Positions 1 to 40,426 of a stretch of DNA of 40,426 nt are shown piece after piece. Position 1 is the stretch's first letter. Each line of letters begins with the position of its first letter. The position numbers were made by a program, and so were the translations under genes. The notes under the pieces are model-generated. The model saw only the letters and a program-made list of their open reading frames with translations. It did no database searches and was not told the DNA's origin. The stretch spans positions 1 to 40,426 of the IMG/VR virus record IMGVR_UViG_3300021079_000018, one strand, 5' to 3'. This stretch comes from a virus.

Positions 1-22
1 GTATATACCTTTATAATACCAT

Positions 23-1393
23 TTATAAGAGCCCGTAACTATTATAGTTTCTAATCATTTCTATTTCAGGCAGTTTTTCTTCTTTAAATTGGTCTCCATA
101 TTTTAATTGTAGTATTAAATATCTCAAAGCATCAGGTCCATGGTCGTCTTCTTTTTGTGGAACTTCACTAGGGTTGCGGTCCTTTTTTTCTTCAGGGTAT
201 TTATAACTTTCCATTTCTTGAATAAAGTTTTTGCAAACAGAACTTATAAATAATGTAGGTTTTGGATCACCTATAAGCTGAATACGTGGTTTAAGTTTTT
301 CTCTAATTAGGTCAATACCATGTGCAATTGAACCTCCTGGTGCAGTTGAAGCTCCTATTTTAACTACAGGTATAATTGGAAACCCATCAACACTCATTGT
401 TTGAATAGCGTCTTTAGCCTGAGAGTCACCAACCATTAGAACAAGTCTTTCTTCTCCAAGTTTATCTTTAATTCTAGGTAAAATATCTCTTAAAATTTCT
501 TCCTTGCCATAGACTTCGTCAAATACCCACCAATTTCTATCCTTATCTATTTTTACAAAAATACATGCAGTTGTATGATACCCAAAGTCAATTCCAGAGT
601 AGAGCGTTCCTTCTTCGGGAATTTCTTTTGGTTTAACAATGTGGATTTTTCTATCAAACTGTGGAAAAACTGCACCCTGTACACTTCTAAATTCAAGTTC
701 GTACTCTTGAAGCCATGTAGATAACTTGCCCTTTTTATCAGCAGTCCTACGGGATTCTTTAATAAAGTCAGGCAGAGCGTAAGGAGAGTCTCTCCAAGTA
801 GCTTCTTGGTAGAACCATGTATCATCGTCTTGTGCGTACTGTATAAGGTCATAAAAGTGGTTGTAGCCTCTAGGTGTACCCATAAATATAGCCCAGCCAT
901 TAGTAGTGGTAAACATAGGTTCGTACACTGCGTCCCAGTTGTTAGGGTCTTGGTCAGCGTACTCGTCAAAAATCATTCCATCAGCCTTAAAACCACGGTG
1001 TGAATCAGACTGGTCAGAACCAAGTAATTGTATTGTACTTCTTGGCTTATTTTTGTCGTGATTAATCATCACTATTTCACCGCTTGGAAGTTTAATGTCG
1101 GTGTTTTCAATGTAGTTTAATTCAATAAGAAGATCTTGTTCGTTCTTCTTGTAGATAAGTTCTTTAGGAATTAAAGGAATATACTGTCTCCACACAACTT
1201 CGTGTGCCTGCTTATAAGTTTTGAATACTATAAAATACCGTCCTTGTTTTAAAACAGCACTTATCCAAGAATGCTGAGTAGCAAAGTAGGTCTTACCAGA
1301 TTGTCGGCCCATAAGTAGAACACCCCTCTTATAATTTTGTTGAAGGAATGCTTTATGAGCAAGAGCTTGCTTGCGGTGTGCCTGGTAAGCCAA
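23..1393 (-). CDS. terL: Terminase large subunit
   Basis: ATP-driven DNA packaging motor with a headful or cos nuclease, acting at the portal vertex. The 456-residue product has the expected order: Walker A GRQSGKT at residues 29-35, Walker B MIFDE with the acidic pair at 143-144, a coupling motif GTPRG at 172-176, then an RNase H-like nuclease domain with acidic residues in GIDFGY (D269), VGDSQ (D323) and DDHGPDAL (D416-D421). Length is normal for the family. The start is TTG, because an in-frame TAA lies immediately upstream and no ATG precedes Walker A; a weak AAGGAC ribosome site lies further up. It follows the unknown gene at 1400-2269 on the same strand and would read towards portal if the ends of the window are joined. 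Confidence 0.96.
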   Translation of the reverse strand: MAYQAHRKQALAHKAFLQQNYKRGVLLMGRQSGKTYFATQHSWISAVLKQGRYFIVFKTYKQAHEVVWRQYIPLIPKELIYKKNEQDLLIELNYIENTDIKLPSGEIVMINHDKNKPRSTIQLLGSDQSDSHRGFKADGMIFDEYADQDPNNWDAVYEPMFTTTNGWAIFMGTPRGYNHFYDLIQYAQDDDTWFYQEATWRDSPYALPDFIKESRRTADKKGKLSTWLQEYELEFRSVQGAVFPQFDRKIHIVKPKEIPEEGTLYSGIDFGYHTTACIFVKIDKDRNWWVFDEVYGKEEILRDILPRIKDKLGEERLVLMVGDSQAKDAIQTMSVDGFPIIPVVKIGASTAPGGSIAHGIDLIREKLKPRIQLIGDPKPTLFISSVCKNFIQEMESYKYPEEKKDRNPSEVPQKEDDHGPDALRYLILQLKYGDQFKEEKLPEIEMIRNYNSYGLL

Positions 1394-1399
1394 TTAAAT

Positions 1400-2269
1400 T
1401 TAAGTCCTTATTCGTGTTTCGATTTTGTCAAAATCTATAGAAGATGGGTCTACACTAGACTTAGTAAACATCTGTACTAGTTGACCGCCAATAACTACCT
1501 CAGATAATACTTTATTTGAATCGACTGGCTTTTCACCCCAGAATATTGAGAATAGCCAATCTTTAACTCTTAAGTAACGCATCTCATCTAGGAATTGCTT
1601 CTCGTTAGATTTATCTACTTCTATTTTATTTTCACGAGCTAATACTAGGGCAGTCTGTGGGTCTTCGTGGAATATAATACTGCGGGCTACGTATCTTTTA
1701 TCAGTCTGCTCACCTTGATCGTCTAATACTATTTTGTTCATAGTTATTTTAAAACGAGGTTCTTTGGTATTAATACCTGTTTTAGTTTCGTATGTAGTAA
1801 CAGAAACCTCATAGACTAGTTCATAGTTATAGTCAAAAGCCAGCGGTTGGAGCCTCGGCTCTTTTCTCAAGCGGGGGGTAGGGTCTGGATAATTGTCAGG
1901 GTCGATAAGGTATTTTTCTACTTCTCCAAGCAAACGTCCACCACCTGAGACGGTTATCCCTTGTCTTTGCTGATTAGTAGCGTCTTGGTTGTTCTGTGCT
2001 GCTTGATTCTGTTGACCAAAGAATGCAGCCTTTAAAAGGTCGTTACTTTCTTTCAGTTCTTTAAATTGTCTTAAAAGATCAGAGGTTGATTGTTCTTCTA
2101 ATATCTCTTGTTCACGAACTTGTACAATAGGTTCTTCTTCTTTAAGGTGTAACTTTTCTTCTTTAGTAATATTAACTTTCTTTCCCTGTTGCTGTCGCTC
2201 TCTAGCTGCTTTCATTTTATCTCCAAAAGCCTTTCGCTCTTCGTCAGTCCATACTTTTTTTGCCATCAT
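1400..2269 (-). CDS. Unknown protein between terS and terL
   Basis: A 289-residue protein I do not recognise. The N-terminal 35 residues are very basic (KMKAARERQQQGKK), followed by a glutamate-rich probable coiled coil to about residue 80, a glutamine/asparagine-rich linker to about 107, and a mixed alpha/beta C-terminal domain beginning near GGGRLLGEVEKYL. It starts at one of two adjacent ATG codons behind AAGAAAGG. Its place directly ahead of terL suggests a packaging or virion-assembly role, possibly a DNA-binding packaging accessory given the basic N terminus. That is inference; the better terS candidate is the gene at 2952-3410. Confidence 0.85.
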   Translation of the reverse strand: MMAKKVWTDEERKAFGDKMKAARERQQQGKKVNITKEEKLHLKEEEPIVQVREQEILEEQSTSDLLRQFKELKESNDLLKAAFFGQQNQAAQNNQDATNQQRQGITVSGGGRLLGEVEKYLIDPDNYPDPTPRLRKEPRLQPLAFDYNYELVYEVSVTTYETKTGINTKEPRFKITMNKIVLDDQGEQTDKRYVARSIIFHEDPQTALVLARENKIEVDKSNEKQFLDEMRYLRVKDWLFSIFWGEKPVDSNKVLSEVVIGGQLVQMFTKSSVDPSSIDFDKIETRIRT

Positions 2270-2362
2270 AGCCTTTCTTATTAACTTGTTAATTTTATAT
2301 TCGAGAGTTTTTGTATTTAATTTATTGTAGCATAGTTATGCTAACTTACTAGGCAAGCTTAT

Positions 2363-2443
2363 TTAGCTACTAGGGCATCTAGACTTAGTATGGTCACCGT
2401 GACAAATAGGACAAGTTTTACTTGAGGAACAAGATTTGGTCAC
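2363..2443 (-). CDS. Mini-protein with zinc-knuckle spacing
   Basis: A 26-residue reading frame with a GTG start that overlaps the TAG stop of the upstream gene (TAGTG), so it would be translated by coupling. The product contains CPICHGDHTKSRC, a CX2CX3HX4C pattern one residue shorter than the classic retroviral-type zinc knuckle. The upstream protein itself ends in a cysteine-bearing tail (CLQKEC). It could be an independent peptide or a frameshifted extension of that protein. It is very short, so chance is not excluded. Confidence 0.4.
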   Translation of the reverse strand: MTKSCSSSKTCPICHGDHTKSRCPSS

Positions 2444-2706
2444 TAGTTGTACCTACACTCTTTCTGTAGACACCGTCCCCTATTGTCTAAAGGAATAAAG
2501 TGCAATTTACATTGTTTCAATTTATCTCTGGACATCGTACCTGTAAAGCCAGCGTTATTCAATACTTCCATAGCGTCTGTTATTGGCGATAGGGTCTTGG
2601 CAGTTAATGAATAAGAAACTCCGCCACGTTCTATCTCAACTATATCGCCGTGCAAAGCAGCATCAAAGCAGTTCTTTAATTCTTTTCTAAACTCGTATAC
2701 TTTCAT
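2443..2706 (-). CDS. Small Phd/YefM-like regulator, putative
   Basis: An 87-residue protein. Residues 1-35 (KVYEFRKELKNCFD, then DIVEIERGGVSYSLTAK) resemble the N-terminal DNA-binding fold of Phd/YefM antitoxins, in which a short helix is followed by a strand reading V-x-I-x-R-x-G. The C-terminal half has cysteines and a histidine (C at KQCKLHF, then RGRCLQKEC) that might bind zinc. No toxin-like partner is adjacent, so I read it as a stand-alone regulator. The start is an ATG behind two tandem AAGGAAGTTA copies. A good minus-strand promoter overlapped by ATGTACAT palindromes lies upstream, which fits autoregulation. Family assignment is by pattern only. Confidence 0.6.
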   Translation of the reverse strand: MKVYEFRKELKNCFDAALHGDIVEIERGGVSYSLTAKTLSPITDAMEVLNNAGFTGTMSRDKLKQCKLHFIPLDNRGRCLQKECRYN

Positions 2707-2737
2707 TTAACTTCCTTGTAACTTCCTTAACTATGTT

Positions 2738-2765
2738 ATGTACATCATTGTACACGTATGTACAT
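2738..2765. promoter_or_regulatory. Paired ATGTACAT operator candidate
   Basis: Two identical 8-base palindromes ATGTACAT lie at 2738-2745 and 2758-2765, 20 bases centre to centre (two helical turns), with a related TTGTACAC between them. They overlap the -10 box and spacer of the minus-strand promoter for the Phd-like gene. This is the expected layout of a dimeric repressor site, probably for that gene's own product. Confidence 0.5.
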
Positions 2766-2775
2766 AAATAATCAA
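2747..2775 (-). promoter_or_regulatory. Minus-strand promoter for the Phd-like gene
   Basis: On the minus strand TTGATT (2775-2770) and TACAAT (2752-2747) are separated by 17 bases, a good sigma70-type match. It points to the gene starting at 2706 and is embedded in the ATGTACAT palindromes. Confidence 0.6.
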
Positions 2776-2795
2776 GTGCTGTAGTTTATAAATCA

Positions 2796-2840
2796 CAGAC
2801 ACATAGTGCTATTTAACCTTGTTAAATTGCAGACACATAG
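2796..2840. repeat. Direct repeats flanking a palindrome
   Basis: CAGACACATAG occurs at 2796-2806 and again at 2830-2840, 34 bases apart. Between them lies a palindrome with arms ATTTAAC and GTTAAAT around CTT (2811-2827). The element sits between terS and the Phd-like gene. It could be an operator, or a terminase recognition (pac/cos) site, since such sites are often beside terS. Confidence 0.55.
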
Positions 2841-2843
2841 ACT

Positions 2844-2890
2844 TAAAAAGATACTTTCGTATATATATATTAACCCCTACATAGTATCTT
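2844..2890 (-). terminator. Terminator-like hairpin downstream of terS
   Basis: On the minus strand AAGATACT (2890-2883) pairs with AGTATCTT (2855-2848) and is followed by TTTTT. The loop is long (27 bases) and AT-rich, so the hairpin is weaker than a classic intrinsic terminator. It lies about 60 bases past the terS stop. Confidence 0.4.
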
Positions 2891-2896
2891 GAAACA

Positions 2897-2955
2897 CCAG
2901 AAGTAACGGGGGAAGGGTAGTTGTTTATGCGTTACTCTGGGCGTTTATTTTTTAT
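2897..2955 (+). terminator. Long hairpin with plus-strand T tract
   Basis: CCAGAAGTAACG (2897-2908) pairs with CGTTACTCTGG (2930-2940), 11 pairs with a one-base bulge and a 21-base loop. On the plus strand it is followed by GCG and a T-rich run (about 2944-2955), the layout of an intrinsic terminator. No plus-strand gene precedes it, so it may block antisense transcription or serve as a minus-strand structure just past terS. Confidence 0.4.
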
Positions 2956-3410
2956 ACCTGCGTTGCTTCCGTTGCCTGTTCTGTATCTGTTAGACTGCTT
3001 GTAAGGTCGATGTTTAGGCTGATGCTGTTAGTGGTGCTTTGTATCTGCTGTATTGCCCTGCCGTGTATTTTATCGTGAATATATTTTGCCGTGTCTACTG
3101 CTATTTCACGTTTGCGAGTATTGTTCTCTGAACCCCAATCGTTGATAGTATTTATAAGAACGTTTTCTACCATATTGTTATACTTTGATAACTCTGTGAT
3201 TATGATAGGTTTTGCGAGGTTTTCCGTTGCTATATTGCGAGCAGATGCGTAAGTCGGAGGCTTACCGTCTTTACCATAGGTTTTTAATACTGCTTGCGTG
3301 GCTGATTGCTTTGGATTGTTTACTATTTGATCCACGAAAGCCCTTTGTTTACTAGTAAGAGTTTTCGGTTTAATAGGAGTGAGAGGCTTGATCATAAATA
3401 CATTATACAT
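2952..3410 (-). CDS. terS: Terminase small subunit
   Basis: Recognises packaging-site DNA and loads the large subunit. The 152-residue product has the typical N-terminal signature of the XtmA/Terminase_2 type: LTSKQRAFVDQIV, then SATQAVLKTYG, then YASARNIATENLAKP, corresponding to the helix-turn-helix and the conserved tail that follows. The C terminus is serine/threonine-rich and disordered-looking, as expected for the terL-interacting segment. The first ATG is at 3410; a second in-frame ATG at 3395 gives MIKPLTP. Neither has a Shine-Dalgarno sequence, and TATAAT boxes sit just upstream, so a leaderless or near-leaderless message is possible. It is divergent from the early plus-strand operon. 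Confidence 0.85.
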   Translation of the reverse strand: MYNVFMIKPLTPIKPKTLTSKQRAFVDQIVNNPKQSATQAVLKTYGKDGKPPTYASARNIATENLAKPIIITELSKYNNMVENVLINTINDWGSENNTRKREIAVDTAKYIHDKIHGRAIQQIQSTTNSISLNIDLTSSLTDTEQATEATQV

Positions 3411-3440
3411 TATATAGTAATTTTCCTGTGTATAAGTCTA

Positions 3441-3469
3441 TTGACGATATCAGTATTTCGTGCTAGAAT
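3441..3469 (+). promoter_or_regulatory. Early promoter 1
   Basis: TTGACG (3441-3446), a 17-base spacer ending in TGC (extended -10), then TAGAAT (3464-3469). It drives the small-gene operon beginning at 3515, whose leader carries AACTAACAGAAAGGG. Confidence 0.75.
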
Positions 3470-3514
3470 TATAGCAGGTAATCATAAGGTTACCAACTAA
3501 CAGAAAGGGATCTT

Positions 3515-3607
3515 ATGACTAAAATAAATGTAACATATGAACCAACAGTATCAGCGTTGGTATTTTATAACTACGGCGAGGGCTTTATTTTTGGGAGTGT
3601 AGCGTAA
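3515..3607 (+). CDS. Unknown 30-residue protein, first early gene
   Basis: A 30-residue frame (MTKINVTYEP...) with ATG five bases after a good AGAAAGGGA ribosome site, directly downstream of early promoter 1. Its TAA overlaps the ATG of the next gene (TAATG). No recognisable motif; the sequence alternates hydrophobic and aromatic residues (ALVFYNYGEGFIFG), suggesting a small beta structure. Support comes from the promoter, ribosome site and coupling. Confidence 0.6.
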   Translation: MTKINVTYEPTVSALVFYNYGEGFIFGSVA

Positions 3608-3852
3608 TGTATAAGGCAAAATATAGCGACATTAAATTAATAATAGAACACACGAATTGGAACTATAAAGCATTTGCTAAAGGTGAACATCCATACACTA
3701 GGGATTTGGCATCCTATGCGCCTAGCAATGCGAATTGGTCCTACAGGTTAGGCATAGCATTGGGCGCTGACGGTAATGTATATGAGGTTGTTACGGCATT
3801 TGGTGGCGTAGAGGGTTACAGATATTTGTTAGACACAAAGGCGGTAGTATAA
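3607..3852 (+). CDS. Unknown small early protein
   Basis: An 81-residue protein with no family I recognise. It is rich in aromatic residues (nine tyrosines, three tryptophans) and glycine, with repeated aromatic-Asn patterns (TNWNYK, NANWSYR). It starts at an ATG coupled to the previous stop and ends on a TAATG shared with the next small frame. It is probably cytosolic, with no membrane segment or signal peptide. Confidence 0.75.
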   Translation: MYKAKYSDIKLIIEHTNWNYKAFAKGEHPYTRDLASYAPSNANWSYRLGIALGADGNVYEVVTAFGGVEGYRYLLDTKAVV

Positions 3853-3929
3853 TGTCTAAACTTTTCACAATATGGATCTACACGAAACCGAACTATTATA
3901 AATTCATAACATTAAGAGGCAAAAAATAA
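3852..3929 (+). CDS. Unknown 25-residue basic peptide
   Basis: A 25-residue frame whose ATG overlaps the preceding TAA (TAATG). The product is basic and aromatic (TIWIYTKPNYYKFITLRGKK) with no recognisable domain. It is supported by coupling and by the unbroken chain of small genes on both sides; coding is not proven. Confidence 0.45.
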   Translation: MSKLFTIWIYTKPNYYKFITLRGKK

Positions 3930-3931
3930 CT

Positions 3932-4045
3932 ATGAGTGATTGTATTCTATGCGGTACAGAGATCGAGGACGATTTTTGTTATGAGTGCGATTATACAGCA
4001 CGAGAGTTGGGTTTTGATTATATCAGTCTAACGGAAGCGCTATGA
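3932..4045 (+). CDS. Small zinc-ribbon-like protein
   Basis: A 37-residue frame starting two bases after the previous stop. It has two CX2C pairs, CILC at residues 4-7 and CYEC at 16-19, in an otherwise acidic protein: the pattern of a minimal zinc ribbon. Such peptides in phage early regions may bind host transcription or other proteins, which is inference. The stop TGA overlaps the next ATG (ATGA). Confidence 0.6.
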   Translation: MSDCILCGTEIEDDFCYECDYTARELGFDYISLTEAL

Positions 4046-4119
4046 TGTTAGAAAGAATACTATACATTTACATTGGGTTCGCAATAATAGTTTTAATAGG
4101 ATTGGAGTTTATAAGATGA
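4042..4119 (+). CDS. Small membrane peptide
   Basis: A 25-residue frame that is almost entirely one transmembrane helix (ILYIYIGFAIIVLIGLEF) with a short charged N terminus and a terminal Arg. It is joined to both neighbours by ATGA overlaps, which favours real translation. Function unknown; a single-span peptide could modify an envelope protein. Confidence 0.5.
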   Translation: MMLERILYIYIGFAIIVLIGLEFIR

Positions 4120-4622
4120 GAATACAAACAGATTCATACAAAGTCTATAATTTTGATGAACTAGAAAGAGATATACAGGAAAAAGTTTTAAATAAATTTA
4201 GAGAAAATGAGGACTTTCCGTGTATGAGCGAGGATCTTTCTTATGAGTTAGAAACTTTGTTAAAAATATACAAAATAAAATATAATGATACGCCAAAATT
4301 ATACTATAGTTTGTCTTATTCGCAGGGCGATGGAGTGATGTTCGAGGGTACTGTATATTGGAAAAGTTATGTGGCAATAATAAAGCAAAGTGGACACTAC
4401 TACCACTACAACAGCAAAGAAATAGAACTATTTAGCATAAAAACAGACAAAGACGCAAGCGAAAAAGTCTACAAAGAATTTAATGGCATATATGTTGATA
4501 TTTGCCAAAAGTTAGAAAAAATTGGTTATGATAATATAGATTATATTTTAGACGAGAAAAATATAACAGAGAACATAGAAGCCAATGAATACGAATTTAA
4601 AGAAAATGGAGTTTTAATATGA
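4116..4622 (+). CDS. Unknown 168-residue early protein
   Basis: An acidic cytosolic protein. The N-terminal third is helical (FDELERDIQEKVLNKFRE); the middle carries SLSYSQGDGVMFEGTVYW followed by a histidine/tyrosine cluster GHYYHYNSKEIEL. I have an impression that SYSQGDG-type segments recur in phage early proteins, but I cannot assign a function. The start is an ATG within an ATGA overlap; the stop also overlaps the next ATG. Confidence 0.8.
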   Translation: MRIQTDSYKVYNFDELERDIQEKVLNKFRENEDFPCMSEDLSYELETLLKIYKIKYNDTPKLYYSLSYSQGDGVMFEGTVYWKSYVAIIKQSGHYYHYNSKEIELFSIKTDKDASEKVYKEFNGIYVDICQKLEKIGYDNIDYILDEKNITENIEANEYEFKENGVLI

Positions 4623-4801
4623 ACGATATAGATACTATAGTAATGAAATATAGCGATAAAATGTTGGACATAAACAACGCTGACGATATGGACTATGGTG
4701 ACAAAACAGGTGCTTATATGGCACTGTCTAGGCAGATTATAAGCGATATGGCACATATAATCGCAAGAGATGATTTAGATTTAGAGGACTTGATGCTATG
4801 A
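4619..4801 (+). CDS. Unknown small acidic protein
   Basis: A 60-residue, strongly acidic protein (about 14 Asp/Glu), probably two helices (IDTIVMKYSDKML and ALSRQIISDMAHII) with an acidic C terminus. It overlaps both neighbours by four bases (ATGA). Small acidic early proteins are sometimes DNA mimics or inhibitors, but nothing here specifies a target. Confidence 0.65.
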   Translation: MNDIDTIVMKYSDKMLDINNADDMDYGDKTGAYMALSRQIISDMAHIIARDDLDLEDLML

Positions 4802-5013
4802 ATAAGAAACTAGGAGAAATAGCAATGGATCTGATAGGCGATCACCCACTATACGCTAGCACTTGTGGCATAACCTACCCAGAGGCAATTGCGATAGCAA
4901 AGGTTGTTTTTGGCAATGACTTGATAGCCGTTAAGCGTGAAAACGATAGAATAGGAAATCTTACAACAGAGGAGTTGGGTAAAGAATTAAAAGCAGAGGG
5001 AGTAATACAATGA
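4798..5013 (+). CDS. Unknown small early protein
   Basis: A 71-residue, mostly helical protein with a central YPEAIAIAKVVFGND segment and a charged C-terminal helix (TTEELGKELKAEG). No known motif. It overlaps both neighbours by ATGA, keeping the operon translationally coupled. Confidence 0.65.
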   Translation: MNKKLGEIAMDLIGDHPLYASTCGITYPEAIAIAKVVFGNDLIAVKRENDRIGNLTTEELGKELKAEGVIQ

Positions 5014-5237
5014 TATACAAAGGGTATGAAATAGTAGCAGAGGCAATAACAGAACGAGCAGAATATAGTTTAGATGATGACGGAGAACTACTCGAATATT
5101 TACAAAATATAGACTGCGAGCCAGAACCTACCTGCTACGGTATATGCGATAATGGTGAACTAATAGATTGGGCTGATACCATAGACGAAGTAAAGCAATG
5201 TATAGATAAACTAATAAAGGAGCAGGAAAATGTATAA
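5010..5237 (+). CDS. Unknown small acidic early protein
   Basis: A 75-residue acidic protein with three cysteines clustered in the middle (DCEPEPTCYGIC) and a C-terminal helix (TIDEVKQCIDKLIKEQEN). The start YKGYEIVAEA and the end DEVKQCIDKLI resemble many short phage and plasmid proteins with a DUF-type beta-beta-helix plan, but I cannot name the family. It starts in an ATGA overlap and ends overlapping the next small frame. Confidence 0.7.
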   Translation: MIYKGYEIVAEAITERAEYSLDDDGELLEYLQNIDCEPEPTCYGICDNGELIDWADTIDEVKQCIDKLIKEQENV

Positions 5238-5388
5238 AATAAATATAACTAACGAAAAACAAAAAGATATTTTAATAGAGGCAATTATAAATTACGAAAA
5301 TGAAAATTGGGCAAGCAACAATAATGAGTGGCAAGAAAATGTATATTCCCTATTAAAGCAAGTAGAAACATTAAAGGATCAACAATAA
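5230..5388 (+). CDS. Unknown 52-residue helical protein
   Basis: A frame starting at an ATG behind AGGAGCAGGAAA and overlapping the previous gene by eight bases. The product is helical and polar (NEKQKDILIEAIINYENENW, then WQENVYSLLKQVETL), with the character of a small coiled coil. Its TAA is fused to the ATG of the next gene (TAATG), which also fixes that gene's start. Confidence 0.6.
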   Translation: MYKINITNEKQKDILIEAIINYENENWASNNNEWQENVYSLLKQVETLKDQQ

Positions 5389-5729
5389 TGACTATAATAC
5401 AGCAAAAGATAAGTAGAAAACATAACGATAGTATCTGGTATGACGGACTAATAGCATACAATGGCAGATATAGTTTATACGCACAAGGCGAAATCTGTAT
5501 TATGAAATATAATAAAAACGGAATCTATCAAGGTATGTATGACGGCAAAGCCAGAGACGATTTTCCGAAGATTATAAACGACAAAGACTTGAAAGATATA
5601 TTTGCTGAAAATAATGGTTTTAGAATAAGTATGAATAATTGGTTTGAGATAGTATCTGATGATGATGAGTATTATCTTGATGCTAATAGTTATGATGACG
5701 CAATTAAACAATTAAAGGAGCAAAAATAA
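5388..5729 (+). CDS. Unknown 113-residue early protein
   Basis: The frame is open from 5328, but the ATG at 5388 overlaps the stop of the preceding gene (TAATG) and is chosen as the start; this also removes a 20-residue extension unlike the rest. The N-terminal half looks like beta strands with regular hydrophobic alternation (YDGLIAYNGRYSLYAQGEICIMKY) and the C-terminal half is acidic (VSDDDEYYLD). No motif recognised. The stop is again TAATG with the next gene. Confidence 0.7.
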   Translation: MTIIQQKISRKHNDSIWYDGLIAYNGRYSLYAQGEICIMKYNKNGIYQGMYDGKARDDFPKIINDKDLKDIFAENNGFRISMNNWFEIVSDDDEYYLDANSYDDAIKQLKEQK

Positions 5730-5908
5730 TGAACTATAAAGAAATGAGCAACGACAAGTTAGAAGAATTGAGCCAATCAGTATTTGATGTTTTGACTAGC
5801 GAACTTGGTGGTTCTGAAAAAGATTTATTGGACGAATTGCTGGGGATTGAGCGTGAATTAACTATAAGAGAGAACGCAGAGTTTATCATAGAAAAGGAGG
5901 AAGAATAA
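5729..5908 (+). CDS. Unknown 59-residue acidic helical protein
   Basis: A highly acidic, all-helical frame (EELSQSVFDVLTSELG, then KDLLDELLGIERELTIRE). It starts on a TAATG overlap behind AAAGGAG and ends on another TAATG overlap, with GAAAAGGAGGAAG near its end serving as ribosome site for the next gene. No function assigned. Confidence 0.65.
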   Translation: MNYKEMSNDKLEELSQSVFDVLTSELGGSEKDLLDELLGIERELTIRENAEFIIEKEEE

Positions 5909-6279
5909 TGGGTAGATACTACAACGGAGATATAGAGGGCAAGTTTTGGTTTGGGGTACAGTCAAGCAATGACGCAGACTTTTTTGGAGTAGATGGTTAT
6001 CAGCCAGAACGGTTAGAGTATGAATTTCAGACAGAAAACCTGCCAGAAGTAGAAAAAGGCATAGCAAAATGTAAAAAAGAACTTGGCGAGTACAAAAAAA
6101 AGATGGACGATTTCTTCAAAGAAGTCAATGGCTATAATGATGATATTGTAAAAGAACACGGCTTCAATGTATATGAGTTTAACGATAAATTAGAGTGGTA
6201 CGCTAGGTTAAAGTTAGGCGAAAACATATATAAATACTTGAAAAAGAACGGCAGTTGTTACTTTGAGGCAGAGTGTTAA
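5908..6279 (+). CDS. Unknown conserved-looking early protein
   Basis: A 123-residue protein behind a strong GGAGG site. The N terminus GRYYNGDIEGKFWFGVQSS is distinctive and I believe similar starts occur in other phage early proteins, but I cannot attach a function. The middle (LPEVEKGIAKCKKELGEYKKKMDDFF) is a coiled coil and the end YLKKNGSCYFEAEC has two cysteines. Probably cytosolic. Confidence 0.8.
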   Translation: MGRYYNGDIEGKFWFGVQSSNDADFFGVDGYQPERLEYEFQTENLPEVEKGIAKCKKELGEYKKKMDDFFKEVNGYNDDIVKEHGFNVYEFNDKLEWYARLKLGENIYKYLKKNGSCYFEAEC

Positions 6280-6359
6280 AGCATCTGGTAGGGTATATTG
6301 GAGTGATGATCATAGCAATAATTTTGAACATAGCATACGATAAATTATTGACCTATTGA
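6273..6359 (+). CDS. Possible small membrane peptide
   Basis: A 28-residue GTG-start frame overlapping the end of the previous gene, with GAGG four bases upstream. The product has a single hydrophobic span (LVGYIGVMIIAIILNIAY). Its last codons run into the -35 box of early promoter 2. Short and unconfirmed. Confidence 0.4.
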   Translation: MLKHLVGYIGVMIIAIILNIAYDKLLTY

Positions 6360-6385
6360 CAACAGAGATGCGAGTATGCTATCAT
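6356..6385 (+). promoter_or_regulatory. Early promoter 2
   Basis: TTGACA (6356-6361), 18-base spacer ending in TGC, TATCAT (6380-6385). It drives 6445-7317. The stretch TATGCTATCA is shared with early promoter 3. The leader ends in AACTAATTGGAGGA before the ATG at 6445. Confidence 0.65.
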
Positions 6386-6444
6386 AATAGTGAGATTGAG
6401 TTTACGGAAGTGTAAGCAGTAACATAAACTAATTGGAGGAATAA

Positions 6445-6648
6445 ATGGACTACAAAACATTTGGCGAACAAGCCGAGATAGAATATATCACGCAAGTAAT
6501 AGTCAATGGCGAGCACGCAGGCGAAGTGTTTAGTTATAGCGAAGAGGGTTTGATAGAACAGTATCGCAAGTTAGACAGTGCTATCGCAGGTGAGTTACGA
6601 AGACAGTTTGAAGAACAAGATGAAAGTGAGATCAACAATGAAGATTGA
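6445..6648 (+). CDS. Unknown small acidic protein
   Basis: A 67-residue acidic protein, first gene after early promoter 2, with a strong TTGGAGGAATAA ribosome site. It appears to have a beta segment (IEYITQVIVNGEHAGEVFSY) followed by a helix (LIEQYRKLDSAIAGELRRQFEEQ). No family recognised. It overlaps the next gene by 11 bases. Confidence 0.75.
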   Translation: MDYKTFGEQAEIEYITQVIVNGEHAGEVFSYSEEGLIEQYRKLDSAIAGELRRQFEEQDESEINNED

Positions 6649-6844
6649 AGTAAATGGACTGTATAGTAACGCAGAAGACATTACAGTAGTTGTAAATGGC
6701 AAATGTAATCACGCAGGCAAGTACGAAGAGGATCTAGACTATGGTTACGCAAGCACCAACCGTTCCGATTGGATAGATATATGGCAAAACACTTGGGTGT
6801 GCGATAAGTGCGACTGGACAAAACTAATTGAAGTAGAGGAATAA
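6638..6844 (+). CDS. Small protein with a possible zinc site
   Basis: The ATG at 6638 gives a 68-residue protein; an upstream in-frame extension to 6578 would lie entirely inside the previous gene and lacks a ribosome site. It contains CNH near residue 23 and a late CDKC pair in NTWVCDKCDWTK, a C-x-H...C-x2-C arrangement that could hold zinc. Tryptophan-rich C-terminal half. Function unknown. Confidence 0.7.
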   Translation: MKIEVNGLYSNAEDITVVVNGKCNHAGKYEEDLDYGYASTNRSDWIDIWQNTWVCDKCDWTKLIEVEE

Positions 6845-6848
6845 TAAA

Positions 6849-7097
6849 ATGAAACACTTAACAGTAAGCATAACAATTGGGACAATAATAGCAATTGGAA
6901 TAATAAGTAACGTAAGTTTGGCAACAGGTAGCGTAAAGCACGACTGGACACAAGGAGGTTTAGAAGTGAAGCCATATAACCAACAATGGATCGACATAAC
7001 CGAGCCTAACGACTTACAACCAGCGTTGGGCTATAAAGTATTACAGAACACAGTGAACCCAGAGAACATAACAACAACTAAATTAGAAATGAGATAA
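6849..7097 (+). CDS. Small exported or membrane-anchored protein
   Basis: An 82-residue protein with a clear N-terminal signal or anchor: Lys/His start, then a hydrophobic run (SITIGTIIAIGIISNVSLA) ending in small residues compatible with signal peptidase cleavage near ATGS. The mature part is short, polar and proline-containing. No lipobox cysteine. An early, exported phage protein could act at the cell surface, for example in superinfection exclusion; that is inference only. Confidence 0.7.
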   Translation: MKHLTVSITIGTIIAIGIISNVSLATGSVKHDWTQGGLEVKPYNQQWIDITEPNDLQPALGYKVLQNTVNPENITTTKLEMR

Positions 7098-7098
7098 A

Positions 7099-7317
7099 AT
7101 GAGTAAAACCGAAGACCGAAAAAGCAAAGCAATTTTTATAAACTTAACTGATGAAGAAGGCAGTAAACTTTACATAAAGTTAAACATACACCGAGTAGGA
7201 CTAGATATAACTTGGAAAGAATTTATGCTGTCTAGCCTAGGCAACTTCGTAGCAGAAACTGATACAGAGTTAGCCGATCAGATAATTCAATACATTGACA
7301 AAAAACAGGTAGCGTAG
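7099..7317 (+). CDS. Unknown small early protein
   Basis: A 72-residue protein starting one base after the previous stop. It has a basic N terminus (KTEDRKSKA), a beta-like segment (AIFINLTDEEGSKLYIKLN) and a C-terminal helix (ELADQIIQYIDKKQ). Nothing identifies a family. It is the last gene before the long gene-free structured region. Confidence 0.7.
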   Translation: MSKTEDRKSKAIFINLTDEEGSKLYIKLNIHRVGLDITWKEFMLSSLGNFVAETDTELADQIIQYIDKKQVA

Positions 7318-7320
7318 TAG

Positions 7321-7745
7321 ATTGTAGACAACTATTTGTATTGCGAAAATATAAATAGCCAGACAAAGTAAAAGACACCGTATCGTGGTGTCAGACGTGT
7401 ATTGCGATACACCAATTGTAGCGTAGATACATTATCTTGTCAATCCCTAAATAACTATTGGTGTTGTACAAGCACCGCAAGCATAGATTCTATGCCGACA
7501 ACAAAGATGTAAGCATTAAGTACAGACACAAATCTAGGCTCTGTTTACCCCCGCAACCTAGTCCCTCGCCTGTACTGAATAATAAAATAGTTTATCTATC
7601 ACGCAATCCCTAATACGAGGGAAATGGGGGTCTATTGGTTATAAATAAAAACTACCCCAAAAGAGATAACTAACAGGAAAGCTCTTGGTGGTAGGGGTAG
7701 TTATATATAGCTCCTAGCTACAACTGGAGGGAAAAGCTAAGAGCT
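7321..7745 (+). ncRNA. Candidate large structured noncoding RNA
   Basis: The stretch 7318-7843 holds no convincing gene but many complementary segments. Visible stems on the plus strand: GACACC/GGTGTC (7374/7387); GTGTAT-TGCG-ATACAC (7397-7412), which competes with ACACCAAT/ATTGGTGT (7409/7457); GCATAG-ATT-CTATGC (7481-7495); AGTACAG/CTGTACT (7519/7570) enclosing CTAGG/CCTAG (7534/7557). ACCCCC in that loop (7547) matches GGGGGT (7626), and TCCCTCG (7562) matches CGAGGGA (7616), giving apparent pseudoknots. Then AACTACCCC/GGGGTAGTT (7650/7694) encloses AAGAG/CTCTT, and AGCTCCTAGCT/AGCTAAGAGCT (7709/7735) follows. The last two loops expose AACAGGAAAG and ACTGGAGGG. I see no clear own promoter or intrinsic terminator. 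Size and complexity recall the ornate large RNAs of phages (GOLLD, ROOL), without claiming homology. The rest of the stretch (7746-7843) holds early promoter 3 and the leader of the next gene. Confidence 0.55.
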
Positions 7746-7781
7746 GTGTATAAGTATAGCAATAATTATGTTAGTTTACCA

Positions 7782-7810
7782 TTGACATATTATGCTATCA
7801 AGAGTATAGT
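7782..7810 (+). promoter_or_regulatory. Early promoter 3
   Basis: TTGACA (7782-7787), 17-base spacer, TATAGT (7805-7810). The spacer contains TATGCTATCA, also seen in promoter 2. The leader carries ACTAACTGGAGG before the ATG at 7844. It drives the recombination operon. Confidence 0.8.
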
Positions 7811-7843
7811 TAAAAGGTAATAAACTAACTGGAGGTTACAATT

Positions 7844-8122
7844 ATGAAAAAGAATAAAAAACTAACGGAGTTACTTGAATTAGCTAGTTTTCATATTAGT
7901 TACTGGGAGGGAGAGGGTGTTGGGCAGTACATAGAATACGCTGTAGATCACAAAGACTACAAAAGCCTAGAGCAGTACCTAAAAGAAAGTGCCAGAACAA
8001 TGTTTGATCTAGAATATAATCCTGATCCTATTGTAATTTCAGAAGATAGACTAGACTTGATTGGCAAAGATATATTCCCTAACGCTATCTGGATTGATCA
8101 AAGTGGAAGAGCACCGTTTTGA
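7844..8122 (+). CDS. Unknown protein, first gene of recombination operon
   Basis: A 92-residue protein behind a strong CTGGAGG ribosome site. Basic N terminus (KKNKK), then helical segments (LTELLELASFHI, YKSLEQYLKESARTMF) and a beta-like C terminus (PIVISEDRLDLIGKDIFP). No recognised domain. Its stop overlaps the TTG start of the nuclease gene, so the two are probably translated together. Confidence 0.8.
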   Translation: MKKNKKLTELLELASFHISYWEGEGVGQYIEYAVDHKDYKSLEQYLKESARTMFDLEYNPDPIVISEDRLDLIGKDIFPNAIWIDQSGRAPF

Positions 8123-8919
8123 GTGATTTATACAAAACAGGCGTTAGACAACTTATAGACGACTACCTAATAGATGAGTCTAAGAAAAAAAGAGACTACG
8201 GTAAATACTGGAGTGCTAGCTCTGCAGGGTACTGTATAAGAAGAAATATCTTTGAGAGGTTAAACGTACCACATACATCAGAAAACCCCCGACAACAGCG
8301 TGTATTTAGCGCAGGACACATTTTTCACACTTGGATACAAGACATAACTAAAAAAGCAGGCATATCTATTGCTAGTGAAGTAGAGCTACAAGACGAAGAC
8401 TTAATGGTGCGTGGGCATTTTGATGATCTGATACTGGTAGATGACCAACTTATTCTTTACGACTACAAAACAGTAAACAGCCGTAGTTTTATGTGGGCAA
8501 AGAAGAACGGCAACGCTATGAGCCACTTCCACCGCTTACAGCTTGGAACTTATATGTATATGCTTAGACAATACCTTGAGCAAAAAAATATGACCGAAGA
8601 CGGTGTAAAGATATTAAAGCGTATAGACCGCCATAACTATTTACTCAATAGCCTTACAGAAGCCCGCATACTAAAGATTGAAAAAGAGAACTTAATGATG
8701 ATGGAACAACATCTACTCTGGGACAAAGAACTAGAAACAGATGTTTTGGCTTATTGGACCAAACTAAACAAAGCGTGGAAGTCTAAAAAGCTACCAGAGT
8801 GTACTTGTGCGGACTTTGAGGGTGGTTTTATGGCTAAAGAACTATACAACCCATTTTTCTTTAATAACGAGCCCTGCTCAATAAATTGGTATCTAAAATG
8901 GAAAAAGGAAACTAAATGA
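8119..8919 (+). CDS. Cas4/RecB-like PD-(D/E)XK nuclease
   Basis: A 266-residue exonuclease-type protein, probably used for phage recombination or end processing. It has the full RecB-family motif set: histidine in GHIFHTW (H70), VRGHFDDLIL (Asp 102-103), the catalytic D-x-K in LYDYKT (D115, K117), and motif QLGTYMYML (Q141, Y145). A lone Cys (C39, GYCIRR) before the core and three late cysteines (C228, C230, C253) follow the Cas4/AddB plan in which one N-terminal and three C-terminal cysteines hold a 4Fe-4S cluster, although CTC spacing is unusual. The start is TTG, overlapping the upstream stop. SSB-like and NinG-like genes follow, completing a recombination module. Confidence 0.88.
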   Translation: MSDLYKTGVRQLIDDYLIDESKKKRDYGKYWSASSAGYCIRRNIFERLNVPHTSENPRQQRVFSAGHIFHTWIQDITKKAGISIASEVELQDEDLMVRGHFDDLILVDDQLILYDYKTVNSRSFMWAKKNGNAMSHFHRLQLGTYMYMLRQYLEQKNMTEDGVKILKRIDRHNYLLNSLTEARILKIEKENLMMMEQHLLWDKELETDVLAYWTKLNKAWKSKKLPECTCADFEGGFMAKELYNPFFFNNEPCSINWYLKWKKETK

Positions 8920-9245
8920 AACTTACAGAGCAAGTAGAGAACATTTTGAAGTATAGCAAAGCTTCTCGGAACTCGGACACAGAACTTACTCTTATTTATA
9001 TGGAAAAGTATGGTATTGTTTTGACAGAAGAACAGAAAGAGTTATACAGGTCAATGCCTAGCACGGACACAATAACTAGGATTAGGCGTAAACTACAAGA
9101 GCAGGGAAAGTACGAAGCCGATGAAGCAGTAAACGAATTCAGGTATCAGAAATTTAAAGACATAAGAAACAACATTACATTTATAGAGGACTCGGAACAA
9201 ATTTTAATAAGTCAAGGTTATAAAATAGCCCCTTGGGGCAGTTAG
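8916..9245 (+). CDS. Conserved phage protein of unknown function
   Basis: A 109-residue, helical, basic protein with the pattern ILKYSKASRNSDTELTLIYMEKYG...TITRIRRKLQEQGKY. I recognise this arrangement (ARNSD, then I-T-R-x-R-R-K-x-Q-E) from small proteins beside replication and recombination genes in phages of Gram-positive bacteria, but know no established activity. The basic helix suggests nucleic-acid binding. It overlaps both neighbours: ATGA with the nuclease upstream. Confidence 0.8.
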   Translation: MKLTEQVENILKYSKASRNSDTELTLIYMEKYGIVLTEEQKELYRSMPSTDTITRIRRKLQEQGKYEADEAVNEFRYQKFKDIRNNITFIEDSEQILISQGYKIAPWGS

Positions 9246-9253
9246 GAAACAAT

Positions 9254-9796
9254 ATGAGCATTTACAAAACATTTAAGCCAGCAGGTTCAGACGGAGGTCT
9301 ATACCTAAAAATACAAGACGGTGAAAGCGTAAAGATACGCATAGCGTCAGAGCCAGCGTTGTACACGCAGGAGTTTAATAACGATGGAGAAACGACTGTA
9401 TCTACAAAGTTTGCTTGGATAGTATGGAACAGGAACGAAAAGAAAGCTCAAGTCTATAGTGGCGGTAAGTCTATTTTTAATCAAATAGCTGACTTGTTTG
9501 ATGAGTGGGGAGAGCCGACTACTTTTGATCTAACTATTAAGCGTACAGGTGCTATGTTAGAAACACGCTACTCAGTTACCCCAGCACCTAAAAGCGTTGA
9601 TTTAACTATTGACGAGCAAAAAGACTGCAACAGCATAGACCTACTGAAAGCAACCAAAGGTTATTGGTTGAAAGACTTTGACCAGAACGGCAATCGTGTC
9701 CAAGAGAACGCTATACCAGAAGACCAAGTTTACGAAACAGAAGAAGACCTAGCACACGCAGTAAAAGATATGTTTTTTGAAACAGACGATAAATAA
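9254..9796 (+). CDS. Single-stranded DNA-binding-like protein
   Basis: A 180-residue protein starting at the ATG at 9254, five bases after TTAGGAAAC; an upstream extension to 9233 would lie within the previous gene. It has a predicted beta-rich core (GGLYLKIQDGESVKIRIASE, KFAWIVWNRNEKKAQVYSGG) and a strongly acidic tail (PEDQVYETEEDLAHAVKDMF...ETDDK), as in phage single-stranded DNA-binding proteins of the gp32/T7 gp2.5 kind. Aromatic residues in the core could stack on DNA. Its place between the nuclease and NinG-like genes supports a recombination or replication role. The assignment rests on pattern and context. Confidence 0.65.
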   Translation: MSIYKTFKPAGSDGGLYLKIQDGESVKIRIASEPALYTQEFNNDGETTVSTKFAWIVWNRNEKKAQVYSGGKSIFNQIADLFDEWGEPTTFDLTIKRTGAMLETRYSVTPAPKSVDLTIDEQKDCNSIDLLKATKGYWLKDFDQNGNRVQENAIPEDQVYETEEDLAHAVKDMFFETDDK

Positions 9797-9801
9797 CTTT
9801 T

Positions 9802-9969
9802 ATGCAAGCATTTTTTAATCTATTAGCAGTTATTGGAACATTTGGTACACTAATGATGGGATTAGCAATATACAATGATTATCAAGAAGTTAAAGACAAG
9901 CAAGAACAAAAGCACAAAAGCAAAGCCAACAGTAGCAAAGTTAAAAAAGCTGGCAGACGCAGAGTTTAG
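9802..9969 (+). CDS. Possible small membrane protein with basic tail
   Basis: A 55-residue frame with an N-terminal hydrophobic span (FFNLLAVIGTFGTLMMGLAI) and a highly basic tail (KHKSKANSSKVKKAGRRR). It overlaps the NinG-like gene by 95 bases in another frame, and the basic tail is read over that gene's lysine-rich start. It has no clear ribosome site. The alternative is that only its first part is used to load ribosomes onto the downstream gene. Confidence 0.4.
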   Translation: MQAFFNLLAVIGTFGTLMMGLAIYNDYQEVKDKQEQKHKSKANSSKVKKAGRRRV

Positions 9970-10312
9970 TAAATACATTCGATTGAGAGACTCCAAAAAT
10001 GGTTTAGCGGAGTGTATTACTTGTGGAGTAAAAAAGCCAATATCTCAGATACAAAATGGGCACTTTGTAAGCCGTAGAGTCAGTTTGCTGCGATATGATG
10101 AAGAGAACTGCAACGCCCAGTGTGTCGGTTGCAATATGTTTAAGCACGGAGACCTCTTTACTTATGCCCAGAACCTTGACCTAAAGTACGGAGACGGAAC
10201 AGCTAAAAAACTACACTACCAGAGATTTACTACCCACAAGTTTACTGCTGACGAATTAAATCAAGTAATACACGACGCAAGAGAAGCTATAAAGTTCTTG
10301 ACAAAAACATAA
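9875..10312 (+). CDS. ninG: NinG-like recombination protein (HNH/zinc)
   Basis: A 145-residue protein of the lambda NinG (Rap) type, which aids recombination by acting on branched DNA. The family signature is present: a zinc-binding pair in ECITCG (C47, C50), NGHFVSRR (H63), then a second cluster ENCNAQCVGCNMFKHGD (C79, C83, C86, H91) typical of its HNH-like fold. The lysine-rich N terminus suits DNA binding. The first ATG (9875) lies within the preceding small frame and has a poor ribosome site, so initiation by coupling is likely. Early promoter 4 starts inside its last codons. Confidence 0.85.
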   Translation: MIIKKLKTSKNKSTKAKPTVAKLKKLADAEFSKYIRLRDSKNGLAECITCGVKKPISQIQNGHFVSRRVSLLRYDEENCNAQCVGCNMFKHGDLFTYAQNLDLKYGDGTAKKLHYQRFTTHKFTADELNQVIHDAREAIKFLTKT

Positions 10313-10327
10313 ACACTATGCTATAAT
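10298..10327 (+). promoter_or_regulatory. Early promoter 4
   Basis: TTGACA (10298-10303), 18-base spacer ending in TGC (extended -10), TATAAT (10322-10327), the closest to consensus of the set. It serves 10360-10647; the leader has AACTAACAGGAAAGG. Confidence 0.85.
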
Positions 10328-10359
10328 GCTAAAGTCAATAACTAACAGGAAAGGACGCA

Positions 10360-10647
10360 ATGAAAAACAACAAAATTAACAAACGGTTTCATCAAGGCTT
10401 CGCATTATCAATACTGATATTGATTGTGATGATACCTGTAACTGGTCAGTATGTTCTATTGGGCATACAGTGGGCATTTGCTCAAATATTCATATATGGT
10501 GGGGCGGTAATATCTGTACCTGCAACATATGTAATAGTGTATGTTCTATACTTCGGGTTGCGTGGGCAGGGAGTTAAAATACCTAAAAGGGAGTTAAATC
10601 CCCTAAAAGGTAAAACCCACAAAGCTGGACGGTTCATAGAAGTTTAA
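10360..10647 (+). CDS. Membrane protein, two helices
   Basis: A 95-residue protein with a basic N terminus (NNKINKRFHQ), two hydrophobic spans (FALSILILIVMIPVT and a longer one from about residue 45 to 68) and a lysine-rich cytosolic tail. It has its own strong promoter and an AGGAAAGG ribosome site, so it may be needed in quantity early in infection. A membrane-acting takeover or exclusion role is possible; the sequence does not specify. Confidence 0.75.
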   Translation: MKNNKINKRFHQGFALSILILIVMIPVTGQYVLLGIQWAFAQIFIYGGAVISVPATYVIVYVLYFGLRGQGVKIPKRELNPLKGKTHKAGRFIEV

Positions 10648-10732
10648 CTATGCTTGACAAGTTTACTCTCAAATACGAAATGCTTAAGACCGACCCCAAA
10701 TATAGATAATAATAATCTGCTTGAGAAACTAC

Positions 10733-10761
10733 TTGACAAAATAAAGCGTAGCCTGTATATT
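10733..10761 (+). promoter_or_regulatory. Early promoter 5
   Basis: TTGACA (10733-10738), 17-base spacer, TATATT (10756-10761). The leader carries ATTAACAGGAAAGG before the ATG at 10793. Confidence 0.75.
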
Positions 10762-10792
10762 AAACATATTCATTAACAGGAAAGGCAACACA

Positions 10793-10960
10793 ATGATAGA
10801 GTTTCCAGAAGTAAATAAACTCCCAGTGCTTGATTTACCAAGTGGGGAAGAAATGTTTCTGATGCTAGATCACGATTTACCATTAATAAGTCAGCTAAGA
10901 GTCGTAGCCAACTTTATGATATGGCAATCTAATAAACTAAACGAAGAAGAACAGCTGTGA
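10793..10960 (+). CDS. Unknown 55-residue protein
   Basis: An acidic small protein directly downstream of early promoter 5 with an AGGAAAGG site nine bases before its ATG. It looks like a loop-rich N terminus (EFPEVNKLPVLDLPSGEE) and one helix (LISQLRVVANFMIWQSNKL). Its TGA overlaps the GTG start of the next gene. No family recognised. Confidence 0.7.
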   Translation: MIEFPEVNKLPVLDLPSGEEMFLMLDHDLPLISQLRVVANFMIWQSNKLNEEEQL

Positions 10961-11115
10961 ACAAACTACAATCCTTACACGAATTACTTAAAAAGAACTT
11001 GGGGTTTGAAGAGATAATAGAACTGATTGGATTACTTTCTAGTGACTTAGAAATTCAATCACAAGAGCTTCTGAAAGAAACTATAGCAAAGACAATTAAA
11101 CTAAAAGGAGAATAG
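10957..11115 (+). CDS. Unknown 52-residue helical protein
   Basis: A GTG-start frame coupled to the preceding gene (GTGA overlap). The product is two amphipathic helices (LQSLHELLKKNLGFEEIIELIG and LEIQSQELLKETIAKTI), leucine-rich and likely oligomeric. No recognised family. AAGGAGAATAG at its end supplies the ribosome site for the next gene. Confidence 0.65.
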   Translation: MNKLQSLHELLKKNLGFEEIIELIGLLSSDLEIQSQELLKETIAKTIKLKGE

Positions 11116-11117
11116 AG

Positions 11118-11300
11118 ATGAATGGAACAGTTGTAATATTTGCAATAATATGGGGAGTTGTCTGTTATGACATGGCAGAGAAGAGAAACCGTAGTCCAAT
11201 ACTAGGTTTGATAGGTGGACTACTGTTCGGGCTATTAGCAGTAATCTATTACTGGCTTGCAGGTGAAAGAGTAGACAATGTAACTAAGAAAGGAAGATAA
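11118..11300 (+). CDS. Small membrane protein, two helices
   Basis: A 60-residue protein with two hydrophobic spans (TVVIFAIIWGVVCYDMA and ILGLIGGLLFGLLAVIYYW) separated by a basic loop (EKRNRSP), and a basic tail. The ATG follows AAGGAGAATAG. The sequence resembles many short two-span membrane proteins of phages and hosts; function unknown. Confidence 0.75.
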   Translation: MNGTVVIFAIIWGVVCYDMAEKRNRSPILGLIGGLLFGLLAVIYYWLAGERVDNVTKKGR

Positions 11301-11304
11301 GTAT

Positions 11305-11502
11305 ATGTCAGGGAACAAAGAAGGTGGTCTGAAAGCCGCAGAAACTAACAAAAAAAACCACGGTGAAGGATTTTACGCAAGAATTGGTGCTATTGGTGGC
11401 AAACTAGGCACGACTGGTGGCTTTTACGCCAACAGAGAACTAGCTAAAGAAGCTGGACGCAAAGGTGGTATGAAGAGTAAACGTGGACCAATAATAAAAT
11501 AA
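11305..11502 (+). CDS. Glycine/lysine-rich KGG-repeat protein
   Basis: A 65-residue basic, glycine-rich protein with spaced GGK/KGG motifs: KEGGLKAAETNKKNHGEGFYARIGAIGGK, then TGGFYANRELAKEAGRKGG and a KRG end. The plan (N-K-K-x-x-G-x-x-F-Y-x-x-I-G-x-x-G-G) is widespread in phages and related to the KGG repeats of stress proteins. It is probably disordered and nucleic-acid binding; the exact role is not established. It follows four bases after the previous stop. Confidence 0.75.
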   Translation: MSGNKEGGLKAAETNKKNHGEGFYARIGAIGGKLGTTGGFYANRELAKEAGRKGGMKSKRGPIIK

Positions 11503-11592
11503 ACAGTTGGTGCTTGTACCCTCCCAGACGCAAGCTAAGTGTATCGATAAGGTAGACAGCCAACATAAACCCTTATAATTTATAAAAACTGT

Positions 11593-11838
11593 ATGCGAAC
11601 GATCACTGAAATAGAACACACAAAGACTTGGACTAGATATGGTGTAGTACATTATAGAACATACGCTATCCTAGACAATCAAGACGAAGCCATTGGTTAT
11701 GGGCAATTCAAAGTAGGCGACAAGGTGGAGTCGTGGTTCAATGATAAGTGGGATTACCTACAAATGAAAAAACCTAAAACCCTAAAACCTGCAACCAGTG
11801 ATAGCCAGCATACAGATACAATAGAACATACATTGTAA
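11593..11838 (+). CDS. Unknown small protein, last early gene
   Basis: An 81-residue protein with a beta-like N-terminal half (TRYGVVHYRTYAILDNQDEAIGYGQFKVGDKVESWF), suggesting an SH3- or KOW-like barrel, and a disordered tail. It has no Shine-Dalgarno site; a TATAAT lies at 11574-11579, so transcription could start close to the ATG. The 90-base leader can pair GTTGG with CCAAC and GCTTG with CAAGC. It converges with the late operon; no clear terminator is visible at 11839-11898. Confidence 0.65.
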   Translation: MRTITEIEHTKTWTRYGVVHYRTYAILDNQDEAIGYGQFKVGDKVESWFNDKWDYLQMKKPKTLKPATSDSQHTDTIEHTL

Positions 11839-11898
11839 ATGCACCTGCTAGAAAACTAATAAATAATTTCATAGTTAATCTTTAGTTAAACCTTTCCG

Positions 11899-12330
11899 TT
11901 AAGTTTCCCAATCATCAGGTATTTCAATTATGCTATCTTCCATAAGTTGGTTCATCACAAACTCTGCTACCTGTCTGCCTGGATACTTACTATAAACCAA
12001 AGTTACTTCGTTACCTGCTTCGTCTAATAGTTCATCAAATACTTCGCTACCTAAATCATTTCTACTGTACCAAAAGTCACCATATTCATCTCTGGGGTCG
12101 GTTATAACCATACAGTCAAATGCTGGATCGGTATCGTTAATATAAAATGCACAGGTGTCTTGGGTCATTTGTATAGATAGCTCGCCTAGCCTATCTACGG
12201 TGTGTGCAAACATATGCCAGTTATCTTTTTCGTGTGTAGCCATATACTTTTCGTGCCAGTTAATCCCAGAATAAATAGGAATATAATTTCTAGGCGATTC
12301 TTCTTCAAAACTAAAATCCATTGTTGCCAT
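11899..12330 (-). CDS. Unknown acidic protein, end of late operon
   Basis: A 143-residue acidic protein. The frame is open upstream to 12414 but that part lies inside the metallopeptidase gene; the ATG at 12330 is preceded by AGAGGTTACG and is chosen. It has tryptophan and aspartate-rich segments (YSGINWHEKYMATHEKDNWH, DPRDEYGDFWYSRND), looks globular and cytosolic, and matches no family I know. It is the last gene of the long leftward unit. Confidence 0.7.
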   Translation of the reverse strand: MATMDFSFEEESPRNYIPIYSGINWHEKYMATHEKDNWHMFAHTVDRLGELSIQMTQDTCAFYINDTDPAFDCMVITDPRDEYGDFWYSRNDLGSEVFDELLDEAGNEVTLVYSKYPGRQVAEFVMNQLMEDSIIEIPDDWET

Positions 12331-12733
12331 CGTAACCTCTTCTTGCAGACAACAATGCCCTAGCAATACCTTCTGTAACGTATTCTGAGAGCTTCTCGTG
12401 CTTGTTTGGTACAAAATCCTGTATAGGTGCTAATGCTACATGGACAAGCTCGTGTACTACGGTATCTTCCAGTGCGTCAGATTCTAGTTCCCTAGCGTTA
12501 GGCAGATACCATGTAATAGTTGATTCCCTGTATTGCCACTGAGTAGTTGCTTCTGCTATTGTTTCTGGATTTTCTTCGCTTACTTCGCTGACAAACTCGT
12601 GTTTAATAATAAAGTGAGATAGGTCCATAATTCTTTGCCATCGGTCTGCATAAGATATTATCTCTTTTGTTACTGGTGGTTTCCAGCCTATTGGATTGCC
12701 TTCTTCATCCCTTGTTATGCGTATTTTTTCCAT
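12311..12733 (-). CDS. Small zinc metallopeptidase-like protein
   Basis: A 140-residue protein with a zincin motif HELVH (residues 94-98) in VVHELVHVAL and a downstream glutamate (YVTEGIARAL, E121) in the right place for a third zinc ligand. Short gluzincin-like proteins of this kind occur in phages, and the same fold is used by ImmA/IrrE-type peptidases that cut repressors. No DNA-binding domain is attached. Its target is unknown. The ATG overlaps the upstream stop (TAATG). Confidence 0.75.
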   Translation of the reverse strand: MEKIRITRDEEGNPIGWKPPVTKEIISYADRWQRIMDLSHFIIKHEFVSEVSEENPETIAEATTQWQYRESTITWYLPNARELESDALEDTVVHELVHVALAPIQDFVPNKHEKLSEYVTEGIARALLSARRGYDGNNGF

Positions 12734-12864
12734 TACTTGTCCTTGAAATGTATTACATCACCTATAATCTTGGTAATAATTCCAATTATACGCTTACCGT
12801 TTTGTACTACGACAATAGTGTCATGTACTTTTAACTTTTCAACCTTTTTTGTCGTATCATTCAT
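12733..12864 (-). CDS. Unknown 43-residue protein
   Basis: A small basic frame (MNDTTKKVEKLKVHD...) coupled at both ends: it overlaps the previous gene by eight bases and its TAA overlaps the next ATG. It reads as a small beta barrel (DTIVVVQNGKRIIGIITKIIGDVIHFKD), like an Sm- or KOW-type fold, which could bind nucleic acid. This is supported by pattern and coupling only. Confidence 0.65.
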   Translation of the reverse strand: MNDTTKKVEKLKVHDTIVVVQNGKRIIGIITKIIGDVIHFKDK

Positions 12865-13108
12865 CACCTACCGCACTATCAAATTGTTTGCTTATCTCTG
12901 ACTGTTCTTTGGCTTTGTCTAATTGACCTTTAAGTGTAACTAGATATATCACTTGGTCGATTGCTTCTTCTATGGCCATATCTATAATACCCTCTTTGTC
13001 TGGCAGGAATCCACCATGCTCTTCGTTGCCTGATACATACTTAGTCACGCACTTTTGATTAAAGGTTCGTAGTATGTGGTCTAGGTGTTTGTGGTGTTCG
13101 TCAGTCAT
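12857..13108 (-). CDS. MazG-like nucleotide pyrophosphohydrolase, putative
   Basis: An 83-residue helical protein. The stretch KYVSGNEEHGGFLPDKEGIIDMAIEEAIDQVIYLVTLKGQL matches the plan of short phage all-alpha NTP-pyrophosphohydrolase (MazG-like) proteins: E-H-G-G, then I-E-E-A-x-D-x-x-x-Y, whose acidic residues bind magnesium. Such enzymes hydrolyse nucleoside triphosphates and may clean the nucleotide pool or lower ppGpp-linked stress. The chain is short, near the minimum for the fold. It starts with an ATG that overlaps the upstream stop. Confidence 0.6.
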   Translation of the reverse strand: MTDEHHKHLDHILRTFNQKCVTKYVSGNEEHGGFLPDKEGIIDMAIEEAIDQVIYLVTLKGQLDKAKEQSEISKQFDSAVGDE

Positions 13109-13239
13109 CGGTCACTCCATTCTTGGGTTTGCTTACCATCTTTAATTATTGTAGTACAAAACATTTGAGCTTTCTTGACCCACTTTACTTTGTAAGTGTC
13201 TTTTTGCTTTCTTTGGTTAACTTTACTTTTGGCTGCCAT
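13105..13239 (-). CDS. Unknown 44-residue basic protein
   Basis: A small, strongly basic frame (KSKVNQRKQKDTYKVKWVKKAQ) behind a CAGAGGCAAAGA ribosome site. It overlaps the end of the metallophosphoesterase gene by 17 bases and its TGA overlaps the next ATG. The basic character suggests nucleic-acid binding. No family recognised. Confidence 0.65.
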   Translation of the reverse strand: MAAKSKVNQRKQKDTYKVKWVKKAQMFCTTIIKDGKQTQEWSDR

Positions 13240-14572
13240 TCTTTGCCTCTGTGTTAATTACTTTATCTTTATTGTCAGTCGGTGTATAAATCTTACCGTT
13301 GAATCGTGTTTCGTAACCGTTAAAAGTCTGAATTGATATTTGCTGTGTGTCAAATGGTTTGTCACCGTCTTGATAGGCTACAAAGCCCAATCCCTGTTGC
13401 CAGTTCTCGTATCTAGTTAGTGGTTCGTCAGTTACTTCATCAAAACCATTACCAAAGCTAGGTACAGCACCGTCTATTCTAGCTAGACAGCCAAAGCTCT
13501 GGGCTATAATGTATCTAGCACCTGAATAGTTTTGAGCAGTTTTAGATGCATATTCGTGTCTATGAACATGGCCAAACAAGGTAGATGTTTCTTCCGTAGT
13601 AGCGTAGTGTGCGGCAGTCTTGCCAGCAGGTCGGACAACATTACCGTGTATAGCTTTCAGGCGTTCGTTAATCCAGTACTGATTAGCAGGATAGCCAGAC
13701 TTATAATCGCAATCTATGTCCGCTAGATTAAGTAGGAACGGTACTGTTAGCACTTTATTCTCTGTGCCAGCTTGACGAACTCCGTAGAGCTTCTCAGCGT
13801 ATTGCATTATGTATTTTGACAATCTCAGCTCGTGGTTACCCGCCAAGTAAGTAATCTTTGTATTAGGTGCATTGGCCCTTATTTGTGCCAGTAGTTTATG
13901 TACATAGTCCAATGTAGGATTTAGGGTCTGGGCAAATGTAGACTCCTGACTAAATCTACCAAACTGAGGCAGATCTAGGTTATCGCCATTTAGAATTACT
14001 TGGTCAGGTTGTATGTCTTTTATTATTTGTAGCGTTATGTCTACTGCGTCTGGGTCGTGCGTAGGGTCTAACCTGCCATCTTCAAATCGTCTATACCCTG
14101 CTTGTATGTCAGGTAGTATGATTGCAGTCTTTTCTGCCCTTGAAGTTTTGCGTCTACTACTTCTAGTTGGTTTTATAATTGTAGGTTCGGCTTGACGGAT
14201 AAACATATCTTCCGTCATCTCGTTGCGTGGAACATACTGGGCAGAAATCAAATCAACGGTTTCAAACTCACCATCAGCATTTTTCATATACCCCTGATAT
14301 ACATTGACTCTGTTTACTCGCTGTACATCTTCTGGGTCTATACCTGACCTTTGAAATAAATCTCTTAATTTATCTAACTCTGGTGTTGGTTGATGCTCTG
14401 GTGATTTCTCCATAGAGGCTACCTTTCTGGCTTTAGTTCTATATTTGTTTCGTGTCCTTCTCAGCACATCCCAGCTCATCCAGTAGTATGTAGTCTTTAA
14501 TAGTTCGTCATCTAACTCTAACAGGTTTTTTAAGTTTCTAGTTTCAGTCCAATCCACCTTTATTGGTTTCAT
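13223..14572 (-). CDS. Calcineurin-like metallophosphoesterase
   Basis: A 449-residue protein whose core from about residue 148 has the metallophosphoesterase motifs in order: PDIQAG (D155), NGDNLD (196-200), AGNHE (244-248), AIHGN and FGHVHRHE. The first motif has Gln157 where the family usually has His, leaving one metal ligand altered; some phage members differ here too. The N-terminal 145 residues are basic and helical with a possible DNA-binding segment. Phage members of this superfamily are proposed nucleases or phosphodiesterases. It sits between the lysis genes and the MazG-like and peptidase genes. Confidence 0.88.
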   Translation of the reverse strand: MKPIKVDWTETRNLKNLLELDDELLKTTYYWMSWDVLRRTRNKYRTKARKVASMEKSPEHQPTPELDKLRDLFQRSGIDPEDVQRVNRVNVYQGYMKNADGEFETVDLISAQYVPRNEMTEDMFIRQAEPTIIKPTRSSRRKTSRAEKTAIILPDIQAGYRRFEDGRLDPTHDPDAVDITLQIIKDIQPDQVILNGDNLDLPQFGRFSQESTFAQTLNPTLDYVHKLLAQIRANAPNTKITYLAGNHELRLSKYIMQYAEKLYGVRQAGTENKVLTVPFLLNLADIDCDYKSGYPANQYWINERLKAIHGNVVRPAGKTAAHYATTEETSTLFGHVHRHEYASKTAQNYSGARYIIAQSFGCLARIDGAVPSFGNGFDEVTDEPLTRYENWQQGLGFVAYQDGDKPFDTQQISIQTFNGYETRFNGKIYTPTDNKDKVINTEAKNGSQK

Positions 14573-14591
14573 TTAGATATTGAGTTCCCTT

Positions 14592-14828
14592 CTACTCCGT
14601 ATCTCTAGTTTTCCTAATTACATCCCATTCTTTACCGTGATGATAGATTCTGTCTACTTTGTCATATAACTCTGCGTCAAGTTGAGGTGATGCCCCTTCG
14701 TGTTTGTGATCTGATGAATAACCATGTTCTGGGTTAAACCTGACAAGACTAAACAGGGCTTTGGCTATTTCTTCTAATCTTGGGAATATGACGAACTTTT
14801 CTTGAAAGCCATCTGATTTCTTTTCCAT
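14592..14828 (-). CDS. Unknown 78-residue protein
   Basis: A basic small protein with an AAGGTT ribosome site seven bases before its ATG. It contains a histidine cluster (EHGYSSDHKHEGASPQ, YHHGKEW) that might bind metal. It lies between the holin and the metallophosphoesterase on the same strand. I recognise no family. Confidence 0.7.
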   Translation of the reverse strand: MEKKSDGFQEKFVIFPRLEEIAKALFSLVRFNPEHGYSSDHKHEGASPQLDAELYDKVDRIYHHGKEWDVIRKTRDTE

Positions 14829-14858
14829 AACCTTATTGTACTCCTACTGTCAAGGTGC

Positions 14859-15047
14859 TTATGCGGTTTTGCGGACAAAGTTCCATACTGCTGATATTCC
14901 AGCGGCCAATCCTGCAACTAATGCAGACTTGCTAACTGGATTGCTAGATAGAACTACTACTGCGATAAATGCTTGTACAAATGTCTTTACAGCTCGTTCT
15001 ACTACATCGCTTGCTATGAAAGTCTTTACTGATGTTGTTAAACTCAT
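14859..15047 (-). CDS. Holin, r1t type
   Basis: A 62-residue membrane protein that would form the lysis hole and set its timing. The segment DVVERAVKTFVQAFIAVVVLS, followed by a second hydrophobic stretch (SALVAGLAAGISAVWNFV) and a basic end, matches the r1t holin family pattern (E-R-A-x-K-T, small-residue-rich second span). The start chosen is the ATG at 15047, which overlaps the endolysin stop (TAATG) behind GAAAGGAAA; a longer frame to 15068 lies inside the endolysin gene. This family is found chiefly in phages of Gram-positive bacteria. Confidence 0.8.
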   Translation of the reverse strand: MSLTTSVKTFIASDVVERAVKTFVQAFIAVVVLSSNPVSKSALVAGLAAGISAVWNFVRKTA

Positions 15048-15709
15048 TATTTTCCTTTCCTTTCCCAAACTTTTAGGAAATCTATTATTTTTTTCACAAA
15101 ACTGGCTACCCAGTCGTATAGAGTTTGCTTTGAGGGTTGGACTACAGGTGGAACAGGTATTACTGGAGTGGGAGGTGGTGTTGGTGCTGGTACAGGGCTT
15201 GGTAAAGGCGTAGGACTTGGTGCAGGGTCTGGAGCTGGCTTTGGGGCAGGTATTGGTGTTGGAGCTGGTGGAGGGGCTACAGGAGGGGCAGGAGGCGGTG
15301 CAACAGGCTTAACTGTCCACCAACCAACTATATAATCCCAGTTGTGTGATTGAAAGTGTATATATTGACCACCCCAGTTCTGGTCTAGTGAATTAAATAT
15401 ACCAGGTCGAACAATCATATCCCATATAGCAATATGACCATATCCACCTGAACCTGGCAGGTTACCGTTCCAGACTATAATATCGCCTCTTTTAGGTACT
15501 TGGTTAAAGTCAGATGGATTGTTTACTGTCCAATTATGAGTATTTCTAAGAGCAGAGTGATTTGCCCAGTCCTTAGCATTAGCATAGGCTACTGGCCAAC
15601 CCATTTCTACACAGTATTGAGCTATTAAATCTACACACTGATAGCCATACATACCATCCCAGTCAATAGATTTTCCCATCCATTTGTTTAGAAAGATGTC
15701 GTAGTTCAT
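15047..15709 (-). CDS. Endolysin with CHAP domain
   Basis: A 220-residue peptidoglycan hydrolase. The N-terminal CHAP domain (residues 1-132) has the catalytic cysteine in GYQCVDL (C25) and histidine in GYGHIAIW (H92), and the KRGDIIVW strand between them. Residues about 134-193 are a proline/alanine linker that probably spans the cell wall. The chain ends in an amphipathic, basic helix (YDWVASFVKKIIDFLKVWERKGK) in place of the usual SH3b or LysM wall-binding domain; it may bind membrane or wall polymer. No signal peptide, so release depends on the adjacent holin. Confidence 0.9.
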   Translation of the reverse strand: MNYDIFLNKWMGKSIDWDGMYGYQCVDLIAQYCVEMGWPVAYANAKDWANHSALRNTHNWTVNNPSDFNQVPKRGDIIVWNGNLPGSGGYGHIAIWDMIVRPGIFNSLDQNWGGQYIHFQSHNWDYIVGWWTVKPVAPPPAPPVAPPPAPTPIPAPKPAPDPAPSPTPLPSPVPAPTPPPTPVIPVPPVVQPSKQTLYDWVASFVKKIIDFLKVWERKGK

Positions 15710-15720
15710 TCTGTTCTCCT

Positions 15721-15957
15721 TTATTTAATACCTTGTGTAATTATGTAGATTGTGAGGGCTGTTATAACGCTACCTGCAAAAGCTGACATTGTGTGCGATA
15801 GTAACCAGCGTTTCTTAAACTCATTGTATTCTACTTTAGTTACAAATAGGCTTGTCTGTATGTCTAGTTTTTCTTCTATGCGTCCAACACCTTCCATAAC
15901 ACTTTTCATTTGTGTTTGCAGGACTGCAATTTCGGCTGATTCTGTTTTAGTTGCCAT
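15721..15957 (-). CDS. XhlA-like membrane-anchored coiled-coil protein
   Basis: A 78-residue protein with an N-terminal coiled coil (VLQTQMKSVMEGVGRIEEKLD) and a C-terminal membrane span (HTMSAFAGSVITALTIYIIT) with basic residues before it, the plan of haemolysin XhlA-type proteins that cooperate with holins in phages of Gram-positive hosts. It lies directly ahead of the endolysin and starts on a TAATG overlap with the last fibre gene. Confidence 0.75.
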   Translation of the reverse strand: MATKTESAEIAVLQTQMKSVMEGVGRIEEKLDIQTSLFVTKVEYNEFKKRWLLSHTMSAFAGSVITALTIYIITQGIK

Positions 15958-16829
15958 TATGTTTGACTCACTAGGAAGCCTGTGAAAGTATTATTTGCTG
16001 CACTAGAAATACTTAAGGGTAGTGTGGCTTGTGCGATAACAGTTATGTAATCTGACGCAGCTAACTGCAGCATACAACTTGCAGTAACACCCGCACCAGT
16101 TACACCAGCATACATGTTTACTGCAGACACTCCACGATTTATAATAGTACCATTTTTAGCAAATGATATTCCAGTGTCTTGATTAACACTAGCTGTCGTA
16201 AATAACAAATTAGCATTAAACTGATAAAATCCAGCTACTGGTGCAGTGTATCTACCTTTATTAGTAGTAACATCAAAGTTGTTATTAGTATCAAATAATT
16301 CTGTATCAAATTGAATAACACCCAGCAAACCAGGTGTATGTGCAGCAGCTCTATATGCACTAAACTTATAAGGATTAGATATAGCAGTGGTATTGACTGC
16401 TAGGCTAGCAATTTTAGAAGAAGTTACTACATTATTAGCTAAAACTGCAGCATTATCTACTGCACCAGCTTTTAGTGTCCCGTCTTGGTCGTGGGATACT
16501 GCTAAACCTTTACTTATCATTGAAATATGAGTAGCAGTAGCAAAGTCTACAACTACTACACCAGCATTGTGCACTTGATTACTTCCAGCCGTCCAAACTA
16601 CACTAGTTATTTGTGATCCGCTAATATCAACTACACCAGTAAAAGTTTGTTTGCCTGATACACTTGTAGGTTCTATAACAAAAACTACAACCTCACCATT
16701 TGCGTAGCCAGCTAAAGAAGCTAATTCTACTGTAACAGCCCCAGAATTAGTAGAACTAGAAGTAGTAGTGGCGAATCCATTCTCTGCAGAAGGAAAGTGA
16801 TTTACGACCGAGTTTACTGATGTACTCAT
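15957..16829 (-). CDS. Receptor-binding fibre with C1q-like tip (paralogue 3)
   Basis: A 290-residue fibre protein. Residues 1-125 repeat the anchor domain of the two preceding genes (STSVNSVVNHFPSAENGF, GEVVVFVIEPTS, THISMISKGLAVSHDQDGT). A short linker (VVTSSKIASLAVN) leads to a C-terminal C1q/TNF-like jelly roll (FDTELFDTNNNFDV, RYTAPVAGFYQFNANLLF, NGTIINRG, ending FTGFLVSQT), a trimerising domain used at phage fibre tips. It is the last of three tandem paralogues and is coupled to its neighbours by TAATG overlaps. Confidence 0.85.
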   Translation of the reverse strand: MSTSVNSVVNHFPSAENGFATTTSSSTNSGAVTVELASLAGYANGEVVVFVIEPTSVSGKQTFTGVVDISGSQITSVVWTAGSNQVHNAGVVVVDFATATHISMISKGLAVSHDQDGTLKAGAVDNAAVLANNVVTSSKIASLAVNTTAISNPYKFSAYRAAAHTPGLLGVIQFDTELFDTNNNFDVTTNKGRYTAPVAGFYQFNANLLFTTASVNQDTGISFAKNGTIINRGVSAVNMYAGVTGAGVTASCMLQLAASDYITVIAQATLPLSISSAANNTFTGFLVSQT

Positions 16830-17752
16830 TATGTCCTACTCACTAGATAACCACCGAAATAGGTCAAAATATCTGCACTACCTATTTCAAGCGCAACACT
16901 GGTTTGTCCCCATACAAATAGCTCAAAATAATCACCAGCAGTGCATTGCATTAGTATGCCTAGCGTTACTCCGTTAATACCACTTCCAGAACTATCACCG
17001 CCTCTAGCATATACAGTACCGTTCTTAAATAACTGCAAGAATAGTCTTGCGGTAATAGCCGATGTTCTACCGTAAAACCAATAGAACCCTGATACTGGCA
17101 CAGTATAACGACGGTTAGTCACAGCGTCAAAGTTATTATTAGTGTCATAAAGCTTAGTGTCAAAGTTAATTTTTATGGCTGTAGTGGCGGTTGTACTTTG
17201 AGCAGCGTTACGGTAGGTTAAAAACTTATAAGGGTTACTGTCGGTAGTCAGTAGTGACTTGTCTATGCCGTCCAGTTTGGCTGCCGTAACACTGTCGTCA
17301 GCTATTTTAGCTGTAGTTACATTGCTGTCAAGTATTTTAGCTGTAGTTACAACATTAGACGCCAATACTGCTGCAACATCAACTGCACCAGCTTTTAACG
17401 TACCGTCTTGATCAAGCGAAACTGAAAGACCTTTGCTTATCATACTTATGTGAGTGGCTGTTGCGTAGTCTACTACTGTAGCACCTAGAACGTGATTTTG
17501 ATTAGTACCAGATGTCCAAACAACAGATGTTATAGAAAGTGTTCCAGTATTAACTACGCCAGTAAAAGCTTGTTTTTTAGTAGCATCCGTAGGGTCTACA
17601 ACAAATACTATAACTTCTCCGTTATCATATCCGTCTAGCGAAGCTAAATAAACTGTAGTATCGCCACTAGTTATTCCGCTAGTAGTTGTAGTCCCAAAGC
17701 TATTTTCAGCTGATGGAAAGTGATTTGTAACTGATGATACGCTAGTACTCAT
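16829..17752 (-). CDS. Receptor-binding fibre with C1q-like tip (paralogue 2)
   Basis: A 307-residue fibre protein starting at the ATG at 17752, which overlaps the upstream stop (ATGA) behind AGAGGAC. It shares the 125-residue N-terminal anchor with its neighbours, then has a longer stalk of short repeats (ILDSNVTTAKIADDSVTAAK) and its own C1q-like tip (FDTKLYDTNNNFDAVTNRRYTV, GFYWFYGRTS, ending YFGGYLVSRT). The tip differs substantially from that of paralogue 3, so the two may bind different ligands or form mixed fibres. Confidence 0.85.
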   Translation of the reverse strand: MSTSVSSVTNHFPSAENSFGTTTTSGITSGDTTVYLASLDGYDNGEVIVFVVDPTDATKKQAFTGVVNTGTLSITSVVWTSGTNQNHVLGATVVDYATATHISMISKGLSVSLDQDGTLKAGAVDVAAVLASNVVTTAKILDSNVTTAKIADDSVTAAKLDGIDKSLLTTDSNPYKFLTYRNAAQSTTATTAIKINFDTKLYDTNNNFDAVTNRRYTVPVSGFYWFYGRTSAITARLFLQLFKNGTVYARGGDSSGSGINGVTLGILMQCTAGDYFELFVWGQTSVALEIGSADILTYFGGYLVSRT

Positions 17753-18597
17753 ACTGTCCTCTTCCACATATATACTACAATGTATGGATTTAATATTGAT
17801 AAAGCTGTACCAGAACCAGTAGCACCACTAGTACCACTTACTGAGTGAGTGTGATTAGCACTTACCCCACCAGTACTAGTAGACCCAATACCAGGAACGT
17901 GACCAAGTGCTGTATCTACTGCATTTATAGCGTTAACTGTAATAGGAGATAGAGGATATGTATAACCATGAGTGTGATTAGCACTTTCTGTACCCGTTGT
18001 AGCAGAAAATGTGTGAGTGTGTGACGGTAAGTTAGTTGTAGCTATAGTGCTAGTTTTAGCGCCACCAGTTTCTTCTAAAGTATCAAATTCAGTTTGAGTT
18101 GCATCTATTCCAACAGGAACTTTACCAGCCCCAAAGGCTACCCAAGTACCAAAACCTAGTAATGTTCCAGGATTAGTAGCTACAGCAGCATTTATGTATA
18201 TAGAACCTATTGGGTATATCTTATTGAACAACGCTAAAGCATGAGTTCCGTTTTGATTATGTTCAACACTTAAACCCTTAGAAATCATACTGACATGAGT
18301 TGCAGTAGCGTAATCAACTATAGCTACGCCTACGGCATGAGTTTGGTTAGCACCTGTAGTCCATACAACATTTGTAATCTGAAGACCAGCAGTATCAACA
18401 ATGCCTGTAAAAGCCTGTTTAGCACTTACAGAGTTTGGTTCAATCAAAAAAACTACAACTTCACCACTATCGTATCCCGTAAGATCGTCTACTTCTACAA
18501 CAGTTGCTCCAGCTAAAGTCTGACTACTTGTAGTAGTAGCAAAGCCGTTTTCAGCTGAAGGAAAATGATTAACAACACTAGATACAGAAGTACTCAT
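17749..18597 (-). CDS. Receptor-binding fibre with tail-collar tip (paralogue 1)
   Basis: A 282-residue fibre protein. The start is the ATG at 18597 in an ATGA overlap with the nozzle gene; GGAG lies upstream. The N-terminal anchor matches the next two genes. The C-terminal part is of the tail-collar/T4 gp12 type: IYPIGSIYINAAV, GTWVAFGAGKVPVGID, the metal-binding-like LPSHTH with further HTH sites, and a closing NPYIVVYMWKR. Adsorption at the cell surface is the likely role. The same anchor with a different tip indicates module exchange. Confidence 0.87.
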   Translation of the reverse strand: MSTSVSSVVNHFPSAENGFATTTSSQTLAGATVVEVDDLTGYDSGEVVVFLIEPNSVSAKQAFTGIVDTAGLQITNVVWTTGANQTHAVGVAIVDYATATHVSMISKGLSVEHNQNGTHALALFNKIYPIGSIYINAAVATNPGTLLGFGTWVAFGAGKVPVGIDATQTEFDTLEETGGAKTSTIATTNLPSHTHTFSATTGTESANHTHGYTYPLSPITVNAINAVDTALGHVPGIGSTSTGGVSANHTHSVSGTSGATGSGTALSILNPYIVVYMWKRTV

Positions 18598-20801
18598 GTG
18601 CTTAGTCTCCAATCCCTTGGTTTGCCAGCAAGTGTATCAGTTCCATGCGTTTGTAATGTGCGTAGTACGTAATTACTTCCCAGTGTAGCAGTAGTTATTT
18701 CCCACTGAATAGCGTTAAGTTCTTTTTGAACGTTAAAATAACGTTTAACGGAAGGTTCTGAGTAAACCTCAATAGTAGCACTAGTATCGTCCCATGCTGA
18801 ACTATCCCATGAAAACGTGTCCCAACCAGTAGTAATCTCAGCACTAATAGGGTCTATTGTAGGGCTTTTAATTACTGAATAACCTAATTGCCTATCTATT
18901 CCAATTAATTTTAGAGAAATTAATCCCTGTAGGTTAGAAAGTTCTATTTCACCTTCTTCGACAAACTGAAATTGAAAACGGTCTTTACTAACAGGATATA
19001 GGCCAGTAGTTAATAATGTTTCAAAAGCTGCACCATAATCACCAAGTATAGAGGTACTAATTTCAGACATTTTTGTATCACCTGTTTGATAAGCTAAAAG
19101 TCTATGCTCTCCACCTGAATCTGTATAACGTACAAATCTAGTAAACCCTCTAGTAAATGCTTTTGGAAGCCAAGCTTTTCTTTCAGTATCAAATATAGCA
19201 ACATGTGAGTTATCGTCTGTTCCATAAGGAACTGAAAAATAAACCTTGGCTTTGTCGAACACACTACATATTTTATCTTCTGCATTATTATTTATTCTTT
19301 TTATTGATGGGCGAATATTTGCTGATGCTTCGTCGGTAGAAAGTAAATTTAAAAACTGTGCTCTTGATCCTAAATTATAAAATGCTTGTGAGTTATAAAA
19401 CATATAATCGTTTAAAACGTTAATAACCGAACCTGGAGAAGAAGTACCTCTAGAACCAGGAAGCTTATAGGCAGAAGGTAGAGTAATTGAAATATCTCCT
19501 ACAGTAAATACGTCTAAGGATACTTGTAGTATACAACCCTGTCCATCAGCGGACGAACACCACACAGTAGCCAATGGCGTTCCTTTTCCATCACGATAAT
19601 CTTCTACTTTTACTGGAATATATTTACCACCTTCTTGCCAATCAATGTATCCACCATCGTAGGCACTAGAAAATGCACCTTTAGGAGTTGAGCCTGAGGA
19701 AAACCAAATTCTATAAGGATTAGCAGTGTCACGTATACCGTACATTCTAGAACCTACATTAGTAAGTTCAGTTACAAGCGGACCTTTAGAAGTGTCAGCA
19801 GTAGGAGCAATCGTAGAAGGTACAACAATTCCAGTACCATTATCTACCCAAGTCACAATTCCAGGAACAGTAGGAGTAGCTTGTGAAGCTAGGTAATAAA
19901 AATTAACATTATCTTCACTTAAATATATGTCCCATCTAGTTTGTGTAGCTATAGAAATAGGCATAGTTAAAGTTACATAATTTACGTTCGATACCCAGCT
20001 AGCTCTAGGTAAATCAGCTGAAACAGTTCCCGTATTAACAACTGAAGCAGCAGAAAAACCAATAGTGTTAACTCTAGCAATTTTGTAATAGTAGTTATAA
20101 GCAGTACCAGCTAAACTAGTTTCAACTGCCGCAGCAGCAGCAGGAGTAGATAAAACAGTGTATCGAACTAAAATTGTTGTGCCGTCATAAAGCGTTATAT
20201 CATCTACTCCATTTGTAATATATAAATATGAGTTGTATTGATTAAAATATACAGAAGATCCAGCAGTCACTGTATATCCAGTACAGACTGTCCAGGTAGT
20301 ACCATCATCTAGTGAGCGATATATTTTTCCTCCAGCTACCATTACAAGATGTATAACTCCATCTGCATCGAAATAATCAAATCCTTGTATGGGCGCATTA
20401 ATAACATATGTTGTACTACTCACTGTTTGTGAAGTATCAACAGTAAGTAATGTTGCGCTAGTGTAAGCGCCAATTATAGCTGTTTTTCCATTACTAAATA
20501 CTATAGTCATACCAACCATTGCTGCAGTAAACGTAGTTCCAACACCTGTGACTGTTACCCCAGATTGTGAAGCTGTTCCAGTACTATAAAAAGTAGGAGC
20601 TGTACCATACCAATCTACACCTGGTCTTACAGTTGGTTGCCCATCTTCTACTAATATTAAATTGTCGGCAGCTTTAAGAGCATTCTTAGGCAATCTAGAA
20701 TCATCTATAAGAGTAATAACACCTTTTTTAAAATTATCTAAAGTAAGATAAGATTCATTTAATTCTGTGCTAGGTAAAGATAAATTATTTGATAGTGGCA
20801 T
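18594..20801 (-). CDS. Tail nozzle / stabilisation protein
   Basis: A 735-residue beta-rich protein in the position of T7 gp12 (tail tube nozzle), just after the adaptor gene. N-terminal LDNFKKGVITLIDDSRLPKNAL and EDGQPTVRPG are typical of podoviral stabilisation/nozzle proteins, and blade-like repeats follow (GKIYRSLDDGTTWTV, NSYLYITNGVDDITLYDG). Residues about 71-134 are a small inserted beta domain also present in the adaptor. It would close the short tail and hold the fibres encoded immediately downstream. Confidence 0.8.
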   Translation of the reverse strand: MPLSNNLSLPSTELNESYLTLDNFKKGVITLIDDSRLPKNALKAADNLILVEDGQPTVRPGVDWYGTAPTFYSTGTASQSGVTVTGVGTTFTAAMVGMTIVFSNGKTAIIGAYTSATLLTVDTSQTVSSTTYVINAPIQGFDYFDADGVIHLVMVAGGKIYRSLDDGTTWTVCTGYTVTAGSSVYFNQYNSYLYITNGVDDITLYDGTTILVRYTVLSTPAAAAAVETSLAGTAYNYYYKIARVNTIGFSAASVVNTGTVSADLPRASWVSNVNYVTLTMPISIATQTRWDIYLSEDNVNFYYLASQATPTVPGIVTWVDNGTGIVVPSTIAPTADTSKGPLVTELTNVGSRMYGIRDTANPYRIWFSSGSTPKGAFSSAYDGGYIDWQEGGKYIPVKVEDYRDGKGTPLATVWCSSADGQGCILQVSLDVFTVGDISITLPSAYKLPGSRGTSSPGSVINVLNDYMFYNSQAFYNLGSRAQFLNLLSTDEASANIRPSIKRINNNAEDKICSVFDKAKVYFSVPYGTDDNSHVAIFDTERKAWLPKAFTRGFTRFVRYTDSGGEHRLLAYQTGDTKMSEISTSILGDYGAAFETLLTTGLYPVSKDRFQFQFVEEGEIELSNLQGLISLKLIGIDRQLGYSVIKSPTIDPISAEITTGWDTFSWDSSAWDDTSATIEVYSEPSVKRYFNVQKELNAIQWEITTATLGSNYVLRTLQTHGTDTLAGKPRDWRLST

Positions 20802-20803
20802 TA

Positions 20804-21688
20804 TTATCCTCCAAAACTTGCACCAGAATTATCCGCTAATTGCCATGAGTTACTCCATGTTCCAGCGTTGTTATCCATTTGCATTATTTTTAAAGCATCT
20901 TCAGAGTCTCTTTTAGCAGATTGATATGCACTCCAGTTACGTGATGCCCTAAATCTGTTACCTAACATGTGATGCACTATAAAGTATGAGTTAGGCACTT
21001 CACTTCTAGAAGTACCCGTAGTGTACTGTGAGGGCTTTTTGTAATACGAGTAATCAAGATTGTATCCATTATATAGTGCTGTTGGAGCAGGATTTAAATA
21101 CAAACTATAACCTTTGTTAACTATTCGATATGTACCTGAAGCAACTGTTTGAGATGGACTAACTGTCATAGTTGTTGCATTTGTAAATGCAGTTATTGTA
21201 GCCACTTCACCTGTAACATATTGAACTTGCATTCCAACCATATCTGCAGTAAATGTTGTGCCAACGCCTGTTATAACAGTAGTACTCTGAGAGACTGTAC
21301 CAGTTGAGTAGTAAGTCTGACCTACTCCAAACCACGCATAAGGTCTGTTAGAGTCTTTAAATTGTACATCCTGTGGCTCAATTATAGGATATTGTGACAC
21401 GACTAATCCTGCATTATCTTTAACAAAAATATTACCAGCAGCTTCTCGAAAGTTCTGAGGGGCTAGGTAGGTTGTCTGCGCAGTAACTAAAGTTTGACTA
21501 CCGCCATTATCAAGTTGAAGAGTAGTATATAAGTCTTTCCAATACGTAGAATCAAAATTAGCCCAGCGATTTAAAGCTTCGTTTGCTAACTGTAAACCAA
21601 TAGTCCATTCATCGTCTGTGTTATCTGGTATCTGTGCTTCAGCTCTGTATTGCGTGTAGTAAGCTGCAAATATGTCATCATAATCCAT
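20804..21688 (-). CDS. Head-tail adaptor (tail tube A-like)
   Basis: A 294-residue protein in the position of T7 gp11/P22 gp4-type adaptors. Residues 1-60 are helical (DIFAAYYTQYRAEAQI, GLQLANEALNRWANF), followed by a beta segment and, at about 126-190, an inserted domain (YYSTGTVSQSTTVITGVGTT...) nearly the same as one in the nozzle protein. The C-terminal part is helical (IVHHMLGNRFRASRNW) with a flexible end. It would bind the portal ring below the DNA channel. Confidence 0.75.
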   Translation of the reverse strand: MDYDDIFAAYYTQYRAEAQIPDNTDDEWTIGLQLANEALNRWANFDSTYWKDLYTTLQLDNGGSQTLVTAQTTYLAPQNFREAAGNIFVKDNAGLVVSQYPIIEPQDVQFKDSNRPYAWFGVGQTYYSTGTVSQSTTVITGVGTTFTADMVGMQVQYVTGEVATITAFTNATTMTVSPSQTVASGTYRIVNKGYSLYLNPAPTALYNGYNLDYSYYKKPSQYTTGTSRSEVPNSYFIVHHMLGNRFRASRNWSAYQSAKRDSEDALKIMQMDNNAGTWSNSWQLADNSGASFGG

Positions 21689-21731
21689 TTTGTTTCCTTT
21701 TTATTTTAATTACATTATAACTCATAATTGC

Positions 21732-24700
21732 TTAAACCAGACTTTTCTTAATAGAAACTTTAGGTTTTTGAACAGCATAATTTGATTTCTGTTTAATTTT
21801 AGCAGCTGTTTTATCAAGTTTAATAGTACTATCCTGTTTAAAGCTGACAGTAAACCTACCAGATTTAGCACTACCGCCAGTTTTAGCTTTTTGACTAAAT
21901 TTAGAACTAGTACCGTCCGTATTAGCTATTGCAGTAGCTTGCTGGTATGCTTCCCACGACATAGGATTTGCATTTTCTATTTTACGCATTTGATTAATAA
22001 CGTTTAATTGTGCTTTTTCGTATTGATCTTTTTGTGCTAATTCTTGATCGTAATATGTTTTATTAAAATCCTTACGTTCCTGTGAATCATAACCATACTT
22101 AGCTATAATAGCTTTTTTCTGGTAAACAAGAGGGTAGTCTTTAGCCCATCCAGGTACTTCTTTAGCGTTTTTGTCGTAGACATACGCACCAAGCTCGTTA
22201 TCTAATGCGTCCCACTGTTTGACTCTTTCTGTATTTTTGTATTCTTGTGTGCCTACCGTATATGGGTTATTTTCGTAATACTTAGCTCTTACTTCTTTAA
22301 ATTTTTTATACCATTCTTCTTTGTTAAGCACGTTTCTAAGTGCTAAATCTTCACCTGTAACTACGCTTTTGTATGTTGCGTACTGTTTAGCTTGTGCGTC
22401 AGGTAAATCGTAAACTGGATCATAAGGCGTACCAAAGTCTTTTTTAAGTAGTTTGTTGCGTTCTGCTTCCATTTTAAATGTAGTTAAGTCGCTGCCACCA
22501 TTAGTACGTTTATTCCATTTTTCAGGGTCAACGTTGTCTTTCATAGTATCTATGTAGATTTGATACTTTTGTGGTGATTCTTTTTTTAAAGTATCAATTT
22601 CTTTGTTGTATGACCTACCACTCTCAAGTATCTGTGGTCTGTCTCCAGGACTAGCATTTATATACTTTTGACTATAAGGCGAGCGTACGTCTGCTGATAA
22701 AGGTCGTTTAAAGTCTCTAGTAGAAGTTCCTCCGAAGTTTTGGATAGTAGTAGATACGCTTTCGTTTTTAGTAATAAGGTCTTGTGGTTTAGCTTTACCT
22801 TGTAGTACTGAGACAATATTAGGGTTATCTTGATACTCTCTCATTGTTGGGGTGTAATCTTTACCAAATACAGCACCTTGAAGAGCTTCTAACCCTTGTG
22901 GACCTTGTGTTTGAACTCTACCGTCTCTATTCATGTAGTAACCTCTATTTTTAGCATCTAACACATCTGTAGTTTTTTTCCATTGCGTTCTAAAAGGTAA
23001 GAGCATTTGACCCGACTGTAACGCAACATTTAATGGTTGATCCTGTGGTCTTCGATTAGTGCCATAACTATCGCCAGCAGCTTTTTTAGCGTCCGCTATC
23101 TCATTTCGTCTATTAGCATAATAAAAGTTACCACCTAAACTTAAAGCAGGAGATAAACTTAGAAGTCTAACAACTTCATCTATTTTTGTTTTGTCTTCAT
23201 TATTAATACCAGTAAAATCACTATTAGTTACACCTGTATAATCACGCATGCCAAGTATTTGCATTACAGGAACTCCAAGCAGAGCAGCTGCAGCAGCTTT
23301 TGGCAGCAATTCTGTTCCAATACCTCTTGCAATTCGTGCTCCTCTGTCTATTTCTCCAAACTTACCTGCTTCATTAGTACCAGATATCGTGCGACCTAAC
23401 CTTTTTGTAGCTTGTATACTCCAGTTTGCATACTGTGTAAGAGCTTTAGGCATTTTACCAATTATTCGGTTTGCAGTAGATAATTTATAGGGTAGCATAG
23501 TATTCTTGTAGTCACTCATTACTCGGTTAACTAGTTCGCCGCCGCTTAGACCTTTATCTCTGTAAAATTTTTCGGCCGTTCTAAAAAATAACTCGGTTTT
23601 GTGTTGCTCAACGTAGCGAAAAACTAATAGTTTGTCTTCAAAATGTCTGTATGATTGCCACATTTTGCTAGGATACGAAGTATTAGGATTTTCCCAAATA
23701 GTGTCAAGAGCTTTAATCTGGGGCATATCTGGTGTCATATATGATGCATCTGCTTCTCCGTATTTGTGTGAAAAACGTAAATTATCACCGTCTATTTTAC
23801 CAAGTCCAAATTTAGTACTTTTTAGATTTTTAAGTCCGTAGTTAGAAAATATGTTGCCAATATCTCCAAGTTCAAAAACTGCACTAGTTACGTTTAATCC
23901 ACGCAAGCTTACGTTTACTCGATCCGTTACTAAGGAATTAAAAATTTGTGACGCGTTCTGTTCGTGTGCATCTTTTAATAAACGTCCATTTATTTGTTCG
24001 CTAATTACTTTACGCATTTTATTATTTGTAAACTGAGTAGTTTTACCAAGATTTACCATTTGGTCCTTTGCTACATTTTTGTATGCCTGTATAACCAATC
24101 CATTAGTAGCACTAGGTTCTAAGCCCTGTCGTTGCATAGTTCTAGTAACGTAGTTAACGGCATTATCCACAACCTTAATATCAGCGTTAGGATTTTGTTT
24201 AAGGATAGATTGTCTAAGAGCATCACCAAACTGTTCTTTGGGAATATTATTCTGAGTGAATAGGTCTACAAATTCGTTACCATAGCCATGGGCATAATCG
24301 TATTGTTCAAAACCATCTCGCAAAACATTACCACCTTTAAGTATGTTTTCTGGGGTTTGTGCGAACATAGTTGGGCTATAATTATTGACTTTTTGAGGAA
24401 TATTTTCCATTTTACCGAGTTTGTTTAAATCAGAAACAGTATCATTGGTGAAATCTTTACCCTTTTTAGCAGCATCGGCTAAATCATTAGCTAGTTGGTT
24501 TTTCATGTCTACAGCATCAGTAGCTTGCTTCATAGATATAGGAGCACCCCGTTCATCAGCAGCTTTTATTATGTCATCTACAGCCATTGTGTGTCGGTAT
24601 TTTTCGCTTAAAGTTTGAGTGGCATACCTAGCTAATGACTCTGGGGATAAGTCAGCATCATCTAAAGATAAAGCACCTGTTCTTTTAAACTGAGAGCCCA

Positions 24701-26747
24701 TAGTAGCGGAGTCTATAGCATCAACTAAGGTATTTCCCATCGGTATCATTTCGCCACCCTTTTTCATTCTGGGCAAGTAATAAGGAAGTTTTTTAATGTC
24801 TAGCCCCGATTCCTTTAATAACCTTCCTAGAATTGGTTCTAGTGTGTCATAAAGACTTTGGTGGAACGTAGAAACATTGGGTTTTTTACCAGCAACAACA
24901 TCTTCATATGCTTGTTGTATAACTCGGTTAAAGTTTTCAAAAGTATCACCCTTAGCCCTAAGAGCATCATCTATCGCTTGACCACCTTTGCGTAACCATT
25001 GCGTACCCTCTCCAATAATAGCGTCAGCATTAACTCTGGTCGTTTGCCTAGTGTCAGGTAGATTATCTATGAACTGTTTAATGTTAGGTGCTTCAGTTCT
25101 AGGAGTGTCTACATTAGCTAGTTGTTCTTTCAATATAACCGTAGGTTCAGCTGTCTTACTCACTTGTGGGGCATTCTGATTAAGAGCAGCTTGACCACGC
25201 TTATTAGCCTCGCCCATTACTTTAGTTGCATAAGCGTCTGGACTGTCAGCACCTCTAATAAGGTCTTTACTCCCATAAAGATTAGTGGCTATTGCGGCTT
25301 TGTTATTATCGGCTACTATTTTACGGGCAACATTTTCAGATACACCCAAGTCATTAACCATCTGAGTAACCATTTGGTCATCAGATAATCTACCCACTTG
25401 TTCAGCAACGCTTAACCCTGGTTTAACAGCATTAGGGTTTCTAGTAGCCTTAAACCGTTCCATGTTTATATCTAAGTTATTGGCTGGCTGATTAAGCGTG
25501 GTATTATTAAATAATGAAGAATCACCAGGATTTTGTACAGGTGCAAGTGCTTCTGAGACTGTTTTTGTTTTTAGGGATACTTTTGGTTTTTGCATCTCTG
25601 GTGGCATAAGATTATATTTATCAATAAATGTGTCAGGGTTTTTTAGATACTCTTTAAACATGCGTCCATTCTCGGTAAACTGAGCCTTTGCGCTAGGGTT
25701 ATTAGTATCTTTACGCCACTGGTCTTTGTTTAAAGCAAACTGATTGTATTCTTCTTGAAGCCTATTTTTAATCTCCATTCGGTATTGTTCGGGAGTTCTT
25801 TTTTTATTGCCACCAAGTGATAAGAATCCATCTTCATTTAGTGGTGTATTACCTACAAGTTTAGATGTTACATTACTTAATGCAGTTTTTGGAGCTTTTG
25901 CGATATCACCTATTACTGCACCACCAATACCTAAACCAACATCACCAACTGTACCTGCAAAAGCATTTAATAAGCCACTTTTAAGTATGTCACTCCTAGA
26001 GGCACCTTGATTATAAGCAGTAACACCACCTTGAGCAGCATTAAGACCAAAGTTTTTAATTAGATTTGGTACTTGTGACTTAATACCTTGAACTACACCT
26101 TCTTTCATAATAGCATCACCAACAGGCGCACCATAAGATAAACTTTTACCTTCTAAGTAGTTTTGTACACCATAACGTGCTGATTTTTTAGCAATATCTA
26201 GTGGGGTAGCATTAAGTGCTTCGTTATAATTTTTAAACACAGTACCTAATCCAAGTGCTCCTGCATTTGGTGATAAATCACGTTTCATTGTAGCGTCTAC
26301 TCCAGATAGAGTATTTTGATATCCTTGGTCAGTGCCAAAAACAGAAGACGCCCCTATTTCACCTAATCCATATAATCCCCCAACTCCTGCTTTTGCAGTA
26401 TTGACCGATTTAATTATACCAGGTGCAGTGCCACGCACTAGTTGTGACCCAGACTGTACACCTTGCTGCCATAGTGACTTAGTATTGGTTGGAGTAGTCT
26501 GCTGCCAGGTTCGATTATTGTCAAAAGGATTTACTTGGTCAAATACACGACTTGCAACATTTCTTTGGGGTGTAGCAGGCATTATACCTTGATTATAAGG
26601 AATTTGAGTAGGACTAGATAATTGTCTTTGCTGATCCAGATACATACGTGGCTGACCAGCAGCTAATCTGCGTTTTTGGTCGTCTTGTGAGTTAGCGTCA
26701 AATATATCAGTTATTCGTCTACCAAGAGGTCTGAATGAAAAGCCCAT
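21732..26747 (-). CDS. Giant internal virion (ejection) protein
   Basis: The largest gene, 1671 residues. The N-terminal 330 residues include Gly/Ala-rich hydrophobic stretches (GTVGDVGLGIGGAVIGDIAK) that could enter a membrane; the middle is long helical coiled coil with NLPDTRQTTRVNADAI and PYYLPRMKKGGE segments; another hydrophobic run (GTELLPKAAAAALLGVPVMQILGM) lies near residue 1170; the end is very basic. Size, helicity and place beside the second internal protein match T7 gp15/gp16-type ejection proteins that build a channel for DNA entry. I do not see a clear lytic transglycosylase or peptidase active site. It also resembles large polyvalent phage proteins. Confidence 0.75.
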   Translation of the reverse strand: MGFSFRPLGRRITDIFDANSQDDQKRRLAAGQPRMYLDQQRQLSSPTQIPYNQGIMPATPQRNVASRVFDQVNPFDNNRTWQQTTPTNTKSLWQQGVQSGSQLVRGTAPGIIKSVNTAKAGVGGLYGLGEIGASSVFGTDQGYQNTLSGVDATMKRDLSPNAGALGLGTVFKNYNEALNATPLDIAKKSARYGVQNYLEGKSLSYGAPVGDAIMKEGVVQGIKSQVPNLIKNFGLNAAQGGVTAYNQGASRSDILKSGLLNAFAGTVGDVGLGIGGAVIGDIAKAPKTALSNVTSKLVGNTPLNEDGFLSLGGNKKRTPEQYRMEIKNRLQEEYNQFALNKDQWRKDTNNPSAKAQFTENGRMFKEYLKNPDTFIDKYNLMPPEMQKPKVSLKTKTVSEALAPVQNPGDSSLFNNTTLNQPANNLDINMERFKATRNPNAVKPGLSVAEQVGRLSDDQMVTQMVNDLGVSENVARKIVADNNKAAIATNLYGSKDLIRGADSPDAYATKVMGEANKRGQAALNQNAPQVSKTAEPTVILKEQLANVDTPRTEAPNIKQFIDNLPDTRQTTRVNADAIIGEGTQWLRKGGQAIDDALRAKGDTFENFNRVIQQAYEDVVAGKKPNVSTFHQSLYDTLEPILGRLLKESGLDIKKLPYYLPRMKKGGEMIPMGNTLVDAIDSATMGSQFKRTGALSLDDADLSPESLARYATQTLSEKYRHTMAVDDIIKAADERGAPISMKQATDAVDMKNQLANDLADAAKKGKDFTNDTVSDLNKLGKMENIPQKVNNYSPTMFAQTPENILKGGNVLRDGFEQYDYAHGYGNEFVDLFTQNNIPKEQFGDALRQSILKQNPNADIKVVDNAVNYVTRTMQRQGLEPSATNGLVIQAYKNVAKDQMVNLGKTTQFTNNKMRKVISEQINGRLLKDAHEQNASQIFNSLVTDRVNVSLRGLNVTSAVFELGDIGNIFSNYGLKNLKSTKFGLGKIDGDNLRFSHKYGEADASYMTPDMPQIKALDTIWENPNTSYPSKMWQSYRHFEDKLLVFRYVEQHKTELFFRTAEKFYRDKGLSGGELVNRVMSDYKNTMLPYKLSTANRIIGKMPKALTQYANWSIQATKRLGRTISGTNEAGKFGEIDRGARIARGIGTELLPKAAAAALLGVPVMQILGMRDYTGVTNSDFTGINNEDKTKIDEVVRLLSLSPALSLGGNFYYANRRNEIADAKKAAGDSYGTNRRPQDQPLNVALQSGQMLLPFRTQWKKTTDVLDAKNRGYYMNRDGRVQTQGPQGLEALQGAVFGKDYTPTMREYQDNPNIVSVLQGKAKPQDLITKNESVSTTIQNFGGTSTRDFKRPLSADVRSPYSQKYINASPGDRPQILESGRSYNKEIDTLKKESPQKYQIYIDTMKDNVDPEKWNKRTNGGSDLTTFKMEAERNKLLKKDFGTPYDPVYDLPDAQAKQYATYKSVVTGEDLALRNVLNKEEWYKKFKEVRAKYYENNPYTVGTQEYKNTERVKQWDALDNELGAYVYDKNAKEVPGWAKDYPLVYQKKAIIAKYGYDSQERKDFNKTYYDQELAQKDQYEKAQLNVINQMRKIENANPMSWEAYQQATAIANTDGTSSKFSQKAKTGGSAKSGRFTVSFKQDSTIKLDKTAAKIKQKSNYAVQKPKVSIKKSLV

Positions 26748-26753
26748 GACAGA

Positions 26754-27767
26754 TTATTCCTGTCTACTTCCCCTTGGCATCGTGTACAACGGCATGTTTC
26801 CGCCAGCTGGTGCGTTGCCTTGGAATGTTAGCGGTGCTTGTTCCGTAAAGTTAAAAGAATTGTTGCCTAAATCAGTTCCAGCTGAACGTAATCCTTGTGC
26901 CGTAGTCATTGAAGCAGGTCGTGTAGCTCCCTTAAGTCCTGCTACACCTGAAGTCCATATAGGGTCTACTGCACTAAGTTTAGCAGTAGTAGCACTTTTA
27001 ATTTTTGCTATTTCCTGATCAATAGCTATTTGTGTTCCAACATCTGCTTGTGATTTTTGAAGATTTAAATCTTTAATCTGATCAGTTGCATCGTTAATAA
27101 CTGTAGTAATAAACGCAGCCTTATCTTCTTCGTTGCGTGTTTGTTGTAATGCAGCAGCTTCATTTAAATTACTTTGCTCTAATCCAATATCTTGTGCGTT
27201 TTGAGAATATTGATTACCAATTCCTGCCATCTGGCGTTGTCCTAACTGACCATATGCATTAGCAATTGCACCTGTAGCACTAGAATCCCCAGCATTACGA
27301 TTGCCAAGCATAACACCAGCTGAGTTAATACCTCGTCCAACCATTCCTCGTATTCCTTCAGCACCGTTCATTAAGGCTAATTCGTTGTTAGCACTTTGCT
27401 TATCAATACCTTTTTGTTTACTAGACGCACCTAACAGCCAGTCTTGTATACCTCTTTTGTATTTAGCTACACCTGTAGTAGCATTTCTATCTGCAGAAGT
27501 ATAAATATTTGCTTCTGTGGCATTAAAACCAGCATTCGTTTTATTATAATTATCTATTCCACCATATTTAGCGTAAGGATCTACATAAACAGGAGCAGGT
27601 GGTGCTGAATAAGTATCTGTAGGACCAAGAACGTTGCCAGCTGTTGAAGTGTTTTGTAGATATAATCCGTTTACTGTTTGCTGTGGATTAAAAGTCATAG
27701 GCTGTGAATTGTAAGTTGGTTGCAGTGATGTATTATTTTGCTGTTGTGGATTGTAGGTTGGTCCCAT
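26754..27767 (-). CDS. Internal virion protein, smaller partner
   Basis: A 337-residue Gln/Asn/Ala-rich protein. After a disordered N terminus (NPQQQNNTSLQPTYNSQ) it has a helical body with Gly/Ala-rich segments (GRGINSAGVMLGNRN, AIANAYGQLGQRQMAGIG) and a coiled coil (FITTVINDATDQIKDLNLQKSQADVG). Composition and position resemble T7 gp14 and P22 gp7 ejection proteins. It starts behind AAAAGGAACTT; an AT-rich leader with a minus-strand TACAAT box lies at 27768-27887. Confidence 0.7.
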   Translation of the reverse strand: MGPTYNPQQQNNTSLQPTYNSQPMTFNPQQTVNGLYLQNTSTAGNVLGPTDTYSAPPAPVYVDPYAKYGGIDNYNKTNAGFNATEANIYTSADRNATTGVAKYKRGIQDWLLGASSKQKGIDKQSANNELALMNGAEGIRGMVGRGINSAGVMLGNRNAGDSSATGAIANAYGQLGQRQMAGIGNQYSQNAQDIGLEQSNLNEAAALQQTRNEEDKAAFITTVINDATDQIKDLNLQKSQADVGTQIAIDQEIAKIKSATTAKLSAVDPIWTSGVAGLKGATRPASMTTAQGLRSAGTDLGNNSFNFTEQAPLTFQGNAPAGGNMPLYTMPRGSRQE

Positions 27768-27887
27768 AATAAGTTCCTTTTATTTTTTAATTTAAATTTT
27801 TATTATCTTTTAATATAAATTGATTGTATCACACACATATATAAAAATAAATCAAGTACTTGTTATAGTAATAACTATCCAACCCCA

Positions 27888-30800
27888 TTAAATCTTTTCG
27901 TAGAACGATTTATCGCCTGATTTGAATACATAATATAATAAATCTCCGTCAGTTGTATAAATTATTCTGGGTGGTGCTCCAATAGTATCGGAAACATTTA
28001 TTGTAATGGTTCCAGTTATTACAAAGGCAACTGATGTAGTGACTGCAGTAGAGTCTGATACTGCAATTCTATTTTCAACTAGGAATCGAGTTGACTCAGA
28101 TACGCTAGCAGAGTCATTAACGGATATATTAAGTTCTGGAATAATTACACTTGTAGATTCAGATAGCGAAATGTTGTCAGATACAGAAACTTTTGGTGTG
28201 ATAGATAAAGTTACAACTTCATTAACAGTAATTGAGTCAGCAACCGATATGAGAGGGGTAGAGATAATTGCTAATGATACATTTTCAGTTACAGTTACAG
28301 AATCAGACTTATTTATTTGGTCGTTTATTTCAACCTTTTTAGACTCGGTAACACTTACAGTATCTGTTTCGGTAATTAGAGCAGTACCAAGTGTAGCTTT
28401 CATTAGATATGTTGCGTATGGTGCAAATAATGATACGTGGAAGAAAAGGTCATAGCTTGAGTTTGGTGCAACGTTAGACCAAGGGTGAATAAAACCACCA
28501 TACATATCTTGTGAACCAAATTCAGTATTATTTAGAATAGTTTGTTTAGCTGACCAAGGTCCTTCAGGCGACCAAGCAGAACGAAGCACAATACCGTTAG
28601 TAGTAACATCTCCATAAGTAGCAACCCATGCACCAGTCCCAGAGTTATAAAACATAGATGGCTCACCAATTGGGTCTGTATCTGGAAAAATGGTTGTAGC
28701 GGCAGTTGAATCAGTGACCCAAGTTTTTGTTGTTGCGTTCCAGTAAGTGTAGGCTGATTTTTTAAGCATGTTGGCTTCAAGCACCCTTGCCATACGAGGA
28801 GCACTGTATCGTCCATTGCGAGCAGACATAAGATAGACATAGCCATCGCCCTGTCCTTTAACTGGCCACATTTGCTGGTAATAGTCTGTGAAACTAGCAT
28901 TGTTACCCCACATACCCTGTCGAACTCCACCACCAGTAGATAATGTACCCGAACCAGATACCAATGCTACACCAGTAAGGGTTGTTCCGCTTTTACCTGT
29001 ATAGTTTAAAAATGCCGTTCCACCAGAAGTGTCTACTTCAACTTCACCAGTTGTCGTAGCAAAGTTAGAAGTTGAAGCTACGTTAAGCGTTCCAGAGCCA
29101 GCAAACGTGCTAACGTCTACGCCATTAGAGCTAGCTGCAACCGTTGTTGAGCCAGTAGCTTTAGTCCAGGTTGAACCACCATTATCTGAGTAAGCTATAC
29201 CACCATAGTTAGACCACCACTGACCAGCAACAGCGCTAAAGTATACAACTGACCAGTAGAACAAGTACTGCCTTGTGATTCCAACACCGCCACCGTTAGC
29301 AATAGAGATACCACCAGCAGGAATTATTGAACCCTCTGGTCCAGCCATTGGGCTAGCAACATTTGGATTTACGGCAAGCTTTATAGTTCCAGTTGATTCT
29401 GAAAAGTCACCCATTAACCTAACAAATCTAAACTGAGTTGTACTGACTATTTCAGTAATTTGATACTCGCCATTGAAATTAGTTGTTCCTGATATTTGTA
29501 CCCACTGTCCTGCTACAGCATTGTTTGCTGTTGAGGTTGTAACATTGATTAAAAAGTAAGTTGATACTATTGTGGAGATATTTATTGCTGATGCAGTATA
29601 GACATTGGTAATAGATTCGCCATCGTGTGCAGCACTAACAACTTCTTGAGCAATACCCTGCGATGTTTTATTCTTAAAGTCAGATATTACATAACCATCA
29701 GATAAGTTTGTATCAGTTGAGTAGGCTAGTACGTTAGAACGCCAACCAGCACCTGTCCACCCATCATTTGCTTTTGCTCTATCTCCAGTAGTAAGAGTTC
29801 CTGATGCTGATAGGAGAGTTTTACAGCCTGTTAGGGTAGCACCTGATTTACTAGTGTATGAAATGTATACCAAGGTATTGGAAGCTGATGAAAGCTCTAC
29901 TGCTGCGACACCACCACCTGTTAAGAATGCAGTAGCGGTAGATACGTTAAGTACACCAGAACCAGTAAAGGTATTTACATTAACACCGTTAGAACCAGCT
30001 GCAATAGTAGGAGAACCACTACCGCCAGCGGTTGTAACATTTGGACCAGACCAGTTATAACCAAAGGTATCTCCAAAGGCAACAAGAACACCACTACTAC
30101 CGTCGTCCCACGCAAAACCTAAGTCACCAGCAAATATATCATAGGCTCTAGTATCGTTTACTGCCGATGGTCTAGTATATGTGCCTGTCGGGCTAAACTC
30201 GCCAGCGATATAAGGGTTATCTGGGTACGGTGTGCCAGTTTCTTGAGCAACCATTGTTAAGTCAGTAATAAGTAAGACTGGTGCTTGTCGATTGACCGTT
30301 GCCGTTTCAGTAACAGATATACTTTCAGATTTAGATATATTAAAACCAGTACTGTAAGTCGGGGTTGCGATACTTTCTGTCGTAGTAACAGTTTCGGACG
30401 TGTTGATGTTCAGTACTTTGGTAAGGCTTATGGATTCGGTAACAGTTACACTTTCACTCGTGTTTATGCTGTTAACTGGCGGTTGATAAACTGTTACAGA
30501 TTCACTTACGGTGACTGATTCAGATTTGTTAATAGTTGGGCGTTCCAAAACCATAATAGAAGCAGTCGCTGTTGGACGAGAGGTTGTCCAAGAATATGAC
30601 GGGTTATACGAACCAGAAGTGGCTGCTATTACTAGATGAGCTGATGTACCACGAAGTGTACCAGTACCAACAACAGTGAACGTGCCGTCTATAGACTGAG
30701 AAGTAGTTGTACCACCCTGCCAAAAAATACCGTTTATAGATAATCCGCTATGACCTGTTGGTGGAGATAACGTTCCTACTGAAAGAGTGGCAACAGAAGA

Positions 30801-31166
30801 TGCACCGCTAGTATTAGAATTAGAATACTGAATAGCTTCAGCGACAGTAGCAGGAGCACCACTAATTTCATAAACAGTTAGGAACATAACTCCTGCGGCA
30901 GTTGCGGTAGCCGTATAGGTAGCACTTTCAGCTGCGGCTACAACACGGGCAAATATACTAATAGCGTTATTTGCATTAGTGTTCTGTTGTACAATAGTTG
31001 TCCAACCAGTAAGGGGAAGGGTCATACTTGTGCTGGCGGCTGCAACATTTGAACCAACAACAGCTACAAGAATATTACCTGTAGTTGGCACACCACCCAG
31101 AGCAGTTGATACTGTTGTAGTTGCCGATGTATTCTTAACTGCTGCTTGTTGTAATGCTACTGCCAT
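27888..31166 (-). CDS. Tailspike with DUF4185-like glycosidase propeller
   Basis: A 1092-residue tail protein. An N-terminal beta domain (about 1-210) is followed by a stalk of Ser-Glu-Ser-Val-Thr-Val repeats (SESVTVSESVTV, SESVTVTESISL). The central region looks like the DUF4185 sialidase-like propeller: LLITDLTMVAQETGTPYPD, GDLGFAWDDGSSG, VAFGDTFGYNW, then GGIAYSDNGGSTWTK, DYYQQMWPVKGQGDGYVY, GEPSMFYNSGTGAWVATYGD and SAWSPEGPW. Two copies of a small beta insert interrupt it. The C terminus returns to Ser/Val-rich repeats (SVSDNISLSESTSV). It probably binds or cleaves host surface glycan. Catalytic residues cannot be assigned by eye. Confidence 0.8.
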   Translation of the reverse strand: MAVALQQAAVKNTSATTTVSTALGGVPTTGNILVAVVGSNVAAASTSMTLPLTGWTTIVQQNTNANNAISIFARVVAAAESATYTATATAAGVMFLTVYEISGAPATVAEAIQYSNSNTSGASSVATLSVGTLSPPTGHSGLSINGIFWQGGTTTSQSIDGTFTVVGTGTLRGTSAHLVIAATSGSYNPSYSWTTSRPTATASIMVLERPTINKSESVTVSESVTVYQPPVNSINTSESVTVTESISLTKVLNINTSETVTTTESIATPTYSTGFNISKSESISVTETATVNRQAPVLLITDLTMVAQETGTPYPDNPYIAGEFSPTGTYTRPSAVNDTRAYDIFAGDLGFAWDDGSSGVLVAFGDTFGYNWSGPNVTTAGGSGSPTIAAGSNGVNVNTFTGSGVLNVSTATAFLTGGGVAAVELSSASNTLVYISYTSKSGATLTGCKTLLSASGTLTTGDRAKANDGWTGAGWRSNVLAYSTDTNLSDGYVISDFKNKTSQGIAQEVVSAAHDGESITNVYTASAINISTIVSTYFLINVTTSTANNAVAGQWVQISGTTNFNGEYQITEIVSTTQFRFVRLMGDFSESTGTIKLAVNPNVASPMAGPEGSIIPAGGISIANGGGVGITRQYLFYWSVVYFSAVAGQWWSNYGGIAYSDNGGSTWTKATGSTTVAASSNGVDVSTFAGSGTLNVASTSNFATTTGEVEVDTSGGTAFLNYTGKSGTTLTGVALVSGSGTLSTGGGVRQGMWGNNASFTDYYQQMWPVKGQGDGYVYLMSARNGRYSAPRMARVLEANMLKKSAYTYWNATTKTWVTDSTAATTIFPDTDPIGEPSMFYNSGTGAWVATYGDVTTNGIVLRSAWSPEGPWSAKQTILNNTEFGSQDMYGGFIHPWSNVAPNSSYDLFFHVSLFAPYATYLMKATLGTALITETDTVSVTESKKVEINDQINKSDSVTVTENVSLAIISTPLISVADSITVNEVVTLSITPKVSVSDNISLSESTSVIIPELNISVNDSASVSESTRFLVENRIAVSDSTAVTTSVAFVITGTITINVSDTIGAPPRIIYTTDGDLLYYVFKSGDKSFYEKI

Positions 31167-31204
31167 AAGACTATATCTAACACACTATCATTTATAAAGA
31201 TACT

Positions 31205-31336
31205 CTAATTGCGAGGTGGTAATGATTTGACGGTAAAGAAATGCTTAACACCATTAAACCACTTCTTCCAAGTGTTGAGGTCATCTTTGACTTTTATGTT
31301 GTCACTAACTGAGAGCTTCAGTTGTTTCCGTATCAT
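31205..31336 (-). CDS. Unknown 43-residue basic protein
   Basis: A small frame starting at an ATG inside the end of the preceding small gene. The product (MIRKQLKLSVSDN..., then TWKKWFNGVKHFF) is basic and tryptophan/phenylalanine-rich, amphipathic in its second half. It has a plausible protein composition and fills the gap before the tailspike gene, but has only a distant AGGA as ribosome site. Confidence 0.45.
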   Translation of the reverse strand: MIRKQLKLSVSDNIKVKDDLNTWKKWFNGVKHFFTVKSLPPRN

Positions 31337-31430
31337 CTTTAACCATTATTCCTAAATCTGGTGGTAAACCAACTTTACACGCTTCGCACACTTCTTGTTC
31401 GCCTAAACTTGGGTGCAAGTCGCAAATCAC
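31305..31430 (-). CDS. Small zinc-finger-like protein
   Basis: A 41-residue frame with GTG start overlapping the stop of the glycosyltransferase gene (GTGA). It has CDLH at residues 3-6 and CEAC at residues 15-18, a C-x2-H...C-x2-C arrangement able to bind zinc, followed by an acidic tail. Similar two-pair mini-proteins occur elsewhere in this genome. Function unknown. Confidence 0.5.
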   Translation of the reverse strand: MICDLHPSLGEQEVCEACKVGLPPDLGIMVKDDTETTEALS

Positions 31431-32251
31431 ACCATATCTCGTCTTGCACACCATTCTTGAATGCCCTCTAATGGGAATTGTGTACCGTCATCACGGTCAA
31501 TGTGTACACAAGGTATATTAGTATCTATTAAGAATGGATACTTTTTGTTTGCTACAGTTGGGTAGTCTTTCAAATAACCCTCTTGAATAACACGCTTACA
31601 CCAGTCTAAATCAGATGTGCCAATAGTTACTTCTTGAGAGCCAGTTTCTTCGTTAAAGAAAGTTGTTTCAGGTGTATGGAATACCCTTCTAGCACGCATT
31701 CCATTACTGGCATATTCTGGAGAGTTATCGTAGACCTTTTTCATCAACTCTGTCTTTACTAGTAACATTCCAGTTGGAACACCGTCTGCCCAAACCTTAT
31801 CGCCTAGTTTCCAATCAGTGTAGTAGGAGTTACCCCTACCTCTATATACCATAGGTTCAGCAGGGTCAGAACGAGTAAAGTACAATCCTGATACCACTGG
31901 TATATCACCTTTACGCATATAATCATTAAACCGTAGAAAAGCGTCTGGTGGTGGAATAGTGTCATCTTCTAAGAATAGAATCCACTCATAACCTCGGTTG
32001 ATTGCTTCAGCTACGATTAAGTTTTGAGCGTCAGCTACCGAATATCGCATAGGTATAAATGAATTGAGGTATTGCACCATATCCACCTTTGACCAATTAC
32101 TTGGGGTGACTTGTCCGTAACGAGCTACTGCCCATTCCATTCGTATTGCACCAAGTGTAGGCGTTCCAACTAATAGTCTTTTTTGCATAGCAAAGTTATC
32201 TGATGCTACTACTGTATTCGTGTATTTAAGAGAGTCTTTGGGTTTCGACAT
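31427..32251 (-). CDS. GT-A family glycosyltransferase
   Basis: A 274-residue nucleotide-sugar-dependent transferase. The fold markers are the early strand RLLVGTPTLG, the segment ADAQNLIVAEAINRGYEWILFLEDDTIPPPDAF with the metal-binding E-D-D at 95-97, and GVPTGMLLVKTELM further on, as in family 2-like phage and host enzymes. A late DLDWCKRVIQEGY could supply the catalytic acid region. The start follows an ideal AGGAGGTTAAAC and overlaps the end of the methyltransferase. Placed among fibre genes, it may glycosylate virion proteins or alter host surface sugars. Confidence 0.82.
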   Translation of the reverse strand: MSKPKDSLKYTNTVVASDNFAMQKRLLVGTPTLGAIRMEWAVARYGQVTPSNWSKVDMVQYLNSFIPMRYSVADAQNLIVAEAINRGYEWILFLEDDTIPPPDAFLRFNDYMRKGDIPVVSGLYFTRSDPAEPMVYRGRGNSYYTDWKLGDKVWADGVPTGMLLVKTELMKKVYDNSPEYASNGMRARRVFHTPETTFFNEETGSQEVTIGTSDLDWCKRVIQEGYLKDYPTVANKKYPFLIDTNIPCVHIDRDDGTQFPLEGIQEWCARRDMV

Positions 32252-32804
32252 GTTTAACCTCCTGAGTTATATCTAATGGTTGATGTGGGTGTAGGTATGT
32301 TGGATCTTCTTGGCGTTTAGAAAGTATTACTTCTAGGTTGCCAACTCTACTCATCGCCTGAAATTCTATTTTCCAAGGCTTTGGTTTATAGAATTGATAG
32401 AAACCCGATACATGTAATGGGTCAAAGTAGTACATTGTAGACTCATTGATTGGATTACAGTGTGTAGGGTCTTGATAATATCCATGAGAGCCAGCGTAAG
32501 GCACTACAAATGCAAACTGACCGTTAGGTTTAAGAACACGCCATACCTCATTCATAACATTTATAAATACGCCCTTATGTGGGTTAATGTGTTCTAGTAT
32601 ATGTGAAGCAGTAGCAGATAGCGCACAGTTATCTGGTAATGGCCAAGGAGTATCTTCTAAGTCGTGTACTATGTCTACTCCAGGTAGAGGTAATACATCT
32701 ATGCCTACAGTACCAGGAGTTTTACTAGCTCCACAGCCTATATCAAGGCGTATTCCACCCTTTTCTTTTAAGAGCTTATTAAGCTCCGTTAATGATTGTT
32801 TCAT
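32226..32804 (-). CDS. SAM-dependent methyltransferase, class I
   Basis: A 192-residue enzyme with motif I RLDIGCGASKTPG (residues 19-31), an acidic turn GIDVLPL, the catalytic-region LPDNCALSATASHILEHI and NEVWRVLKPNGQFAFVVPY, as in Methyltransf_11-type proteins. No DNA-base methylation signature (DPPY/NPPY) is present, so a small-molecule, sugar or protein substrate is more likely. Good TGGAGGGATAA ribosome site. It forms a coupled pair with the glycosyltransferase, suggesting one glycan-modification task. A structured leader lies just upstream. Confidence 0.85.
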   Translation of the reverse strand: MKQSLTELNKLLKEKGGIRLDIGCGASKTPGTVGIDVLPLPGVDIVHDLEDTPWPLPDNCALSATASHILEHINPHKGVFINVMNEVWRVLKPNGQFAFVVPYAGSHGYYQDPTHCNPINESTMYYFDPLHVSGFYQFYKPKPWKIEFQAMSRVGNLEVILSKRQEDPTYLHPHQPLDITQEVKHVETQRLS

Positions 32805-32822
32805 TTATCCCTCCAATGCATA

Positions 32823-32879
32823 AAGCAGTACACCGCCGCGAAGAAGTGTACTGCTTAATATATTTGATATGTTCGCGGC
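32823..32879 (-). promoter_or_regulatory. Overlapping hairpins ahead of the methyltransferase
   Basis: On the minus strand AAGCAGTACAC (32856-32846) pairs perfectly with GTGTACTGCTT (32833-32823), 11 pairs with a 12-base loop. The loop contains TTCGCGGC (32842-32835), which is an exact complement of GCCGCGAA (32879-32872) upstream. Order is A-B-A'-B', but only one base separates A' from B', too few for both full stems together, so the two are probably alternatives. A switch or attenuator controlling 32804-31427 is a reasonable guess. Confidence 0.55.
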
Positions 32880-32897
32880 TTTCATACTATATAGAAA

Positions 32898-33389
32898 CTA
32901 ACTAAATATTATGTCGTAAGTTATATTAACATTCTGATTGGTAGCTAAGGCACTTGAAGTATATGTGTTACCAGCGAATAATGTTCCAGAAGCAGTTGTA
33001 GGTCCAGATACACCGAATAAACCAATGTTTGAAATGTTAGCGCTGGCTGTAATAAAGCTGTTTGCACTTGAGAAAGTAGCAGTATTACGCAAAGTCTTTG
33101 AGCTTGAACTAGTAGCTGCAGTTACAGCGGCACGAACTACTGAACCAGAACCGTTAGTAACTACTTCACCTGTTAGTGTAGTAGCGTTTGAGGCTGGTGC
33201 GCCACCAGTACCTAAAGCAACGTGACTAATTTTTGAACCTGTAAGACTAGTACCTAGTTGATTTACTAGATAACTATTAAAACCATCGTTTGTTATTTGA
33301 TTATTCTTCCAACCTGAATCACCAACTAACCTACCATCTTCAGTAAGTTGTACTCGGAACATTCCCTTTACATTTGATTTGCTTTTCAT
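32898..33389 (-). CDS. Virion structural protein, fibre/decoration type
   Basis: A 163-residue beta-rich protein with the plan seen in many phage structural proteins: an N-terminal TEDGRLVGDSGWKNNQITNDGFNSYLV, then ISHVALGTGGAPASNATTLTGEV, Thr/Ser-rich strands, NISNIGLFGV and an ending in alternating hydrophobics (NQNVNITYDIIFS). I expect a tail or head appendage; the family is common but poorly characterised. It starts at an ATG just before AATATCTCC-complementary GGAGATATT. Confidence 0.7.
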   Translation of the reverse strand: MKSKSNVKGMFRVQLTEDGRLVGDSGWKNNQITNDGFNSYLVNQLGTSLTGSKISHVALGTGGAPASNATTLTGEVVTNGSGSVVRAAVTAATSSSSKTLRNTATFSSANSFITASANISNIGLFGVSGPTTASGTLFAGNTYTSSALATNQNVNITYDIIFS

Positions 33390-33429
33390 AATATCTCCTA
33401 TTATATACCTATTTATTATTTAATTACAA

Positions 33430-34263
33430 CTAAACATACGTTAAACTAGCCCGATTATTCCAAACTTGATTAAAAGTACCTGTACCTGCCCATTGAATTA
33501 TTAGGCCAGTAGTTACGTCTAATCTTTTAATCCTCCACGTACTAGCAGATGTTGCTGTGCCTGGAGTTGCTTCACCAATGTATATCATGCTAAGAGTCGT
33601 TGTGTCATCTAGTCGTTTGTAATAGATTGCTGACTCAGTAAATACGTTACCACTAATTACATTTGAACCATCAGGATTAGTTACTTTCATAACTCCTGGT
33701 ACTGGTTTCATTCTAGTAGCAGTTTCAATACTTAACAGTTGCTCAGAAATACCCTCCCATGCTTTTAATAATAGACTATAATCTGCTTTCTCAGTTTTAG
33801 GTATGCTAGATATAGCTTCTTTAACATTTTTAGATATTTCAGCAATAGATTGCGTAAAAGCTTTTTCAATACCCTTCAGGTCAACGTGTGAGGGGCTGAC
33901 GTTGACCTGGGGAGCATCGACTTTAACTAGAGGCTTAACTTCAATGGCTCTAATAGCTGTAGATAGACTTTTTTCCATTTTAATAACAGCATCAACTATT
34001 ACCTTAGAGTTGTCTGGGATTTCTAGATCTTCTTTGTCCTTAATTGCCTGCAAGGATTCACGAATGTCCATAAGAATAGCACCCATTTTATCCATATTAC
34101 CTGTTTCTTGCTGCTTACCAATAAGAGTAACAACCTCTTGAGTCATAGCAGCTATGTCTTCAAGTGTTTGTATTTGTTTCTTATTGTGCTCAAAAGAAGC
34201 CAGCTGAGCGTGTTGTTCAGAAGTTAATTTAGTTCTATCAATAGATAATTTTTTGTTTTCCAT
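33430..34263 (-). CDS. Coiled-coil structural protein with beta tip
   Basis: A 277-residue protein. Residues 1-165 are helical coiled coil (LASFEHNKKQIQTLEDIAAM, MEKSLSTAIRAIEV) interrupted by a VKVDAPQVNVSPSHVDLKG segment of the type found in trimeric phage fibres; residues about 200-277 are a beta domain (VMKVTNPDGSNVISG, LSMIYIGEATPGT, WRIKRLDVTTGLIIQWAG). The rod-plus-tip plan suggests a head or tail fibre. No enzymatic motif. Confidence 0.7.
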   Translation of the reverse strand: MENKKLSIDRTKLTSEQHAQLASFEHNKKQIQTLEDIAAMTQEVVTLIGKQQETGNMDKMGAILMDIRESLQAIKDKEDLEIPDNSKVIVDAVIKMEKSLSTAIRAIEVKPLVKVDAPQVNVSPSHVDLKGIEKAFTQSIAEISKNVKEAISSIPKTEKADYSLLLKAWEGISEQLLSIETATRMKPVPGVMKVTNPDGSNVISGNVFTESAIYYKRLDDTTTLSMIYIGEATPGTATSASTWRIKRLDVTTGLIIQWAGTGTFNQVWNNRASLTYV

Positions 34264-34299
34264 TGTCTTTTTTTATTCCTATTTTTATTCTACACCCTT

Positions 34300-34740
34300 C
34301 TATATAAATCTACCAAATCTCAAAACTTCGTACCAGTCTATATAACATTCATGCCCGTCGCTAGTTGTCAAGAGTACAATCATGTCCCTAGTAGCTTCAT
34401 CGTTTAAATCGGTTGAAAGTTCTATTTTTTTACCATCATGCCATCTCATTTGATAATGTCTTGGGCATCCTTCTTCTCGTCTAAAAAAACCTGTACGATC
34501 TAGATCTCGTAGTTCGTACCAAGTAAGGTAATATCTATGGTAATCTATATTAAATCTAAAAATTTTATTAGGTATGTCTATGTCCCAAGCCATTGAGACT
34601 GCATGATTAAGTGAGTATTCTTTTAAGTCTCCATATGGAATTTTAACTTGTTCTTTGGCCGATTTGTTTTCCCTAAGAACAGACATGTCCTTAATAGTAA
34701 GTTCGCCCTTATATTTATCCCTAAGAACTTTTTTAGCCAT
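34300..34740 (-). CDS. Unknown protein in the capsid-fibre cluster
   Basis: A 146-residue, moderately basic protein rich in aromatic residues (FRFNIDYHRYYLTWYELRD, YIDWYEVLRFGRF). It overlaps the end of the co-chaperonin-like gene by eight bases. I recognise no family. Its place suggests a minor virion or assembly protein. Confidence 0.7.
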   Translation of the reverse strand: MAKKVLRDKYKGELTIKDMSVLRENKSAKEQVKIPYGDLKEYSLNHAVSMAWDIDIPNKIFRFNIDYHRYYLTWYELRDLDRTGFFRREEGCPRHYQMRWHDGKKIELSTDLNDEATRDMIVLLTTSDGHECYIDWYEVLRFGRFI

Positions 34741-34984
34741 TTATTTTACCAATAATTTGTCGTGCTTTGATAAGTCGCTCATCATTTTCTAGAATAATAG
34801 AAGCATATCGACAAAACACAACTTTATCTCCAACTTCAATTTCATCGGTTACATGTGGTCCAACTTTTAAAACAGTTCCAGAAAGCGGAACAGTTTTCCA
34901 CTGTTCTCCTAGAAATATACCTGTTTCAGTTTTCTCCACAGCCTCATCAGCTTTGATTAAAACAATATCCCTCATTGGTTGCAT
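34733..34984 (-). CDS. GroES-like co-chaperonin
   Basis: An 83-residue protein with the GroES plan: MQPMRDIVLIKADEAVEKT, a glycine-containing mobile-loop-like segment (EKTETGIFLGEQ), then SGTVLKVGP, EIEVGDKVVFCRYAS and a final strand (RLIKARQIIGKI). It is somewhat shorter than the usual 95-100 residues. By analogy with T4 gp31 it could pair with the host GroEL ring to fold the capsid protein, encoded two genes upstream. No Shine-Dalgarno site precedes the ATG; TATACT at 34996-34991 would place a transcript start near the ATG. An intrinsic terminator lies just upstream, so it heads a new unit. Confidence 0.78.
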   Translation of the reverse strand: MQPMRDIVLIKADEAVEKTETGIFLGEQWKTVPLSGTVLKVGPHVTDEIEVGDKVVFCRYASIILENDERLIKARQIIGKING

Positions 34985-35010
34985 ACAAACAGTATACCGT
35001 ATAATGATTA

Positions 35011-35035
35011 AAACAAAAATAGCCCCGTAGGGCTA
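35011..35035 (-). terminator. Intrinsic terminator after the decoration gene
   Basis: On the minus strand TAGCCC-TACG-GGGCTA (35035-35020) is followed by TTTTTGTTTT. Short GC-rich stem, tetraloop and T run make a classic rho-independent terminator, 50 bases past the stop of 35085-36077. Confidence 0.85.
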
Positions 35036-35084
35036 GATCTGCAAGCGGTCAGTCAAACTACTTTTTTTCTATAAGCAGCTTAAA

Positions 35085-36077
35085 TTATATTAAGTTTGCT
35101 TCGCCAGATATACCACCAACTTCTGAAGATTGTACAACTCCAGAAGAAGTACCAGTAGTACCTCTAGCAATTACTCCGCTAACAGCAGATGCTAATGTTG
35201 CTGCTCCAGCAGCAATGTTGCCTGATCCCGTAGCACTTATAGCAATTGATGCGTTGTCAAAAGCTGAATTACGTGATGCGATGGTCTGTACTGTATTAGT
35301 ATTAGTAGTTGCAGTGACTTGGTCGTGAGCAAGTGTACCAAACGAATAGTCTGTACCTACAACAGCAGTAACTACAGTTGCATTAATTGCATCTTTTAGC
35401 ACATCAAGTGTTACAGCTGCAGATGCTTGTATTTTAATTTCATTAAGCACGTTTGCAGTTCCACTAGCCATTACTGTACTAGTCCATGCGCCTGTTGCAC
35501 AAGTTTCGCTTGTAAGAAAAGTATTTGGTTTTGTACCATATTCTTTTGCTTGAATTACTTGTGTTGTTGCAGCGTTAGTTGTAGCAATTACACTGTGATG
35601 TCTAACAGTATCAGCGTGCCAGTTAGTTCCAGAACCTTCGTTAGATGGTGCTGTAGGAAAAGCTGAGTCTCCTTGATTAATAGCTTGCTTAATATTGTCT
35701 AATGATATAGCTACGTTTGCGCCTATAGCAATGTCATTTATTTTTGCTGGGCTAGTTTTCATAGTGTATGTTCGACCATCAATAGTAAAAGTTTCACCAT
35801 CTGTAAAACTAGTAGCGTTAGTTAGTGTACTAACAGCTTTTACGCCTGTTAATGCAGTTTTAAACGTATATGTGCGGTTACCAATAGTTATTGTGTCGGC
35901 TGCGACTACATCAGTGCCTGCTATGGTAAATGTACCTGTACCAAGTGTTTCAGTATAGGTTGTTCCAAATTTTTCCATGTATAGAATTTTTTGTTCAAAT
36001 TTAGAGTCATTAGGATAGTTGCTTGCAGTTAAACCGACAGCTCGTCCCCTAGAGACCAATTCATTTCGTTGTGACAT
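35085..36077 (-). CDS. Capsid-associated repeat-domain protein
   Basis: A 330-residue Thr/Ala-rich beta protein directly after the capsid gene. It contains repeated modules of the type T-I-T-I-G-N-R-T-Y-T-F-K (DTITIGNRTYTFKTAL; ETFTIDGRTYTMKTSP) each followed by a helical DNIKQAIN or DVLKDAINAT segment, a plan seen in phage head-decoration and adhesion proteins. The end (SSEVGGISGEANLI) is flexible. Likely a head decoration or fibre protein; the exact role is inferred from position. Confidence 0.7.
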   Translation of the reverse strand: MSQRNELVSRGRAVGLTASNYPNDSKFEQKILYMEKFGTTYTETLGTGTFTIAGTDVVAADTITIGNRTYTFKTALTGVKAVSTLTNATSFTDGETFTIDGRTYTMKTSPAKINDIAIGANVAISLDNIKQAINQGDSAFPTAPSNEGSGTNWHADTVRHHSVIATTNAATTQVIQAKEYGTKPNTFLTSETCATGAWTSTVMASGTANVLNEIKIQASAAVTLDVLKDAINATVVTAVVGTDYSFGTLAHDQVTATTNTNTVQTIASRNSAFDNASIAISATGSGNIAAGAATLASAVSGVIARGTTGTSSGVVQSSEVGGISGEANLI

Positions 36078-36199
36078 AATTTTAAATCTTTCTTTTTTAT
36101 ATACCGATACTCAGACTATAATTTGCTTTTCTCTGGTGAGCAGTTTAAACAGATGCTCAACTGCGTGACTATTACTAGCCAATTTTGTCAACTACTTTC

Positions 36200-37057
36200 T
36201 TATGCAGCAGTTGTTCGAGTTAGGTCAACAATTGAACCAGCTCGTTCTACACCTACACCATATACAGTGTGTAGAGCAGTTTCCCATGCAAGACCAGCAA
36301 CCATGTACTGTGTTTCAAACTTAGGAGCAAGTTGCTGCGCAAAGTTAACTGCATTCTTGTGGAAGAATACGTTGTGCGTAGTAACTGTGTTCTGTGAGAA
36401 AAATACGTCCATGTCGTAGACATTTGCAATTAGACCACCACTATTATCTACAGACAAACCAGTTTTACCTGTTTGGTCGTAAGCAGAGTACTTGTTAACA
36501 CCTAGAAGGTCGGACTTGGTGTTAATACCAATAACGCCTCTACGCATATCAAGTGGAGTGTTGTATAGGTCAAGTGCGTTAACGACTGCAATTATATCTG
36601 CGTCATCAATAGTTGCACCACCAGATACAACAGTTGTTGCACCTGCGTAAGCTACTGATAATACATCAGTATCAATTTGTCGTGCAAGACCTTCAGCCAT
36701 ACGAGTCATGAAAGCTTGTTTTAGATCATACTGACTCTGTATTTTAGCAATGTCTTCAATTTTAACACCAACATAGTAGTGCTTGTCGATGTTAAGAGCA
36801 ATTGGAGTACCTTCTGGTGAATCAAAGGTAATGTTAGTAGATGCACTTTTTGCACGTGCATCAACGGTAGATGTAAATGGAATACGTATAATGTCTCCAC
36901 CACCGCTAGCTAGACCACTACGGTCCTGTACTAGTTTCTTAGCTTGTAATATTTTGTCAAATGGTTTTTGTATTTCACGAGACCAGATTTCTGGTACATA
37001 CTGTGAAGTCTGTGAAATTGACAGAGTTACATTTGAGTTTGTTGTTGGGTTTGCCAT
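36200..37057 (-). CDS. Major capsid protein
   Basis: A 285-residue protein with features of HK97-fold capsid proteins of the P22-like/T7-like size class: N-terminal arm (SQYVPEIWSREIQKPFDKIL), a long loop and spine helix (DLKQAFMTRMAEGLARQIDTDVLS), a P-domain-like segment (IAVVNALDLYNTPLDMRRGVIGIN) and A-domain strands (NVYDMDVFFSQNTV). It follows the scaffold gene, as expected, and precedes the decoration gene. The leader is AT-rich with an AAGGACAAAA site. Confidence 0.88.
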   Translation of the reverse strand: MANPTTNSNVTLSISQTSQYVPEIWSREIQKPFDKILQAKKLVQDRSGLASGGGDIIRIPFTSTVDARAKSASTNITFDSPEGTPIALNIDKHYYVGVKIEDIAKIQSQYDLKQAFMTRMAEGLARQIDTDVLSVAYAGATTVVSGGATIDDADIIAVVNALDLYNTPLDMRRGVIGINTKSDLLGVNKYSAYDQTGKTGLSVDNSGGLIANVYDMDVFFSQNTVTTHNVFFHKNAVNFAQQLAPKFETQYMVAGLAWETALHTVYGVGVERAGSIVDLTRTTAA

Positions 37058-37096
37058 GTTTTTTGTCCTTATATTTTAATTTATTTTAGTAGAGTT

Positions 37097-37897
37097 TTAA
37101 CTCTTTGGAAGTTCTTGTCCAATAGACGCATAGAGTTCTTCTAATGACATCTTATCAGGCGATTGGTTAAGATTCATTCGCTTTACAGAGCTACCGTCTG
37201 GGCGTAAGCCTGTCGTAGCTGCTTGTTTAGCAATATTCTTAACAGATTGTACTTGCTTTTGACCTGCAGTTTCCTGAACTAGTTCCATAAATGACTCTAC
37301 AAAATCTCCGTACCCTATATTAGGATTCTTTACTGTGCCTGTGTTGGCATCATAACCTGACATGTCGAGATACCATTTGTTAATGGAGTCTGCAACTGCT
37401 GGGTGAAAATCTGGGGATTTTGGATCAAGTATTGTAAACTGTCTCTCAACTTGAGGTGCATCTATTTTTAAAGTAGTGTTCCAGTTAAGATATTCAGCTC
37501 GCTTAAGTCCTTCATTGTACTGTGCTTGTCCAGTAGCTTGTCTGTCAGCTTCCAGTTGTTTAATAACGTCTGGGTCAGCGTCTAGTGCATCACTGTAGTT
37601 AAGGGCAGTAGGTCTAGAAATGTGCGGAGTTGGAGTCTCTTGTGGAGGTCCATACTTTTTAAGTAAATCTTGAATTCGTAGTGTCTCTCGTCTTGATGGA
37701 GCAGGGGCTGTTTTGCCATCTTCCTGGCTTTTCTCTTCCTCTTGCGGGGTTTCGGTAGATACTTCGGTTTCAATAGGTTGTTCTGTTGGTTCGTCAATAG
37801 AATCGTTTACAGAAGTAAAATCAGTTTCTATTGTTTGAGGTTCATCAGCTGGTACGATTTCCTCTACTTCATTAGTATTGGTATTATCGTCTTGCAT
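37097..37897 (-). CDS. Scaffold protein
   Basis: A 266-residue protein between portal-linked genes and capsid. The first 75 residues are very acidic and disordered (NEVEEIVPADEPQ, TPQEEEKSQEDGK), the middle is helical (DALDADPDVIKQLEADRQ), and the C terminus is basic and helical (SVKRMNLNQSPDKMSLEEL), the usual scaffold layout in which the C-terminal end docks on the capsid shell. The ATG follows GAAGAAAAGAG and two tandem hairpins that may control its translation. Confidence 0.85.
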   Translation of the reverse strand: MQDDNTNTNEVEEIVPADEPQTIETDFTSVNDSIDEPTEQPIETEVSTETPQEEEKSQEDGKTAPAPSRRETLRIQDLLKKYGPPQETPTPHISRPTALNYSDALDADPDVIKQLEADRQATGQAQYNEGLKRAEYLNWNTTLKIDAPQVERQFTILDPKSPDFHPAVADSINKWYLDMSGYDANTGTVKNPNIGYGDFVESFMELVQETAGQKQVQSVKNIAKQAATTGLRPDGSSVKRMNLNQSPDKMSLEELYASIGQELPKS

Positions 37898-37911
37898 AAC
37901 TTACTCTTTTC

Positions 37912-37972
37912 TTCCCTCGTAAGGCGGGAGACCCTTTTATTTGTTTCATGCCTCGTAAACAGCGGCAGACCT
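37912..37972 (-). promoter_or_regulatory. Tandem covarying hairpins before the scaffold gene
   Basis: The minus strand carries two imperfect copies of one element: GGTCTGCC-...TTTACGA-GGCATGAA (37971-37946) and GGTCTCCC-...TTACGA-GGGAAGAA (37933-37909). The stems TGCC/GGCA and TCCC/GGGA differ by a compensating base change while the TTACGA loop is kept. The second ends about a dozen bases before the ATG and includes GAGGGAAGAA, part of the probable ribosome site. Confidence 0.5.
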
Positions 37973-37986
37973 GTATCTGGATTATA

Positions 37987-38244
37987 CTACACAACTATTT
38001 TTTTTAAAATAGGTAAACCTTTTTCGTCTATTCCATAACAAATATAATCAGTAGGTATTTTTTGCATTACTTTACCTATTTCAGTGTAAGCTATAAGTTT
38101 ATTACCACTAAGTTTCCAGTTTATAGGCGTATATTTAGACATTTGTTCTTTTATTTCTTCTTCAGTTCCATGTAGCGTACTATCAGGTGCTTCAATACCT
38201 AGTTTTCTATATAAATCCGTGTCAGGGTGGTAATACTTAGCCAT
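37987..38244 (-). CDS. Unknown small protein before scaffold
   Basis: An 85-residue protein with an acidic helix (TEEEIKEQMSKY) and alternating strands (KLIAYTEIGKVMQ, DYICYGIDEKGLPILKKIVV). It overlaps the preceding gene by eight bases (start ATG at 38244 behind AAAGAAAA). I recognise no family; the position between portal and scaffold suggests a minor assembly role. Confidence 0.7.
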   Translation of the reverse strand: MAKYYHPDTDLYRKLGIEAPDSTLHGTEEEIKEQMSKYTPINWKLSGNKLIAYTEIGKVMQKIPTDYICYGIDEKGLPILKKIVV

Positions 38245-38563
38245 TTTCTTTTAAATCTTTTTCTACAGCTTCAGAAGCTTGTTCAAACATATTAATTACT
38301 AGATTAAACTCACCAATAATTCTATTAGCAACCGACCAATCTTCTGGAGTAGGGCGTACATCTAATCCTACGTCCGCACCATTTGGAAGATACTTTTGAT
38401 AGAAACTTATCCGTTCGTTAAAGTGGTCTTGTATTCTTTTAAACTCTGTGGTTTTAGAATACCGTGCCATTTTTTTTTCATCAGCTAACACGTTCTCATC
38501 AGGAACTAGCTGCGGTAATTCAACTCCTGTTAAATTTCCTATTATTGCGTTTTGTGGATTAAT
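38237..38563 (-). CDS. Unknown helical protein with probable ATT start
   Basis: A 108-residue protein if initiated at ATT (38563-38561), which lies five bases after a perfect AGGAGGGCTTT site; an in-frame TAG stands just upstream and no ATG, GTG or TTG occurs until GTG at 38491. The extra 24 residues (NPQNAIIGNLTGVELPQ, then LVPDENV) read as ordinary protein. The alternatives are GTG 38491 (84 residues) or ATG 38470 (77 residues), both with poor ribosome sites. The body is helical (KTTEFKRIQDHFNERISFYQ, RIIGEFNLVINMFEQASEAVEKDL). Role unknown, perhaps a portal-linked assembly factor. Confidence 0.65.
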   Translation of the reverse strand: MNPQNAIIGNLTGVELPQLVPDENVLADEKKMARYSKTTEFKRIQDHFNERISFYQKYLPNGADVGLDVRPTPEDWSVANRIIGEFNLVINMFEQASEAVEKDLKENG

Positions 38564-38576
38564 AAAGCCCTCCTAT

Positions 38577-40426
38577 TTATAAATTATTTACTATTTCTGC
38601 TGCTTTTGCAATCTGAGGGTCATTAAATGAACCAGCTGAATTAATGATTGGTTGTTGAGCTTGTTGCTTTTGTTGAGCCTGCATCTGCTGCTCGGCTAGC
38701 ATCTGTTCTTGAGACATTTTATCTCTTTGAAGCTGCATTTGCTGTTGTTGTTGTTGTTCTTGTATTTGTTGTGGTGATGGGCCATCAGATACCATAACAA
38801 ATTCAGATGCACCTGGTATCTCTGATAACTCTTCGTAAGAATTTAACATGTTTCCCCAGTTAACATCAATACGTGGATCATCCTTAAATATATTCTGAAA
38901 TTGTCCAATAGTACCCATTAAATCTTTTAATGCAGTAAGTTGTTTTTCTTTTTCTACCTTCATAGTAGAATTAGTTTTTACGCTAAAACGATATTCAACA
39001 CCTTTTAATTTTTTAGGATCTATCCTTAAATCACCTGCAGTCATAGTTTTATCTGGAGCAAAACCTGTATCAAAAAGTCCAATAACATCAGTTAAACCTG
39101 CTTTTACAATAGCTTCAATGTCTTGTGAAAATAAACTTACTGGAATTTCTTCAGTACCAACATTTACAATAAGTGAGAAAAAACCGTCAGTTAATTGTTC
39201 GATTGCCATTTCTAAATTCTGGCGTTCTGCGCCATCACGTGTTGCTTCTTTTCCAGAATACATTTCAATAGCTGCAGGTGTCTTGCCTTGACTTGGATTA
39301 AGTGCTTCTGCACCAGGTATCGATGCATTTTGTGAACCGTATAGTGAGAGTAATGAACCTGTTAGATTAGACATAGCACCCTGGTAAGTGTTAAGACCTG
39401 CGGTATTTGTAGGCATTGGGCGAATAGAGTTAGGCAAAGTCTCCATAAGAATTGGATTTGCCTTTGTTACATCTAGAGTGTGCTTAATAACACCGTTGGC
39501 GTTAACAATTATTCCAGGAGCAAGGTTTCGTTTTAAAGAAGCAAAATAAAAGTTAGTTAGTCCGTCTCTAGCAAATTGTAACGGTTTTGCACGTTGAAAA
39601 TCTCCAAGGCCATAGAATGAATCATATAATGGCTGAGAATACTTAATAACAAAGGGTATGCGTCCGTTTTTGTGTGGATTAGGTAAATCTCTAACTTTAA
39701 TGCAGGAATTGTCTGGAGCAAAAGTAATCCATCGTCCATCGTCTCCAGCTTCGTATCGTGTAGCTAGACATATGCCTTTTTTAACTGGTGATGGGTTTCG
39801 TTTTCTAGATACATATGTGTCCCTCACAGTATCAGTTCCACCAGTGGAGTCTTTCTCAGAGTTTATTAATTCCTGTAGAGCATCTCTGTCCCAGCCGTCA
39901 TCTTCAACTACATTATCTATTATATCATCCAGTTGTTTTTTGCCAACCCAAGTTAAAGCTGTAACATAATCCATGTCTTCAATTGATATTCTACCTTGTT
40001 GCGGAATTAGATTGCGTGGATTCCAGAGCCAACAATCAGGTCCAGCATAGCCAGAATTATTTGTGTTCCAATCGTAAAACATAGGCATGTATCCGTAAAC
40101 TGTAGAGTATAGTTGCCACATTGATAATTTTTGTTGAAAAGGGCGCTGTGCGTTAGCATTTGGATATATCCATTTTTGTCTAAGAATATCCATAAACGCA
40201 GCTTTACCTACGTCAGCTCGTCCTGCAGATTCAGTATTGCCGTCAGGCAGTTTTGCAATAACTCGGTCAGCACGTTCTTTAGCTAGTGTTGCAGAATAAG
40301 AATCAGTTATTTTAGAACCATCTATAGAATTAGATATACTATCATAAACTGTTCCAATAAGCATAGCTTCGTAGCTATCAAAATCTAAATTTATATAATT
40401 ACGGTGTACATTCCAGTCAGATTCAT
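38577..40426 (-). CDS. Portal protein, 5' end beyond the window
   Basis: The dodecameric DNA gate at the tail vertex. The frame stays open to the last base: the visible part is 595 residues from ATG 40364 plus some 20 earlier residues (ESDWNVHRNYINLDFDSYEA). It shows podoviral portal features: a wing/stem pattern (MWQLYSTVYGYMPMFYDW, CWLWNPRNLIPQQG), RNLAPGIIVNANGVI, TNTAGLNTYQGAMSNLTGSLLSLYGSQNAS, the long helical IEMYSGKEATRDGAERQNLEMAIEQ and a glutamine-rich C-terminal tail. No start codon occurs in frame before the edge, so the gene is truncated here. Confidence 0.88.
   Translation of the reverse strand, partial: ESDWNVHRNYINLDFDSYEAMLIGTVYDSISNSIDGSKITDSYSATLAKERADRVIAKLPDGNTESAGRADVGKAAFMDILRQKWIYPNANAQRPFQQKLSMWQLYSTVYGYMPMFYDWNTNNSGYAGPDCWLWNPRNLIPQQGRISIEDMDYVTALTWVGKKQLDDIIDNVVEDDGWDRDALQELINSEKDSTGGTDTVRDTYVSRKRNPSPVKKGICLATRYEAGDDGRWITFAPDNSCIKVRDLPNPHKNGRIPFVIKYSQPLYDSFYGLGDFQRAKPLQFARDGLTNFYFASLKRNLAPGIIVNANGVIKHTLDVTKANPILMETLPNSIRPMPTNTAGLNTYQGAMSNLTGSLLSLYGSQNASIPGAEALNPSQGKTPAAIEMYSGKEATRDGAERQNLEMAIEQLTDGFFSLIVNVGTEEIPVSLFSQDIEAIVKAGLTDVIGLFDTGFAPDKTMTAGDLRIDPKKLKGVEYRFSVKTNSTMKVEKEKQLTALKDLMGTIGQFQNIFKDDPRIDVNWGNMLNSYEELSEIPGASEFVMVSDGPSPQQIQEQQQQQQMQLQRDKMSQEQMLAEQQMQAQQKQQAQQPIINSAGSFNDPQIAKAAEIVNNL

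Follow-up and report, generated by a model that had tools for sequence, protein, structure and literature searches.

The CI RNA of phage P4 and the c4 RNA of phages P1 and P7 are small phage RNAs that control a leader RNA by short complementary segments, and they are read from the same strand as the leader that they target. In plasmid ColE1, RNAI and RNAII provide an antisense control of the replication primer, in which specificity is set by pairing (PMC5415839). The par (Fst) locus of plasmid pAD1 has convergent promoters, direct repeats that are read in opposite directions and are poorly conserved between systems, and a target with a 5′ stem-loop (PMC7472228). As is proposed for the locus described here, c4 RNA is a small phage RNA that acts on a leader via short complementarity (PMC12197685). 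The ornate RNAs ROOL and GOLLD are phage-encoded and pseudoknotted, and some members are found near tRNA genes (PMC12286853).

The locus lies in an uncultured phage, represented by an IMG/VR virus record of 40,426 bases (hereafter, the window). Terminase is found at one end of the window and portal at the other, as expected for a circularly permuted phage genome. The early genes that follow the locus (8119-10312, plus strand) encode a Cas4-like nuclease, an SSB-like protein and a NinG/Rap-like nuclease, and a late-region gene (15957-16829, minus strand) encodes a protein with a C-terminal C1q domain. A preliminary description had pointed to a gene-free gap of 526 bases, and there is indeed no plausible gene in 7318-7843: the sole ORF of at least 50 aa is a 51-aa TTG frame at 7458. 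No reading frame is conserved across the gap in relatives, and a protein-coding reading was rejected on that ground. The plus strand of the gap out-folds all 100 dinucleotide shuffles (z −4.5), and the minus strand reaches z −3.3. The same description took the gap for one large structured noncoding RNA. The structure stood, as compensatory changes preserve two helices and a pseudoknot without any conserved frame, but the single RNA did not, as the first ~120 nt contain an antisense RNA gene, embedded in the opposite strand, and the duplicated target of that RNA. The sequence thus read probably encodes two RNAs that face each other, a long folded RNA (the plus RNA) and an antisense RNA of ~40 bases.

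The plus RNA is best read as belonging to a class of structured phage RNAs that is new and absent from Rfam. Nothing in 7200-7900 matched Rfam at gathering score, and there were only chance-level matches up to E = 10. The link to GOLLD- or ROOL-type RNAs that had been suggested, with a Gram-positive host as an assumption, did not survive this check, since neither family has a covariance-model match in 7200-7900 or in the relatives. Every other Rfam family was discarded for want of a match, as was a tRNA or tmRNA, of which there is none in the window.

As in ColE1, the leader of a longer, structured noncoding RNA would harbour the gene of a short antisense RNA, here judged by promoter and terminator sequence only, and this short RNA is predicted to bind the 5′ stem-loop of its target with self-specificity in silico (22/23). 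The differences are that this locus is in a phage, with a duplicated target and another core, and that the priming role is a proposal. ColE1 RNAI is about 108 nt long, compared with ~40 nt for the antisense RNA here, and a search for ColE1-type homology gave no RNAI match in Rfam and no match in PLSDB. The convergent promoters and oppositely read direct repeats of pAD1 par are both found here. However, the shared bidirectional terminator is not, the T-run being on the minus strand only; nor is there a toxin frame, as no small hydrophobic one recurs, and the target is a pseudoknotted noncoding RNA. Unlike P4 CI and c4, the small RNA is on the opposite strand and has its own predicted promoter. 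Compared to ROOL and GOLLD, this equally phage-encoded and pseudoknotted RNA has a much smaller core and an embedded antisense gene.

The predicted promoter of the plus RNA, P+ (7295-7323, plus strand), consists of TTGACA (7295-7300), 17 bases and TAGATT (7318-7323), with two mismatches to the consensus. A P+-like promoter with at most four mismatches is present just upstream of a stem-loop, SL1, in 21 of 23 modules, compared to 18% of random stretches, and the distance from the end of the −10 box to the anchored SL1 start is 7-11 nt in most of them. Judged by its promoter, the plus RNA should start at ~7330, directly at SL1 (7332-7358, plus strand), its predicted 5′-terminal stem-loop, with an 11-bp stem and a z of −4.6. 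SL1 stems of the CTATTT..AAATAG type are found in many of the 23 modules. SL1 carries the direct repeat DR1, TGTATTGCGA (7337-7346, plus strand), of which DR2 (7398-7407, plus strand) is an exact 10-nt copy. DR1 is the predicted trans target of the antisense RNA, while DR2 is the cis target within the antisense stretch. Other modules also carry a repeat pair, mostly with different sequences. The repeat of DR1 and DR2 was absent from the preliminary description and is more telling than the one noted there, CAATCCCTAA, both copies of which were located, at 7441 and 7604. The complementary segments listed in that description are likewise present, including CTAGG/CCTAG, ACCCCC/GGGGGT and TCCCTCG/CGAGGGA. 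A closing helix between ATCTTGTC (7434) and GACAACAAAGAT (7497) fared less well: it is probably incidental, overlapping the minus-strand −35 box TTGACA (7443-7438), and it was dropped as a conserved structure, as it was not found kept in contigs L018 or L068.

The antisense RNA gene sits within this leader. Its predicted promoter, P− (7415-7443, minus strand), is made from that TTGACA, 17 bases and TACAAT (7420-7415), with one mismatch to the consensus; a similar promoter with at most three mismatches is found in 21 of the 23 modules and in 19% of random stretches. The predicted RNA of ~39 nt (7370-7408, minus strand), delineated by the composite scan described below, consists of the complement of the direct repeat followed by a terminator hairpin, GACACC/GGTGTC (7374-7392, minus strand), and a T-run that corresponds to the plus-strand AAAA at 7370-7373. 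The T-run is on the minus strand only. Other modules also have a GC hairpin and TTTT, with compensatory differences. The layout of P−, ~20 nt of sequence, GC hairpin and TTTT is thus that of a complete ~40-nt RNA gene inside the leader. The 5′ segment of the antisense RNA is complementary both to DR2, in cis, and to DR1 in SL1. Duplication of the target would let the antisense RNA act on SL1 although its own stretch does not overlap that stem-loop. In L104, L108, L126 and L020, a second copy of the SL1 arm CTATTTG adjoins the antisense promoter at its −35 box (CTATTTGTCAA). It is possible that an opened SL1 could re-pair its 3′ arm there, which would make a two-state switch.

Relatives were gathered through the large terminase subunit (TerL) and by pattern scans of IMG/VR. 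TerL retrieved 35 related contigs as a single query and 69 as an alignment. A profile search with the gap found L018 at E = 4.7e-10 and, in the larger set, L068 at 5.5e-15. A search for the core motif, a hairpin loop with CUCUG and CAAC that pairs with a strand after GGGWAA, returned L019, L032, L018, L068 and the window, with few spurious matches in the collected sequence. L065 was added by cross-search, and L067, L106, L105, L119 and a minimal form in L049 by reading the modules. In all, the module of two promoters, SL1, direct repeat and terminator is present in 23 contigs, the window and 22 other phage fragments. When a strict composite scan required promoter, terminator and downstream repeat together, nine modules emerged among the relatives, compared to none in the reversed control or in any of three sets of shuffles, and a looser one found 17, compared to two in the reversed control and 0, 1 and 2 in the shuffles. 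Scanning IMG/VR for SL1, A-run and promoter, with no requirement for a repeat, gave 31 stretches: three already known, eight new complete modules and a chance-like rest. The repeat is present in each of the eight, in some with one mismatch.

Other searches added little. A looser search of the records without a module yielded one doubtful candidate only; a core-pattern scan of IMG/VR found one known contig and one chance match inside a methyltransferase gene, and a scan with the class A pattern gave no contigs beyond those already found. The neighbouring ORF (7844-8122) had no relatives when used as a query, and the Cas4-like ORF had one contig. GTDB genomes scanned with TerL held distant relatives only and pointed to no host. 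INPHARED and PLSDB gave no useful match. The closest GenBank phage by TerL (MW202497, 37%) has no such module, and a helicase is annotated in it.

Hardly any two phages share a repeat sequence, yet the two copies agree within each phage. When duplex energies were calculated for antisense 5′ segments against all SL1 regions, the phage’s own SL1 was best in 22 of 23 cases (mean −18.9 vs. −6.0 kcal/mol), for 23 antisense sequences that were cut by hand, with 15 of the modules chosen partly for having a repeat. The preference for the own SL1 is therefore partly expected, as many modules were found through their repeat. In L105 and L119, which come from one metagenome and have near-identical modules, both copies of the repeat and both strands of pseudoknot PK1 have changed together. 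By analogy with plasmid incompatibility or phage immunity, matched copies that diverge freely between phages are the mark of self-recognition.

The core of the plus RNA (7519-7631, plus strand) is a double pseudoknot. Helix Pa is formed by AGTACAG (7519-7525) and CTGTACT (7570-7576) and encloses hairpin Pb (7534-7561), whose CTAGG (7534-7538) and CCTAG (7557-7561) arms close a loop with the CUCUG and CAAC motifs. The loop also holds the 5′ strand of PK1, ACCCCC (7547-7552), which pairs with GGGGGT (7626-7631), followed by CTATTG. A further pairing, PK2, is found in class A members only and joins TCCCTCG (7562-7568), after Pb, to CGAGGGA (7616-7622). MAFFT did not align the long loops correctly, and blocks placed by hand were used to count the helices. 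Blocks were picked for pairing, so that full pairing is partly by construction and the compensatory variety is the informative part of the counts: Pa is paired in 53 of 56 cells over eight sequences, with compensatory change in six of seven columns; Pb in 60/60 cells over 12 sequences, with such change in four of five columns; and PK1 in 66/66 cells over 11 sequences, with eight different 5′ strands. These counts were reached by 0 of 2000 partner shuffles. Covariation in related phages, which had been put forward as the check to make, is thus found for Pa, Pb and PK1. PK2 is weakly supported, with 23 of 24 cells paired in the four class A members, but the shuffles were not beaten.

PK1 is ACCCCC/GGGGGT in the window and L065, GCGCCC/GGGCGC in L018, GACCCC/GGGGTC in L068, GAGGGC/GCCCTC in L067, CACCCC/GGGGTG in L106, GCCACC/GGTGGC in L019, L032 and L105, AGCGCC/GGCGCT in L119 and GCGGTC/GACCGC in L049. 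The cleanest case is that of L105 and L119, a two-sided change between identical flanks. PK1 could be either an intramolecular pseudoknot or a pairing between two molecules. The covarying helices include six G-U and no A-C pairs, and the structure was therefore assigned to the plus strand. A core segment, ACCCCCGCAACCTAGTCCC (window 7547-7567), is 85-95% identical over 19-31 nt to a region ~0.5 kb after terL in L027, L028, L030, L037 and others, a similarity that may come from chance or from history.

Between leader and core is the middle domain of class A (7465-7513, plus strand), with hairpins GGTGTTGTACAAGCACC and GCATAGATTCTATGC and the motif ACAAAGATGTA. This domain is recognisable in L018, L068, L106 and L126, and ACAAAGAYRTA also occurs in L029. 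Past the core, the window has a terminator-like hairpin at 7650-7702 (AACTACCCC/GGGGTAGTT) with minus-strand T-runs after it, and a similar hairpin (AACTCCCC/GGGGAGTT), again followed by minus-strand T-runs, is found downstream of the core in L106. Such a terminator-like hairpin would protect the core against antisense transcripts reading through into it. A promoter-like sequence for the next gene (7782-7810, plus strand), read as TTGACA (7782-7787), 17 bases and TATAGT (7805-7810), would make the plus RNA a separate unit.

The sequence and genes 3′ of the plus RNA vary between phages, and so does its 3′ domain, which is tRNA-like in L091, a long inverted repeat in L087 and not recognised in L020. 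Because of this difference, the plus RNAs may not all share one function. In L091 (10690-10950, plus strand), the plus RNA runs into tRNA-Leu-like halves (GTGGCGGAACAGGTAGACGC ... GCGAGGTGCAAATCCTCGCCCCCTC) with ~180 nt between them, for which ARAGORN and Rfam made no call. The split halves may be an intron-bearing tRNA, a tmRNA-like RNA or a mimic. The closing motif GGCAGYAGTGAGGG/CCCTCTCTCATGCTT, seen by eye, is common to this region and to L126 (1-395, minus strand) and defines a second class of 3′ domain. Further 3′ structures are present in L070, L071, L084 and L087. At approximately 3318-3382 (plus strand) in L087, a near-perfect inverted repeat (TAGTAGACCGAACCTGTAGTTCG ... CGAACTACAGGTTCGGTCTACTA) comes after the antisense module. 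L066, L067 and L068, which are more distant relatives (TerL 48%), carry tRNA arrays of 13-17 genes by ARAGORN and about 20 by Rfam. The arrays adjoin the structured RNA in L067 and L068; the window and most of the other records have no such array.

Leaving aside any role in replication, we consider it reasonably probable that the locus is an antisense (countertranscribed-RNA) control circuit acting on a structured noncoding RNA. P+ would make the noncoding RNA, with SL1 first and the double-pseudoknot core in its 3′ part, while P−, inside the leader, would make the ~40-nt antisense RNA, which would stop just before SL1. The 5′ segment of the antisense RNA would then capture the plus RNA in trans, during or after its synthesis, through DR1 in the structure that comes first, and the pairing would open SL1 and block the folding or working of the downstream core. 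As both RNAs would rise with gene copies, the circuit could measure copy number, and a phage-specific repeat would confine its action to self, in the manner of phage immunity or of incompatibility between plasmids. The comparison supports the arrangement of two promoters, the agreement of the repeat copies, the fit of small RNA to SL1 and the covarying core; we infer transcription, the direction of the effect and the target process.

The leading guess, a tentative one drawn from ColE1 RNAII, which is processed into the replication primer, is that the plus RNA serves as a primer or licence for the replication of the phage DNA. Most module phages have no recognised helicase or polymerase, and control of replication or incompatibility is for that reason the leading inference. 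The search for replication genes covered DnaB-type helicase, SF2 helicase and DNA polymerase A. The last of these was found in 0 of 24 records, SF2 helicase in only one, which is without a clear module, and DnaB-type helicase in one module phage, G008; in G001, the DnaB match falls on a frame of 248 aa whose sequence is RecA-like. The window matched neither helicase nor DNA polymerase A. Against a replication role, G008 has both the module and a DnaB-like gene, and the near-complete genomes G002, G011 and G013 have neither module nor helicase. GC skew, used as an origin test, showed no consistent sign and did not mark the locus as an origin.

It is possible, if doubtful, that the circuit is an immunity or decision switch, in which a temperate or carrier-state phage would owe its immunity to the antisense RNA. 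An incoming copy that shares the repeat would have its structured regulatory RNA silenced, in the way of P4 CI or P1 c4 RNA, which confer superinfection immunity. Repeats that match within a phage and differ between phages, even between two related phages of one sample, are what such a switch would lead one to find, but no gene lies consistently 3′ of the plus RNA, and neither integrase nor repressor was recognised among the subset of window proteins scanned. The diversified self-recognition code would be left unexplained if the plus RNA were instead a structural RNA present in abundance, of the ROOL or GOLLD kind, with the antisense RNA only setting the timing. It would perhaps form oligomers via PK1, a homo-oligomeric nanocage being one mark of ROOL and GOLLD. 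Such a structural role is rather unlikely, even though the RNA is phage-encoded and pseudoknotted, lies beside tRNA arrays in L067 and L068 and has in PK1 a helix that could form between molecules: the core is only about 110 nt, the window has no tRNA and Rfam has no match.

Proximity to terminase genes in L018, L029 and L032 would suit a DNA-level element, with repeats and hairpins serving as sites for protein binding, for packaging or as an origin, and with the fit between the RNAs as a by-product. The covarying helices contain G-U pairs and lack A-C pairs, a sign of RNA, the repeat sequences vary between phages, the spacing from promoter to SL1 is nearly fixed and the terminase genes of the window are several kb off, all of which make such an element improbable. 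The convergent promoters, poorly conserved direct repeats and 5′ stem-loop are also those of par systems (PMC7472228), in which case the plus RNA would encode a toxin and the antisense RNA would act as the antitoxin. A type I toxin-antitoxin of this kind is very improbable, as 14 of the 23 modules have no Shine–Dalgarno-led ORF of at least 18 aa starting in the plus RNA, no hydrophobic peptide recurs and the terminator serves the antisense RNA only.

Antisense-counted control of an RNA is best known from plasmids, and the circuit favoured here would place it in uncultured phages as a compact, repeatedly diversified module. A more speculative view is that the phages of a widespread lineage both initiate and restrain the replication of their DNA by RNA alone, with a structured primer or licensing RNA, a ~40-nt antisense counter, a duplicated code that diversifies into incompatibility groups and host enzymes for the rest. 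If control of replication or immunity is indeed the function of the module, it would provide about 20 naturally occurring antisense-target pairs of ~40 nt that look orthogonal, and would show how phages without recognisable replication machinery regulate themselves.
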